A DNA stretch of 64,000 nt. Source: Aphrocallistes beatrix. Its lineage: Eukaryota > Porifera > Hexactinellida > Sceptrulophora > Aphrocallistidae. Below are positions 1-64,000 of this stretch, in pieces. The notes under the pieces are model-generated. The model was not told the DNA's origin and searched no databases. It saw only the letters and a program-made list of their open reading frames with translations. Position 1 is the first letter of the stretch, and the number at the start of each line of letters is the position of its first letter. Location: the NCBI GenBank assembly GCA_963281255.1, contig OY725492.1, positions 3,463,104-3,527,103 on the forward strand, in the 5' to 3' direction. The translations under genes were made by a program, and so were the position numbers.

Positions 1-1986
1 GCCTTTGCTGAAACAACACGATTAGCATTAAATTCTCATAACAAGAGTTCAATTCAGAATTAGTTTACATAAATCGTATTTTATGGTATCTCGCTTCAAT
101 CGCATGCGTTTCATGTCGAGATATCATCTTCAATTAAACTCATAACGCAGTTGAATTAATTTGAGAATTTGAGTAGGGCATGTTCTAGAGTTGTAGGAAA
201 TTCCAGTACCTAAAATGGTATCTAAGCAACAGACAATCGGAATGTAATTAATCAAATACCCACGCACTGACTGAACTGTCTCTCTCAATTAATTGACAAT
301 CGAGATGAAGGCTGAGAACTAGTAGGTGGGTAGGCGATATAATTACAGATCAAATCAGATTCCTAATTGGATTGTAATGAGTATGCCAGTGGAAACTCAA
401 CAAGAAGTCACAAACTGTACCAATCGTAAAGATATACGTACGTAATATTATAGAACTGTAAAACCACTTCTCAAAAAGGACAGCATTCCGCATTTTTTTC
501 TCTAACAAATTGCTCTAATGTTATCTGAATTAATCAATCGACATTCCAACTTCTAATTTGCAAATCACTGCATTATCATCAGAGAATCAGGTTACAACTG
601 CTAAAATGAATGGAATATGTGTAAAAAATAAATTGGCAGAGCACACATGTTGGGTAATCGGTAGATAGTGCTGGAAGAATTCCACACACATTCTTAGTGT
701 GGACACAGAGGCCCGTGGGATGATATCTTTCTAGGAGATAGCGTAACATGTACTTGTGGTAGCACCGCCTGATTCTAGATGCAATCAGTACGCTAACACA
801 AGTCGAATTTAGAAAGATAGTAACGTCATGCGTGGTTAGCAAATAACTGCTCATCACTCTGTAATGAGCTGCCATCTGCATTTGGAACTGCTTCCTTTTG
901 TTCAGATCAGATCTCCCACTGTCTGAGCTAATAGACTGGCTGATACAGGGAATCCTACGTGAGAGTACGGGGTAGAGAGCACAAAGCCAAACGCTTTGAA
1001 CTGAAATTTTAGTTTACTATAGCTTTGATGTCCCAATAGCAAGACAATGAGAAATAATCGGGGTGAAGAATGACAAGTATAATGAACGCAGATAATATAA
1101 TATGATAGTTCTGAGAAAATGATGTCCAAATTCCTATTAGAATATGGATATGCTCAGTGCTGTGAGTCACGGAGATAAAGCGTGGAGGAATGCTAGCACT
1201 TGTTTTGAGTGGGAGATATTCATGTAGGGGCATCTGGTGCTCCAGTTCGTGTACAAAATAAGATGAGCTTAAAATAAAATGCATTATTTTGTAATTAATT
1301 TCAATTAACTAGGTAATTTCAAATATTTGCAAGCAATGATATTCGGAATAACCACATTATAATCGTAAAATAATTGAACTGGGAAGTGTTATAACTGAGA
1401 TAGATAAAATTCACAGGAAGCCTAACTAGAAAAAGATCGGGAATCCAGCTAATGCTTTACAGAATCCGGATGGAAATATATCAAGATTAACTTGCTAGTG
1501 TAGAAGGGGTTAGCGAAATGGATTTATTCAAATAGTTTTAGCTTCTATGATAATCCAGTTATACATGTAAATAGTATTCAACGAGCTAAAGTGAATTGCA
1601 TAATTCTGCATAATTAGAAATTAATAATGTATTTGAACAAATTGTCCTGAAAAACATTTGATCGTCCACAAAACACTCCTAGAATATAATATCGTAGCAT
1701 GAGCGTATATTCGGTCAGTTCGATTGATTCATCTATAATTCTGAACATATGTAGATGAATTGACACAGTGTACAATTCATCTTTCATCTTTCTAATTATA
1801 ATGGATTATCTTGTTAATACAAGTGTATTTGATGACCAATTTAGAAACAAGTTATGTGATACGTAAACACAATTCGACACAAAGCATACTGGATATAAAG
1901 AAACACTGAGTGGAAATTCGCCAAAATCTGCTCGTTCTAGAACTAAATTTATAAATGTTTCTGAAGTGGTGGTATAAGAACTTACG
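1..1986. other. AT-rich stretch, no assignable gene
   Basis: I see no recognisable protein, RNA gene or complete transposon here. The minus strand at about 640-900 has slightly higher GC and short open stretches. They may hold exons of the gene whose exon lies at 1987-2216, but no family signature is visible. Confidence 0.4.
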
Positions 1987-2216
1987 TTGGAGTAGTCAGA
2001 CGGATTGTTCGCACTCTCTTCTCCTTCAATTTCAAGCTTTATATCGGATTTGAGTTCGTCCATCTCGTCAGGATGAGAGGGACACGTCTCGTCCAGTTCC
2101 TGATGACGGAATGTCCTCAGCTCGTCTGTGACCACGTCCTTGACTGGAACAGAAATACTGCCACCCCGACACTCCGTCGGGTCCACCATCACAGGGATTG
2201 TACCGGGAAGAGACAT
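1987..2216 (-). CDS. Candidate coding exon, unknown acidic protein
   Basis: The exon would encode about 76 residues from an ATG at 2214-2216. The peptide is rich in Asp, Glu, Ser and Pro and has a run of acidic residues (EIEGEES). It ends at a strong consensus donor (AAC|GTAAGT on the minus strand, intron starting at 1986). Reading through the donor gives another 60 residues that look non-coding. GC content is clearly above the flanks. I recognise no family, and downstream exons to the left were not found. It could be an internal exon rather than the first. A chance open frame is possible, but the donor together with the base composition favours a real exon. Confidence 0.4.
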
Positions 2217-2949
2217 GAGATTTATAAATCAAAATAATTTCGTTGTTGTGATCTAAGAAAGCAGATTATCAGTTGGAGCGAATATAATAATAAGAAAAAA
2301 GCAAGAATATTCAAAATATAGTGTTTGAGAGATTACCTTGCTAGGATGTACTGGTTAGAAGTCAGTTTTTATGTCCTCATTACAATTCTATTGATCTGTC
2401 ATATCTTTGAAGAGTAATATTTATATATACGTATTCAGTATTGTGATCTCTATTGGCAACATATTCGTATGAGTGCAGAAGAGCTGAGCGACTGACAAGC
2501 ACTAAGGATGCTGTGAGTAGTCCATAGGTTTCTTGACAAGGCCAGCATACAATGGATAGTACAGGAATGCGACAAGAAATACTTGTTATGGAAAAGGTTA
2601 ACGCAGCATACTAATTGAGTTGAGAGATAAGATGGCGAACCATGGGAATACTTGATTATCATTCGAGATAGGTTCTTTATTCATTAATTCATATCTTGAA
2701 AGATACCGTTTGTGTGCATCGCTTCATCACCTAATTTTGATAATTACGTATATAATACATAAGATACAGTAGAATTCGGTTAATATGTACTTTTCTCAGA
2801 AAGTGGATTTTTTAATCCTCTCTGACGCATAAAAATGATCAGATAATGTACTCGAATAATAAGGCATCTCAACTTTTATTCAAAACATAACAGTATTCAT
2901 TTTAAATTCGCTTAGTATGTACTCTCCAATAATTTTGTCTTCCAATTTG

Positions 2950-3280
2950 ACATTGAAATAATTTTGGCCAAGGTATATTTGAAAAAAATAAAAATAAGTA
3001 CTTAGAAAGCTGAAATTTTAAAAGATTGTGTATATTAATATTCTTCACATATGATGCAACTATCATCGAAAAATGATGACTCATCACTCTGTTATGACAT
3101 CATCATTATGCATCTTAAAGTGAAAAATTGACGTTGTAAGACAGTAAGACAGGTATTTAGAGATGTTATCTACCATATAATTAATCAAGGTGAGTCTAGG
3201 CGCCCAAAGGACGCCTCTGGCGAACACTGTGTCCGCCAGCCGCGCAGCGCAAGCAAGCGAAGCGCGCTTGTATAATATAT
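2950..3280 (-). repeat. Dispersed hairpin repeat, copy 1
   Basis: Read on the minus strand this begins with ACAAGCGCGCTTCGCTTGCT at about 3276. It continues through two GC-rich hairpins (stem GGCGGACAC with its complement) and then an AT-rich body containing GATGAGTCATCATTTTT and GATAGTTGCATCATATGTGA. The same order of blocks is present at 16117-16450 on the plus strand. It contains no coding capacity. The GC-rich core stands out sharply in an AT-rich background. It is most likely a non-autonomous mobile element whose ends are not clearly defined. Confidence 0.75.
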
Positions 3281-3858
3281 ACACTTTCTTTCGATTTGCG
3301 GAAACGGTTTGTAATCCCAATTAGTATTCTTTGTGTGGCATATATTAGAGCACAAGCAAAATTTCAACTTATCATTATAAAAAAGCAGACGTTTGGCCAA
3401 CAGAATGTATTAGGTCAACCGACATATTCAGTTGACAACCAAATATCGAATACGTATTTGGAGCCAGCTGAATGTCTATTTAGCAAATATTATTGGGGCT
3501 AACCGAATATTTAACCACTTGGTTGCAACTTTTAATTATATTAATTAATATAATTTTGACATTCCATAGGAATTTTATATCTTAATTTGTGGAAATATAG
3601 AATTGTTGTTAAAAGTGTCAAAAACATTATAGATGCTACCAAGTAACGAAGTTAAATTGGAACTATGTAAATTCATGGTTTATGAAGAATAGATCATCAC
3701 CCGCAAGAAAGAGTAATTCCTTTATACCCGGACAAAATTGTGCCATGCCCGCACACCGAACAAATTGACTGACATAGATTATTACTTACTGTAAACCATG
3801 GATACATACGTATGTAAATTTGTATAAATTCATATCAAATAAGTCAGCGATGATAGGC

Positions 3859-3924
3859 AATTTTATCTAGTTTCGAGTATAGTAAATTTTATCTAGTTTG
3901 AGTATAGTCAATTTTATCTAGTTT
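3859..3924. repeat. Short tandem repeat, three 25-26 bp units
   Basis: Three copies of a unit containing AATTTTATCTAGTTT start at 3859, 3885 and 3910. No function is suggested by the sequence. Confidence 0.8.
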
Positions 3925-4329
3925 CTCAGTTATAAAAAGGAAAGCCAGTCAAATCGTACCAAGTCAACAGAAAATCCTGGTTTTCGCTGTATTCTTCCAG
4001 ATATCTCATCCAAAATTCTATAGAAATCGTACATTTCATTTGGTAGTGGTACGAGTTGACTTTTTGGTAGTTAGGACTTGGGACGAGACTTAGTGCTTTT
4101 GGACGAGTTGGTAGTTGGTATGAGTTGACTGGTTCCTCCAAAAAAGTAGTTCAGATACTTCAAAATAATTTATACGTACAGTATTAACAACCTACAGTGC
4201 GAATTCATTTATATTCGGATAACGATTTCAAAAGATTAGTTAGATTGAAAATAATTGAGAAATAAAGAAGTGAACTAGGCGATATATCAAAGGATGAATC
4301 AAACTTCCTAAGTTGGTAGTTGAACCATT

Positions 4330-5646
4330 CTAGTAGATATTGATGGCGGGCAAGAGGTACTGGAATACCACTTGGTCCTCAATACATAGAAATACTTGAA
4401 GCACGTAATCGGATACAATGTTAAAAATCACACGGGTCGGGTCAAAATTAGCTTGTAATATTTGAAGAAACTTTTTAATATCAATAGTCACTTCTTTCAT
4501 TTCATCTGTGTCTGTGATGACATCATCGCACTTTATAGACTCTAAATCTTTGAAGGATATTTTCACGCTCACTTGATCCGATACCACTTTCAGAAACATA
4601 TTTCCAGATTTGTTTGCGGCGATTTGTAAGTTCGTAGAGAGTTTTTTCAAGTGCTCGACTTGTGTTTTGATTAATTTCAAATCTGGTATAACAACCGACG
4701 CATCAAAATCTGGCATACTCGGTTCTTGAAACAGGTGTCGCTCAGTTTCCGGTATCAGCTCCACCTTCACATCGTGCAGGACCGTGTGGGTCTTATTAGA
4801 GATGGAGGGCAGGGACACGTTTATCCGGAGACAGGGGGAGTCTACGCTGTCATCACCAAACAATTTCGTTTGAAGTTTCATTTTGATTTCCATTGCATTT
4901 TGTCCGTTCTTGAACGCCTCCGCAAGTAGAGCGATGTGCAGACGGATGTAGAGCTCTGAGGGCTGTCCATCTGTCTCCTCACACCTAGGATTACATAGTT
5001 AACTTATTTCAATCAAATTCATTCAATATTCCTATATGCGTGTATAGTGTGTTACCGTTAAAACGTCAAATCAGTTATTATGTAAATATGCAAAAAATTC
5101 AGGTATTATGCATAATAACTGATTCCTGGAATTTTCAGGTATTAATAACTGAAATTTTCCAGGTATTTTACATAATAACAGAATTGAAGTTTTAACTGTA
5201 ACCAGTGTTTCCCATAGGATTATTGGAAAGCGCGTTAATTTTGCAATTTTTGTGCGGTTTATTTATGTAAATTGCATTATTTAACAACAAATTCACGTTA
5301 TTCGACAAGCGAAGCGTACTAAATAGCGCGCTTAACGCGCTCGGCGGGAAACACTGACTGTAACATAGATGTATCTCTAGAGTGATTGACCCCAGAATGA
5401 GGTAATACATTTCGTGAGAGCAGGCTTTCTCTAGCAGCTACAATACCTATACTCGTGGAAGAAGCTGGCCTGGTTAATGACGCAGTAGAGCGTTTGATCG
5501 GAAAGAGATCCTTCTGACATGCAGAAGTAGATTTTGTCGGAGGTGAAGTGGATGACACAACTCTGTACCGTTTTAGAGATGGTGGCGATCACTTGCGAGA
5601 GCAGCTGGATCGATTTAACATTGATTATTTGAGCTCTAAACCGCAT
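4330..5646 (-). CDS. HUS1: HUS1, subunit of the 9-1-1 checkpoint clamp
   Basis: The gene has two exons: 5447-5646 and 4330-4984. The joined product is 284 residues; human HUS1 has 280. The start is placed at the ATG at 5644-5646, because MRFRAQI aligns with the conserved HUS1 start MKFRA. The intron donor is ATAG|GTATTG and the acceptor is CCTAG|GTGT. Joining them restores frame across EYR/CEE. Other recognisable family segments are the VKVELIPE region, the VVIPDLK interdomain stretch and the C-terminal FQYLLPAI. In the family, HUS1 forms a ring with RAD9 and RAD1, is loaded by RAD17-RFC at damaged DNA and activates ATR signalling. The 462-bp intron contains a 154-bp hAT-type miniature element with a perfect 8-bp duplication. 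Confidence 0.93.
5203..5356. mobile_element. hAT-type MITE inside the HUS1 intron
   Basis: The terminal inverted repeats are CAGTGTTTCCC and GGGAAACACTG. The element is flanked by a perfect 8-bp target-site duplication ACTGTAAC at 5195-5202 and 5357-5364. The 154-bp interior has a GC-rich GCGCG segment and no coding sequence. Termini beginning CAGTG with an 8-bp duplication are the hallmark of the hAT superfamily, so an autonomous hAT elsewhere must have moved it. Confidence 0.92.
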
Positions 5647-7172
5647 TATGCTGATGACAATGAAAGAACTAGGCAATCAATTCAGTCTTAAATATTATCA
5701 AGAAATATATTTTTTAAATACTGAAAATCTCACAGCAATCACACAGAAATCTTAGTTGAATTGAGTAAGAGCACAAAAAACACAGGAAGGATTTACAAAT
5801 CAGATATAGTATTTAGCGTAATTGAACAGCTCAAATAGTTTAAGAATCTGTGCTATATAAGAAGTCGAATTGTATACGTAAATAAGAAGTGCTTAAGGTG
5901 TTAGGTCAAATGCCCAAACTTATTTCATTTGATCTGCATCACCTGAATACTAGATTAATTAATATACAGTATTATCCTTGCAACTCTGACATATCAATCT
6001 CAAATATTTGTCAAAAATTTCAAACCATTTTGTAATGTTATATTGTTCTTGGCGGTTTGCCTAGCATTCGCGATTGAAATGTGTGCGAAACGCGGAACGC
6101 GATATTTCCGAGTCTTCACGTTGCGAATTGTAGGACTCCCCTTGTACAATACTTCCACGAGTTTAGTATTACGTAATACATAGTTCCTCAGAAGGATGAG
6201 AGTGTGCTTCCACATTCTTGGGATGATGACACAACACCTGTTGTGCATCATTTCAGGAAAGCCACTCCCATCCCGTCTGTGAGACTTTTTTTGCTGTATC
6301 ATAATGATGATATAAGAACAGTACTGTTTACCATCCATATTTAACATTTCACCAACTTAAGTTTAACCCTTCTTATTCGTGAATCGTGATCTATCAATTA
6401 ATTATATTTTAAATAGGGCGTTACTCGTGATGACGGGTTGAACTCCTAACTAAAAATAAGTCAACGGGGCATGTTCGATTGAATTGGTAGTAAAATAGAT
6501 CTGTGTAGCTGATGTCACTATATACTTTTGAAATATAGTACGTATATGGAATGGCTAAATCGAATACTTTCAAAAATCAATTCATACCCTTCTAACCCTC
6601 TGCTAGTAGGGGAGGAATTGCGGACGGACATCAACACAGTTATTAATATTGTGCTACGTACGTACGTATATATTCTTTTGAATCATAGATCCAATAGAAT
6701 AGCATAGGAAGCACACCAAAGAATGATTCGTATATCACCATATTCACAGCCTGACCAAATCAATCTCGTGACAATGTGTCTGGATATTTCGTCATATCCG
6801 TATTGGTTAAAACGGTCAGAATATTAGAGTAAATGGAAAGCAATCAGATAAGTTGATAAATCAAAGTAAACTATATATTAATACCGGAAATGGAATTAAA
6901 TATTCGAGAATCTACACGCTTGCAATAATTGCAGAGAGATGTTAAATCGAAACTAACAGCCTGGTCTATACGAATAATAGCTATTCAATCAGTGGCTGAG
7001 GCTGACTGAGATCATTAATATTCTCGAGAAAATATCAAAGTTGTTTTGGTGGCAATATTTTAACAGTAGGCCCATTCTGCTAGACGAGAAGATATAAAGG
7101 AATAGTAATCAACAGAATTATTACAGTAATATCTAATTTCTATCATACGGGATATCGATCAACTTGAAGAAA
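5647..7172. other. AT-rich intergenic stretch, nothing assignable
   Basis: A 115-residue minus-strand open frame at 6000-6347 has no recognisable family and no splice or context support. I see no RNA gene or complete mobile element. The region may hold the promoters of HUS1 (left, minus) and the PPxY membrane protein (right, plus), which diverge from it. Confidence 0.5.
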
Positions 7173-8025
7173 ATGAAGTTTGCTATTTTCATGCTATTGA
7201 CACTTTCAGGTAAATTAGGGAACAACATCTAGGTTAAGATCCTACTCGTTGAGCAATCACTTCGATCAGGATTTTTTGCAAATAATCACAGTGGGACGGC
7301 TAAAGAGCGGTCAGTAACAAGTGTCCTCTTTAGCTAAAATATCCAATATATTAATACCATTATCAACTCACATTATCTATTAATTGTCAAAATGGAGTAT
7401 TAATTTATTTCCAATTCTAGCTCTGGTGCTGGAAGCTGCTGCAGAGGGATCCTATGATTATGGAAGCGGAGCAGGAATTGACCCAATTAACAAGAAAATA
7501 GGTTTTGACAGAGGGTAAGCTACTTCACATTTCAAACTTTATTACTACTAACATTATTACAGGCAATACAACTTCATAGTTCAACTATACCATAGTCATA
7601 TCGACAGACTACCAGCTACCACATGTCTAATGTTATTTACCAAATAAAAAGCTTTCGAACGCATTAGTTGCTCTGTGTTTGAACTTCTCAGTGGTCTACG
7701 TCAAAATCAAATATGTTCTTGGCACTTTTACATTGACCACACACGCTCAATTTCTAGGTACATCTACTTCGCGGTATTCCTACTTGGCCTCCTGGTGCTA
7801 CTGCTGTTCATGGGAGCTTGCATTGGATTCGCTTGCCTGTACAGAATCCACCACAAGAGAGCCATGGCACACATGTGGAGAACTAAGCCTGGTACTCGTA
7901 GATTGGTTGAGTCAGTCTCGGAAGAAAAAGAAACTGAAGCATCTGAGGCCCACCCACCAGCCTACCAGCCCACTCAGATTGAGCTGCCACCCACCTACTC
8001 TAACAATCCTCAGAATACTGTCTAA
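7173..8025 (+). CDS. Small type I membrane protein with PPxY motifs (three exons)
   Basis: Exons 7173-7209, 7421-7514 and 7758-8025 join with consistent phases to give 132 residues. Donors are CAG|GTAAAT and AGG|GTAAGC; both acceptors end TCTAG. The product has a signal peptide (MKFAIFMLLTLSAL, residues 1-17), a short acidic and glycine-rich ectodomain, and one transmembrane segment (about residues 44-68, YIYFAVFLLGLLVLLLF). A basic juxtamembrane stretch follows, then a cytoplasmic tail ending in two proline-tyrosine motifs, PPAY and PPTY. Such motifs bind WW domains of NEDD4-type ubiquitin ligases. The architecture resembles small PPxY adaptors in animals, but I cannot assign an orthologue. 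The TAA stop is at 8023-8025. No single open frame covers the gene because the exons are short. Confidence 0.82.
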
Positions 8026-8496
8026 CGTGTAGTTGCGTTAGAACGGTATTCCATGAACTAAGCCCAACCATTCATTAAATAAGTGTTTATCTTCATTGGT
8101 CAGGAAATGTACTTGATGAATGTGTTATTCTTTCCAAATAATGCATACTTACAATCCCATCTCATCCCATTTCAAACTGTTTGAGTTATAAGTGTAGATA
8201 ATTTGTGTATTACTATCAGTAGGTAAAAAAAGATTCAGTAAACAGTGTCAATTTGGATCGGGTTTGGGTTCAGATCTGAGGTTCATATCCGGATTCGGGT
8301 CGGGGTTACACTGAAATATAGCAATGTTTAAATGTTTGAATTTAGTCAGGGTTAGGCTCGAATACAGATCCAGATTCGGGTCGGGTTCTGAAAAGTGGGT
8401 CCGAATCCAACACTGATTGCAACTTGCTTAAATACTACATATCAAAATATCAGGTATACAAGTTAATGACATGACTTGAGTGATAATAAATCAGGA

Positions 8497-9519
8497 CTAC
8501 TCCACCGGATAAGGCAAAGGCTTGCCTTCTATACCAGCACGCAGATTATCTGCCACATCTTGACAAGCCTGTCTTACTCCTCTCACACCAGCCCATGCGA
8601 TGTGCGGAGTAGCGATCACATTCTCCATTTTCAGCAGATCGTGATCAGAAGGGAGATCTCTGGGCTCAGTGGTATCAAGTCCTGCCCCTCCCAACCTTCC
8701 CTCCTTCAAAGCAGTAACCAACGCGTCTTGATCTATAACGCTGCTCCTGGCTATGTTGATGAGGATACAAGTTGGTTTCAATTGAGCTAACTCCTCCTTC
8801 CCTATCAGAAGGTGGGTTTCCTCGCTAGCTCTCACAGCTAACACTAGGAAATCACAGAGAGGGAGCATATGCTTTAAGAGTGGGAAATACTCTGCACCAA
8901 CCTCTGACTCATCAGCTCTCTTCTTCCTGTTATGGTAGAGTACGGACATATCGAACCCTCTTGCTCTCTTAGCCACTTCAAATCCAACACTCCCCATACC
9001 TACGATGCCTAGCTTACTGCCAGCGATAGGGACCGATAGGAACTTATCAAATATACTAGTGTACGTGCTTCCACCGCTTTTGTTATTGAGTGAGACAGCT
9101 GGTATCAGTTTTCTAGTCACAGCCAGCAAGAGAGTGAGTGCAAAGTCTGCTGTCTCTTTTGAGAAAGAGTGAGGACAGTTTCCTACCAGAATCCCCTTAG
9201 ATTTCGTTAATTTTAGATTAATGTGTTCATAACCAGTTCCAGGTAATGCGACGACTCGAAGGTTAGGCAAAGTCTCTATCAGTTCATCCAGTGAATGTTT
9301 GTCTTGAATATTTCTCATTGACCCACGGGCAATAACAGCGATCACATCAACTGCGTTAGAATCGGTTAATTCGTTCAATTGTATCTCTGTGTATTTATCA
9401 TCAAGAAGCTCCTTCAGTTTAAAATCAATTTTCAGCATGTTCAGTATTAAACGTTTAGATATTTCCTGGGCCATAGTAGTGTTGGATGCTACCCAATGAT
9501 AAGCTACAATATAGTTCAT
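8497..9519 (-). CDS. D-isomer-specific 2-hydroxyacid dehydrogenase (glyoxylate/hydroxypyruvate reductase type)
   Basis: Single exon, 340 residues. The NAD(P)-binding motif GIVGMGSVG lies at about 171-179. The family's catalytic triad is present: Arg258 in NIARSS, Glu285 in TTEPRD and His306 in TPHIAWA. The N-terminal substrate lobe carries the usual ALPGTGYEHI turn. Members reduce glyoxylate, hydroxypyruvate or related 2-oxoacids. The sequence looks closer to the glyoxylate/hydroxypyruvate reductase branch than to 3-phosphoglycerate dehydrogenase, because the long C-terminal regulatory domain is missing. Translation could instead start at Met16 (9474), where homology to the fold begins. The gene converges tail-to-tail with the PPxY membrane protein, leaving about 470 bp between stops. 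Confidence 0.92.
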   Translation of the reverse strand: MNYIVAYHWVASNTTMAQEISKRLILNMLKIDFKLKELLDDKYTEIQLNELTDSNAVDVIAVIARGSMRNIQDKHSLDELIETLPNLRVVALPGTGYEHINLKLTKSKGILVGNCPHSFSKETADFALTLLLAVTRKLIPAVSLNNKSGGSTYTSIFDKFLSVPIAGSKLGIVGMGSVGFEVAKRARGFDMSVLYHNRKKRADESEVGAEYFPLLKHMLPLCDFLVLAVRASEETHLLIGKEELAQLKPTCILINIARSSVIDQDALVTALKEGRLGGAGLDTTEPRDLPSDHDLLKMENVIATPHIAWAGVRGVRQACQDVADNLRAGIEGKPLPYPVE

Positions 9520-9636
9520 TCATATAATACTGCGTGCGTACAATCAACACGTATGTCGGTCAGATAATAAATCATAGAGTGTTACCTTCGATGATAATCA
9601 GACATATCAAAGGTGTATTTAAAACATACTTTAACA

Positions 9637-9939
9637 CAGGGCTGTCCGACTATATTTACTTCGGGCCGCAACTGCTTCATACCATTTAGTGGCGGGCCGC
9701 AATACAGGGGCGTGCACTCGGGATGGGTATGGATAGAGGCATTTTGGACAATTTGTATCGTGAACAATAGAAGCTGATATCTATTGAAAAGAATTGGTAG
9801 GACCATGGTCTATCAGCCATATGTCCCTACCAACGAGAAAACGAGATGCATGATATGGAAAAATTTGGAGAATTTGTCAAAGTGGGTAAAAAGGGGGAGA
9901 TTGAAGCAGGCAACGCGGGCCGCCTGTTGGACAGCGCTG
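9637..9939. mobile_element. hAT-type MITE
   Basis: The 303-bp element has inverted termini CAGGGCTGTCC and (complement) CAGCGCTGTCC. A perfect 8-bp target-site duplication CTTTAACA lies at 9629-9636 and 9940-9947. The sub-terminal sequence has the repeated GGGCCGC blocks often seen in animal hAT elements. It holds no transposase coding sequence. It sits between the dehydrogenase start and NDC80. Confidence 0.92.
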
Positions 9940-10232
9940 CTTTAACACATCCTGCGACTTACTTGGACACCCAGGACTTCTGTCCTCATTTTTAGTGCAA
10001 CTCTGCATTCAAAATGAAGACAGGTACTGGTTCAGTGTTTAGATGCATCCTCATACGTCAGTTCACACTTTTAAACTACGTAAACTAGAAAGATCTTAGA
10101 TTCTTAATGAAATCTCAACGACTTTAAAATTAGGGAACTGATATTTGAATTATTCATGAGATATAATCCATAATTAGAATCACCAGATTATAACAATACC
10201 AAGCTCTTAATCGAAAGGTTACCAACAGTCCA

Positions 10233-12197
10233 CTACTCAGAGTCTATGGTGAATTTAGCCTTGTATTCCTCATAGAAGCGTCCCAACTTGGCCACTATCC
10301 CTTCCCTAGCCTTCAACAGCTTCAGGATCTGACTGGCTACGTCTTCTACTTTGCTCGCGAGCTGGTTCAGGTCCTCATGGATTTTCTTGTTCTCTTCCCT
10401 TCCTGCCGATATCACCTGGTCACGTTGAGATTCCAACTGGATGACTCCAAGGTTACTCTCCTCACAGCTACGTCTCAGCTCATACAGTTCATCAAAGCGT
10501 TTGTTCTTCTCAGCAGTCTTTCGCTCCTTCAATTCCATCGTCTTTCTCTGCAATTCTTCATTCATTTCTTGCTGCAATTCTATCTCGTGTCCTATCTCGG
10601 ACACCTTCAACTCTGCACCATGCACACTCGTCTCCAATGATTGAACACTGTTCCTCATCTCGAGTGAGTCCTGCTTTATCTTGGAGATAGCCCCCGTCTC
10701 CATTCCTTTCAGCTGCTGGAGCACGGACAAGTTGTTCTGTATGGCTTTACTCAGGTGCTCGGAAGTGGTGATGACGTCATCTATACCCAACTGATCTGCC
10801 AGGCCATTATGGCAGCCTTGAAACCTAAAAGTGATTTCTTTCAAAGCTAAATTCACTTCCGACATAAGAGGACGTATCTTTCCCATCTGTTTACTAAGCT
10901 GCATTCGCAAGTGGACCAGCGTGTCGTTATAGCTGGAAATAGTGGTCCTCTGTCGATCGATTTCCACTCGATTAGATTTGGTCTCTTCCTTCATTTCAAT
11001 AGCGTCTGCCATGTTGATTACTTGACATTCAATTTGAGTGGATACTCTCTCATATTTTCGTTTAAATTCTGAAATTTCTTTCTGTACCTCAATCAGTTTT
11101 TGGTTTGACTTGCTGGTAGTTCCTTTCTTATCAAGAATATTCGCTGATAGAGCTTTTCCTTCCTGGTCATAAGTAAAGAACTCGTCGTTTCTATCATTAT
11201 AGATGCCTTGGAGGACAGCGAGTGTGTCCTTCTCCTTCTGAGTGACGCTGCCTGCCAACTGATCGCGCTCCTTCATCAGTCCCTCCCTCTCCTCGCGGAT
11301 GGACGCGAGAGACTCCCTGTAGTACTCATCACGCTCCCGAGCAAAAGATTCCAATATTTCTGGCTCGTCCTTGCACTGGAACATCTGACTGGTGCGGATC
11401 AATTCGTCCCTGAGGGCATCTCTAGATCTGAAATCTTCATCTAGGAATGAGGAGTCTGGAGGGAAGAGATTATCAAGCCCGATGTCATAGCCCAAAAGAG
11501 GGTCCAAGAGCTCAACAGTCCATCTCAGCGCGGCCAGCATTGTAGGCCAATTGTGGTTAGTGTTCATGGCGGAGATTGTCGACTTCTTAATCGTGAACGG
11601 ATAGCCAATGTCAGCTAGGGCGTTAGGAATGTCTTCCTTCACTGGCAGCTCGTTCCCATCGCCGAGGTCGGCTCCGATGAAGGAGAGCAGGAATGTGAAT
11701 ACGTGGAGGATTTCCTGAGTGCTCAACTCTGGTTTACCGATGGCTTTGATAGTGATCGGGTTGGGATAGCCGTTTCCTGCCAGGAAGGTGTAAACTACTC
11801 TTGCAGAAGCGTTTAGAAATTCCTTTTCGCGAATTTGCCTTGGATCGACCATTCCAGTTGCCTTTGGCGTTTCCATGACCTGGTTGGGATGGAATGCACC
11901 CTTTTTCATAGGAGTTGTCATGGGATTCGATGCTAGACTGAGGTGAGACATGGAAATGCTTCTGGAAGGCGCAAACGATTTGCTCTCTCGAAGGGAAGGC
12001 TGGGAGCCTTTTAAGTCAAAGGTCGAGTAGGCGGATTTGAGGTGGGTGGGAGCGAAGGAGCTCTTGTGCTTCGACTTGGATTGTTCTGGAAAGGCGAGCA
12101 GAGCTGAGGGGTTGCAGATATCATAGTCTGTCAGGAAGGCTATAGACTCGCGCTTTTTGGGATCTTGGAAAAGACTTCCTCTACTCCCTCGCTTCAT
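10233..12197 (-). CDS. NDC80: NDC80/HEC1, outer kinetochore protein
   Basis: Single exon, 654 residues; human HEC1 has 642. The N-terminus is a basic, Ser/Thr/Pro-rich tail (MKRGSRGSLF, KSFAPSRSIS) of the kind phosphorylated by Aurora B in the family. Residues about 115-240 form the calponin-homology domain that binds microtubules (RVVYTFLAGNGYPNPIT, then ILHVFTFLLSFIG). From about 290 to the end the protein is coiled-coil, as expected for pairing with NUF2. The C-terminus (FYEEYKAKF) should contact SPC24/SPC25. No intron is needed. Full length and motif order make the identification secure. Confidence 0.96.
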   Translation of the reverse strand: MKRGSRGSLFQDPKKRESIAFLTDYDICNPSALLAFPEQSKSKHKSSFAPTHLKSAYSTFDLKGSQPSLRESKSFAPSRSISMSHLSLASNPMTTPMKKGAFHPNQVMETPKATGMVDPRQIREKEFLNASARVVYTFLAGNGYPNPITIKAIGKPELSTQEILHVFTFLLSFIGADLGDGNELPVKEDIPNALADIGYPFTIKKSTISAMNTNHNWPTMLAALRWTVELLDPLLGYDIGLDNLFPPDSSFLDEDFRSRDALRDELIRTSQMFQCKDEPEILESFARERDEYYRESLASIREEREGLMKERDQLAGSVTQKEKDTLAVLQGIYNDRNDEFFTYDQEGKALSANILDKKGTTSKSNQKLIEVQKEISEFKRKYERVSTQIECQVINMADAIEMKEETKSNRVEIDRQRTTISSYNDTLVHLRMQLSKQMGKIRPLMSEVNLALKEITFRFQGCHNGLADQLGIDDVITTSEHLSKAIQNNLSVLQQLKGMETGAISKIKQDSLEMRNSVQSLETSVHGAELKVSEIGHEIELQQEMNEELQRKTMELKERKTAEKNKRFDELYELRRSCEESNLGVIQLESQRDQVISAGREENKKIHEDLNQLASKVEDVASQILKLLKAREGIVAKLGRFYEEYKAKFTIDSE

Positions 12198-12342
12198 CGT
12201 TTATGTCTCGTAAAGATGTGAGCTAAATTCACAGGGTATTGCTACACACTTGTTGCGTAATGATGACGTAATAGTAATAAAATTAATCGACCATTTTTAT
12301 ATAAAGTAATAAATTCAAAAGAAAATCCATTTTTAAAAAAAG

Positions 12343-12705
12343 GATAAACTTTCTCATTCTCTACCTAAAAATCCCATAAGCCCCCAATAGGGGGGGGGGG
12401 GGGGGCTTTTGGTGTACCAAAATTGTCACCTGGAGCAACAACCTGCAAATGGATCTTTTTGCATAATTTCCAACCCCCAATCCTTTACTGTTTTTCCGAG
12501 TTATGGTTTAAAGGTCTCCCCAATTTCCGTGATGTTAAAACTTTAAACACCATAACTCGGAAAAATCGATTCCCGTTAAGAAAATTAAGATAGCATGAAA
12601 ACTCGCCGAGTTGTGCTGGCGCAAAGGATTGGGGTTGGAGATTTAGTAGTTGTTACTCCATGTGACAATTTTTGAGGTTTTAGGCGGAGAATAAGAAAGT
12701 TTAAC
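12343..12705. mobile_element. Fold-back (large inverted repeat) element
   Basis: The two arms, about 12343-12510 and 12545-12705, are imperfect reverse complements. Matching pairs include ATAAACTTTCTCATTC with its partner at 12691, GTCACCTGGAGCAACAAC with GTCACATGGAGTAACAAC (complement), and TTTTTCCGAGTTATGG with CCATAACTCGGAAAAA. A run of 16 G (12390-12405) interrupts the left arm only. A transcript would form a long hairpin. A related single-arm copy is at 26213-26365. The element lies between AHCY and NDC80 and has no coding capacity. Confidence 0.85.
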
Positions 12706-12934
12706 AAGTCCCTTGCCCAATATAAACAAGGTCATTTTGAAATTTTTAAAATCGGACAATTTTATCGAACGTGAACCTAAATAATTCGAGTTTGAAATGA
12801 AATTATTTCAGTAAAATAAAAAACTAATTAAGTGAAAAACAACTAGAGATAAAAGCGAGTAAAGGGATGGGCAATAAGAATCTCGACCTAGTACTAATAA
12901 CAAATTCCTGAAACGGAAATGAGAGAGAGCAGAT

Positions 12935-14239
12935 CTAATATCGATAGAAGTCAGGCTTATAAGGACCTTCCTTCTCAACTCCGAGGTACTTGGCCTGGTC
13001 ATCGGACAGTTGCGTCAGTTTCACACCTAAGTGTGCCAGGTGTAGACGCGCGACCTCTTCATCCAGTTTCTTCGGCAGGAAGTGCACCCCGATAGGATAC
13101 TCTGAATGCCGGCAGAAGAGCTCGATCTGAGCCAGGACTTGGTTCGTGAAGGAATTACTCATCACGAAGGAAGGATGGCCAGTGGCGCAGCCCAGGTTCA
13201 CGAGACGACCCTCTGCAAGCAGGATGATGTGGCGCCCGTTGGGCAGCGCGTACCTGTCCACCTGAGGCTTGATCTCCACCTTTTTGCAATTAGCATTCAG
13301 CCACGCAACGTCTAACTCGATATCGAAATGCCCGATGTTACAGACGATGGCGTCTTCTGGCATTTTCAGGAAGTGCTGAGAACTGATCACGCTCTTACAC
13401 CCCGTGGCAGTTACGAAAATCTGACCGATGCTACACGCCTCATCCATGGTCAAAACTTGGTAACCCTCCATCGCGGCTTGTAGAGCAATGATGGGATCAA
13501 TTTCAGTGATAATCACACGTGCTCCAAATGCCCGCAGGGACTGACAAGACCCCTTCCCTACGTCTCCATACCCTGCTACCACGCACACCTTCCCTGCTAG
13601 CATGATGTCAGTAGCCCGCTTGATTCCGTCCACGAGGGACTCCCTACAACCGTACAAGTTGTCGAACTTGCTCTTGGTCACGGAGTCATTCACGTTGAAT
13701 GTAGGCAGCTTCAGTTCTCCTTTCGCGTGCATTTGATACAACTGATGCACTCCGGTCGTGGTCTCCTCTGTGATGCCTAGGATGCCTCCGATCAGATCTG
13801 TGTGCTTGGTGTGAATCAGCTTGGTCAGGTCTCCGCCGTCATCCAGGATCATGTTGAGGGGTTTCCCGTCTTTGAATGCGCACAGCGTCTGCTCGATGCA
13901 CCACATGTATTCCTCCACATTCTCTCCTTTCCAAGCGAACACTGGCACCCCCCACACCGCCACGGCTGCAGCGGCATGGTCCTGGGTACTGAAGATGTTA
14001 CAAGAGGACCAGGCAACTTCGGCGCCCAGCTTGCGCAAGGTTTGGATCAAGACAGCTGTTTGGATGGTCATGTGTAGACAGCCAGCAATACGAGCGGCTT
14101 TGAGAGGCTGGGACTCTCCGAATCGTTTCTGCATCTCCATCAGACCGGGCATCTCGTTGCAGGCCAGATCAATCTCCTTCTGGCCCCATTCTGCCAGCTT
14201 GATATCCGCTATTTTGTACGGAAGCTTTTGTTCACTCAT
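12935..14239 (-). CDS. AHCY: S-adenosylhomocysteine hydrolase
   Basis: Single exon, 434 residues; human has 432. The start is the ATG at 14237-14239 ([13 protein letters not shown]), which aligns with the family N-terminus; 46 upstream in-frame residues are not homologous and fall in the leader. Motifs: [13 protein letters not shown], the active-site stretch [11 protein letters not shown], the NAD-binding [18 protein letters not shown], and the C-terminal KPDFYRY. The lysine and tyrosine at the end complete the NAD site of the neighbouring subunit. The enzyme splits S-adenosylhomocysteine into adenosine and homocysteine, sustaining all AdoMet-dependent methylation in the cytosol and nucleus. 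The leader has a TCCAA pentamer run, and two long inverted repeats lie just upstream. Confidence 0.98.
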
Positions 14240-14342
14240 ATTTTTGCTAGGTTCATGGGGCAAAAGATTAAAATGTAACAAGAAATATACTTGATGGATA
14301 TCAGAAAGTTTTAGTCTTGACTTGCAGTCTGACAGGAATGGC

Positions 14343-14369
14343 AAATCCAATCCAATCCAATCCAATCCA
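14343..14369. repeat. Pentanucleotide (ATCCA) microsatellite in the AHCY leader
   Basis: About five consecutive copies of AATCC lie roughly 105-130 bp upstream of the AHCY start. The same AATCC core recurs in the hairpin at 14394-14446. Confidence 0.85.
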
Positions 14370-14393
14370 GTCGACAAGATGTTTGGTTGTTTA

Positions 14394-14446
14394 GATTTGT
14401 ATCAATTGGATTGCATCCATCGGTTGTAATCCAATCGATACAAATC
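14394..14446. repeat. Inverted repeat upstream of AHCY (19-bp arms)
   Basis: Arms at 14394-14412 and 14428-14446 pair over 19 positions with one mismatch, around a 15-base spacer. The arms begin GATTTGTATC. A regulatory palindrome or a miniature transposon remnant are both possible. Confidence 0.8.
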
Positions 14447-14472
14447 TCATCGATTTTTTTAAATAAATAAAA

Positions 14473-14537
14473 CATTGATTTGGTTTATTAAGACACGTTG
14501 ATAAATGAATGATTAAGAGTGATAAACCAAATCAATG
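14473..14537. repeat. Second inverted repeat upstream of AHCY (16-bp perfect arms)
   Basis: CATTGATTTGGTTTAT at 14473-14488 is perfectly complementary to 14522-14537, with a 33-base spacer. It is adjacent to the preceding hairpin. Confidence 0.85.
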
Positions 14538-15320
14538 TGGTTACAGAGAAAATCAAAAGTTTACATGTAGTTTCTTTTTACATAACCACATAGGTACATG
14601 TAAATATTTGAAATTAAATTTACGCTACCAGACTTAGGGAGGCTTAATAAAACAAACAGAATTCAGAAATTTAGTTTTTTGCTACGGAGGTCAGAAAAGC
14701 GGTCGTAAGTAGTTTTCCTCAAGCTTGAAATTAAAAGTGAAGCGAAAAATGACTACAAGAAGGAAATAAAGGATATAAAAATATCGAAAAACAATCTAAA
14801 AGAATTGAAAAAAACATCCAAAAGAATGTACAATCAAAAAAATGTCGGTCGACAGACCGATAGTCCAGCTCCATTAGTGAATTGACTGAATTTGCACAAA
14901 CAAAAAACAATTGCGTTTTAAAATATAAGATAATGCATCAAATATTATGATGACGTCAACATTTTCATGGCACTTAGCTATCTCAACGATGGTCATTCGT
15001 CACTCCAAAGGTATTCTTAGTGCAGCTCCTAGTATAGATGCCCTATGTCATGATCGGCGTGCGTACATACGTCTGCTCGCTCCTGGAAATTCTATTGAAC
15101 CAAATTTGGACCGTATATCAATTATATGGTGTAGATTTCAACCTGGGTCCAAATTTTGAAATATTTTCACACCTTTACCTTCCCTAAAAAGGTGTCAAAG
15201 TGTATTAGCAAATAAGAATCCAGGATTTAACATTACAGTAGCACTGATTTCATTGATTAATAGGGATTATAACTAACTCGATAAACATATGCAATTTGGG
15301 ATCACTCTCTGGCCTAAATT
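14538..15320. other. AT-rich intergenic stretch, no gene seen
   Basis: I recognise no gene. A small open stretch near 14947-15159 on the plus strand has no family features. Confidence 0.5.
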
Positions 15321-15328
15321 AATAACTA

Positions 15329-15415
15329 CAAGCGCGCGTCGCTTGCTTGCGCTGCGCGGCTTGCGGACACTGCGTGTCCGCAGAGTCGCCCTGCGGGCGC
15401 CTGGAGTTACTCAAT
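15329..15415 (+). repeat. GC-rich hairpin core of the dispersed repeat, copy 2
   Basis: The core starts ACAAGCGCGCGTCGCTTGCT. It contains a perfect 9-bp stem TGCGGACAC/GTGTCCGCA and a second small hairpin GCCC-TGC-GGGC. It aligns with the copies at 3190-3276, 16117-16200 and 21776-21855. Confidence 0.85.
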
Positions 15416-15454
15416 CTAAACTATTTTTGGAATTTTTTCCTTTATATATATATT

Positions 15455-15735
15455 GTAAACAAAGGCGAATGAATAATTTTTCATATGGATCCGAAAATAT
15501 GATATTCGAAATCTACACCCCTGAAAACCCCATGTCAACCGTTGAAAGCAAGTTTCTAGCATATTTTTGAGATTTGTTTACTATATGTATCTATTGTAAA
15601 CAAAAGTAAACAAATAATTTATAATATCGATCTGAAAATATGATATTCGAAATCTACACCCCTAAAAACCCCATGTCAACCGTTGGAAGCTAGTTTCTAG
15701 CATAATTTTCAAAATTCGTCAAATCGTGTGAAAAT
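15455..15735. repeat. Direct duplication, two 141-bp units
   Basis: GATATTCGAAATCTACACCCCT begins at 15501 and again at 15642, and the surrounding text (CCCCATGTCAACCGTTG, then TTTCTAGCATA) is repeated at the same offset of 141 bp. A diverged reverse-strand relative lies at 62190-62345. Confidence 0.88.
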
Positions 15736-15929
15736 ATGTATATAAAGGTGTGAAAATATACAAATAACCTTTTTAACTGCCATACACTATAATATATAAT
15801 TGAGACATTCATATAAGTTATTGCTTTGAAGTATTAATTACAATTAAAGCCTACAATATTGTCGTATAATGATTTCTATTGTGAGAGTGAAGTATTATTG
15901 TATAGAAAAGGTGTGAAAAATTGTTTTCC

Positions 15930-16600
15930 ATTTTTTGCAGAGGTGTGAAAATTTCGCTTAGATTTTCGAACTTAATCCTAGATTCATTATTTGACACCTA
16001 CTACATGCCAATTTTCGTATCTCTACGACTTGCCAATTCTTCAATCAATTCGGACAAACAAACAAACAAAAAAATCCTAGCATTTCAATATATAAGATAT
16101 AATTATTATATAATTATTACAAGCGCGCTTCGCTTGCTTGCGCTGCGCAGCTGGCGGACACTTTGTGTCCGCCGGAGGCTCCCTTCGGTCGCCTGGGGTC
16201 ACATTGGTTAATTATAAGGGAGATAGCATTTCTAAATATGTCCATCTTAGTGTTAAAATCTACATCACTCGAAAAATCAAATTTGAAAATTTTGATGAGT
16301 AATTATGACGTCATAACAAAGTGATGAGTCATCATTTTTTGATGATAGTTGCATCATATGTGAGACGTGTTAGTATACAGATTCTATTAAAATTTCAGCC
16401 TTCTATCTCCTATAATGGCTGAGTTATGCCCGAATAACTGTGTTGCTTAACTTTTAAAAATGTGACAATGACGTCATAATTCCATGATGAGTCGACATTT
16501 TCGTCTGAGCTCAGAACTTACTGGAGCCATAGCCAAAAGACTCCCACATGCCAAAAATCAGCTTTCTGTCCCCGCCAGTTTCTTCAATCAATTCGTTACA
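15930..16600 (+). repeat. Long copy of the dispersed hairpin repeat family
   Basis: The blocks in order are: GAGGTGTGAAAATTTCGCTT; a module ending TTCTTCAATCAATTCGGACA with CAAACAAAC; the GC-rich hairpin core (16117-16200); GATGAGTCATCATTTTTTGA; TTTCAGCCTTCTATCTCC; and a second TTCTTCAATCAATTCG module followed by AT-rich microsatellites. The first part recurs at 22380-22520 and, reversed, at 61803-61900. The last part recurs at 63215-63457. This mosaic suggests modular or nested copies. There is no coding capacity. Confidence 0.75.
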
Positions 16601-16616
16601 GAGATATATAGATATA

Positions 16617-16618
16617 TA

Positions 16619-16653
<35 letters not shown>

Positions 16654-16655
16654 AT
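16617..16655. repeat. (AAAT)n microsatellite
   Basis: About nine uninterrupted AAAT units form the 3' side of the dispersed repeat. Confidence 0.95.
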
Positions 16656-16689
16656 ATACATTAATCGAGTTTTAATAGTAAGGATGAAT

Positions 16690-16850
16690 TATTCGAAAAC
16701 TTCATATTTATGAATTATCCGAATTATTCATTAATTCATGAATTGGTCATCAACATAGCTTATGATTGACTAATTCATGCTTGAATAATGAATTATTTGA
16801 ATAATTCATAATTATTTGCCATTTCTTAATGAATTAGTCAACTTAGATAC
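16690..16850. repeat. Palindromic GAATTATTCGAATAATTC-type repeat
   Basis: This is an AT-rich block built from GAATTATTC motifs on both strands, ending TTAATGAATTAGTCAA. A relative with the same ending occurs at 52525-52622. The Tc1 transposon is inserted immediately downstream. Confidence 0.6.
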
Positions 16851-16862
16851 GTACAGTACATA

Positions 16863-18207
16863 CAGTCTGTCACATAATTATTAAGAATCTTACCCAATTT
16901 CTATATGACCATAATCTTTTAAAATATCATTGCTCAAGTTGATTCAATGCAATTTCACCTTAATTTGAAGTGTTTATATTGCAAATATGTCATGATATTG
17001 GTATATTCTGTTATTAATTCGTGTGAACGCTAATAATTTCAGAGATGATTCGTGTTTTTACCTATTTTAGACTTTTATAACATTGATTTAATATTTCTAC
17101 ATGAATTAGCACTTATTTTTACCACAAATGGCTCAAAAACTTAAGCGAGAGCAAATAGATTTGTTACTAGAAACTACAGACCTGTCAACAAAGGAAATTG
17201 CTGAAAAATTAGGAGTCAGTGTCTCAACGGTCTATTTAGTGAAATCGAGAAAATCACGCGACGTTGGATTAGGACATGGTAGTGGTGGCGGAAGACCCAG
17301 AAAATTTACCAAGTCAACGATGAGGTGTGTAACCCAACAAATTCGACGCAAACCTTATCTTTCATTACGTACCTTAGCACAAATTGCTCCTGGAAAGCCC
17401 TCATATGAGACGGTTCGACGAAACCTAAAGGAGATGAAATACTCCAAGATCTACCCGACTAATTCACCGATGGTGAGCGAAAAGAATCGTCAGAGTAGAA
17501 TACAATGGGCAAAGAAACATAAGTATCCTAAATCATCATGGTCTAAAACCGTTTTCATTGATGAGATGTCCATCTGGCTCTCTAGGGGTCGGATACAGAT
17601 GTGGACGAAATCAGGAAAAAAACGGGTCGCTCCAACCACTAAGCACGCCCCTAAAATTAATGTTTGGGCTGGTTTTAGCTCTATGGGAACATTTCCCCTT
17701 TGTGTTTTCACTACAAATATGGATAGCCTGAAGTTTATTGAGATTTTGGAAGGTCATTTACTGGAGCAGGCAAAGGTTTTCCATCAAGATGACTTGCGGT
17801 TAGTGATGGATAACGACCCCAAGCACACCTCGAAAATCGTGAGGGCCTTCATCGACAAAAACGTGCCTATGCAACTTCCTTGGCCTTCTCAAAGCCCAGA
17901 TCTAAACCCTATTGAAAATTTATTTGCTTGGGTGAAGAGGGAATTGATTAAAAAAGGGCCTAGAACAATTTCTGAGCTAAAAAGGATGCTCGAAGATACT
18001 TGGTCAGGGATAAGTTCCGAATTCTTACAACCATATTGCCAGTCAATGCCTGAAAGATGTAAAATGGTGATTGCATCCGAAGGTTTTCCTATAAATTATT
18101 GATTAATAGCTATTTATCTTACTAAAAATTAATTTTGAAGTCGATTACTTATACCTTGTGAGTACTGTGATTTATTGAGTAATTCTTAATAATTATGTGA
18201 CAGACTG
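16863..18207 (+). mobile_element. Complete Tc1/mariner transposon with TIRs and TA duplication
   Basis: The element is 1,345 bp. Terminal inverted repeats are identical over 26 bp, beginning CAGTCTGTCACATAATTATT on the left and matching in complement on the right. It is flanked by TA on each side (16861-16862 and 18208-18209). It contains one uninterrupted transposase. Identical ends and an undamaged reading frame indicate a recent insertion. Confidence 0.96.
17128..18102 (+). CDS. Tc1/mariner transposase (DD34E)
   Basis: 324 residues. The N-terminal paired-like region has two helix-turn-helix units (STKEIAEKLGVSVSTVY at about 20-36; a second around 65-100) separated by a GRPRKFT linker typical of the family. 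The catalytic residues are visible: Asp in FIDEMSIW, Asp in VMDNDPKH and Glu in NPIENLF. Exactly 34 residues lie between the last two, giving DD34E. No stop, frameshift or missing catalytic residue is seen. The gene fills the centre of an element with intact ends, so it may be autonomous. It acts by cut-and-paste at TA sites. Confidence 0.96.
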   Translation: MAQKLKREQIDLLLETTDLSTKEIAEKLGVSVSTVYLVKSRKSRDVGLGHGSGGGRPRKFTKSTMRCVTQQIRRKPYLSLRTLAQIAPGKPSYETVRRNLKEMKYSKIYPTNSPMVSEKNRQSRIQWAKKHKYPKSSWSKTVFIDEMSIWLSRGRIQMWTKSGKKRVAPTTKHAPKINVWAGFSSMGTFPLCVFTTNMDSLKFIEILEGHLLEQAKVFHQDDLRLVMDNDPKHTSKIVRAFIDKNVPMQLPWPSQSPDLNPIENLFAWVKRELIKKGPRTISELKRMLEDTWSGISSEFLQPYCQSMPERCKMVIASEGFPINY

Positions 18208-18209
18208 TA

Positions 18210-19070
18210 CATACATATAAATAAAAATAATTCCTAACAAAATTAAACAGAAAAATGAATCGTGTCGAACTAAAACTTCAACCTTTCATCTCCTTTTATA
18301 GGTTTCCTTCTAACAGAGCTTTGGCCCAAATCGCACCAATGACAGGGTAGGCTTGATATCCACAAATTTCCAGGAATCTCATGCTAACCACTGAACAGAA
18401 CTCTTTTGAGAGAGAAATCGTAGACAGCATCCAAAGTGTTACTCCATTGACAAAATGCACCTATCCACAGTGACTAATCAGTTTTCGTGAAATTGGCGCG
18501 TGAATCGAGTGGGCTACCACAAATGTTCATTTTCTTTTGATAGAAATTCGATTCAAACTCGAAGGTGTCAAGTCCCAAAATGTCTAATTGAGTGGTTTTG
18601 GAAGAATAAATTATATCTTTGTGGCTACGATTACTCAAATAGATCGTTTGGAGTTTGTAATGGTCCAATGCAAACGAATAATTATCCACAATTCAGCCAA
18701 TGACTTGGCTTGTTCATTATCACCTTTCATTCCCAGCAGCTGTGCTTAAGCATCCAAACCTATAAATAGAATTAATAAAAGTTTTCAATTGTAAAGTGCT
18801 TTGTTTGGCAGTAAATTAGTTCGCTCATTTGTTTGTTAGCAGTGAAAGATCAAAATAAGTTTTTTTGTGGAAATCCATCCCCTTTAGTAAATACTCCTAA
18901 ATAATAATACTATACAAATCTATTCCTGATAAATGATTTACAAGTTTTAACACCTTCAGAATATTAATACAAAATACATACTCCCATATACATCACAGGT
19001 CACCGTCAATAATAACGAAAATCCAAAATAAGAATCGGAAATCTCAAAACTGTATAACTACACTCTATGT
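18210..19070. other. Intergenic region with one exon-like stretch
   Basis: Apart from the candidate exon at 18296-18460 I see no assignable feature. A second minus-strand open stretch near 18620-18740 is also coding-like (it contains GDNEQAKSLAELW) but has stops and no clear splice sites. Confidence 0.4.
18296..18460 (-). CDS. Candidate terminal exon or gene fragment, unknown
   Basis: An open stretch of 54 codons is preceded by an acceptor-like GGATAG and ends in TAA. It has coding-like composition, including FLEICGYQAYP and IGAIWAKALLEGNL. No initiating Met lies upstream in frame, so it would be a 3' exon or a relic. A second coding-like piece lies 150-280 bp upstream in another frame. I do not recognise a family. 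Decay of a former gene next to the transposon is equally possible. Confidence 0.3.
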   Translation of the reverse strand: MHFVNGVTLWMLSTISLSKEFCSVVSMRFLEICGYQAYPVIGAIWAKALLEGNL

Positions 19071-20160
19071 CATTATGTGGAGAATGGGCATTTTGGGTTA
19101 CTATTTTCAATCCCCCCACTATGAGGGGGTGCTCAGTGGCATTATGTGGAAAATAGGTATTTTGGGTTACTATTTTCAATCCCCCCACTATGAGGGGGTG
19201 CTCAGTGGCATTATGTGGAGAATGGGCATTTTGGGTTACTCTTTTCAATCCTCACTACCAGGAGAGGGTGCTCAGTGGCATTATGTGGAGAATGGGCATT
19301 TTGGGTTACTCTTTTCAATCCCTCCACCATGATGGGGTGTTCGGGGGCATTATGTGGAAAATAGGTATTTTGGGTTACTTTTCTCAATCCCTCCACCAGG
19401 AGAGGGTCCTCAGTGGCATTATGTGGAGAATGGGCATTTTGGAATACTCTTTTCAATCCCCCACCAGGAGAGGGTGCTCAGTGGCATTATGTGGAGAATG
19501 GGCATTTTGGGTTACTCTTTTCAATCCCTCCACCATGATGGGGTGTTCGGGGGCATTATGTGGAAAATAGGCATTTTGGGTTACTTTTCTCAATCTCTCC
19601 ACCAGGAGAGGGTCCTCAGTGGCATTATGTGGAGAATGGGCATTTTGGAATACTCTTTTCAATCCCCCACCAGGAGAGGGTGCTCAGTGGCATTATGTGG
19701 AGAATGGGCATTTTGGGTTACTCTTTTCAATCCCCCCACTATGAGGGGGTGCTCAGTGGCATTATGTGGAGAATGGGCATTTTGGGTTACTCTTTTCAAT
19801 CCTCACTACCAGGAGAGGGTGCTCAGTGGCATTATGTGGAGAATGGGCATTTTGGGTTACTCTTTTCAATCCCTCCACCATGATGGGGTGTTCGGTGGCA
19901 TTATGTGGAAAATAGGCATTTTGGGTTACTTTTCTCAATCCCTCCACCAGGAGAGGGTCCTCAGTGGCATTATGTGGAGAATGGGCATTTTGGAATACTC
20001 TTTTCAATCCCCCACCAGGAGAGGGTGCTCAGTGGCATTATACGGAGAATTGGCATTTTGGGTTGCTATTTTCAATCCCCACCTGGAGGGTGGTGCTCAG
20101 TGGCATTATGTGGAGAATTGGCATTTTGGTCAACTCCTTTCAATCGTCCACCAATTGAGG
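19071..20160. repeat. 69-bp minisatellite, about 16 units
   Basis: Units begin CATTATGTGGA and start at 19071, 19140, 19209, 19279, 19348, 19417, 19485, 19554 and onward. Spacing is 68, 69 or 70 bp. Each unit carries ATGGGCATTTTGGGTTACT and a GC-rich segment that varies between units (CCCCCCACTATGAGGGGG, CCCTCCACCAGGAGAGGG and others), usually able to pair as a short hairpin. Because 69 is 23 codons, long open frames appear in several frames on both strands. I regard these as by-products of the period. There is no start context, splice signal or known fold. Confidence 0.95.
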
Positions 20161-20479
20161 ATTTTATGTATGTAGTATTTTTTGGACGAAATACGTTTTG
20201 TTCTACCCATTTTCAATTTTTTCTCCATAATGGGATACTTTTTTCCATTATGTTTGCAAGCTGTATTTTATTAACCATTATCGACAGATTCTTCCCTTTT
20301 TCATTATGTTTCGAATTTTCCTTTTAGTTACCTTTTTATATTTTTAACTCTATGTTTCCCTTTATTCCTAGAGTCATCGCTGTGCATGTATTCCATTTTT
20401 GTAAAATTTTCTGTGTTTCTTTATTTATCATTTGCATTTGTTCCCACGCTCCGCTCCTTCGATATCGAGTCAGTTTTTT

Positions 20480-21776
20480 ACTTTGGAATACTGAAAATTT
20501 GTTGACCTGCTTGGAATTCGAACCTCCGCCACTTCGTTATCGGCTCAGTGCGCTAACCACTCGACCATGAAGTCCCACTTCTTTAGAATGTCCTAAAGTT
20601 ATATTTATATTTGTTAACTAAAAATTTGTTGACTTGCTTGGGATTCGAACCCGCGTTACTTCGTTATCGGCTCAGTGCGCTAACCACTCGACCATGAAGT
20701 CCCACTTCTTTAGAATGTCCTAAAGTTATATTTATATTTGTTAACTGAAAATTTGTTGACTTGCTTGGGATTCGAACCCGCGTTACTTCGTTATCGGCTC
20801 AGTGCGCTAACCACTCGACCATGAAGTCCCACTTCTTTAGAATGTCCTAAAGTTATATTTATATTTGTTAACTGAAAATTTGTTGACTTGCTTGGGATTC
20901 GAACCCGCGTTACTTCGTTATCGGCTCAGTGCGCTAACCACTCGACCATGAAGTCCCACTTCTTTAGAATGTCCTAAAGTTATATTTATATTTGTTAACT
21001 GAAAATTTGTTGACTTGCTTGGGATTCGAACCCGCGTTACTTCGTTATCGGCTCAGTGCGCTAACCACTCGACCATGAAGTCCCACTTCTTTAGAATGTC
21101 CTAAAGTTATATTTATATTTGTTAACTGAAAATTTGTTGACTTGCTTGGGATTCGAACCAGCGTCACTTCGTTATCGACTCAGTGCGCTAACCATTCGGT
21201 CATGAACTCCTACGTCTTTAAAATGTTCTAAAATTATATTTATGTTTGTTACTATGGAATAGTGAAAATTTGTTGACTTGCTTGGGATTCGAACCCACGT
21301 CACTTTGTTATAGACTCAGTCTGCTAACCACTCGACCATGAAGTCCCACGTCTTTAAAATGTTCTAAACTTATATTTATGTTTGTTACTTTGGAATACTG
21401 AAAAATTGTTGACTTGCTTGGGATTCGAACCCGCGTCACTTTGTTATCGACTCAGTGCGCTAACCATTCGGTCATGAACTCCTACGTCTTTAAAATGTTC
21501 TAAAATTATATTTATGTTTGTTACTATGGAATAGTGAAAATTTGTTGACTTGCTTGGGATTCGAACCCACGTCACTTTGTTATAGACTCAGTCTGCTAAC
21601 CACTCGACCATGAAGTCCCACGTCTTTAAAATAATCTAAAATTATATTTATGTTTGTTAACTGAATATTTGTTGACTTGCTTGGGATTCGAACCTGCGCC
21701 ACTTTGTTATCGACTCAGTGCGCTAACCACTTGGCCATGAAGTCCCATGTCTTTAAAATGTTCTAAAATTATATTC
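20480..21776 (-). repeat. Tandem array of ten tRNA-like units (127 or 136 bp)
   Basis: Taking GACTTGCTTGGGATTCGAAC as landmark, units start at 20504, 20631, 20758, 20885, 21012, 21139, 21275, 21411, 21547 and 21674. Spacing is 127 bp five times, 136 bp three times, then 127. The minus strand of each unit has a polymerase III A box (TGGTCGAGTGG), a B box 40-45 bases later (GGTTCGAATCC) and a TTTT tract about 10 bases beyond. The tRNA acceptor stem is partly kept (GACTT with AAGTC), but the anticodon and T stems are weak, so I assign no amino acid. Four units from 20631 are almost identical, implying recent amplification. Confidence 0.9.
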
Positions 21777-21855
21777 ACAAGCGCGCTTCGCTTGCTTGCG
21801 CTGCGCGGCTTGCGGACACTGTGTGTCCGCAGATTTACCCAGTGGGAGCTTGGGG
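21776..21855 (+). repeat. GC-rich hairpin core of the dispersed repeat, copy 4
   Basis: It directly abuts the end of the tRNA-like array. It starts CACAAGCGCGCTTCGCTTGC and has the TGCGGACAC/GTGTCCGCA stem. The third hairpin is degenerate in this copy. Confidence 0.85.
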
Positions 21856-22379
21856 ATATTAGAGAAACAATACGTCGCTTTCTTACTAAGTACGCTGGAT
21901 TGTCATTTGTCTACGGTTACATTTAATAAATCAGAACTGTAGCAGAAATTTTGTTTCGTGATAAATATAATTTACTTCGTATTAAGCCAACTAATCCTGA
22001 ATGTAAGCTCAATTTGAATACACAAAGTTCACATTGCTAAAGATCATTATACGTACTTAAATAATCAATTCCAGTCCATGTCGTTAAAAGTTATTTTATG
22101 ATCGAATTGATTGATCGTAGCATATAACACACTTTAATTGTTGTCAACAATCAAATTATAGACTCAAAATAGCAGTATTCAATCATTTATATTAAATAGA
22201 ATCGTGTGAATGCCATTATAAAAGGCTGATAATTGATTGGTTCACATAAACCAATGAATTTCAATCACAAATAGTTATTTTGATTGTATGCATAAGTCAA
22301 TACTATTTTATTCCAATGTATTTGCATTATAAAATAATTGAATTTGATTGGTCAGCACATTTTGTTACCTATCTCGGCG
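21856..22379. other. AT-rich stretch, nothing seen
   Basis: I recognise no gene, RNA or bounded element. Confidence 0.5.
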
Positions 22380-22520
22380 AGGTGTGAACATTTCGCTTAG
22401 ATCTTCGAACTTAATCCTAGATTCATCATTTGACACCTACATGCCAATTTTCGTATCTCTACGACTTGCCAATTCTTCAATCAATTCGGACAAACAAAAA
22501 CAAAAAATCCTAGCATTTTA
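22380..22520 (+). repeat. Partial dispersed repeat (module upstream of the hairpin core)
   Basis: The sequence matches 15945-16090 over most of its length, from the GAGGTGTGAA start through CTTCGAACTTAATCCTAGAT to TTCTTCAATCAATTCGGACA. The GC hairpin core is absent; an 11-bp AT satellite follows instead. Confidence 0.85.
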
Positions 22521-22534
22521 ATATATAAGATATA

Positions 22535-22745
22535 ATTATTATATAATTATTATATAATTATTATATAATTATTATATAATTATTATACAATTATTATATA
22601 ATTATTATACAATTATTATATAATTATTATACAATTATTATATAATTATTATATAATTATTGTATAATTATTATACAATTATTATATAATTATTATACAA
22701 TTATTATATAATTATTATATAATTATTGTATAATTATTATATAAT
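22535..22745. repeat. 11-bp AT satellite (ATTATTATATA)n
   Basis: About 19 units of an 11-base motif, with scattered T-to-C changes giving TATACAATTATT variants. It appears to have grown from the TATAATTATT tail of the adjacent dispersed repeat. Confidence 0.9.
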
Positions 22746-23247
22746 AATTATATGTATATATAGTATGTAAGCACTATGGTACAGAGGTGGATAATTAACA
22801 GATGACTTATACAGATCGTAATGATTAGGAAACAATACTAGAATAATTCTGAAATTTAGTGAACATTTGAATGAGTAAGACTTCAAAGTATATGTAAAGA
22901 AAGTTATATTTATGTAGAGTTCAATTCAGTAAAATTGGGGGAGAGGACATTGTGTATCAGTCAAAAATAAGTTGCGGGAAAATTGCACAGTGACTGACCA
23001 GAGAAGATCTTGTAATAACCAGTATATGGTGAGTGGCAGTTACAGAATGTTTACCAGACCCATCCACAAATACAAATTCGCATAACTTGTGTGAAATATG
23101 CAATAGTTATATATGTATAATCTTCCCATAACTTGGAGCACATACAAATACATTACGTTGATGTTCTGGAAAAGCACAAAAATTATATCATTTACATTTA
23201 TCACATTTATTAATTACAGACTAGAACAATAGTGTTCCTTTATAAGA
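22746..23247. other. Intergenic stretch; contains the 3' end signal of the membrane protein gene
   Basis: A minus-strand AATAAA (TTTATT at about 23210-23216) lies some 32 bases beyond the stop of the gene at 23248-23801. I see nothing else. Confidence 0.45.
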
Positions 23248-23801
23248 TCAGTGGTGTCTCCTCAGAAGAGGTTCTAGTTTGTCATAATTGTAGCGATACT
23301 GATCTTCTTTCTCTCTACATCTCTTCACACACTTGATGATGAATGGGGCGAAAGTTACGCCGCATAAAGGTAATAAGAGGGAGAGAGTGTACACCATGAA
23401 ACATAAGTCATCAAGGAAAAACATTATATGCCGTGTCAATTCTCGGTTATTTGGTGGGAGTGATGGTATAATTGTTCTTTGAGCTATTTGAATCTGGCAA
23501 TCGTTGAAGAAAAAAATTTTAAGGACTCTCCAAACAAAAAATTGCACTTGAACCAGAATTAGAAGACATGTTGAAGTCAGTAAGACGATACGAAATATGC
23601 GATAGAATTTGAAAGCTGATAATTGTGTATTGTATTTGGGGTTTGTTTACAAGTTCTGTATTCTTTGTATAGTCTCCAGCATTTAACAATAAAGTAAACA
23701 ATCCATCCAGTAAATAGTGTGATGGTGAAAACATCTAATAGAATAGATGTAGAGGTTCCAATGAAATGTTCCAGTTTTGTTAGTGCGAGTACGCCACTCA
23801 T
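23248..23801 (-). CDS. Small multi-pass membrane protein, unknown (two exons proposed)
   Basis: Two hydrophobic open stretches in different frames join if a 35-base segment (23616-23650, starting GTAAAC and ending TTATCAG on the minus strand) is removed. Exons would be 23651-23801 and 23248-23615, giving 172 residues. The predicted protein has three or four hydrophobic segments (about 17-40, 58-80 and 112-145) separated by basic stretches, and a charged C-terminus ending LLRRHH. A polyadenylation signal follows the stop closely. A 35-base intron would be unusually short. A frameshift, so a pseudogene, is the alternative. I recognise no family. Confidence 0.5.
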
Positions 23802-24850
23802 TATTCTACTTTATTTGTTAATTTATTATATTTATATATAGTCTTTTTTTCTCAGGTCTCATAATCACATAATATTATTTTTCCCCACTTTTTAGCATTT
23901 GTATCAATTTACACCAGTTTAGTTTGACCTTTTATAATACAAGTGACTAAATGTTAAAATGACAAAAAATCACAAGCATAGCATTATGTAATATATTATA
24001 CTAAGAAAGGGATATTTCATAAATATGTACTTGTATTTAGCTTTCGGCATATATACTACAAGTTCTTCCAAGAATTACTCAATATATCATATATTGTAGA
24101 AAGCACACGAGTGAAGTTATTCCTATATCTATAAAATACAGTGACAGTATAAACAAAGGTGATGCAAGGTGGATAATAATGATACAGGCGGGTACCCATA
24201 TTGTAATTCCAGGAATTGAGAAAATAATTATGAAATTAAGAGTTCTTATTTTCTTATGGTTAATATTACAACACAACAAATTTTACTTTTAATATTACAC
24301 CATAATTTTTATTTTTAATATTACTTCACGACAATATCTTAAGGTATCCCATTAAATTAATGAGCAGTAAATATTACACTTAGAGTCAGTTTCAGGCGAA
24401 TCATTAAAGAACCGTGTTCAGTTTGATGATGATGAGAGTTATTAATGATAGTATTTGTAATCAAATATATGTTGCGTAAATTTTCCTCCGCAGGGATAAA
24501 ATATCTGTTTGTAATATTATCGGAGTTTCTTATTATCCGTGTGCATATTAACGCGGTTCTGCTGTATTTCCATACAATAATTGAAAAATCATATCTTCAC
24601 ACACGTGATGATGAATGAGCGAGCCGTAGAGAGAAATAATTAATTATGGGGCGGTGGATGAAATAGTTTGAGAATCACTGATCTAGATCACCATAGTTAA
24701 GTCTTTACCTTGTCTAGATTTTAGTTATTATTATTTCAAACTACGTACTGTGTATTTTTCTTTTCGTCACTCTTATGGATTGAACAAAGAACCTATATCA
24801 AATTTCACACACTTCTTGGTTTTTGTACAAAGGACATTCAAACTGACTTG
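23802..24850. other. AT-rich intergenic stretch with a hAT terminus near its right end
   Basis: A 66-residue hydrophobic open stretch (24079-24279, minus) has no other support. At 24650-24680 the minus strand reads CAGTGATTCTCAAAC, a typical hAT end, but I cannot find its partner. Confidence 0.4.
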
Positions 24851-25340
24851 GAACTAGTTTATAGATAAGCTAGCCTTTCCTATACCAGTGTGAAAGAATG
24901 GACTAAGCGTTCTCTTGAGGATCAAGAGTCACTGGAAGATGACTTTCAGAGTGTAAGCCCGAAACTATTGGAACATAAGGCATCTAAGATCCTCCATACT
25001 AGGAGCTGCACTAAGAATAAGGTATCCGTTCAAAAAGGAGAGGGGCCTGCGCTTAACCCTAGGCCCGATTTCAGAGATCAGAAGGTCCTTTACTCAATTT
25101 TCTTTGATGCACATGGTTCTGTTGCTTAGATATCAAAGTAAGAATAATTACTGAATAATTATATGCCAATAGTTGCTTGTTAGAAGTTGAAAAACACTAA
25201 TGGGATTTGGGAAACAAGACCAAAGACAGCACACTTGGGGCTGAGATTATTGTATGATAATGCATGGCTGCACAGGACTAACTTGGTCAAGAATGAATTG
25301 GAGAGAATGAAAGTCGTGAGTTGGAACAAATTGACCAAAA
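24690..25340 (+). pseudogene. Degenerate mariner transposase, copy 1
   Basis: Translated fragments match mariner transposases: a block ending VLYSIFFDAHGSVA around 25080-25127, then in another frame ETRPKTAH and LRLLYDNAWLHR at about 25205-25275. The latter holds the second catalytic Asp region. A stop after GSVA, a frame change and a truncated C-terminus show it is dead. About 400 bp, including the non-coding start CATAGTTAAGTCT, recurs at 28062-28735. Confidence 0.85.
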
Positions 25341-25355
25341 AAATAACATCACTCC

Positions 25356-25845
25356 TAGTGATCGACCGGGATAAGATTTTCTGCCGGGACGGGATTTTGC
25401 CGGGATTGTCAATTTTTTTACCGGGATTCCCGGCTTGTGGGATTAGTACATATTGTCAATTGTCAATAAAATGTTTTGGTTTAACACGTAACTATTGATT
25501 CAACAAGTAGTGAACTATTGATGTTATGAATTGACCGTATTTCTGAGGTTAAAGGTAGCCTTAGGTAGGGTTTCGTCCTAAAAGAATGGTCGGAATTCGG
25601 AATAGCGGGGTGTCCAGAATTCTGAAATAAATTAATGTTAATGTCTATAGTGTATAATAAATACGTTTAACCATAAATTACATGAATAGAATATTAATTC
25701 ATTCTGAGTTCCACTACATAAAGGTTTTTTAATTCCCGGCTAGATACCGGTAAATTTAGGCGATCCCGGCAATAACCGGGATTCCGGCAAAATAGCCAAA
25801 TCCCGGCAAAACCGGGAATTAACCGGGATTCCCGGTCGATCCCTA
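25356..25845. mobile_element. hAT-type non-autonomous element (490 bp)
   Basis: The ends are TAGTGATCGACCGGGA on the left and (complement) TAGGGATCGACCGGGA on the right. An 8-bp target-site duplication ATCACTCC lies at 25348-25355 and 25846-25853. Both ends carry many CCGGGATTCCCGG-type short palindromes, while the centre is AT-rich. There is no coding sequence. The insertion lies just beyond the mariner relic. Confidence 0.93.
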
Positions 25846-25853
25846 ATCACTCC

Positions 25854-26641
25854 ATAAGATTAGTATTATCGGCGGGCCGAAAATAATTATTGGATCATAA
25901 TAATCCTGGACGAAGTGTAGAATCAGTGCGAAAGGAATATGATGTAATTTTAGTGAATAAATCAAATAATTGTATACTTAAATTTATGTTTGGTAAATAT
26001 TTACTGTTTTATTCTTAAATTTCAAGGACCGCCAACGTACGTATTATAGATTTTTCCGAAAATATCATCAAAATGGGAAGCCAAATCTGGACGCTTCAGG
26101 AGTGAGATTTTGTACCATTTGGAGACTCTAGGTTCCAAGGTTCCATATTGAACCTGCTATCTATTATCATTCTTGAAACATATACATTGTACATACATAT
26201 TTTGGAATGCCAAGATCGTCACATGGAGCAAAAACTTGCAAAGGATATTTTTTGCAAAATTTCCATTCATTTGTGGCATAACTCGACGAGGCCGTTTTTG
26301 AGAGCTATGGCGTTTTAAAGTTAAAGGTCCCGCAATGTTCCGTGGTGTTTGAACTTTTACATCATAATTCGCATAAACGTATCTTGATTCTGAGCAGCTG
26401 AGGTGAAAGCTGAGACTATAGTATAGGTATTAGTTCAGTGAATAATTCAGGCCCCAGGTTGGTCAAGATCTTAGACAGGGCACTATTAGTAGAGGTATAC
26501 ATACGGTAGCTACAGGGCAGTCGAAAACATCCATTTATCATTTGTCGGTTGAAATATGTACATACCTAACGTGAAGAGGAAGCCATCTCTATAAAGAACT
26601 AAACAAAATAATTTGACGCCTTACATTTAAATATAGCAATA
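25854..26641. other. Intergenic stretch with a single-arm fold-back relative
   Basis: Apart from the copy at 26213-26365 I see no gene or bounded element. Confidence 0.5.
26213..26365. repeat. Relative of the 12343-12705 fold-back, one arm plus centre
   Basis: It shares in order GTCACATGGAGCAA, TTGCAAAGGAT, TTTTTTGCAAAATTTCCA, a GGTCCC block and GTGGTGTTTGAACTTTTA with the left arm and loop of the fold-back. The right arm is not recognisable, so it is truncated or diverged. Confidence 0.75.
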
Positions 26642-27895
26642 TTAAAACAATTGGATACAGTGTTTGGGATTTTCAGAAGTTACTATTATTCTATGTTCAG
26701 AATCCAGAACTATTCCAGTTGGGTTGATGAACTCTCCCCTACCATTTCCTTTTTTCCCAAACGTGTGCATTAGTTCTCCAGTGGGAGAAAAGATGGAAAC
26801 GCAATGACCTGCGTAATCCGTCATCAGAATGTTACACTGTAGATCGAGACAGAAACTTCCAGGCTCTAATACTTTCAGGCCTTTTCCACAAGGAATGATT
26901 TCTCTCAATAGCTCATGAATGTAATTATAGATGCTAATGCATTTATCTCCGTGCTTGAGCACGATGATTCCGTCCGAGGTAAGCTTGATATCTTGTGGTC
27001 GTGTAACATGCGAGATGTAGGAATGGAAAGTAAGCTTCATTGTTAAGATTTGAATTCGATTGTTATTCTTGTCACATACGTAAATCAAGTTAAACATATT
27101 TGAGACAGCAACACTTGTTGGATCTTTAAACTCGAGTGCTTTCTTCCCTTCACTTCCAACTGATTGAAACAGTTTTCCTTTAGTGCTATAGACATTGAGG
27201 GAATGATTCCATAATTGTACAACGTATACTAAGTCCCGATTAATACAAATTCCTTCTGGTAAATTCATCTTCTTATTAAACTCGAACTCAAATTCAAATG
27301 ATTTTGTAAATACCTGAACACGGTTGTTCCCTCCATCACAAACGAACACTTGATTAGTTCCTGAATCAAAAGCAATCGATTTGGGCAAAAAGAAAACGCC
27401 ATTCACTCTAGATTGAGTGGATTTATTCTCACATGGCGCAACCATGAGAGGATTTCCTCTCTTCTTGTAATTAGTGGAAGGACTCACTTGAATCACTCCT
27501 ACTTTGCTAGCTATGATTTCCAAGTCTATGTCCCACTGGAACACGATGCTCCCTAGCCTACGAGCAGTTGATTCCAGATCATATTCTAGCTTTCTCTGTC
27601 GGGACTCCAGTGAGGCAGTACAATGGTCTAACGTCTCCTTATTCTCGTTTCCCTTCATCGTCGCTACCAATTGCTCTTTAGAAGCGATAATTTCTCGTAT
27701 CTGTTCAGTAATTTCCTTCCCTTTATACCTAGCCGCCAATTGATCCAGCTCTGAAATCAGAGCAGCTTCCCTCTCCACCAGTACCTGGTGAGTTCTAGCG
27801 AAATCTGACCTTATTTCCCCTCGCACCTCTTCTACTTGAGCGAGGAAAGGATCTTGTGTTATAAGACTGACGCTGGCCATTGTTTCTAACTCCAC
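26642..27895 (-). CDS. Coiled-coil plus NHL-repeat protein 1
   Basis: Single exon, 417 residues. Residues about 20-130 form a charged coiled coil (VLVEREAALISELDQL, then IASKEQLVATMKGNENKE). About 160-417 hold NHL-type beta-propeller blades (PKSIAFDSGTNQVFVCDGGNNRVQVF, in pieces) ending GIVLDSEHRIIV. The layout is that of TRIM-NHL proteins without the RING and B-box. It is clearly paralogous to 53287-54504 (shared ATMKGNEN or STMKGNEN core, and FQWD/FEWDTDLE). Met6 is an alternative start that lines up with the paralogue. In TRIM-NHL families the propeller binds RNA or protein; the partner here is unknown. No ubiquitin-ligase domain is present. Confidence 0.85.
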   Translation of the reverse strand: MELETMASVSLITQDPFLAQVEEVRGEIRSDFARTHQVLVEREAALISELDQLAARYKGKEITEQIREIIASKEQLVATMKGNENKETLDHCTASLESRQRKLEYDLESTARRLGSIVFQWDIDLEIIASKVGVIQVSPSTNYKKRGNPLMVAPCENKSTQSRVNGVFFLPKSIAFDSGTNQVFVCDGGNNRVQVFTKSFEFEFEFNKKMNLPEGICINRDLVYVVQLWNHSLNVYSTKGKLFQSVGSEGKKALEFKDPTSVAVSNMFNLIYVCDKNNNRIQILTMKLTFHSYISHVTRPQDIKLTSDGIIVLKHGDKCISIYNYIHELLREIIPCGKGLKVLEPGSFCLDLQCNILMTDYAGHCVSIFSPTGELMHTFGKKGNGRGEFINPTGIVLDSEHRIIVTSENPKHCIQLF

Positions 27896-28061
27896 TTTAA
27901 TAGTATACGTACTATTGAAAATTTCTCGAGATATTTATGGATTTTATTAAATTTATATGGAGTAGTTTAATTACAACTAGCGTTGAATAAGTTCCTGACC
28001 AATCCTATTCCACTGGCTTCATTGTAATCGATATCAAGCAACTATGCTTGAACGATAACTA

Positions 28062-28810
28062 GATCAACCATAGTTAAGTCTCTACCTTGTCTAGTTAGTT
28101 ATAATTATTTCAAACTATTGTATTTTCATTATCTTTATTTTTATCATACGGCTTGAACAAAGAACCTCGTATCTATGTATATCAAATTTCGCACACTTCC
28201 TGTTTTTTGTACTACTAAAGACATTCTAACTGACTTGGAACTAGTTTATAGAGAAGCTAGCCTTTCCTATATCAGTGTGAAAGAATGGACTTAGTGTTCT
28301 CGTGAGGATCAAGAGTCACTGGAGATGACTTTCGGAGTGTAAGCCCGAAATCCGCTGTTACTAATGGAACACAAGGTATCTAGGATCTCCCATACTAGGA
28401 GCTGCACTAAAAATAAGGTTTCTGGTCAAGGAGAGGGGCCTCCACTTAACCCTAGCACGCATGCCAACTTGAGCCATGATAAAAGCTGGACATGGCGTTG
28501 AATTTCGCGGGACAAAAAATAAAAGTATTATACATTGGCTCACAAAAAGCCGGAAAAAATGGGGAAATTTCATTTAAAATCCGGACACTCGTGAAAATTA
28601 GCATAATAGAAGAGTGAAAAAAGCTGGACGTCCCTCCAAAAATGAGAAGGTTAGCATATATATGCCTGATTTCAGAGATCAGAAGGTCCTTTACTCAATT
28701 TCTTTGATGCACACGGTCCTGTTGCTTAGATATCTCGATAGAAAGAACAATACTGGATAATTCTATGCACAACTATTTGCATCTAATTATCCAGTAATTG
28801 TTCTCGCAAT
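28062..28810 (+). pseudogene. Degenerate mariner transposase, copy 2, split by an insertion
   Basis: Matches copy 1 at 24690-25165 almost collinearly, from CATAGTTAAGTCTCTACC through AAGAATGGACTTAG and TTTACTCAATTTC. It carries extra stops and is interrupted at about 28455-28662 by another short element. It lacks the DNA for the LLYDN block. Confidence 0.85.
28455..28662. mobile_element. Short GGAC-rich element nested in mariner copy 2
   Basis: The copy-1 sequence reads uninterrupted across this point, so the 208 bp is an insertion. It resembles 52139-52317: GCCAACTTGAGC start, TTGAATTTCGCGGGAC, and an ATAGAAGAGTGAA block near the end. The ends here are damaged and no target duplication is clear. 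Confidence 0.8.
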
Positions 28811-28889
28811 GAAAACACTGAAGTATTAAATAAATATTGTATTACGCAAGCGAATAAAGTAAAGGAGATTATATATACAATGCAAGTTA

Positions 28890-30380
28890 TCAAATGATTG
28901 TTATTTTCATCTTCTCGGAATAGTCAATCTTCTCTAAGAGGTTCCTCGAGTTTAGCTTTGAAGCCAATCTAACCTTGGAGAGATAAGTATCCTTAGAAGC
29001 TATCGTCGCATGGCACAAACATGCTCTGGCCTTCTCCTCTTTCGTCTGTCCCCTTCTTTCCTGCACCAACTTTACCAGTTCATTAGTCTCTGTCCTTTTG
29101 TCCTTTTTTGCTTTCCGGAAAGTTTGACCAGAAGAAGGTTGGAAATAGAAAAATTTCTCTCGAGCATCAAGTTTTGCTGATCCCTTGGAACTATTAGATG
29201 GATACGACTTGAACGCCACGCGACCATTAGGACGCACCATTTGAGATAAGGATTTGAGCTCTACTGAGTTTTGCTGGCTTGAATGGAACCTATCAACATG
29301 CATCATGTTAGCAGAGAATTTATGTGAGAGCCGCTGTTCTAGCGAATCACAGCGTTTGTAGTTCGCCTTACTATCAATAGTAGAAAAACTGAACTTGGTC
29401 GGCACATCTTTAATGAGGTTATTAGAGAGTTGAGTACGGAAAGTGGTCGGGAGGATTTCCTGGTTGGCTATAATTTTCTGACTAATAATCTCTTTCTCCA
29501 AAAAACGTTTGCATTCCTTCTGGTTTTCCCGTATGGCTACAGCCAGAGGAGTCTCTCCGTTGCCATTGAGAATATTGATACTGCTCGGATTGCCTTGTAC
29601 GATGAGCACAAGTATGGACAGGTGGCCATGCGCAGTAGCTACATGCATTGGGGTGGTGCTGTAGTAGGCTGGGTTCTCCTTCCTCTGCAGACACCATCTC
29701 TTCAGAGGGTGGGGGCCGACAGGACGGTCGCCTCTAGCTCCTGCCATTATCATTCTCTCCGCGAACTCTGTGTGTCCAAGATGAGCTACCATATGCAACC
29801 CGACATGCAATTGGTAGAGACGGACTTTTGGCTCTGAGGATAGTATATCTTCCAGCGAGCCAGTCATCCCGTGCTTAGCAGCAAGCAGAAACTCATTCCA
29901 TCCGTCCCAACTCTCACACACCAGATGGGATCCTTTGGGGAGAGGAATGGACTTCAACGTTTGCACGTCATACAGTTCTTCCCCTTCATAACACAGGCGA
30001 AACACACCTATCGGAATGCCCAGTCTCTCCTGTAGCGCAAGCTTGATATCAAAAACAGAATTGTCCCAGTCTATAGAACTGAAATATATGCTCTCTCCAC
30101 TGAACGCCAGCCGCACCTTGAGACACACGCCTTCCAGAATGATCGGGTTATACATGTGACAGTGTAGGATAGTTCCATATGGCACAGTTGTTAGATTCCA
30201 TTCGTCGTCAAAGGACAGTTTCCCCATTCTAAGAACCATCTCCTTCTGACCGATCGTGTTGAGATTGATGCTACTGATGCTCTGCATCGCTTTCCGCTTC
30301 AGCCATGACACCTTCTTGTGGAGTGCAGACTTTGTGTTGAAAGAGTAGAGATTGTTACAATATTTGATTATAAATTTCAT
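28890..30380 (-). CDS. ANKUB1: ANKUB1-like protein (ubiquitin-like plus ankyrin repeats)
   Basis: Single exon, 496 residues. The N-terminal 160 residues align with the two ubiquitin-like segments of ANKUB1, including VFRLCYEGEELYDVQTLK. The conserved junction DGWNEFL (DGWKEFL in vertebrates) follows. Three or four ankyrin repeats span about 165-300 (HVGLHMVAHLGHTEFAERM; GARGDRPVGPHPLKRWC; TPMHVATAHGHLSIL; GNGETPLAVAIRENQ). A long basic, low-complexity region follows. The C-terminus (CLCHATIASKDTYLSKVRLASKL) resembles the family's closing helix. The biochemical role of ANKUB1 is not established to my knowledge. The assignment rests on domain order and the shared junction. Confidence 0.82.
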   Translation of the reverse strand: MKFIIKYCNNLYSFNTKSALHKKVSWLKRKAMQSISSINLNTIGQKEMVLRMGKLSFDDEWNLTTVPYGTILHCHMYNPIILEGVCLKVRLAFSGESIYFSSIDWDNSVFDIKLALQERLGIPIGVFRLCYEGEELYDVQTLKSIPLPKGSHLVCESWDGWNEFLLAAKHGMTGSLEDILSSEPKVRLYQLHVGLHMVAHLGHTEFAERMIMAGARGDRPVGPHPLKRWCLQRKENPAYYSTTPMHVATAHGHLSILVLIVQGNPSSINILNGNGETPLAVAIRENQKECKRFLEKEIISQKIIANQEILPTTFRTQLSNNLIKDVPTKFSFSTIDSKANYKRCDSLEQRLSHKFSANMMHVDRFHSSQQNSVELKSLSQMVRPNGRVAFKSYPSNSSKGSAKLDAREKFFYFQPSSGQTFRKAKKDKRTETNELVKLVQERRGQTKEEKARACLCHATIASKDTYLSKVRLASKLNSRNLLEKIDYSEKMKITII

Positions 30381-31052
30381 TTTGTTGAAGTGTTCATTAT
30401 GGTTACAAATTTATTCGAGTTTGATTATTAACACAATTATTAATTAGAGCCTAATATTATTCAATTATGAGGCGCGAAAACTAAACAAGTTCATTTGAGA
30501 ATTGACATATTCACAAAAGCATTCAATGGCATGTCTAGCTTTTTCATTCCTTAAGTAATTGAGTGTATTCATAATTCTAACGTTAACATTCGTCACCTTC
30601 AGTCGGACGAATGCATACTCCAGTCGGACAAATGCATACTTCAAATTCGGAAAAATTTTAACTTTTTAGGTACTGTCCTTACTTAGGTGAATATTGCCAC
30701 TCAAAACGGGCCACTTTTGGTCGAATTTTGTCCTCACCATGAAACACTTAAAATCTGATGGTAACGGCATATTATTAACCGCTTTTAGATAGATAGATTG
30801 GTAAATGAAGGGAAAATTTGACAAACACGAATTCACGAAAGGTAATTTGCGTAGAGAATAAAGCTCCTCCAGGTTGTATTATGAATACATGCTTATAAAT
30901 AATATAAGAAACAAATATTCATATAAAATTACTGTTAATGTCTCATTAATCAAATCAGAAACTTATCAGACCAATGCCTAGTGTTAACTGCACAGCACAC
31001 ACACGTACTGAGCCACTGATACGGATATGTACAGGCTTAATAAGTTAGGAAG
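30381..31052. other. Intergenic spacer ANKUB1/TBC, nothing seen
   Basis: AT-rich spacer that must hold the ANKUB1 promoter and the 3' end of the TBC gene. A small duplicated phrase (AGTCGGACGAATGCATACT, 30601-30641) is the only repeat noticed. Confidence 0.5.
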
Positions 31053-32213
31053 TTATGGGGAAGATACGGAGATGGATGACTCGTCATCATCAGAAGTGTC
31101 CACGTCAACGTGAGGAATGTTACACATGGATTCAGCATTCTGCATCCGGTTGATATGTCTCTCTTCCTCCTGTTTTGTAAACTTTTTGGCAGCACGAGTT
31201 TTCAGTCTAGTGAGCAGTTTCTCAGGGATCTTAAAGGACAGAAGACAGGGAATGAGGTTTTTCTCGTGTGTAACTTCGCTAGGTAGATGTTTGAGGGCGG
31301 GGTAGAAGTCTGCAATTGATGGGTAATTCTTGTAATTTTCGTTATCTTCCATGTACAGTTTCAAGATTGCGAGACCGGTCTTGAACATGACAATAGGACC
31401 CTCACAGAGGAACATGTCGTATATCCGGAGGGCACAGGAGAAGGGGAGAGTTCTGCAGAAGATACACATGAACCACTCGAGCAGGTAGACCACAGACATG
31501 GCTCCGATTGACTTCATGTGCTTGGATAGAGCTGGGGCGTAGATCTCCAATAGCATGTCAAACAGCTCGCAGTCAATCTGGAACACTTGGAAGCCTTCCG
31601 TGTAGTAGCCGTTCAGGTAATCCTCCATTATCCGGACCATCACCCAGAAGGCCCGCTCCACTGGCATGTGCATGAGGAGGGTGGCCACCACTGGGGACAT
31701 GGCCTGGCAGTAGCCGTGGTCCGGGTTGTAGGCCAGCAGGGCGGTCAGCAGCTGCTGGAGAGAGGTCTGGCCTTCCGCCGAGGAGAAGAGCTCGTGCTTC
31801 GGGAAAGTTCGGTGGAGGTCCTTCATTACCATGCCTAGGTCTCTCTCATACTCAGTAGAGTCCTTTTCTAGTAATTTATTAAAAAGTCCTTTGTTTTTTG
31901 AAATAAGCTTATCCGCTCCAGTCAAGTATTCCCAGGCCAGTCCTCGCATAGAATACGGGACCCCTTTCCTACAGCGGCTCTTCAAAATTTCTGGCTTCTT
32001 TCTCTTGAACTTGTCAAAACTATTCACCATTTTCTGCCACTTCTTCTCCCGTTTTCGTAGGACGTCAAGTGATACGCAGAATTCGTAGGAAGCTTCATCC
32101 GCTGTCACATCAAATCCAAATCTGTCCTTCTCTTCGATCGTTTTCTTCCCAAGTTCTGTTTCTGGGACTTTTACAAGTTGTGAGTCACGAAACCCATTTG
32201 TAACATGAGCCAT
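31053..32213 (-). CDS. TBC1D10-like Rab GTPase-activating protein
   Basis: Single exon, 386 residues. The TBC domain covers about 85-310. The dual-finger catalytic residues are visible: the arginine finger in VMKDLHRTF (Arg135) and the glutamine finger in GYCQAM (Gln170). Other family blocks are RKGVPYSMRGLAWEYL, LLMHMPVERAFWVMV, EWFMCIFCRTLPF and RIYDMFLCEG. The N-terminal lead-in RKREKKWQKMVNSFDKF is characteristic of the TBC1D10/EPI64 group, which act on Rab35, Rab27 and related Rabs in vesicle traffic. The basic C-terminus ends in an acidic serine stretch. Which TBC1D10 paralogue it corresponds to cannot be told. Confidence 0.9.
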   Translation of the reverse strand: MAHVTNGFRDSQLVKVPETELGKKTIEEKDRFGFDVTADEASYEFCVSLDVLRKREKKWQKMVNSFDKFKRKKPEILKSRCRKGVPYSMRGLAWEYLTGADKLISKNKGLFNKLLEKDSTEYERDLGMVMKDLHRTFPKHELFSSAEGQTSLQQLLTALLAYNPDHGYCQAMSPVVATLLMHMPVERAFWVMVRIMEDYLNGYYTEGFQVFQIDCELFDMLLEIYAPALSKHMKSIGAMSVVYLLEWFMCIFCRTLPFSCALRIYDMFLCEGPIVMFKTGLAILKLYMEDNENYKNYPSIADFYPALKHLPSEVTHEKNLIPCLLSFKIPEKLLTRLKTRAAKKFTKQEEERHINRMQNAESMCNIPHVDVDTSDDDESSISVSSP

Positions 32214-33464
32214 TATATTCTGGAATAAATTATTTGAAAGAAAAAATAGTAAAATATTCTAACTTAATCCTAAAAACTCTACTTTTATAACCAAAGCTAA
32301 GATAATCAACCACAAGATTCAATGACCACATCACCGCAGTGAAAGACAATGATACTGTAGCTAAATTATCTCTTTGAAATAGTACAGCCAGCATGAGCTA
32401 AGACTAGCCTAGGGAAATATTATTATATTTAAAAAGATATTACTTCATATATCTAAGAATTGAAAACTTCCGATTTCCTGTGTAAAATGATATTGAAAAA
32501 GCAAATCATATCAAACTAGAATATTATCCGGTACGAAAGTAAGTTGTTTTACTTGTCCGATTAGCTAAGGTAACGTATGCATGCAGACAGCTATCTTAGA
32601 ATTGTGTACACTCCAGCTTACAGATTATCACGCCTCACTCGTAACTATGACATTAACTGCAATATCTGTTTGTTTGTTTGAAGTGCCAGTACACTGTATA
32701 GACGAGTCTGTGGCAGATACCATTTTCCAATGTAAATTGAATAATAGGTAAAATTCGAATTTAAGTAGTAGTAATTATTAATATTCGGTAGAATTAGGTT
32801 GCAAGGTCGACCACTACTTGCATAGTATCAATTAAGCCATAACCAAAATAGATCAATATTAATCAGGAAGAATAATCAGTCTGTATCCATTATTAAGTAA
32901 AGCAAGGTAGACAGACCCTTAATGGATAAATCGAGGGACTACTATATCTGATTCTGGATGCAATTTTAGAGTATTACTAGTAAAACTGCATATTATCAAC
33001 AGTATGACAGATATTCCGAGGTTTCTCATAAATAAGGATTCGTTGCATATACTCTCAGACACCACCAATCAATTCATACTGAAACAACTTTGTTGTCTTA
33101 GTTCAAACATTAACCATGAAAATTTCCATATAAGGCAATCAGCAACTCAGCAAGAAGTGCAAAGGTAGTTACACGTAGTTTGTACGTGAGCAAAACTATT
33201 GATACCACCAGTCAGACAGAATTAGGTACGTAGATAGAAAATATAGGAACTTAATAGCTCATTGCTTACAGGATATAACAACCATAAACTTATAAATGGA
33301 ACAAGACAAGGACAAGTGATAAGGATATACGTATAATTATGTAAATTGTAAAAATAGTAGGTTGATCAGTGAATTCGAGTTGGGTATGGTAGTGAACAGG
33401 TTGGGCTGTGATGTTTATAAAAAAATTTAAATTTCTTTAGCAAGAGTGTCTGTTTTTCTGTCCT
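32214..33464. other. Intergenic spacer, nothing seen
   Basis: AT-rich, with no gene, RNA or bounded element recognised. It should contain the TBC promoter and the BTB gene 3' UTR. Confidence 0.5.
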
Positions 33465-35441
33465 TCAAGATGTCCTGACGGCTTTGGGTTTGATCAAGGG
33501 ACTGGGGTCTTGAGTTTCGCTGCTGTCGAAGGAGTCACTCCACGTTTCGTTAGTCACAAGATTGCCCGCGTCAGGCGCCACTTCCTCCAGCTTAGGAAGG
33601 AGGTCTTCATTGATGGACACCTGGCTGACATCACTCATGTCTGCGGGGCCCAACTGGGTACTGTCCTGTGAGTAGAGAGACGAGTGAGAGGAGGTGTAGG
33701 AGTCCGGTACCGTGTCTGCGTCGACAGGTGTGAGTTCAAGCTGAGTTTGAAACTGGTCCAGACTCTCCTCACTCCCGGACTGCTCAGCTGCCAGCAGTCT
33801 GTTCGGGGTCTGATGGACATGAGAGGAGTGGGTGGGACTGAGAGAAGTGGATTTTGTGAACTGACTCGTCTCAGAACTCTCTGAAGAAGATTTATTGTAG
33901 GCAGCGGAATCTAGACACTCACTGCTACCTCTTGTTGCTCCTTCCTCACTTTTCACCTCATCATCAGGTGTTAAAAGTCGCGAGAGAGAATTTTCTAAGT
34001 TACGACTGCCCTTCGAGTTGTCGCTCAGCTGACTGCTGCTCCGAAAGCATTCAATCACAGTGTCAATCGGGGCTATCTCAACTGGCGCGTGTTTATTGGA
34101 GACATTGAGTGCAGTCTCACTCACAGCTTTGTCTGCGTGGAACTTGAGTTTGTTAATGTGCACATTGCTCCCGTCCAGCCGCGACCTCATATCCTGCACC
34201 AGCGCCGCGCTGGGCTTGGGAGCTAGGGGCGGCTTCTCTCGACTCGCCAGGGCCGCGGCGAGGACGGTGGCCGGCTCCTCCTCCGGGGTGGAGGGGAGGG
34301 TCCTGGAGACCTTGGGCGGGGGAGAAGTGTCCCCGTAGGGTCTAGGGGGAGAGGTGCTGGTGGTGAGGGTGCCAGCGCTGGTGAGACTGGACGAGATCTT
34401 GAGGGAGTAGTCCTCTTCAGGGGAGTCCGAGGGCTGGGCAAGCGCCGGGGAGGAGTTGAGTCTCTGGCGGAACGAGAGACGGTGGACGTCCACACTCTCC
34501 GGGTCCGCTTGGAAGGCCAGGGCGTTCAGAATGAGCTCCTGCCGCACGGCGCCGCAGGGTTTCACCACGTTCATCAGCTGCATGGCCGGGATCTCGTGCA
34601 GGGCCACGTAGTCCACGAAGGGGGCGAATATCTCCTCCAGCGACTCGTGGCTACGCCCCGGCTCCTTCTGATGGTGCTTGCACCAGGCTAGAGCGGACTG
34701 GAACTTGGAGTAGGAGCTGACCTGCAGCTGCTCCCGCCCGAAAACCAGCGTGGCCACGTGCTGGGAGAGGCGAGAGAATCCGTCCAGGGCCAGGATGGCC
34801 TCGGCATTGGTGTCGATGAACTCGAGGATGGGCTTGAGTGCGATCTTGGTGTACTTGTGGGAGATGTACTGCTCCGCCGTCTCCAAGAGCGTGAGCACAC
34901 TCTCCACCTCCACGCAGCGGTTCACGTAGCCGAGACAGGCCCGCTTCAGCTCCTCAATGCCGAAGTAGTCGCACGCGTTCATCAGCCCGATCACCGTACT
35001 GGGTTCGAAGGAGCACTTGCCGGTGTGGAGGTACTGGATCAACTCGCGGAATGCGTCAGGATCGAAATCTTTCATTGGGATGGTCATCAGGGATTTGGAG
35101 TTGGAACCCTTTTTACGTTTATCCTTTTTGGCCTTTTTCTTACCGCCACTAGTAGCTGCATTCCCGTTCGCCGCCTGCAAGATTATCCCGCGTAGAACCC
35201 GGCTCCGAGCGGCGAGAATGGCCCGCACCGCGTGTACCGGTTCCCCCTCAGTCCCCGCCATGAATGTGACGTCACAGAACTCAGGCATGGAAGTGAGGAA
35301 TGCCAGGTCTTCGGACAGACCCAATTTGTTGTCGAACGTGTTGCTGCATGGAACCTCGCACAGTGTGTCACAGGGGTAGGGCCAGGAGAGGGGGCATGTG
35401 TCCTCCTGGTGGAAACTAGGAAGGGAGCAGTGCTGATTCAT
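33465..35441 (-). CDS. BTB-BACK protein, serine-enriched (Gprs) type
   Basis: Single exon, 658 residues. The BTB domain spans about 50-175: FLTSMPEFCDVTFMAG, then AVRAILAARSRVLR, then FRELIQYLHTGKC. It is interrupted by a lysine-rich insert (KKKAKKDKRKKG). A BACK domain follows (about 185-290; ALKPILEFIDTNAEAIL, SKFQSALAWCKHHQ), then FQADPESVD. The order and wording match the insect serine-enriched BTB protein (Gprs) group. The remaining 330 residues are low-complexity, rich in Ser, Thr, Pro and Glu and probably disordered. The role is unknown; BTB-BACK proteins often serve as cullin-3 adaptors, but no Kelch repeats are present. GC content is much higher than the surroundings. Confidence 0.85.
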   Translation of the reverse strand: MNQHCSLPSFHQEDTCPLSWPYPCDTLCEVPCSNTFDNKLGLSEDLAFLTSMPEFCDVTFMAGTEGEPVHAVRAILAARSRVLRGIILQAANGNAATSGGKKKAKKDKRKKGSNSKSLMTIPMKDFDPDAFRELIQYLHTGKCSFEPSTVIGLMNACDYFGIEELKRACLGYVNRCVEVESVLTLLETAEQYISHKYTKIALKPILEFIDTNAEAILALDGFSRLSQHVATLVFGREQLQVSSYSKFQSALAWCKHHQKEPGRSHESLEEIFAPFVDYVALHEIPAMQLMNVVKPCGAVRQELILNALAFQADPESVDVHRLSFRQRLNSSPALAQPSDSPEEDYSLKISSSLTSAGTLTTSTSPPRPYGDTSPPPKVSRTLPSTPEEEPATVLAAALASREKPPLAPKPSAALVQDMRSRLDGSNVHINKLKFHADKAVSETALNVSNKHAPVEIAPIDTVIECFRSSSQLSDNSKGSRNLENSLSRLLTPDDEVKSEEGATRGSSECLDSAAYNKSSSESSETSQFTKSTSLSPTHSSHVHQTPNRLLAAEQSGSEESLDQFQTQLELTPVDADTVPDSYTSSHSSLYSQDSTQLGPADMSDVSQVSINEDLLPKLEEVAPDAGNLVTNETWSDSFDSSETQDPSPLIKPKAVRTS

Positions 35442-36678
35442 TCTACTTTCTCTGGAGTGTCATTTGTAGACTAACTACACGAATGGAAATGATAAAATAC
35501 TTTGGAAGAAATTAGTAACCATTAGATTTGGAATTGAGCATTTGGTACTTTAGAATATGAGAAGTGCCAACAGAAATTTAATGGACGTATGCAGAACAGT
35601 TAAAATTGTTAAAAAATACTACTATACTACGTTTTTTTTAGAAGTTAGTGATGGCAAGGATCGTCGGAACCTTTTCAATAAGGATAAGCATTTGAGACCA
35701 ATTGAATAGATACACGATTTCAGCTCATTTATTCTTGACGCGTTATTCATCACAGTTGAAGAATTAATTCACACTTGATTAATAATTATTCTTAATAGTA
35801 ATTTGTACGTGTCTATGATCAATGAATGGGAAACCTAAACCGAATAAGTCTGCAACCCATGCTTATAACAATGCGCACTAAATAGTATTAGATTCACAGC
35901 AATTATCCTAACAAATTACCAAGCTCCACTCTATGGATTGTAAACAAGAGCAGGTATGTTGATCAGGTTTCAGAAACGCCATAAGTTTAACTTCCAGATT
36001 CATACATGCAAATTTGTGCTGGACCTGCTCGACATGAAAACTTTATTCTGCAAATTAAACTCTTCGTTGTTTAGTGGTCAACTTTTGAAGTAATGGCCTC
36101 CCAAACTCTCCCTTATCTTTACAATGGTAAAACGATCATTTTTGCCACATAGTGTCGGTTTTGAGTCAGGAATGTGTACCCTATAGACATCTTAAATGCG
36201 ACTCATCTGAACTATATTATCTCCCTACCTAATACTAGACTCACGTGGCTAGCTTATAGTACGATATCATAGAAATTACCGTATTTCCCTGAATAATCGC
36301 CAGGGATTTCACCATACTAAAAATAAAACCCCGGGGCGATTATTCAGGGAAATGCGGTAACTACATAGCATACAGCAGGATTATGAATCACCAGGAGACC
36401 AACAAATTGCATATATTAAAAAGTCCAGAGCACATGTTCCTTGGGTCCAGAGTTCGACTCTTAATAATATTAATCCTATGTAAGCAATAAAATTGGGGTC
36501 AGAAGGTTAATCCATAATAAACGAATGATTATATTAAGCGACCTGACTATATTTCGGTTTCCAATAAGTGATTATGGGTGAATTTCACAAAATACAAATA
36601 AAAAAATTTAGTTTGCATTCTTCAATATGTTATTATCTAAAAGTAGTATATAAAATTATCGAACAAGAACGATGCGAG
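35442..36678. other. Intergenic spacer with one tiny palindromic MITE
   Basis: Apart from the element at 36279-36357 I see nothing. The spacer holds the BTB gene promoter and GCAT 3' end. Confidence 0.5.
36279..36357. mobile_element. 79-bp palindromic MITE flanked by TA
   Basis: The left end CCGTATTTCCCTGAATAATC pairs with the right end (ATTATTCAGGGAAATGCGG) almost throughout 26 bases. The pair leaves a short AT-rich centre, and TA flanks both sides. Nearly all of the element is terminal repeat. A TA duplication suggests mobilisation by a Tc1/mariner-type transposase. Confidence 0.75.
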
Positions 36679-37962
36679 CTAGATAACTCCTTTCTTCTTT
36701 CCCAGCTCAGTGAAAGCGTCCACGCACTGGTCCACATCCTCCTCCGTGTGGACAGCGGACAGCTGAACTCGGATGCGAGCTTTCCCTTCTGGCACCACCG
36801 GGTAGCTGAATCCTATCACGTAAATCCCGCGCTTTAGCATATCATCAGCCAGTTCCGTTGCTAGGCGAGCATCCCCAAGGTAGACCGGACAGATAGGGTG
36901 GTTCGCTCCCAAGATTCTGAAACCGTTAGAAGTCATCTTCTGCCGAAACCGGGTCGTGTTTTTCGCTAATTTCTCAGTCAACTCGGACGACTTCATGAGG
37001 ATGTCCAGTACTTTAGAAGCTCCAGCTACGATGGGGGGAGGCAGAGTATTCGAGAAGAGGTATGGCCGTGACCTCTGACGCAAGAGGTCAATCACCTCCT
37101 TCGGTCCTGTGGTGTACCCGCCAGAAGCCCCGCCTAACGCCTTGCCTAGCGTGGAGTTAATGAAGTCCACCTGTCCAACCACGTCGTGGTACTCCTCCGT
37201 GCCTCTCCCCGTCTTCCCGAAGAACCCCGTCGCGTGGCACTCGTCCACGAACACGAGGGCCTGGTACCTGTCAGCGAGGGAGAGGATCTCCTTCAGCGGG
37301 GCGATGTCTCCGTCCATACTGAACACGCCGTCCGTCACGACGAGTCTCCTCCTGGCGTCCTGGTTCTCTCGCAGCTGGGACTCCAGCTCCCCCATGTCCA
37401 GGTGCTGGTACCGAGCACGCTTGGCTTTACTGAGACGGATGCCGTCGATGATGCTCGCGTGGTTGAGAGTGTCACTGATCACCACGTCACTCTCGTTAAG
37501 GAACGCTTCAAAGAAGCCAGCATTCGCGTCGAAGCAGCTGGAGTAGAGGATGGTGTCTTCACGCTGATGGAACTTGCTGATCTTCTCTTCCAGCTGTTTG
37601 TGTATGTCCTGCGTTCCACAGATGAACCGGACCGAGGAGAGGCCGGCACCGTGTGTCAGGAGGGCGGCCCTCGCGGCTTCTTTCACCTCATCGTTGCCGG
37701 ACAGTCCGAGGTAGTTGTTAGCGCAGAAGTTGAGCAGAGGAGTGCTCTGGCCCTGCACTGTGACGCGGGCGGACTGGGGAGAGGTGATGACTCGCTCTCG
37801 CTTGTAGGTGCCTGCCGCTTGGATGGCTTCGAGCTCTGCACTGATCTGAGTCCGGATCTTGGAGAGAGTGGAGCTGCTGCGCACCTGAGTGGAGAGGCTA
37901 CGCAGCATCCTCAAGTTCAACGTCTTCATTCCTAGCGATGCAGCTTGTAAAGAAAAACCCAT
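36679..37962 (-). CDS. GCAT: Glycine C-acetyltransferase (2-amino-3-ketobutyrate CoA ligase)
   Basis: Single exon, 427 residues. The basic, Ser/Leu-rich N-terminus (MLRSLSTQVRSSSTL) looks like a mitochondrial presequence. Alpha-oxoamine synthase motifs follow: NFCANNYLGLS, HGAGLSSVRFICGT, SDTLNHASIIDGIRLS, VTDGVFSMDGD, FVDECHATGFFG and the PLP-lysine motif STLGKALGGASGGY (lysine near residue 272). With threonine dehydrogenase, the enzyme converts threonine-derived 2-amino-3-ketobutyrate plus CoA to glycine and acetyl-CoA in mitochondria. The upstream same-strand NHL gene stops only 130 bp before this start. No polyadenylation hexamer is obvious between them. Confidence 0.96.
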   Translation of the reverse strand: MGFSLQAASLGMKTLNLRMLRSLSTQVRSSSTLSKIRTQISAELEAIQAAGTYKRERVITSPQSARVTVQGQSTPLLNFCANNYLGLSGNDEVKEAARAALLTHGAGLSSVRFICGTQDIHKQLEEKISKFHQREDTILYSSCFDANAGFFEAFLNESDVVISDTLNHASIIDGIRLSKAKRARYQHLDMGELESQLRENQDARRRLVVTDGVFSMDGDIAPLKEILSLADRYQALVFVDECHATGFFGKTGRGTEEYHDVVGQVDFINSTLGKALGGASGGYTTGPKEVIDLLRQRSRPYLFSNTLPPPIVAGASKVLDILMKSSELTEKLAKNTTRFRQKMTSNGFRILGANHPICPVYLGDARLATELADDMLKRGIYVIGFSYPVVPEGKARIRVQLSAVHTEEDVDQCVDAFTELGKKKGVI

Positions 37963-38092
37963 AAGAAGTAGAAATAAATAGAGCTTTATATTGTATTGTC
38001 ATGTAGATAATAAATAATGATAAAATACATCTTGTAAATACAAAGAATACAGTTGAATGAGGTCGGATGAATACAGATGGACAGCAGACAAA

Positions 38093-39262
38093 TCAGAACA
38101 GTTTGATAAGGTTGAGAGGTTCCGCACAGCACACCACGATAGTGTCCTCATGCATGGCGACAGAGCAGCACCCTGTCACGTCCTCGCCCTCCGGCGTCCC
38201 ACCCAGCTGATGCAGCTGGTCTCCTTGAGGGGACAGAATCTTCACAGCAGCTAGGTTGTCCGTGAAGAGAACATTTCCTGCCGAATCGAAGCAGAAGGAG
38301 AGCGGATATCGAAGGAGAGTGAAGGAGAGAGAGTCTACTCTCTCTCCCGAGGTGTTAAACACCTGCAAGAGCTTCTTATCCAGTGCGTAGACCAGATTCT
38401 CTCTAACCTGCACACAGCTGAGCTTCTTGAGTAGTCCCACCCCCATCTCTCTCCGGTAGAAGAGCTCTCCGTCCATCACGCAGACCCTGTTGTTCCCACA
38501 GTCCGCTATGAGGATGTCCTCATCCGGGGTCACAGCCATGCTGAGCGGTCTCTTCAAGTGCTTGAAACTGCCCCCAGTCGAGTCAGCCGTCTTCTGAAGT
38601 CTGAAATTACTTTTATCAAACATTTGTAGGTAGTACCGGTTTTCCTTCGAGACCGCTACGTATACAAACTGTTTGGTGGTCACAACACAAAGGGGGCAAT
38701 ACTCCTCCAGAGAGAATTCGGCGTGTAACGACTTCATCGAATCGAATATTTTCACACTTCTATCCGCAGAGTCTGATACGTAGAGCTTGGGCTTGCTTCT
38801 GTCGATATAGAGTGACTTTGGATCGTGGAAACTTCCTAACACACGGATAGCTTTATCTTTACTCGAGTAGCAAGTCTTCTCCACAATCGCTCCTAGCTTG
38901 CTGACTCGGAAGAGATCCGTATGAGAAAAACCGAATCTGAAGCTAGAAGCGCTTCTTAGAGTCGATTTCAGCTCGCTGATCTGCTTCTCAATCGGGACGA
39001 GGGAGGTCTCAAGCAGTTGGGTAGTCATCTTCTTGTTGGTTTGCTGGATTTGAGTCAAAATCTTTTCCAACTCACTCAAACTCTCAATTTGAGTTTTATA
39101 TCTCTTCTCAAACTTTCTCTTCCTCTCTACTACCTCGGAGAGTAACTCATCTCTTCTAGACTTTGCCTTAGCAATCAGTTTATCGAAAGCCTGCGTAATC
39201 TCGGCTCTCATTCTGTCCCAGATATCCTCAGAGGCAGAACTCATAGGCGTTGCCTCTGCCAT
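38093..39262 (-). CDS. Coiled-coil plus NHL-repeat protein 2
   Basis: 389 residues from the ATG at 39260-39262 (MAEATPMSSASEDIW). About 61 more in-frame residues upstream look non-coding, and the chosen start fits the paralogues. Residues about 15-120 are a charged coiled coil (AKSRRDELLSEVVERKRKFEKRY). About 140-389 form NHL blades: DPKSLYIDRSKPKLYVSDSADRSVKIF, in pieces, then MAVTPDEDILIADCGNNRVCV and FCFDSAGNVLFTDN. It is more divergent than proteins 1 and 3. No RING or B-box is present. Its stop lies 130 bp upstream of the GCAT start on the same strand. Confidence 0.82.
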   Translation of the reverse strand: MAEATPMSSASEDIWDRMRAEITQAFDKLIAKAKSRRDELLSEVVERKRKFEKRYKTQIESLSELEKILTQIQQTNKKMTTQLLETSLVPIEKQISELKSTLRSASSFRFGFSHTDLFRVSKLGAIVEKTCYSSKDKAIRVLGSFHDPKSLYIDRSKPKLYVSDSADRSVKIFDSMKSLHAEFSLEEYCPLCVVTTKQFVYVAVSKENRYYLQMFDKSNFRLQKTADSTGGSFKHLKRPLSMAVTPDEDILIADCGNNRVCVMDGELFYRREMGVGLLKKLSCVQVRENLVYALDKKLLQVFNTSGERVDSLSFTLLRYPLSFCFDSAGNVLFTDNLAAVKILSPQGDQLHQLGGTPEGEDVTGCCSVAMHEDTIVVCCAEPLNLIKLF

Positions 39263-39793
39263 CACAGCTAGCTCGATGCTACCAATATTAAAATTGGTTA
39301 ATTGCAATGAACAATAATCGTATTTTAAAAAACACAAGCATACAATGCCAACCCCAACTTCCTCAAGGAAAAAAGCGGAACCTAAGTAGTATTTTCGCGG
39401 GATATTACTTTCAACATATGTCCGAAAAAGCGGGACTGTTGGCAAGGATGCAATGGTAATATTAGTCGGAATTGAATGAAGAACTGGTAAGAGTGCTGCT
39501 ATTTAGATAGCAATGATGTAGTACTAGCATGCAGGGACGTCTCCAGGATCTTTCTTCTAGGAGGGGTAGAGCGTGCCATTTTCCAGGCGAAAATGTTAAA
39601 ATAGAGCTTCAAAACCCCAAAATTGTCACTCAGTGCATACAAATACTCTCCTGTATACCCAAATTATACTTCTAAACCCTGCCAGTTGTTCCAAACCTCT
39701 GGACACACACATACACACGCAACAATTGAGTTTTAATTTTATAGCTAGATACATGTATACGGATAACGGATATCTCTCCTTAAAATACAATTT

Positions 39794-39866
39794 GAACAGG
39801 AAGGATTGGGGAAAACTTTTGAAATGCTGAAAATATTTCAAAAGTTCTCTCCAATCATTCCTGTTC
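39794..39866. repeat. Long hairpin upstream of the NHL pseudogene
   Basis: GAACAGGAAGGATTGGGGAA and its continuation pair imperfectly with a right arm ending CCAATCATTCCTGTTC, over about 32 bases with a loop of about 9. It lies inside the hAT-like element. Confidence 0.85.
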
Positions 39867-39976
39867 GTACAGATAAGTATCTACACCACAGCCTATAAAT
39901 AGAAACAAACCACATTTCTAACTAACTATTCTTCTTTACTTCTTTAGTTAAATATTTCAAACGTTGATTAATAAAG

Positions 39977-41092
39977 ATGGCTGCTCGATATCCTGAAGCC
40001 CTTGAACTCGCAGATCCCATCGTTGGACAAAACCAGTTTTTCGATCGAGTGGTTGCTGGAGTGGACCATCGTAGAGATACTCATCGCTGAGGTAGTCGAT
40101 AAACGCCTCGAAAAGGCCGCGCGAGTAACACTCCGCGCAGAAAAGAAGAATTGATTATTGTTAAAGCAGAAGTGGAGCGTAAAATAAAAGATAACAAACT
40201 CCGAGAGTTGCAAGAGCGAATGTTGGCAAAGACTGAAGAGAAGTTAGCAGAGGTGAGACTACCACATCCTGAAACACGCTGGTGTTCCAAGGTGAGTCTG
40301 AACAGCTGGAGCAGCTGATACTAGATATGCGAAGTGTCCTGGAAGAGGAAGTGACAACCATCCCTCGATACCAAGAGATGAGAAAAGTGGTAGAATTATA
40401 AAAGGATAGTCGGAAAGCGGGATAACTATCTAATCTTAGATGTGTCACTATCGATGAAAATACAAATCGATTTTATGTGACTGGGTATCCCGCTAGTGTC
40501 TGTATTCTCTGAGTTCATGAATACCTTCACTCACGAACACATTGAACATCCATACGGTATTGCAATCCATCTAAATAATGTGTACATAACCGACATAGAA
40601 GTACACTGAGTGTGTTTCAATTCAAAATAGAGTCAGACATGCGTCCCGTTGCTAGGTTAGTGGGTGAGGGATCTGATGATGGATGTTCTAAACAACTGAC
40701 TGTCTCTACTAACGGAGATGTCTTCGTAGCTGACGACGGCAACGACAGAATTGAGAATTCAAATTCTGGAAGAGAACTCCCCCAACGGTCCACCATTAAA
40801 CACGACTCTATGAAATGCTCATTTGACGTCAAACTAATTACTAACGAAGTGTTTGTTTTAACTGATTTGGGTTCTCCTATCGCCAGAGAGAAAATACGCT
40901 TGTTCATTACACGTGGTAAAGGAATGCAATTAACTCATCACTGTTGCTTCTGCCTGGACGCTGAAAAGAATCTAATTATCAGTGTTATGAGGATAAAAGT
41001 GTCAAAATCTTTTGCAAACCACAAAACAGATTTTCGGATGGGGAAGCACATCATCCAGTTGGGGGTCTGGGGGACATTGTAAGCTCATCAGT
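39977..41092 (+). pseudogene. NHL-family pseudogene
   Basis: It begins with ATG and MAARYPEALELADP and soon meets a stop. Coiled-coil wording resumes in another frame (KAEVERKIKDNKLRELQERM; ILDMRSVLEEEV), then NHL blades with further stops and shifts (HPYGIAIHLNNVYITD; LTVSTNGDVFVADDGNDRIE; FCLDAEKNLI). Block order matches NHL proteins 1-4. At least four disablements are visible. The whole copy is enclosed by hAT-like ends. Confidence 0.85.
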
Positions 41093-41311
41093 GGGGTCTA
41101 GGGGCTTTGCCCTTGAAAGTTGACAGTATTTATCTCAAAATATGCTCAGATTCCTCAAATTTTGACAGAATAAATGCAATATTTTTTCCAAAATGCTGTT
41201 CATTAAATCCTGATGGGAGTACGAAATACTAGAAACTCGAAATAAATATTTGCCAGAGGAGGGGGGCATTGTCTCCCTTTGCCCCTCCCAGAGGCGACGT
41301 TCCTGCTAGTA

Positions 41312-41985
41312 TGTAGGTTAGGATGGCGCAAAAATCAACAAAATGTTCAGACACACCTTAACTCATTATATTTTGTGCCAAATGATGTTAACGTGTAAAA
41401 TTTTGCAAGATTTCATCAAGTTTGAAAGGTAGCCATTCATCTAATTTGTTTCTATTGGAATTTGTATTAGAGAGTAGTCCCGACGTTTGGAATAACTCAA
41501 ATCCATGCGCTGGCCTGTTTTAATTGATTGAAAACAACAAAATTAGATACAAGCAGATGTATTTATTTACGATTATTTGTTTTAAAGTAAATTATTTCCT
41601 GGATTTCGTAAGTTAAGAAACAGTCGGACTCCATAGTGTCTATTCTGTCCCATTTTCCTTTTCTATGCTATATCTGGGGAACAATTCATTATGAAAATAT
41701 TAAATATGTTATTAACGAAAATAAATACATCTCAAAGTATCAAATTTTGTTGTTTTCAATCAATTAAACCAAGCCTGTGCAGGGTCTTGAGTTATTCCAA
41801 ACGTCGGGATCACTTTCTAATACAAATTCCAATAGAAACAAATTAAATGATTGCGCGACCTTTCAAACTCGTTGAAATCTTCAAAATTTTACACATTAAT
41901 TTAATACACCATTTGGCAAAAAATATAACGAGTTATGCTGTATCTAAACATCTTGTTGATTTGCGGCATCCTAATGTAGGCTAGG
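41312..41985. mobile_element. Second fold-back element, arms about 240 bp
   Basis: The arms at about 41312-41575 and 41725-41985 are imperfect reverse complements. Shared phrases include GAGTTATTCCAAACGTCGGGA (in pieces), TTTCTATTGGAATTTGTATTAGA, CAATCAATTAAA and GCCAAATGATG/GCCAAATGGTG. The outer ends carry TTAGGATGGCGCAAA and its counterpart. The interior is AT-rich and non-coding. It could form a very long stem. No target duplication was found. Confidence 0.82.
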
Positions 41986-42150
41986 CTGCTTCAGTTCTGT
42001 TCTTTCAGACTAGCAAATATTTGTTATGACATCTGCCTCATTGTAATTGTGTATGTAATTGATTTGAAAAAAATCTTAACGTGATTACAAGTGAACTAGG
42101 GATAGTGCAAGGCTGACATCCTAATAAAAAACTAAAATGTTCGAGTATCA

Positions 42151-45100
42151 TCAGTTAGAGTGTAGAATGAGATTGTCAATCCTTTTGAAGTAATTCATTC
42201 TTGTAGCGTTGCGCAACTGTGCTTCAGTCTTCGGATCGAGCTGGGAGAGAAGGTGACTGAGGTAACTACTCTCGTTCTCAAGCATCAAGAATGGAACATC
42301 CATCTCGATAATCCTGCCTTTAGCGAGCACTACAATTCTGTCCGAGTCTATAATCGTCTCAATGCGATGTGCGATTGTGAGCACTGAACAATCTGAAAAT
42401 TGACTCCGAATTGCCTGCTGTACTAATGCGTCAGTTCGCATGTCGACGTTAGCAGTCGCTTCGTCGATCAGAATTATTTTGTTCTTCCTAAGAATGGCTC
42501 GAGCTAAACACAAGAGTTGTCGCTCCCCTGCAGAGAAGTTATGACCATCCTCCTCTACCCTCGTCATCAGCTGATCAGGCAGAGACTGGACCATATAGTG
42601 CAGATGAGACTTCGCAAGAGCATCCCAAACCTCTTCTGAGGTAAACTCTTCGAAAGGGTCCAAGTTGTAGTGGAGTGTCCCAGTGAAGAGAAAGGGGTCC
42701 TGTGGGATGATGGACAGCCGCTTACGATGCTGGAACAGATTCAGACTTGAGATATCCTCGTCATCAATTCTAATGCTGCCAGCAGATATTCCATTGAGGA
42801 GGAAGAGCGAATTGAAGAGGGAAGATTTCCCCGCGCCTGTTCTCCCAATGATCCCTACCTTCTCTCCTGGTCGGATGTCAAGAGAAACGTCGATGAGTGA
42901 GTATGGGAGATCTTTGGAATATTTAAAGCAGACTTGGTCAAACTGAATTTTTCCATTTTTTCCTTCAAAAGGTGAAATAGATTTGTGTTTGAATTCGTGA
43001 GTCCATTGAGATGTCTCTTGTTTAAGTTTGCAGTACTTCAATATTCGATCTACAGATACCATCAAGATGTCCACGTCTCCGCTAATTCTCACCACATACT
43101 GCAATGCTATAGGCAAGGATAGGATTAAAGGTATTGAAAATTCAATGTGTTCATCCCCTCCAATAAAATGTTTGCTGGTGATAGCTGAGAATAGCCCAAA
43201 GATGACCACAAATGCAATTAGAAAATCGATTCGCAAGCCAAACCACTTAACGCAGGCTAAATAATGATACCATGCACGTGAGTGCTCGTCTAGAAAGTAA
43301 TGGAGATCCTTTGTCATCCTCGATTCCAGAGAGAGAGAGCGTATCGTGGTGAGGCCTTGTAGAGTGAGGGAGATGTGGGAGTAGAGAGGACTACGAGCAA
43401 TGCTTTCTAAATGTTTCACCTGTGAACAAGTTCTGAGATACCAATATCTCAGTCCCAACGTGCCCAATACCAATATGCTGAATGGTATCAGCAAGTAATA
43501 CTGTACTAAACTGCTAGCTATTACAATGCCAATGCAGTAAGTTGAATATTGCCAGAAGTCGTAGAATACCATCGGAAGTTGCTCATCGAGAAAACCAAAA
43601 TCTTTTGAAAATCTGTTAAGAATGCGGCCACTCGGATTGGTGTCAAAGAAGTGGATCGGAGTGTACAGGACTCTTCTCAGCATTCTCTGATGGAGTCTTC
43701 TGCTAGCTTGAAGCACAACGTAATAGAAATTGAACCCACGAAGAAACATGAAAATAAAACCTGAAAAAGTGAACAATGCCAACAAGCCGAGAGATCTGGA
43801 GTCGTGTATGTTGTAATACCAAGGGCAGTCTCCAGGAACTGATATGTTCGTCAGGTTAGCTACCGGAAATGTGAGGTTCCTGTTCTGAAAACATCGCGTG
43901 GTAGACTGCAGCCACCAGTAAGAGAGAATAATCCCACCGTTACTCACAATAGTCAGAAACAACAGAGATATTGTTGGCAAGAATCCCCCAGCCCAAAAGT
44001 ATCTGAAATATGTAATCATGTTTATGGTCGTAGTGCCATCATCCTCTTCAGTAATTGAAGTGGTCAAAGGTTGAATTTTATCCACATCTTTCGTCTCATT
44101 ACTAGTAGCATTCGCGTATTCATTTTCGTACTCTGTTTCTAAAATTTGTTCGTCAATCAAGCATTGGTCTGAAGCGGCATTAAGCTTCTCTTTCGAATTG
44201 AGTCTGTTCTTTACAAGCTGGTTTGCTTCATTATCGATTTCTAAAGTCTCAAGATATTTTTTACAAAAGTCGTTTTCTATTACTTGTTGATAACTCCCAC
44301 TCATCTCCAATCTTCCTTTATTCAATATCAGAACTCGATCAGCTTCCATCACGTACTGAATTTGGTGAGTTACAATGAGTATGAGTTTGTCTTTGAGGAA
44401 TTCTTTGATGCACTTCCGAAATATTCTCCGTCCCACCTTCACGTCTACAGCACTGAGAGGATCATCGAACAGATAAATATCGGCTTGATGGTAGACCGAC
44501 CTGGCTAAGGCCACCCTGGCCTTCTGACCGCCACTCAACGTAATTCCTCTCTCACCGATCAACGTATCATCCCGCTTGTCAAATGAGTCGATGTCTTCCT
44601 TCAGACAACAAGCCTCAATAACCTGGCAGTAGCGATTCAATAGGAAGGGATTTCCAATGAGAATGTTATCTCTAATGGTACCAGAGAATATCCATGGGTC
44701 TTGTGCAGCATACGACAGAACTCCTCTTGTTGAGATATTTCCTGAGGTACCTGGGAGCTCTCTGATCAGACTCAAGAGGAGGCTCGACTTTCCTGATCCG
44801 ATTGGACCCGTAATAATGACTAATCCAGGTTGAAAAAGACTGAGACTAATCGATGTGAGAACTATATTTCTTTCAGTTTCATCTGTGTCATTCCAAGATG
44901 CTGTAAAATTTCTGATTTCAATAGAACTGTTTCCTTTCTGGCCGACACAAGACTTCGAGGAATCTTGTTCAACCCCGACTGGAACCTCTAGAATCTTCTG
45001 TATTCTTTTCAATGCAATCACAACATCTCTAGAGAGAAAAATGGATTGACCCATATACAGGACGAGGTAGGTTCTCACTACATTGAAGAGTAGAAACGCT

Positions 45101-46041
45101 GCACCAAGTTGAGATGTAGTTAATGGCTCACCAACCTCATAGCTAACAACATAGATGAGGAACAGCCCTATGAACAGGCTGGAACTGAAGAATGTAAAGT
45201 TAGTACTCTGTGTGATTCCTGACATGCTGGCATAAAAAATCTCTAGCCTTCGAATCTTACTCACATACTTAACAAAGGGAATTTCCCAAGCATAGAATTT
45301 GATCACTCGCATGCCCCTAATGATCTGGTCCATGAGTCGGATACGATTATCAGCTGTTTTTGATTGATGCAATCTCAAATAGCCATACATATAGCCAAGA
45401 AATAGCTGTAGTGGTGTGTGTAAGAAAAGGTACCCAACTCCTAGCAGTCCGATGGGTCCGATATAAAAGAAGATGACAATTGCAGATATCACTGTTATAA
45501 GAGGCGAAATCCATAGAAAGTCCCAATAATTAAGGCCGAAGTCCAATTTAAACACATCATTCGATACGAGATTAACGATTAGGCCTATGGAGGTTTTGTG
45601 CAGTAGAGTTTGCTTCATTTTAAGGGATTTCTTGTAAATGGCAGTAACACAGATCGCCCACATTTGAAATCCTATGCAGAGTGATAAAAAACTAATAATA
45701 TAATTAAGGATTGCTATTGAAATGGTATTTAGAGAGGTTAGAGCTGCAATACATAGAGCTCCCACAAGAGTGTTGTCAGTTGGCGAACTATCTACGGAAT
45801 TTTCGAAACCCAGGGCTGAAAAGTAGTAGACGAGAAGAGCTTGAGCTACTAACAGAATTCCTAGTAGCAGTCGCCCAATGCTGCTGATGCACAATATACC
45901 CCTACAAGTCTTCGCAAGGACAATCTTTATATCAGGAGCTGTTTTCTTGTTAACTTCATATAGCCAATGTTCTTCAAATCTCTCATAGAGCTCTTGGGAA
46001 CATTGTTCACTTGGACATGGAAAAAGATCACTTTGCTTCAA
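42151..46041 (-). CDS. ABC transporter, ABCC (MRP4-like)
   Basis: Single exon, 1,296 residues, laid out TMD1-NBD1-TMD2-NBD2 without the extra N-terminal TMD0 of long MRPs; human ABCC4 has 1,325. NBD1: Walker A GPIGSGKSS (about 412), signature LSGGQKARVALAR (about 497), Walker B YLFDDPLSAVD (about 520) with Asp in place of the catalytic Glu, as is usual in ABCC NBD1. NBD2: Walker A GRTGAGKSS (about 1063), FSAGERQLLCLAR (about 1168), LIDEATANVD (about 1187) with the catalytic Glu. The protein should export organic anions or conjugates at a membrane; substrate not predictable. No intron is seen in 3.9 kb, which is striking for an animal ABCC gene. Confidence 0.95.
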   Translation of the reverse strand: MKQSDLFPCPSEQCSQELYERFEEHWLYEVNKKTAPDIKIVLAKTCRGILCISSIGRLLLGILLVAQALLVYYFSALGFENSVDSSPTDNTLVGALCIAALTSLNTISIAILNYIISFLSLCIGFQMWAICVTAIYKKSLKMKQTLLHKTSIGLIVNLVSNDVFKLDFGLNYWDFLWISPLITVISAIVIFFYIGPIGLLGVGYLFLHTPLQLFLGYMYGYLRLHQSKTADNRIRLMDQIIRGMRVIKFYAWEIPFVKYVSKIRRLEIFYASMSGITQSTNFTFFSSSLFIGLFLIYVVSYEVGEPLTTSQLGAAFLLFNVVRTYLVLYMGQSIFLSRDVVIALKRIQKILEVPVGVEQDSSKSCVGQKGNSSIEIRNFTASWNDTDETERNIVLTSISLSLFQPGLVIITGPIGSGKSSLLLSLIRELPGTSGNISTRGVLSYAAQDPWIFSGTIRDNILIGNPFLLNRYCQVIEACCLKEDIDSFDKRDDTLIGERGITLSGGQKARVALARSVYHQADIYLFDDPLSAVDVKVGRRIFRKCIKEFLKDKLILIVTHQIQYVMEADRVLILNKGRLEMSGSYQQVIENDFCKKYLETLEIDNEANQLVKNRLNSKEKLNAASDQCLIDEQILETEYENEYANATSNETKDVDKIQPLTTSITEEDDGTTTINMITYFRYFWAGGFLPTISLLFLTIVSNGGIILSYWWLQSTTRCFQNRNLTFPVANLTNISVPGDCPWYYNIHDSRSLGLLALFTFSGFIFMFLRGFNFYYVVLQASRRLHQRMLRRVLYTPIHFFDTNPSGRILNRFSKDFGFLDEQLPMVFYDFWQYSTYCIGIVIASSLVQYYLLIPFSILVLGTLGLRYWYLRTCSQVKHLESIARSPLYSHISLTLQGLTTIRSLSLESRMTKDLHYFLDEHSRAWYHYLACVKWFGLRIDFLIAFVVIFGLFSAITSKHFIGGDEHIEFSIPLILSLPIALQYVVRISGDVDILMVSVDRILKYCKLKQETSQWTHEFKHKSISPFEGKNGKIQFDQVCFKYSKDLPYSLIDVSLDIRPGEKVGIIGRTGAGKSSLFNSLFLLNGISAGSIRIDDEDISSLNLFQHRKRLSIIPQDPFLFTGTLHYNLDPFEEFTSEEVWDALAKSHLHYMVQSLPDQLMTRVEEDGHNFSAGERQLLCLARAILRKNKIILIDEATANVDMRTDALVQQAIRSQFSDCSVLTIAHRIETIIDSDRIVVLAKGRIIEMDVPFLMLENESSYLSHLLSQLDPKTEAQLRNATRMNYFKRIDNLILHSN

Positions 46042-46550
46042 TTTATTTCGAAATCCTCTAAAAAATAATTTTTCAAGCCAGAAAAAAAAAACTTGATAGA
46101 AAAAACCTCCTCTGTAGTCCCTTTTTCCTTGGATTCCAATTCATGTTATCAGCATATAGACAGTACTAATGATAACAGTACCTAAGCAGGTAATTCAATG
46201 TAAAATGTAAAAAATATATTTAACGATTGTAACAAATGATTAGAACTACTTTAGGCCAAGTTACTCTAAGATCGCGTAAAAACGCTAAATTTACTCTAAT
46301 TTTGAAAATATTCGTCTTAATAATTGCTGGCAGTCTTCCTCTTCTTAACAATACAGTATGCAGCTAATCTAAAGATATTATTTTGTAGGTACGGTTTAAA
46401 CCGGACCAACCGTGCCGCCGTGATATATGGTCATACACAGTAGGGATTTCGTAGTTATTTAGTTTTTAATAAGTAAAATAAAACTTTCAATATAAATCTT
46501 GCAACCTGGATAGAAATCTGATTCTAATCAATACATCAATAAAATACAAT
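46042..46550. other. ABCC/LSG1 spacer with a GGTTTAAACCGGACC phrase
   Basis: At 46390-46425 the spacer reads CGGTTTAAACCGGACCAACC. A similar phrase (GGTTGAAACCGGACCAATTG) is at 58437-58457. It may be a small repeat; no boundaries are visible. Confidence 0.4.
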
Positions 46551-48266
46551 TTAATGTTTAACTTTTCTCCTAATCTTTTCTTTCTTATGATGATTGAAAT
46601 GTTTCTTCCAGGGCTTCCCTTCTACGTCTGCAGTGCTGTTGACACGGTGGGCGTTAGAGGTGCTATATTTGTACACGGCCACCACGTCATTGGAGGTGTT
46701 GAAGAAATCAGAGTCTAGGATACTCTCAGACACCTCCTCAACACGACGAGCTTGCGGCTTATGAGCAGTTTGAGAAGCATACTTATCTGCTAACTCAAAG
46801 TATTCCCTGTTGAAGTCCTGCATCAATACGCCTGGTGGGGCAGTGCAAAACAATACATGTCCTTGCACGAAATCTTTCAGTATCGCCTTGGCTGCCCTGG
46901 CGAAATCGGCCTGTCCGTGCGCCGTAACGAGACCACGGCCTAGCGCGTAAGAAGTGAGCAGGTGCTCAGCACTACCGCCGGCTAACCGCAGCCTGTAGTG
47001 GTACTCTAGGATGGACTTGGGGACCAGGCGGCAGATGTGAGCGATGGGAAGGGTGCAGTTTCTCATCTGGTCTATCGGGAGGATTCCCGCGCAAAAGAGC
47101 TGCTCCACGCTGGCTACTCGGTTAGGAAAGACTAGTCCGGGGCAGTCGCACAGGACCAGATCATCGTTGAGGAGGAGAGTTTGGAAATGTTTCGTTTTAC
47201 CAGGAATAGCAGAAACCGCCACCTTTTTCGCAGATAACAGACGATTGATAGAGGAGCTCTTGCCTACATTCGGATAGCCGATCATGCCGACAGTTAGCTT
47301 GAGAGTGTCTGCAGTCTTGAAGCTAGTGAAGAGTGAGATGAGCTCCTCACGAGTGAGAATTCTAGAATTCGTAGTTTCTAAAACATCATCATCAGATTGT
47401 TGGGAGAGTAGAGGTGCGTTACTAGGTGGATAGCTTGCTTCAGCTAGGCTAGGTATAGGTATGTCATTATCGGTGTCTAATTCGTCTGGCGATTGAGATG
47501 TCGATGAAATATCATCCTCAACAACTAGCTGAGTAGCATCCAGGTTTGAATCGGTTTCTCTGGAACCTTCTAATTCTCTGGACTGATTAGCAGACCAGAA
47601 TGCAAACTGTATTCCCTCAGAAGTAAAGTACTCACTCCAGAATTCCCTCTGCCTCTGAGTCAGCAAGTCTGACTTGTTGATGAGTAAGAAATTGCGCTTC
47701 TTCTCATCCACTTCTCTCGCATATTTCTCTAAATCCGGACACCGGAACAGCAGAGGATCTCTAGCATCCAGCACCTGCACCACCAGGTCCGACTTCTCCA
47801 CCACTCGCCACAGCTGTCTCCACACCTCCAGGTTATTCTCGAAGGGAGTGCTTCTAAACTGAGCAGACTCTAACTGCGCGGTCCTAGCTCTCCAATCCAG
47901 GAAGTGCTCATTCTCTTTCTCATTCAGCTCGCTGCTACTCATGGCCTGCGTCCACTCGGGTCTACGCGGGATCGTGAACAGTTCGCTGGACTTATCCGCT
48001 CCAGCAGCTCCTGGTGCTAGCGTACGAGTAGAGGTAGGCTCTCTATCATGAGTTATTATCTTCAAATTCTCCTTCTCTCCTGCGAAATTTCTCCCCGCTA
48101 ATTCAGCTGTAAAGAGGAAGTTCTCCAGTGAGCTCTGGTCTGTGATAGAAGTGAATGTTTTGGAGAAGGGCTGCGAATGCCTGAGAGAATGTTTGTGTGA
48201 CGGTTTAGATTTGGAAAGAGTGAGACCTAGCCCGGAGTTCAGCTGGTTCCTATGCTTCTTACTCAT
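46551..48266 (-). CDS. LSG1: LSG1, GTPase for 60S ribosomal subunit maturation
   Basis: Single exon. The start is taken at the ATG at 48264-48266 (MSKKHRNQLNSGLG), giving 571 residues; human LSG1 has 658. It is a circularly permuted GTPase: G4 LINKSD (about 193) comes before G1 GYPNVGKSS (about 327) and G3 DCPGLVF (about 371). Family blocks IPRRPEWT, FLDWRA, NLEVWRQLWRVVEKSD and VVQVLDARDPLLFRCPDLE are clear. Between G4 and G1 lies an acidic low-complexity insert (about 215-300). The C-terminus is very basic (KKEKIRRKVKH). In the family LSG1 releases NMD3 from cytoplasmic pre-60S particles. Confidence 0.96.
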   Translation of the reverse strand: MSKKHRNQLNSGLGLTLSKSKPSHKHSLRHSQPFSKTFTSITDQSSLENFLFTAELAGRNFAGEKENLKIITHDREPTSTRTLAPGAAGADKSSELFTIPRRPEWTQAMSSSELNEKENEHFLDWRARTAQLESAQFRSTPFENNLEVWRQLWRVVEKSDLVVQVLDARDPLLFRCPDLEKYAREVDEKKRNFLLINKSDLLTQRQREFWSEYFTSEGIQFAFWSANQSRELEGSRETDSNLDATQLVVEDDISSTSQSPDELDTDNDIPIPSLAEASYPPSNAPLLSQQSDDDVLETTNSRILTREELISLFTSFKTADTLKLTVGMIGYPNVGKSSSINRLLSAKKVAVSAIPGKTKHFQTLLLNDDLVLCDCPGLVFPNRVASVEQLFCAGILPIDQMRNCTLPIAHICRLVPKSILEYHYRLRLAGGSAEHLLTSYALGRGLVTAHGQADFARAAKAILKDFVQGHVLFCTAPPGVLMQDFNREYFELADKYASQTAHKPQARRVEEVSESILDSDFFNTSNDVVAVYKYSTSNAHRVNSTADVEGKPWKKHFNHHKKEKIRRKVKH

Positions 48267-49312
48267 CTGAAGATTGGGTCTGATTACTTGTATTCTAACA
48301 TCAAACGATTTATAACATACAAGCACACTTTACCTGCTTGCAGAAACTGGACTGTGTCCAATACAATTTAAGTAAGCTAGAAATTTAATGTCAATATTCA
48401 GTCGCCATAATTAATAATATACATTTACAGTAGACCTCGGTTAGCACGTACTCATTTCTCTGAACCAGAAATCATTTATTATATTAATACAAGTATATTC
48501 AAGTGCGGAGAAAAATATACATCTGGATACACGATATTGCATAATCCTACGCATATCATGTTGTTGCGTGTCTCAATGACGGACTATCTCTGAAATTTTT
48601 TAAACGACCCACCGGGAAATTTTCCGCTCTCCAGATGGCCCAATCCGCCACTGGTGTCTCATTATGTCTTGTGACGTAGTCCTATTGCTCGTCTATTTCA
48701 GTTGAGGATGCTGCAGAGTGCTTGTTCTGATCTACATCACATTGTAGAGACAGAGTTAGGGTAGAGTTCTATATTATTAACAATACCGTGTACGTATTCG
48801 TAAATAGTAGACCTGTCATGCCATAACTTGTCCGGACCAGTTATTACAACAAAGATTGGTCCAGTTGAATCCTTGGAGATGAAGAAAAAAGACAAATATA
48901 ATTACAGATAACAAGCGCACTGTGTTTTTTGCAAAAACAATTGTCTAGTATGCATAATGTAAGAAATCAGATAGTATTGGGTAGCGACCATACCATATAT
49001 ACGACGATTATGAAAATAAATTCCATTAAATAGTTTTGAATTTTAGGCCAAGATTTACACAAACTAGACACTAGATACGGAGATAAAACGATTTCTAAAG
49101 AAATCAATTTTTGATTGGTAAGTTAAAGTAAACCTTGTACGTATGTACATGTACTGTAAAATGCTAGCTAGAATTTGTTATACCAGTTTGTTAGTTTGAC
49201 ATCAAAATAAAGAAATACATTGTAAATAAGTTAGAAATAGTAGGATTAAAAGAGAAAATAATTCATTGAGATTGAGAGGGCGTTTGGTGCACAGCGGATC
49301 GACATTACAACA
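48267..49312. other. LSG1/DLG spacer
   Basis: Contains the very small hAT-like element at 48576-48653. No gene is recognised otherwise. Confidence 0.5.
48576..48653. mobile_element. 78-bp hAT-like MITE
   Basis: A perfect 8-bp duplication GTGTCTCA lies at 48568-48575 and 48654-48661. The right end (complement CAGTGGCGGATTGGGCC) is a standard hAT terminus. The left end (ATGACGGACTATC) matches it only partly and seems to lack the leading CA. It is probably an internally deleted remnant. Confidence 0.65.
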
Positions 49313-51565
49313 TTACTTATTCGAGTCCAAATTGACAGGTCTCCAATCCACGCTGTAGCTGTATGTGTTGATGATAGTCGTGACTGAGTAGAAAAGTTCT
49401 TTGATGTCGTCTCCTTTCGCAATTCCTGAAATCCTATCCCCCATATCCACTTTTATCTGCTCTGAAACTTCAACTTGCCGCGAGTAGTCGTCAACAGGGG
49501 GAATGTCCCTGTTCTCCATCGCCTCATTCAGGGCGATGGGAGAGGTGGGATATACCAACACGATGATCGGAGTCAGACCGGCCTGTTCCAGCCGGGGAAT
49601 GCTCTGCGGACTCACACTCAGGATACAGTGCCGATGAGCATCCAGCACATCTCTCACCGCCCGGGCAGTGGTCCCGTACAGATTCTGGTTGTACCTTCCT
49701 GCCTCTATAAAGCTGTCCTCCCCGATCAGCCTCTCCATCTCCTCCACCGACACGAAGTAATAGTCCACGCCGTGCTGCTCGCCCTCACGCATCGGACGGG
49801 TGGTGTGCGGGACGCAGCCGGCGTAGGAAACGGAGAACTCCTGCACCAGCATGTCGTTCAGATGGTCTTTGAGCGGCCCTAACAAGATGACTGGCCTCCT
49901 CTCATCTTTCTCGATCTTCTCCATGTGTGTGTAGAAGGGATGAGAGCTGACACTTGTGTCGGTCACATCACTCTGGGGTGATTGTTTGAGACGTTTAGAG
50001 TTTTTCCGAAATTTTGTCAAAAACTTTCGATTCGTTTTTCCAGCGTCGACACCGTCCACATCGGAGGAGTCGTGCTCCGGGAAGTGGACAGAGCGGTTCT
50101 TCGTCTTTTCTCTCTTCAGCAGGTACTTCTCACTCGGGATCAGACCACAGGGTCCGAACTTCCCCGCTTCATCCACCCTACAGGCTTGCCACCAGTCAGT
50201 ATTGGTGCAGTTCACTACACAGAGAATCTCGTTGTGGTTAAAGGGGAGGCCGGAGTCTGGGATGTCAGGCTCTTGGCTAGGATCGAAACTGAACCAGGAG
50301 CACAAGTAGAATGTGTCTTGGTACGTGTTGAGTACGAGAGAAGAGTTTGGGTCAGAGGAACCGTTAGCCACACTCGCCACCTCCTCCCAACCCTCAACAG
50401 ACTGACGCACCTTTATCTTCACTCGGTGGTGCGAGGATCGGAACAAACTTGCCACTACCTCGTACGTCACCTGCCGCACGTCCTGTTCATTCACTTCCAG
50501 GATCCGATCTCCCTTGAAGATCTTACCGCTCACATCAGCAGGGCCTCCTAGCGTCACCTGAGATACGTACACAGCTAGAGATGGGGTCTCCTTCCCGACT
50601 ATATTCATTCCGTACCCGTTCTCCCCTCTCTCCAGCGACACCTCCCGATCAGGCACACTGTCTTCCTCCTCGCCCTCTGCTAGCGGGCCTCTCTTCTCAA
50701 TCTTGATGAGGATCCGGTCCCCTGAAGAGCTGAGTAGCTTCACGGCCTCTTCGTGACGGACATGCTCGATGTTGATTCCGTTCACTGAAACTATCCTGTC
50801 GCCTGGGAACAGTTGACTCGTTTTCTCAGCTGCGCCGTTACTAAACAGCTTAGATACGAACACGCCGTCATGTCCCTTGATGAACTGGTTATCCATCCCG
50901 CCTTTTATAGTGAAACCAAAGCTGCCATTGGCTCTACTCAGTTCCACGTCACACACATCGCCGGTGACGAGGTATCTCCTCAGGAGAAGGTAGATGCTGT
51001 CCCTCACTGCCAAGAGCATATCTGCAGCTTGTGTAGGGTTTATGGCGAGGAAAGAGACGCCATTCACCTCCAAGATACGGTCTCCTACTCTCAACTCCTC
51101 ATGCTCAGCAGCTGGACTATTCTCAGCGATATGCGAGATGTAGACTCCAGGTTGTTCTTTCGTTTTCACATCGTCAGCACCCTCCACCACAGAGATCCCC
51201 AACTCCGTCTCCAACTTCTTGGTGGAGACAGTGTAGTCGTAGTAGCGGGAGCTGTTGTCTGGGTACTTCCCGAAGGAAGAACTCACGTGTGGGAGACTGC
51301 ACTGCTGCCAGTGTTGAGCGAGTACGGAGCTAAACTTTGTTTTCTCTTCGCTACTGCGCGTAGCGTCCAGCAGGTATCCGTTGTAGAACTGCAAGAGGTC
51401 GCTGAGAGCGGTGAAGAGGCGTGCTCTGATAGCAGCGATGAGGTTGTCGAGTGAGAGCCTGAGGGCTATGTCTTGTGAGGAGACTGCTGGCTGTAGGCTG
51501 TCCCTGTACTCTTCTAGCAGGTGGAGCACCTTGTAAGCATCCTCCTTCCTGTAGCCTGCTGACAT
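49313..51565 (-). CDS. DLG1: Discs large (DLG) membrane-associated guanylate kinase scaffold
   Basis: Single exon, 750 residues. L27 domain at 1-65 (EDAYKVLHLLEEYRDSL). PDZ1 at about 113-200 (LGISVVEG). PDZ2 at about 205-293 (NGSFGFTIKGG). PDZ3 at about 308-390 (GYGMNIVGK). SH3 at about 408-480 (ILCVVNCTNTDWWQA). A basic hinge is followed by guanylate kinase-like at about 555-740 (VPHTTRPMREGEQHGVDYYFV; FIEAGRYNQNLYGT). This is the full DLG1-4 set, with an L27 as in DLG1. The guanylate kinase lacks a P-loop, as usual for DLG, and acts as a phosphopeptide-binding module. DLG organises basolateral polarity and junctional complexes. Confidence 0.96.
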   Translation of the reverse strand: MSAGYRKEDAYKVLHLLEEYRDSLQPAVSSQDIALRLSLDNLIAAIRARLFTALSDLLQFYNGYLLDATRSSEEKTKFSSVLAQHWQQCSLPHVSSSFGKYPDNSSRYYDYTVSTKKLETELGISVVEGADDVKTKEQPGVYISHIAENSPAAEHEELRVGDRILEVNGVSFLAINPTQAADMLLAVRDSIYLLLRRYLVTGDVCDVELSRANGSFGFTIKGGMDNQFIKGHDGVFVSKLFSNGAAEKTSQLFPGDRIVSVNGINIEHVRHEEAVKLLSSSGDRILIKIEKRGPLAEGEEEDSVPDREVSLERGENGYGMNIVGKETPSLAVYVSQVTLGGPADVSGKIFKGDRILEVNEQDVRQVTYEVVASLFRSSHHRVKIKVRQSVEGWEEVASVANGSSDPNSSLVLNTYQDTFYLCSWFSFDPSQEPDIPDSGLPFNHNEILCVVNCTNTDWWQACRVDEAGKFGPCGLIPSEKYLLKREKTKNRSVHFPEHDSSDVDGVDAGKTNRKFLTKFRKNSKRLKQSPQSDVTDTSVSSHPFYTHMEKIEKDERRPVILLGPLKDHLNDMLVQEFSVSYAGCVPHTTRPMREGEQHGVDYYFVSVEEMERLIGEDSFIEAGRYNQNLYGTTARAVRDVLDAHRHCILSVSPQSIPRLEQAGLTPIIVLVYPTSPIALNEAMENRDIPPVDDYSRQVEVSEQIKVDMGDRISGIAKGDDIKELFYSVTTIINTYSYSVDWRPVNLDSNK

Positions 51566-52138
51566 TGCTACCTACTTACTCAGTGAAGAGATATTTAATA
51601 ATACAGGTTGGGAATACTAGCTTATTTTCCTGAGTAGAACCGAATTCAATCATTTTTATCAAAGAATCTCATTTAATAAAACATCAATAAATGGATAATT
51701 CATAAAATCTAAAAATAGAATGTATACATTTAGTATTATATAGACATATCTATGTATAATTATTTAAGTTTAAAGTTTAACTCTAAGTGCACACAAATGC
51801 ACAATTTATACGGGCAAATCAAATAAAAACAACTGATTGTTACGAATTTTAATAACTTGGCATATACTTGATTATTTCAAGTCGAAGTTCGAGAAGGTAC
51901 GTACCAATGTGAATATATAACAATGCCGGTTGAGATTGACAAATTCTTTGATCAGACAATGCAGGATTCAGAGATAAGACAAAATAGGGATTCAAGGCAG
52001 CGATATCAAATAATTCCACTGTAAAGGATCAAGTAGGGCTGCAAAACATTCCAATCTAGAATACAAACAAATTCATCACTCAGATTGGATCCAATTTCCT
52101 ACTGATAAAATGTCAACCAAAATTGTATACCGTCATCA

Positions 52139-52317
52139 TATATGCCAACTTGAGCAATGATAAAAGCGGGACGCAGCGTTGAATTTCGCGGGACGCAATA
52201 TAAAAGTGTTGTCATGGAATTAAAAAAAGTGGGACATAATGGGTAAATTTCATGTAAAACGGGACACGCTCAATAGAAGAGTGAATAAAGCGGGACGGTT
52301 GGAACTTGGCAGGTATA
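52139..52317. mobile_element. 179-bp non-autonomous element with 8-bp duplication
   Basis: A perfect CGTCATCA lies at 52131-52138 and 52318-52325. The ends are TATATGCCAACTTG and (complement) TATACCTGCCAAGTT. The interior repeats GCGGGAC words on both strands. A diverged copy is nested in the mariner relic at 28455-28662. The 8-bp duplication points to hAT-type mobilisation. Confidence 0.88.
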
Positions 52318-52524
52318 CGTCATCATGGTCATCATGTTCAGCATTTCGGTGGCTTAGCGAAAATTATGGTTGCTAACACCCAAACTAATATTCGATCACT
52401 GATATGTACTTTCATACTAAGTTAACTAAATTCACGATTTAGTCATTACCCCTCCGTTGCCACTGGAATGTGTCGCGTTATTTCCGGTTTAAGCCATTGT
52501 TTTTTACAAGAAAGTATACTGAAT

Positions 52525-52622
52525 TATATGAATGAATTTTTCGAATAATTCATAATTCAGGAATTATGAATTATTCGAATAATTCATAATTCTTTGCCAT
52601 TTTTTAATGAATTAGTCAATTT
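52525..52622. repeat. Palindromic GAATTATTCGAATAATTC repeat, second copy
   Basis: It contains GAATTATTCGAATAATTC, a perfect palindrome. It ends with TTAATGAATTAGTCAA, as at 16828-16843. Confidence 0.7.
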
Positions 52623-53286
52623 GCTTTCATATACATATAATTGAGTACATAGTACGTATGTACTATGTACTAGTAGGTAGCACGTACAAACCAGAATCTA
52701 CCCTTATTGTGGTTTCCTATATCAGGGTAGGGCTGGGGTTGGTTAACCAATTGTAACCGATGTCAATATTAATTGGCAATAAGATATATAATTTTTAGAC
52801 AAATACATAACTTAAATTTTTATAAAATAGCGATCATGCTCATAAATATGATCATGATCGTATTTACGTAGTATAGTATAAAAGTTCATCATTTTCAATT
52901 ATGAAACTAAAGAAGTAGAGCAAATCATCATAAATGTATAAGCATAGCTTTGAATTGGAGTTCTGGTGAAATAAGTATAATACGTAGTTCGTCAAAACAG
53001 CCAAAAATCAGAGCATATATAGTATGTAATTTACTATTACATGAGTGCAGCAGCAGCAAATTTCAGAGCAAAATATTTATAATGTCTCAATATGTCACTA
53101 AAATGTATGATAATAGCAAATTTAGATAAAACAGAGCAAAAACGAAGAACATCTAAAAACATAAATAGTAAGAAATGCACATATTCGCCATCATTGTTTA
53201 TCCATTTATCGTTTTCTTTCCGCCAAGTCTGTTGATCAGACATATATTCCACATTATATAGTTGTTAATTAAGCACTTAGTTTTAT

Positions 53287-54504
53287 ATGGCAACCAGACA
53301 GGATGATAGAAATCTCCTCTCTCAGCTTGAAAGTGTCCGCACAGAAATAATAATCAAGTTCTCAAGAGCTCATCGACTGCTTCAGGAGAGAGAAGCCGCT
53401 CTCCTCCTACAGCTGCAAGAGATAGAACAGAGTTACATAGTCAAAGAACGAGATGCACGAATTGATAAGCAGAGAAAGGAACTTCTAGCTTCTAAAGAGA
53501 ATCTGCAGTCCACAATGAAGGGGAATGAGAATCTGGAGATACTGGAAGCGATGCTAGCTCCCCTCGAGGAAAAATTGAAGGAGTTGGAGATAAGAGATGA
53601 AAGAATCGTATTCGAATGGGATACAGATCTAGAAAGTAAGCTAGCAGATGTCGGTAATATCCTGCTGGAAGATATCATCCAACCAATATCCAAAAACAGG
53701 GGAGAGCCTGTGCTTGTAGCGTGTACGTATAACAAATATGCCACTTTACCAGGAGAGTTCAAATATCCAACTGATATTAGCGTCGATTCTACAACAGGGA
53801 ACATCTACATTTGTGATGAATCTAACCATCGTATTCAAGTGTTTAACAGCTCGTGTGAGTTTTTATTTCTGTTTAGTGAGCATATGAAGAACCCATCTGG
53901 CGTTACTATCTATAACAAGAAAGTGTATACTACACAAAATAGTGCTCATTCTCTGTGTGTGTATTCAATCGACGGGAAGTACTTACAGTCTTTTGGGAAG
54001 ATGGGAGTGAAAGAATCGCAATTCAAGAATCCTCTTGGTTTATGTATTGATGATAACAGAAATCTGATATATATTTGTGATCAAGGTAATGATCGGATTC
54101 AGGTGTTTAATTTACAACTTCTCACTTTCAATTCTTCCATTCAAGGTCTTGAAGGACCTAAAGACATCAACATAGCAAATCAAGAAATGTTTGTTCTGGA
54201 TAAAAGCAACCCTTGTCTCCATGTCTACAATAGAGAACATCAACTTGTACGAGAGTTCATTACTCGTGGATTTACTTACAGTCAAGTACAAAATCCATAT
54301 CATTTTGTAATAGATGATAATTTGAATATTTTGTTTACTGACGGTTCAGCTGGTTTGGTGTTAAAATTTACTAAAGAAGGAAATCTTGTCGACAAAATTG
54401 CTAAGAAAGAAGAATTGAAACAGCCTAGAGGAATTGCTATTGATTCAATAGGTCGCATTATTGTTGCATGTCAGAATCCTCAGCAGTGTATACAATTCTT
54501 TTAG
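53287..54504 (+). CDS. Coiled-coil plus NHL-repeat protein 3
   Basis: Single exon, 405 residues, start ATG at 53287 (MATRQDDRNLLSQLE). The coiled coil covers about 8-120 (LLQEREAALLLQLQEIEQ; LASKENLQSTMKGNENLE). NHL blades occupy about 150-405: PTDISVDSTTGNIYICDESNHRIQVF (in pieces); LGLCIDDNRNLIYICDQGNDRIQVF (in pieces); GIAIDSIGRIIVACQNPQQCIQFF at the end. It is the closest local paralogue of protein 1 (26642-27895), sharing the coiled coil and the final CIQ-phe ending. No RING or B-box is seen. Cytoplasmic location is likely because there is no signal or membrane segment. Confidence 0.87.
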   Translation: MATRQDDRNLLSQLESVRTEIIIKFSRAHRLLQEREAALLLQLQEIEQSYIVKERDARIDKQRKELLASKENLQSTMKGNENLEILEAMLAPLEEKLKELEIRDERIVFEWDTDLESKLADVGNILLEDIIQPISKNRGEPVLVACTYNKYATLPGEFKYPTDISVDSTTGNIYICDESNHRIQVFNSSCEFLFLFSEHMKNPSGVTIYNKKVYTTQNSAHSLCVYSIDGKYLQSFGKMGVKESQFKNPLGLCIDDNRNLIYICDQGNDRIQVFNLQLLTFNSSIQGLEGPKDINIANQEMFVLDKSNPCLHVYNREHQLVREFITRGFTYSQVQNPYHFVIDDNLNILFTDGSAGLVLKFTKEGNLVDKIAKKEELKQPRGIAIDSIGRIIVACQNPQQCIQFF

Positions 54505-55558
54505 CTTCTTTTAACTTGTTAACATATCAGTAATTCAGTGTGATGTTACATACATAGATACATGTATTTTATTATTTTACTTGTACATCTTGCATGAAGT
54601 TTGTCAAACTATCGGTTCATAAAATCAACATTACTATTTTGAAAAATCTGCCTTTTTATGAAAAAATCGAAAATGTATTTAAATCATACAAAAGCATCAC
54701 AAATTGTTCTGATGAGCCTATTTTTTCATAGCCTGAGGGACAATTGGGGCTGCCACTGGGATACTTTTGACTCCCAAACTGGGGATAAAAAAGTCATAAT
54801 TCAAGTAGTTTTACTGGTACCCATTTTTTTACAGAATTCTATGATTAAAAAGCAATCTCTTTCATCAATGAAAACAAACGAACAAAGCATTAAACGCTAA
54901 TGAATTTAGAACTCGCCCCCGTTCCGAACTCCTTAAAAAATTTCCTATGATTGATTTTAGTAGAATGCTAAATTATTCCAGACGATGCTAGTTTTTTGAC
55001 AGATGATGCTATAATCTGCTAGATGTGATGGCCAAAAATTGATTTGACCATGCCTATACTTTTATTAATGTTGCAATTACTTCTCGCATTTAAATCCTGC
55101 AATGAATTAAATTCAAGATGTTCGCTCGAAAATTCTATTATGCTACGAGTAGACAGGGGGCTACATTATGCTAGACCCAGCATTTTAAAATGCTGTCTGT
55201 CAATAGTGAATTTGAAGTATCAAATTGACTCTTCAGCATTATATTATTTATGAGAAAGAAATCATAATATCGCACTACCTCACTAACCACACTATTTGAT
55301 ACGCCTGTTTTTTTAGTCAGATAATACTTGATGAATATTGGAATTGATGGCATAATATTATTATACTACATCTCTTGTAATAGACGTAAATTCACGTGTG
55401 AAATACGTATTGCCCGCATACTCTAATAGTAAAATCCTAAAATGAATTAGCTTACAAGAGAATTGTGAGATAAGCCTTACAACTGGTATAAATATTGAGA
55501 GTGAAATTGTGTTGAATCTCTGGATAGCGTTTCAATCTACTCACTATAACATCACTAA
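54505..55558. other. Spacer between two NHL genes, nothing seen
   Basis: AT-rich. Several 60-80 residue open stretches have no features of known proteins. Confidence 0.5.
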
Positions 55559-56443
55559 ATGGCAGCACAATTTCAAGAAACTGACTCAGTTCTCTTAAAA
55601 CTTCCAGAATTAGACATATTACAACACCTCGTTATCATCGGTAAGAATGGCTCGGATTTTGGAGAGTTCAGAGATGCGGAAGGTATATCAACACAAGAAA
55701 GCACGGGACTCATTTACGTGTCAGATAGCCAAAACCATCGCATTCAAATATCCTCTAAAACAGGACAAGTTGTCAATCAGTTTGGAGAGCAGCACCTGAG
55801 ACAACCATGGGGGATCTTAATCTACGAAGACTGTGCGTTCGTCTCTGACTGGACCCAACATGCTATATTCATTTTCGCACTCTCAGACTTATCCATGCTG
55901 AATAGAATCGGTAAGGAAGGCTGTGGAAAAGAAGAGTTTAACTGTCCAAGCGGACTTGACATATCTCCGAATAATCACATCTACATTGCAGATTGTTTCA
56001 ATGACCGACTCCAAATCCTGAATTGCGACCTTGATTTCATAGGCTGCCTACGACATCAGACAATGAGTCGTCCTGTTGACCTGAAATTCTCGTCCACCAA
56101 CCAAATCCTCGTGTTAAGTGTGATGGACAATCCTTGTCTCCATATTCTGACTCTTTCAGGGGAAAAGATTCGCTCCATCATAACTAGGGGCGTTGGAATG
56201 CAGGTTACCCTGGCTTACTACTTCTGTCTGAATGGAGACAACAGAATTATCATTAGCGACTCATCAGGTCATGATGTCAAGATATTCTCTGATGAAGGGG
56301 ACCTCTTACAAATTATAGGCGAGTGTGGATTTGGACCTGGGATGTTTCACTTTCCAAGAGGTGTTGCGATGCTGAGAGAGACAAGTCAAATCTGCGTGTC
56401 TAATAGCAATGACTTCACAGTACAGATTTTCTCAGTAAATTGA
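55559..56443 (+). CDS. NHL-repeat protein 4, propeller only
   Basis: Single exon, 294 residues, start MAAQFQETDSV. Five or six NHL blades span almost the whole protein: TGLIYVSDSQNHRIQISS; LDISPNNHIYIADCFNDRLQIL; LKFSSTNQILVLSVMDNP; GVAMLRETSQICVSNSNDFTVQIF (in pieces). The coiled-coil N-terminus of its paralogues is missing. A five-prime truncation during duplication would explain this, but the reading frame is undamaged. An upstream coding exon was looked for and not found. It is a tandem neighbour of protein 3 on the same strand. Confidence 0.82.
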   Translation: MAAQFQETDSVLLKLPELDILQHLVIIGKNGSDFGEFRDAEGISTQESTGLIYVSDSQNHRIQISSKTGQVVNQFGEQHLRQPWGILIYEDCAFVSDWTQHAIFIFALSDLSMLNRIGKEGCGKEEFNCPSGLDISPNNHIYIADCFNDRLQILNCDLDFIGCLRHQTMSRPVDLKFSSTNQILVLSVMDNPCLHILTLSGEKIRSIITRGVGMQVTLAYYFCLNGDNRIIISDSSGHDVKIFSDEGDLLQIIGECGFGPGMFHFPRGVAMLRETSQICVSNSNDFTVQIFSVN

Positions 56444-57102
56444 CTCGATTATTGGTTAAACAACATTCTTGATTATTTTTCTAAAAAATATATGATTATC
56501 ATTTACAAAATACAACTCACTCATAGAGACCAGATACCAATCTTCAATGACAAACCTCCACACAACACAGACAAACAGACATGTGGAAATAGACACAACT
56601 GATCGCTGGTTGAGATATTGCTTAAATTTTCTTGGCAGGCTGGGTGCGCCCTATACTTTTATGTTATAAGCTGGAAGATTCTGGGTGGTCACGTGCCCAC
56701 CTAGGATGATCCTAGTTGCACCTCTATGCATACGAACATAAGGGCATCTCCCTATAGGAGCTGGACTTGAAGAGATCGTTCCACTGAAGCAAACTCTTTG
56801 TGAAAAATAGCGCAGTTCTTGTCGTTCAGAAGTTGAAGGTTGGACCAAGATAGATAACCAGTAACTAAAAATAGAAATGAAACTAGAAAATTCACATTTT
56901 CTTCAATAAACAAATGAAATAGGAAGCATTAGGAATTTTATAGTAACACTTGAGAATACCATAAAGATATCTTGATCGAAGAAGAATGATATATTTATAT
57001 ATGCATAGCTTGTTATATGTACAAAGGTGCTTAAATAAATATTTAAGTATTTACTAGCTCATAATTGGACTTGAACTAGTTTTACACTAAATAATTATTA
57101 CA
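56444..57102. other. Spacer NHL4/TRP-like gene, nothing seen
   Basis: I see no recognisable feature; the region includes the presumed promoter of the channel gene. Confidence 0.5.
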
Positions 57103-60100
57103 ATGGCAACTCATATTGAATTGCCTGAAATAAAATCGGTTAAAATAATCGACACAGACAACAATAGAGCAGATGATGAGAATGAAAAGACTAAAATGAA
57201 AGTAAGTAAAAAAAATGATAAAAATATTATCAAGGAAATTCTCAAGAAGAATATTGAAGATAAAAAGGATATTCAAGAAAAGGTGAAGAATTTGGAAAGG
57301 GCTATGATCCAAGGAAAACCAGAGATTGTTAAAAGGCTGATAAAAGATGGCGCACCTACCGACGTAGCCTATCGTAACCAAGATGGCGAGATCATTACAC
57401 CACTGGTTTTCGCTATGGAAACTGATCGCGTAGATATATTCCTTCTGGTGCTAGATCGAATCCTGGGAGAAGGAATTGATTCTAAAAATCTTCTTAAAAC
57501 TACGATGCTAAGAGCTTGCATCCATAATATATTCCCTTTCGCAAAGATCCTATTGATCATTACGAATAAATTTATTGATTATAGAGATGTCAATATATAC
57601 AAAGACTGTCTAAAGGATCTTGATGGAAAATCAAAATACATGTACAACGCTACATTTGCAAGCTACCTTCATTTTTGTGGATTATTCGGGAGTTCCGATG
57701 TTCTTGAGCTGCTACTGAAAGAAGACACTGGAATCGATATTAATCAGAAGGACAGTAAGGGGAACACTGTACTGCATCTAGCTAGCTATAGTGGCCACTC
57801 CAAGTGTGTAACTATTTTGATACAATATGGTGCAAATATCGATGAAATAAATGAAGATGGATGTACGCCACTTTTAGTCGCAATCAAATATGCTTCAGTG
57901 GAGCTTATCTTCATCCTCATTAGTGCAGGTGCAGACGTCAATGCAATGGATTGCAGGGGCATCTCCCCTATTCTGGTAGCAGCAAATAGAGGCAGAGACG
58001 AGCTAATCCACATCTTAATAATATACGGAGCTAATGTAAACACAAAAAATCTCTTCTGCAAAACAGCGCTTATGTATGCATGCGAAGCTGGAGATATATC
58101 GGCGGTGAGAGAATTATTGTATAATGGAGCAAGTGTCACCGCTGTAGATATGAATAAAGTGGATGCATTCACTATCGCCTTGGACAAGAAACGAGATTTA
58201 ATATTATCAGTGATAGTGAGAGCATATCGGAGAGTCGGAAATTTTAAGAACCTTGGTTGGCACAAAGTTTTAAATAAAAAGCTGTACAGAAGTATACTGG
58301 CAATGCTGGACTCTCTTCTCCAACCTGATATCGGGAAGAAAGGAGGTGAGTTTGCAAATCTGTAATTGTAATCAATGGGGGGACAATATAGGAGTAAGTT
58401 ATATAACGCAATACCATAACTACTTTAAAGTGGTTCGGTTGAAACCGGACCAATTGCACCGGTAGTTACGGCCCTCTAGCGGGTGAATAGAGAGTTATGG
58501 GTGCCAAATAATTAAATGAAGGCCAGGGGAATGGCTAGAACAGTGCTTCTCAACCTTTTTCCCATTGCGGCATACTTTATACGTTATTACTTTCACACCA
58601 GCATATATTATATTGAAAATATGTTAGAAAATAGCTCTCATTTATTAACATAGGTTTTTTTAGGGTGTACATGTAGATTTCGATTTCCTTTATTACGGAC
58701 CTAATTTTTCTTCTCCAGTTCTGAATTCACGATTCATTAAATAATTATATTTAATTGAAGTGTGAAGATACGAATCTCCATACTGAAATATTATTTTAGC
58801 CGTGGCCCGTGAGCTCTTTTTGCTCACAATTAAAATTCGTGTGTAAACATAAAAATGTGTGCTACGTATGTAAGAAAATTCATAGTTCTGAGAATGTTAA
58901 GCATATCATAGAGGGAAACTACACATATAGCATCAGGCATCGTAGAATCTGTTCATTGTCATTGCAGGAAAGTTGTATACAACGTTCATGAACAATTTTT
59001 GCTTCGTGTATGTAAATCTCTCACGCAACACGATATATGTATGAAAATACGTAGTAGTATATAATAGATTAGAGCTACATTACGTATATGTTTACGGATG
59101 TATATTTCAGTTTGGAACTATTTTTATGAAGAATTCAATTAATTAAATGAGAAAATTCATATCGTGATATCGTCACCATTTCTTCGTCTATTATTCTTAA
59201 TCATTGATTAAGGTGTATGTATGGATTTGATACCTATACTAATTCAAAATATTCAGGAGTATAAAGAAAAAAATTAATCAGTGTTTTTATAATACGTAGT
59301 TAGGTCAAATGGGATATAAAATATTTGCACTTATTTGTACGTCTGTTGTTTCATCGCTATCTTGAACTGAATAATTGTATTAATCTCTAAAATTTTCTTA
59401 TTGATTATTTAATTACACTATTCGAATCAAATATTTTCAGATTCACGAGTATGGATCCATACAATACATTTACAAGTGTTAAGTTTGAACAATTTAGACT
59501 GTGAGTTGTTTAAATGATATCACTGAAAAAATGGTAATTGGGCTTCAACTAATCTTGAGATAGAGAAACTGACGTAGCGATTATATTATGATCTTACATA
59601 GAGGTCAAATATTGAAACGAGCAGCTAAGTATATGCCGGTACCTACTTGTAGAAGCTGGAGACATTCCTTTATCAATTTCACTCCAACTCACTCGACATT
59701 GATCCGCAGACTTCTATGAATTTTGACGGAATTCAGATAAGTCTGCGGATCAAATCATCTGAAATTATTTTTAAGCATTAAGAATTCTAAAACAAATGGG
59801 ATTCACTAATTCATAAGGGAGTACTTTGGAAGGGGTACTCAGAACACTCCTATCATTCAAGTTAAGTAGGAAAGAGCACTGATTATATTTGCCAGCTAAA
59901 TATGACTACACTATGCAATATCCTCAATATTATCAGTTTTATTGTCCTTTAGTGAAAGTTGATTTCACAATCCTTGAGATGGACAAGAATAATGTGACTC
60001 CAGGGGATGTCGAGAAGTATGGAAATGGAGGGCGGAGGTATCCTTATTTACTTCAGAAATTTGCTGAATGTGATAATGAAGAGATAGCTTACCACGGAGT

Positions 60101-62666
60101 GACTAGGCTCCTTGTGAACCAGAAATTCAAACTATTTGGTAGCTTTCTACTCTGGTTCAAAACGATACTATTCACTAGTTTCTTACTTGCAATGCTTTAT
60201 GCGTTTGTGCATGTAGCCCAGGAGAACCGAACGGCACAAAATTTATACATGTCACCTATTACCGGTTGGAATTATGTAAGATACATTTGTGAAATGTATG
60301 TGTTGCTATTTTGGATGAGTAACATTGTTGCAGAGTTAGCGGAGATCATTCAGGTGATAATTTATGTCAGAAGAGAGTGTATGGGTGAGAGAATTGAGCA
60401 GGAAAAGCTTGAAGATCAACGAAATCTTGAGGAAAAGGATCATAAACAAGACAGAATACCTGAAGAAAACAATAGTATAGGCAATGAAGATATTGGACCT
60501 AAACTACTGAAGATAGAAAGCATAATTGGAAAGAAATATAGAGGGGACTTAAACATTCCCTTTGAAGAGTTGCAAAATTCTAAAGAGTATTCAAATCGGA
60601 TTAATAGCCATCTCCGAGATATCAAGTCATTCTCCTCAACCAAGAAGTTAGTTAAGGGCAATAATGATGATATCAGTACTGAGGACATATCTGAATTTGG
60701 AGAGAACTATATTAGGGAACAGGGAATTGGTGATAATGGTAAGGAATTTGTTTATAAATCCAGAAGTGATGAATTTTCCTTTGGTAATAAGTCAGGCAAT
60801 GATTATATTACGAACTTAAAGAAACAATGGAAGATGAGTGAAAAGGAAAAACAGAGGCAGTCGATGGAACTGATTGAGGAGAAAAAGAAGACTCGAAGAG
60901 AAAAGTTGAGAATTGCTCTGCGAAATAACTTCTTTGTATATGTACTGCATAACTACTTCCATGACTGGTATAACTGGCTGGATATAATTGGTAATCTGTT
61001 CCTTTTGATAGTCATTATCTATCGAATTATCATCTTCGTCGACCCTAATGTACGATATATAGAGTTTCACTGGATATTCGCGACATTCGCATTCAGTGTC
61101 AACTCCATTCGGTTGATCAAGCTGCTAAGCGTATTCAAAATATTCGGAACCTACATGCGAATAATAATACTAATCCTCTGTCAAGATGTCCCCAAATTCG
61201 TGTTACTACTCATCCTCACTTTCATCTATTTCTCTACTATTCTCTTCTTATCAAATCGTATTCCAGTAATCCAAGGAGAGGTTAACAACACCGTCACATA
61301 TTACACTGCACTGTTTGATCTACCTGAAATTAAGGAAGAAGGCTTACACAAATATATGCATTCTCTCACCTTTCCGGTAAGAGTTCTATTGGAGGGTAAC
61401 ACTTTTCAATTCAATTATTTATTTAATTCGTTTAATGTAGTGGCTGTGGTCATGTACATATTATTTCAATTCCTGATCATGATTGTGTATTTGAACGTGT
61501 TCATTGCTCAACTATCTGACACTTATGCTGAAGTAAAGCGAAATGCCGAGAAAACCGTTTCAAAATATCGCCTCGAATTTATAGTACAAATGGAGACAAC
61601 CTCTCTGCTAGCTCTAATAATCGATCTCAGAAAGCGATTCTTTAAAGAATGCTGCATGATAGAGGAAGCAGAATGGATGGAATACTTCAAAACCTGTGAG
61701 TTTCATTACTTTAAATAATAAAAACTACTGCAAAAAAGAAAAATGCGAAACAATTATTTTAAATTTACAATAATTTATTTTTTAATTGAAGAACTGGCAA
61801 ATCATAGGGATATGAAAATTGGCATGTAAGTGCAAATTATGAGTCTAGATTTTAAGTTATAATATCTAAGCGAAATATCACACCTCTGCAAAAAAATGTC
61901 CAATATACATGGTTTCACTCTTGCAACAGAAATCATTGTATACCACAATAAACTGTCGTTGTTATAAACACTTCAAAACACTAACTTATATAGATATATA
62001 CAGTCGACTCCGCTTAATCGGGCCACTTTTGGCAGGACCGGAATAGCTCTCACACATAGAAGCTAATACAAAATATTTTCGGTTAATAGGGTTCTCCGCT
62101 TAATCGGGTCAAAATGTCCTCTGACCGATGTGGCCCTATTAAGCGGAGTCGACTGTATCTTATTTGTATTTTGGTGTATAGCAATAAATATTATGTAGTA
62201 TGTATTTTCACACATTTGGACGAATTTTGAAAAATATGCTAGACTAGCTTTCAACGGTTAACATACCGGCGAAAATATAGAATCCGAATATCATATTTTC
62301 GAGAATATATGGTAAATATGTAATTGATTTGTTTTTGTTTACAATACATAGATATACGTAGGGAATAAATAGTATGGTTTGGCTATGAATTGAGTATTGT
62401 TTGTATATTTTCAAGGTTTTTCAAGGTTAGAGAGTGAAAATTTCACAACCCAATTTCCCGTGGAGAACCTACATGTAGTTCTAAACGAGTTAGAACAACA
62501 GCATAAAATCAGCAGTCGTACTCAGGAGATCCTACAGACTACGATCGAGAAGCGAGTGAAGGAGCAGCAGAGTGATGTTGCTGATCTTAAGAGGGCAATA
62601 GTGTGCCTGCAAAATCAGAATAAAAACATACTGGAGAATCTCGCTCAGATTGCACAGAATGTGTGA
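57103..62666 (+). CDS. Ankyrin-repeat TRP-like cation channel (three exons)
   Basis: Exons 57103-58345, 59896-61695 and 62416-62666. Both donors read GTGAGT, both acceptors end AG, and every junction is phase 1, so frame is kept. The product is 1,097 residues. Residues 1-60 are charged. About 60-400 hold six or seven ankyrin repeats (NTVLHLASYSGHSKCVTIL; GCTPLLVAIKYASVELIF; TALMYACEAGDISAVRELL). Six membrane segments follow, near 495-520, 540-572, 776-796, 805-842, 845-867 and 926-954, with a pore loop between the last two. S6 ends YLNVFIAQLSDTYAEVK. Exon 3 adds a C-terminal coiled coil (VLNELEQQHKISSRTQ). A charged loop of about 190 residues separates S2 and S3. The layout suits TRPA/TRPV-like channels; I cannot choose a subfamily. 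Confidence 0.85.
58346..59895 (+). other. Large intron of the channel gene, with a hAT terminus
   Basis: The 1,550-bp intron is AT-rich. A hAT-type end CAGTGCTTCTCAACCTTTTT begins at 58541, after GGCTAGAA. No matching right end with the same octamer was found, so the element is truncated or I have missed the end. Confidence 0.6.
61803..61930 (-). repeat. Dispersed repeat module in channel intron 2
   Basis: On the minus strand it matches 15935-16050: GCAGAGGTGTGA, TTTCGCTTAGAT, ATGCCAATTTTC and TGCCAGTTCTTCAATTAA. It has more substitutions than the 22380-22520 copy. Confidence 0.75.
62001..62155. mobile_element. Pogo/Tc1-type MITE, copy 1 (155 bp)
   Basis: The ends are CAGTCGACTCCGCTTAATCG and (complement) CAGTCGACTCCGCTTAATAG, flanked by TA at 61999-62000 and 62156-62157. 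The interior repeats CCGCTTAATCGGGTC. It lies inside the second intron of the channel gene. The CAG start and TA duplication fit the pogo/Tigger and wider Tc1/mariner group. Confidence 0.92.
62190..62345 (-). repeat. Dispersed repeat related to the 141-bp duplication
   Basis: On the minus strand it contains TGTAAACAAAAACAAATCA, GAAAATATGATATTCGGA, GTTAACCGTTGAAAGCTAG and TCTAGCATATTTTTCAAAATTC. The same words in the same order occur at 15590-15735. Confidence 0.75.
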
Positions 62667-63064
62667 AAGATTTCATTCTTGGTTATTCACTCCTTTAGTA
62701 TAATCAGGAGGTGCTTAAAATATTTATATTTATAACTTTGCTCTGCTCAAATAAATGAATCAAATATTTGTTAAATAATTTGCAATAATGAATCAACTCC
62801 TTTACTCCTCTTATACAGAATGTCATCGTTCCAATTAAACGCGGTAATATTGAAACTATTCTAGTTTTCAGTCAAATAATCGGATTCAACAATTCTGAAC
62901 TGTACAAAAACAAAAAATATACATACGTACAAGCATATTAACTCTGTCAAACTAGCACAGTTATATTAACAATACAATGTCACACAAAATAAACGTATAC
63001 GTACTGCATACGTACATACGTATAAAGAGAGTTGTGAAACAGGTACATTAGTCTAGTTCTAATC
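62667..63064. other. Spacer between convergent channel and UBA1 genes
   Basis: AT-rich, no feature seen apart from the presumed 3' UTRs of both genes. An AATAAA-type signal for the channel (AAATAAATG, about 62750) lies some 85 bases after its stop. Confidence 0.5.
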
Positions 63065-64000
63065 TCATCTGAAGTTGTACTTCACTGGAGGAACTTCTAC
63101 ATCATCCCCATTCTTGTCTTCGCAGCATAAAATCAATAGCAGAGAGGTTTGCGATGGAGGGATTGGCTTCTTTTGTACTGCTTTAGACAATCTATAAGGC
63201 GCCCATATATTTTGATATATTAATATACACATTCTATTCAAATGTCAGCCTTTTATCACCTAAAATGGCTGAGTTATAGTCGAAAAACTGAAATTTCTAA
63301 TTATAAAAAAGGTGACAATGAAGTCATAATTCCATGATGAGTAGACATTTTCGTCAGAGGTCAGAACTAAGTGGAGCCATAGTCAAAAGACTCCCACATG
63401 CAAAAAGATTCCTGTGCCTGGTAGTTTCTTCAATCAATTCGTTACACATATATATATATACAGTCGACTCCGCTTAATAGGGCCACTGTTTAATCGGGTC
63501 AACCGCTTAATCGGGCCACTTTTGGTAGGACCGGAATAGCTCTCACACATAGAAGCTAATACAAAATATTTCCGGTTAATAGGATTCTCCGCTTAATCGG
63601 GTCAAAATGTCCTCTGACCGATGTGGCCTTATTAAGCGGAGTCGTTACTTCCAGGTGGTAATTTTCCTAAATTACAAGTGATGACTGAATTTACTTATAT
63701 AAGTGGAATACTGAATCAGCTGACATCTAGTAGATAAATTGAAGATTGTGCACCTACCCTAAATAAAGCGATGAATTCTTCTGTTGTTATCTCACCACCT
63801 CCAGATTTCAATCCGTCTATCTCGATTCTGTCCCATAACGAGAACTCAATATTATTGAACTAGAACAACTGAACGTTACACAGCGACTAAAAGCAACTGA
63901 ACAGATCCAGAGAAATCCAATATGCCTTTTGCTAAGCCACAGGAGGAGGCTCGTGGATGGAAAACGAAGGCTTTGCGATGTCGAAGAAAGCCTCTCTATA
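63065..64000 (-). CDS. UBA1: Ubiquitin-activating enzyme E1, C-terminal exons (partial)
   Basis: The gene runs off the right edge. Three coding pieces are visible on the minus strand. 63941-64000 reads YREAFFDIAKPSFSIHEPPP. 63758-63859 reads FNNIEFSLWDRIEIDGLKSG and ends FIALFR at donor AGG|GTAGGT, after acceptor TTCTAG. A last exon from about 63200 to the stop at 63065 reads TSLLLILCCEDKNGDDVEVP and ends KYNFR. They match the end of the adenylation half and the ubiquitin-fold domain of E1 (WTLWDRFEV and LELCCNDESGEDVEVPY in human). About 16 residues before the last exon are not placed; 63640-63700 is a possible small exon. The start of the last exon is uncertain because a repeat abuts it. 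Confidence 0.85.
63215..63457 (+). repeat. Dispersed repeat in the UBA1 intron
   Basis: It matches 16370-16610 along its length: TATACACATTCTATT, TTATCACCTAAAATGGCTGAG, AATTCCATGATGAGT, GGAGCCATAGTCAAAAGACT, and TTTCTTCAATCAATTCGTTA then a TATATA tail. The GC hairpin core is absent. Confidence 0.85.
63461..63644. mobile_element. Pogo/Tc1-type MITE, copy 2, in the UBA1 intron
   Basis: It is near-identical to copy 1 except for a 30-bp internal duplication near the left end (GTTTAATCGGGTCAACCGCT) and a degraded right terminus (GGAGTCGTTAC instead of GGAGTCGACTG). A TA precedes it. It is inserted in the TA-rich tail of the dispersed repeat. Confidence 0.88.

Follow-up and report, generated by a model that had tools for sequence, protein, structure and literature searches.

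A tRNA-like tandem array pointing into satellite DNA: probable head of a dispersed non-coding composite

The window covers 64,000 nucleotides of contig C6 in the 100.5-Mb, 28-contig genome of Aphrocallistes beatrix. It contains a row of short tandem units on the minus strand that resemble tRNA genes, and the question raised by this locus is what such a row represents. The first-pass annotation suggested a tandem SINE-like small RNA whose polymerase III (Pol III) promoter seems to have been kept while the tRNA fold has been lost. The row is one of about forty in the genome, nearly all of which are at the edge of a satellite block and point into it. This edge position and inward polarity make it look like the head of a satellite-carrying mobile repeat, and not like a set of tRNA genes. 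Table 1 gives the coordinates.

TRF calls the array at 20490–21775, with a period of 127, 9.9 copies and 91% matches. With the first base of the tRNA-like part taken as the start of each unit, the lengths in minus-strand order are 127, 136, 136, 136 and five times 127 bp, followed by a partial tenth unit. TRF and unit cutting thus confirm the row of ten minus-strand units of 127/136 bp that had been claimed. Each unit consists of a 72-nt tRNA-like part and an AT-rich spacer of 55–64 nt. Units 6 to 8 do not differ from one another and unit 9 matches them at 99%; these are the four nearly identical units noticed at first, and a partial recent homogenisation is borne out. Units 2 and 4 are also identical, and the intervening unit 3 is 90% like them. 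The 136-bp sub-types therefore alternate as had been proposed, but the two-unit higher-order pattern spans only about two periods. With its head-to-tail units, local homogenisation and higher-order pattern, the array has the properties of a satellite.

The A-box pattern, GGTCGAGTGG then GGTTCGANT, is exact in seven of the ten units (units 1, 3 and 5 deviate in the A box). The B box GGTTCGAATCCCAAGCAAGTCA is exact in nine, and TTTT is found behind the tRNA-like part in nine, unit 1 having ATATTC there. The statement that each unit keeps A box, B box and TTTT was thus slightly too strong, though it holds for most of them. The two box patterns have no match in 100 shuffles of the window.

Table 1. 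Features of the window locus and large satellite blocks on contig C1
Feature	Position	Strand	Remarks
Helitron-like non-autonomous element, 753 bp	21778..22530	(-)	directly 5′ of the array; 5′ end TCTTATATATTAAAATGCTAGGA at 22530-22508; 3′ hairpin end ...GCGCGCTTG at 21778; flanks A and T
Incomplete spacer 5′ of unit 1, truncated by the Helitron-like element	21745..21777	(-)	other loci there: AACA/TAAATATAAT
Ten tRNA-like units, tenth partial	20477..21744	(-)	TRF and unit cutting
Unit 1	21744-21618	(-)	
Unit 9	20701-20575	(-)	
Partial unit 10	20574-20477	(-)	
A-rich single-copy spacer, array to satellite	20162..20476	(-)	97-98% with L009/L011/L013
69-bp satellite, ~16 copies, 206-bp higher-order period	19071..20161	(-)	
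Right module	18208..19070	(-)	L011 99.5% over 800 bp; L026 97%
Satellite block, ~59 kb	C1 6.522-6.581 Mb		begins at L010
Satellite block, ~45 kb	C1 7.599-7.644 Mb		L015 to inverted unit L048
Satellite block, ~78 kb	C1 7.821-7.899 Mb		starts at L016 end

The 72-base part fits the tRNA numbering without gaps, with all four arms (acceptor, D, anticodon and T) in register, and it retains the T loop TTCGAAT and the D-loop GG. Cloverleaf pairs were counted in the 153 gapless units of the family. The mean is 12.4 of 21 pairs, versus 5.9–8.6 when the partners are slid by 1–3 bases. Acceptor pairs 1–5 are present in 84–99% of these units; eight of the 21 pairs are formed in 22% or fewer, and six of these in about 12% or fewer. 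Since most copies share the same mismatches, the loss of the fold preceded the spread of the family. Folding energies average −19.1 kcal/mol over 60 distinct units, versus −26.0 over 26 tRNA-model hits of the same genome. The parent tRNA is ambiguous: in comparison with 31 tRNA-model hits, Ser-GCT is best by identity and His or Trp by score, at 64–78%. The A and B boxes of tRNA-Ser (GCT) are those of the units, and the overall scores favour different tRNAs for each unit type.

ARAGORN (bacterial code) finds no tRNA in the window or in loci L045–L048. Covariance scoring, which the first-pass annotation had proposed, was carried out with RF00005 and shows no match at E-values up to 10 within 20000–22500. 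No Rfam tRNA is above its cut-off in the window or in 20 other loci, and in a lax RF00005 search of seven loci the best score is 23.6 bits (a unit of L048), below the cut-off of 29. These results and the pair counts agree with the claimed decay of the cloverleaf, and support a tRNA-derived sequence rather than ordinary tRNA genes. Ordinary tRNA genes, or clustered tRNA pseudogenes, would explain the exact tRNA register, the intact T loop and the acceptor pairs, yet with the negative ARAGORN and Rfam results and eight rarely formed pairs this explanation is almost certainly wrong. Working tRNA genes are refuted by the same searches and pair counts. A hammerhead or other known RNA is not indicated either, as no Rfam family is above its own cut-off in the window or the 20 loci; the sub-cut-off matches (e.g. 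Plastid-ycf2 and a 15-nt match to the tmRNA T arm) look like chance.

A 161-base search of the genome gives at least 162 matches. A 26-base pattern with up to 3 mismatches gives 163, and its reversed control gives none. At the 41 places examined there are 49 arrays with 214 units, found on nine of the 28 contigs. Contigs C1, C3 and C13 have 27 of 40 loci (L048 is the far end of the L015 block). The number of units per array is 1 to 14 and the unit length across the family is 127–142 bp. The C6 subfamily, L045–L047, begins GACGTCA. The tRNA-derived head of a SINE is present, in the form of the 72-nt register. However, among the matches listed (100 of the 163 pattern matches) there are no dispersed monomers outside clusters, where a SINE would have many with target duplications. 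The genome-wide monomer search therefore leaves the label "SINE-like" doubtful.

The main feature of the locus was overlooked in the first reading, namely a satellite that is coupled to the 3′ side of the array (20161–19071). Tandem repeats in the flanks were scored by TRF (period of 25 or more, score of 120 or more, within 1.5 kb). Such a repeat is on the 3′ side of 44 of the 49 arrays and on the 5′ side of three. In three of the 44 (L012, L031 and L040) the best 3′ repeat is a neighbouring tRNA-like array; the three 5′-side repeats are a neighbouring tRNA-like array, a 141-bp double copy and a 35-bp repeat. Five arrays are without a TRF repeat on the 3′ side. Of these, a profile search detects the 31-bp satellite at L017 and a trace at L027, and L012 (two arrays) and L021 have no satellite within 1.5 kb on that side. 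The arrays are related by descent, thus 44 of 49 does not represent 44 independent events.

The order on the 3′ side is almost constant: array, an A-rich spacer of about 300 bp (sense strand A 44%, T 21%), and satellite. At least two mutually unrelated kinds of satellite occur, i.e. units of 40 to 101 bp around CCAAAATGCC, and a 31-bp unit ACCGGTTTGGCTGG... The periods range overall from 31 to 101 bp, and the 69-bp satellite of the window belongs to the CCAAAATGCC kind. A repeat of about 35 bp around CCGAATATTATCAGTATTTGTATTCGGTTAGAGTA is found beside two arrays (L042 3037–3415 and the left flank of L037).

The coupling is also seen when the search starts from the satellites. With the 64/73-bp satellite all four candidates were scored and three of three loci are beside arrays; the 40-bp satellite has two candidates, with two of two loci beside arrays, and the 31-bp satellite has 11 candidates, with eight of nine listed loci beside arrays. 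The three types together have 14 loci, 13 of them beside tRNA-like arrays. The ninth 31-bp locus (C9) is a weak match that proves to be a 27-bp repeat with no tRNA-like units in 4 kb. For the 69- and 66-bp satellites the best 37 of 49 and 38 of 44 candidates were scored, and the matches listed (about 150 of about 360) adjoin arrays or fall in large blocks.

Three blocks of about 45–78 kb lie within 1.4 Mb of contig C1, and these are possibly a centromere region. In each of six 1-kb samples from their interior the sequence is satellite in a single orientation, and the block ends were read as well. Blocks at L015/L048, L033, L038 and L040 have arrays at both ends that point inwards; most satellite blocks have an array on a single side. 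For the four blocks with arrays at both ends, a foldback element bounded by long inverted ends was weighed as an explanation, and it was dropped because most arrays flank one side only.

The best explanation, with a probability of about 0.65, is that the array forms the 5′ head of a composite repeat that is non-coding and dispersed, has the structure (tRNA-like)n, A-rich spacer, satellite, and has spread in part with Helitron-like elements. The constant polarity, the common spacer and junctions and the variable number of units are observed features. A tRNA-derived sequence would have lost its cloverleaf before multiplying, would then have become a tandem repeat of 127–142 bp units, and now stands in a single fixed orientation before a satellite with a period of 31 to 101 bp. 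Units were presumably added and homogenised in place by unequal exchange or slippage, and whole composites may have reached new sites through the copying machinery of other elements. In the case of the window and L009, this machinery would most likely be that of the Helitron-like element immediately 5′ of the array, which would have read through its 3′ end. That the composite codes for a protein was also considered and rejected: the long frames in the flanks appear by eye to be satellite translations or neighbouring genes.

Helitrons insert between A and T, and their usual 3′ end is CTRR just before the T. The Helitron-like element at 21778–22530 has a 5′ TC end, a GC-rich hairpin at its 3′ end and an insertion site between A and T; the CTRR position reads CTTG. 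In the DNA examined, A precedes 10 of 12 such 5′ ends and T follows 21 of 21 such 3′ ends. The two exceptional 5′ ends are preceded by G, each after another such end, and two of the 12 begin GC. The genome has 906 such 5′ ends when up to one mismatch is allowed, and the reversed control gives 0. An 11-bp AT microsatellite of 20 copies adjoins the 5′ end of the element (window 22530–22753).

The window, L009, L011 and L013 are 97–98% alike left of the array, as they are in the A-rich spacer. L009 and the window have the junction and the exact 5′ end in common, and the DNA before it differs; L011 and L013 have the same junction and are shorter on the 5′ side. As the L009 copy has exactly the same 5′ end and different upstream DNA, spread as cargo is indicated, and a Helitron reading through its 3′ end most likely took the array along in the window and L009. 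On the right the similarity between the window and L011 ends at about position 18208, and a Helitron-type hairpin is absent at this common right end. A segmental duplication may be behind the similarity of these two loci. In the family as a whole, a sense-strand Helitron 3′ end is found within 1.5 kb on the 5′ side of 15 of the 49 arrays, at a distance of 0 bp in five, 54–61 bp in four, 161–163 bp in three and more than that in the remaining three. On the 5′ side of eight arrays there is an antisense Helitron 3′ end; the 3′ side has two in sense and two in antisense.

L028 suggests a second route of spreading. It is cut off inside unit 1 and has an 11-bp direct repeat at its flanks, a length reached by none of 552 mismatched pairs. 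The direct-repeat test took in 24 of 36 arrays, and the other 23 of these 24 testable loci have no direct repeat of more than 6 bp at their crude borders. A common outer end of the composite was looked for and not found, and the left borders vary.

These borders bear on the possibility of an SVA-like retroposon. SVA elements are composite and non-coding, as is the repeat described here, and both contain an internal tandem repeat of variable copy number; SVA differs in its single VNTR, its Alu-like part and its poly(A) tail. An SVA-like large retroposon would be transcribed by Pol III or Pol II and copied by LINE machinery; its sense strand would be rich in A, and it would have two tandem arrays in its interior. 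The base composition of the spacer, the variable 5′ borders and the truncated L028 with its direct repeat are in keeping with such an element; however the lack of direct repeats at the other 23 testable loci, with neither a poly(A) nor a common 3′ end seen, makes it rather unlikely.

If the first reading were correct, the Pol III boxes should be better conserved than the remainder of the unit. This was analyzed on a tree of 143 of the 214 aligned units, those that cover 105 of 133 columns. Parsimony gives 4.2 changes per site in the A box and 3.0 in the B box, with 4.6 in the rest of the tRNA-like part and 4.4 in the spacer. When tRNA-like sites are drawn at random, the set is as slow as the A box in 50% of draws and as slow as the B box in 11% (P = 0.11), and a rate as low as that of the B box is reached by 14 of 123 contiguous stretches of the unit. 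Selection on the A and B boxes was thus looked for on this tree and not found; boxes, fold and spacer evolve equally, and the whole unit, including the spacer, has changed little. There may be a weak constraint on the B box. The claim of a promoter kept while the fold was lost is therefore not upheld. The first-pass annotation had named B-box substitutions at a neutral rate in most genomic copies as evidence against itself, and the data come near to this, since the box rates are about those of other sites and the B box is perfect in 114 of 174 units.

The count of boxes and terminators includes the 174 units with a complete 5′ end. The A-box consensus is found in 154 of them, and within this box it is the free Y of the consensus that varies most. 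A T run of T5–6 is within 20 nt at 28 of the 31 tRNA-model hits of this genome. Terminators of the units are T5 or longer in 31 and T4 in 88, and 55 have less, without T4 within 25 nt. Arrays have 54 T5 runs versus 20 in shuffled arrays, and a TATA-like stretch ATAAATATAATTTTAG is about 30 nt upstream in nearly all loci. Compared with tRNA genes, the units have the A and B boxes, and lack the complete cloverleaf and, as a rule, the T5+ terminator.

A live Pol III locus, where each unit gives an RNA of 80–100 nt from its A and B boxes that ends at TTTT, as a tandem SINE-like small RNA, could account for the frequency of the boxes, the variability of the A box at its free Y, the slower B box (not significantly so), the excess of T5 runs and the TATA-like stretch. 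It is quite unlikely nonetheless, in view of boxes with no extra conservation, the 55 of 174 units without even a T4, the lack of dispersed monomers among the matches listed, and the RF00005 scores below cut-off in the seven-locus search. The Pol III boxes of today are most likely inherited passengers of the composite, and some units may still be transcribed or bound by TFIIIC.

Among the tRNA-model hits, L051–L081, the longest T run within 20 nt of the 3′ end is exactly five in 26 of 31, mostly as CTTTTTG or CTTTTTA. Two of them, L076 and L079 (C8:4384782–4385831), are about 1 kb apart and have no T run; their 3′ flanks are alike (CGATCGGTGCAATCC, CGATCGATGCAATCC) and unlike those of other tRNAs.

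The sense strand downstream of the arrays displays an asymmetry of homopolymer runs. Satellites (38.5 kb) have two T5+ runs and 75 A5+ runs, where shuffles give 20 T5+. Spacers (10.0 kb) have two T5+ and 132 A5+, and as shuffles give 2.7 T5+ there is no deficit; the block samples (6 kb) have no T5+ and 43 A5+. A purge of T4 from the sense strand is not found, with 32 in spacers versus 19.5 shuffled and 128 in satellites versus 114. The T4 and T5 counts left out seven and ten of the 49 arrays, which are single, far-side or neighbouring. The scarcity of T5 is compatible with Pol III read-through and also with plain base composition.

The arrays might function as control elements of the satellite, where TFIIIC or Pol III on the B boxes would bar the spread of satellite heterochromatin, like tRNA genes at the centromeres of fission yeast, or start long sense satellite transcripts. 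Arrays that point inwards would then fence the satellite, or drive sense RNA on a nearly T5-free strand, with unrelated satellites under the same head. In favor of this are the polarity, which is the same in 44 of 49 arrays, the four blocks with arrays at both ends, and the sense-strand shortage of T5, which is the usual tRNA terminator here; tRNA genes are known to work as boundaries in fission yeast (excerpted text of PMC4131230). However the polarity is also explained by descent of one composite, and the majority of blocks have a single flanking array. T4 is not depleted beyond composition, nor is T5 in spacers, and the T5 deficit in satellites amounts to few independent cases because satellite units are copies of each other. 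In addition, the T5 excess inside the arrays would end transcripts early, and the boxes are no more conserved than the rest of the unit. A control function is thus possible but improbable. If the arrays bind TFIIIC, they would be a natural test of whether satellite DNA is under the control of tRNA-type boundaries or promoters. If they do not, they are a record of how a Helitron-like element and local exchange turned a small-RNA gene into a satellite.

Satellites of tRNA-like sequence have precedents in the squamate SINE-derived satellites (sSats) and in newt, Xenopus and frog repeats (Vassetzky 2023, PMC10702118, in the part of the article available). The sSats are tandem arrays from the tRNA-related head of a retroposon, and are like the arrays described here in their tRNA-related tandem units, short dispersed loci and alternating dimer patterns. 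They differ in that an intact dispersed parent SINE is present for each family, whereas here no parent SINE in the same genome is found among the matches listed; a fixed second satellite on one side is not described for them in that part of the article (PMC10702118). The amphibian repeats, i.e. newt PolIII/TAN, which is transcribable in vitro, Xenopus OAX/satellite I and Rana/polIII, are likewise tRNA-like tandem units without a known parent SINE. The newt and Rana repeats have longer units of about 250–360 nt, and coupling to another satellite is not mentioned for the amphibian repeats in the same excerpt (PMC10702118).

Two mobile elements are also comparable. Helitron-2 of Drosophila virilis carries 154-bp tandem repeats (PMC3833285, as excerpted), and these resemble the window array in that tandem repeats are tied to a Helitron and dispersed with it. 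Unlike the array, which adjoins the 3′ end of the element, they are inside the Helitron, and most arrays of this family have no Helitron end nearby (sense 3′ end at 15 of 49). Helenus elements (Kojima 2024, PMC10886601, as excerpted) are LTR miniature elements with a tRNA-like Pol III promoter, and resemble the composite in being non-autonomous and carrying a promoter that is tRNA-derived. They differ in having two LTRs, a PBS, a PPT and target duplications of 4–5 bp. Ends of the Helenus/TRIMp3 type were not seen by eye, and the sole direct repeat over 6 bp is that of L028. A fixed one-way coupling of a tRNA-like array to at least two unrelated satellites was not found described in the portions of the literature available. 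This coupling, checked in both directions in one genome, is the new part of the present findings.

The neighbourhood of the array is eukaryotic in its gene content; the window carries genes for Ndc80, an L27-PDZ-guanylate kinase protein and a Tc1-type transposase, and phage records show no match. An uninterrupted frame of 330 aa at 17110–18102, beyond the right module, has Tc3-type HTH and DDE_3 domains of a Tc1/mariner transposase. Positions 8497–51571 of the window have many long uninterrupted gene frames (e.g. 488, 655 and 1329 aa), thus introns seem scarce in the window.

A dispersed sequence of about 95 bp, with TATAAATAG inside GGGGTCC...GGACCCC, is found at L049, L050 and in the left flanks of several arrays (L010, L024, L025, L029, L031, L035 and L041). 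All 40 that were scored match, of 619 first-look candidates. The sequence is thus upstream of several arrays and also present elsewhere, and its L050 copy appears by eye to be beside coding sequence.
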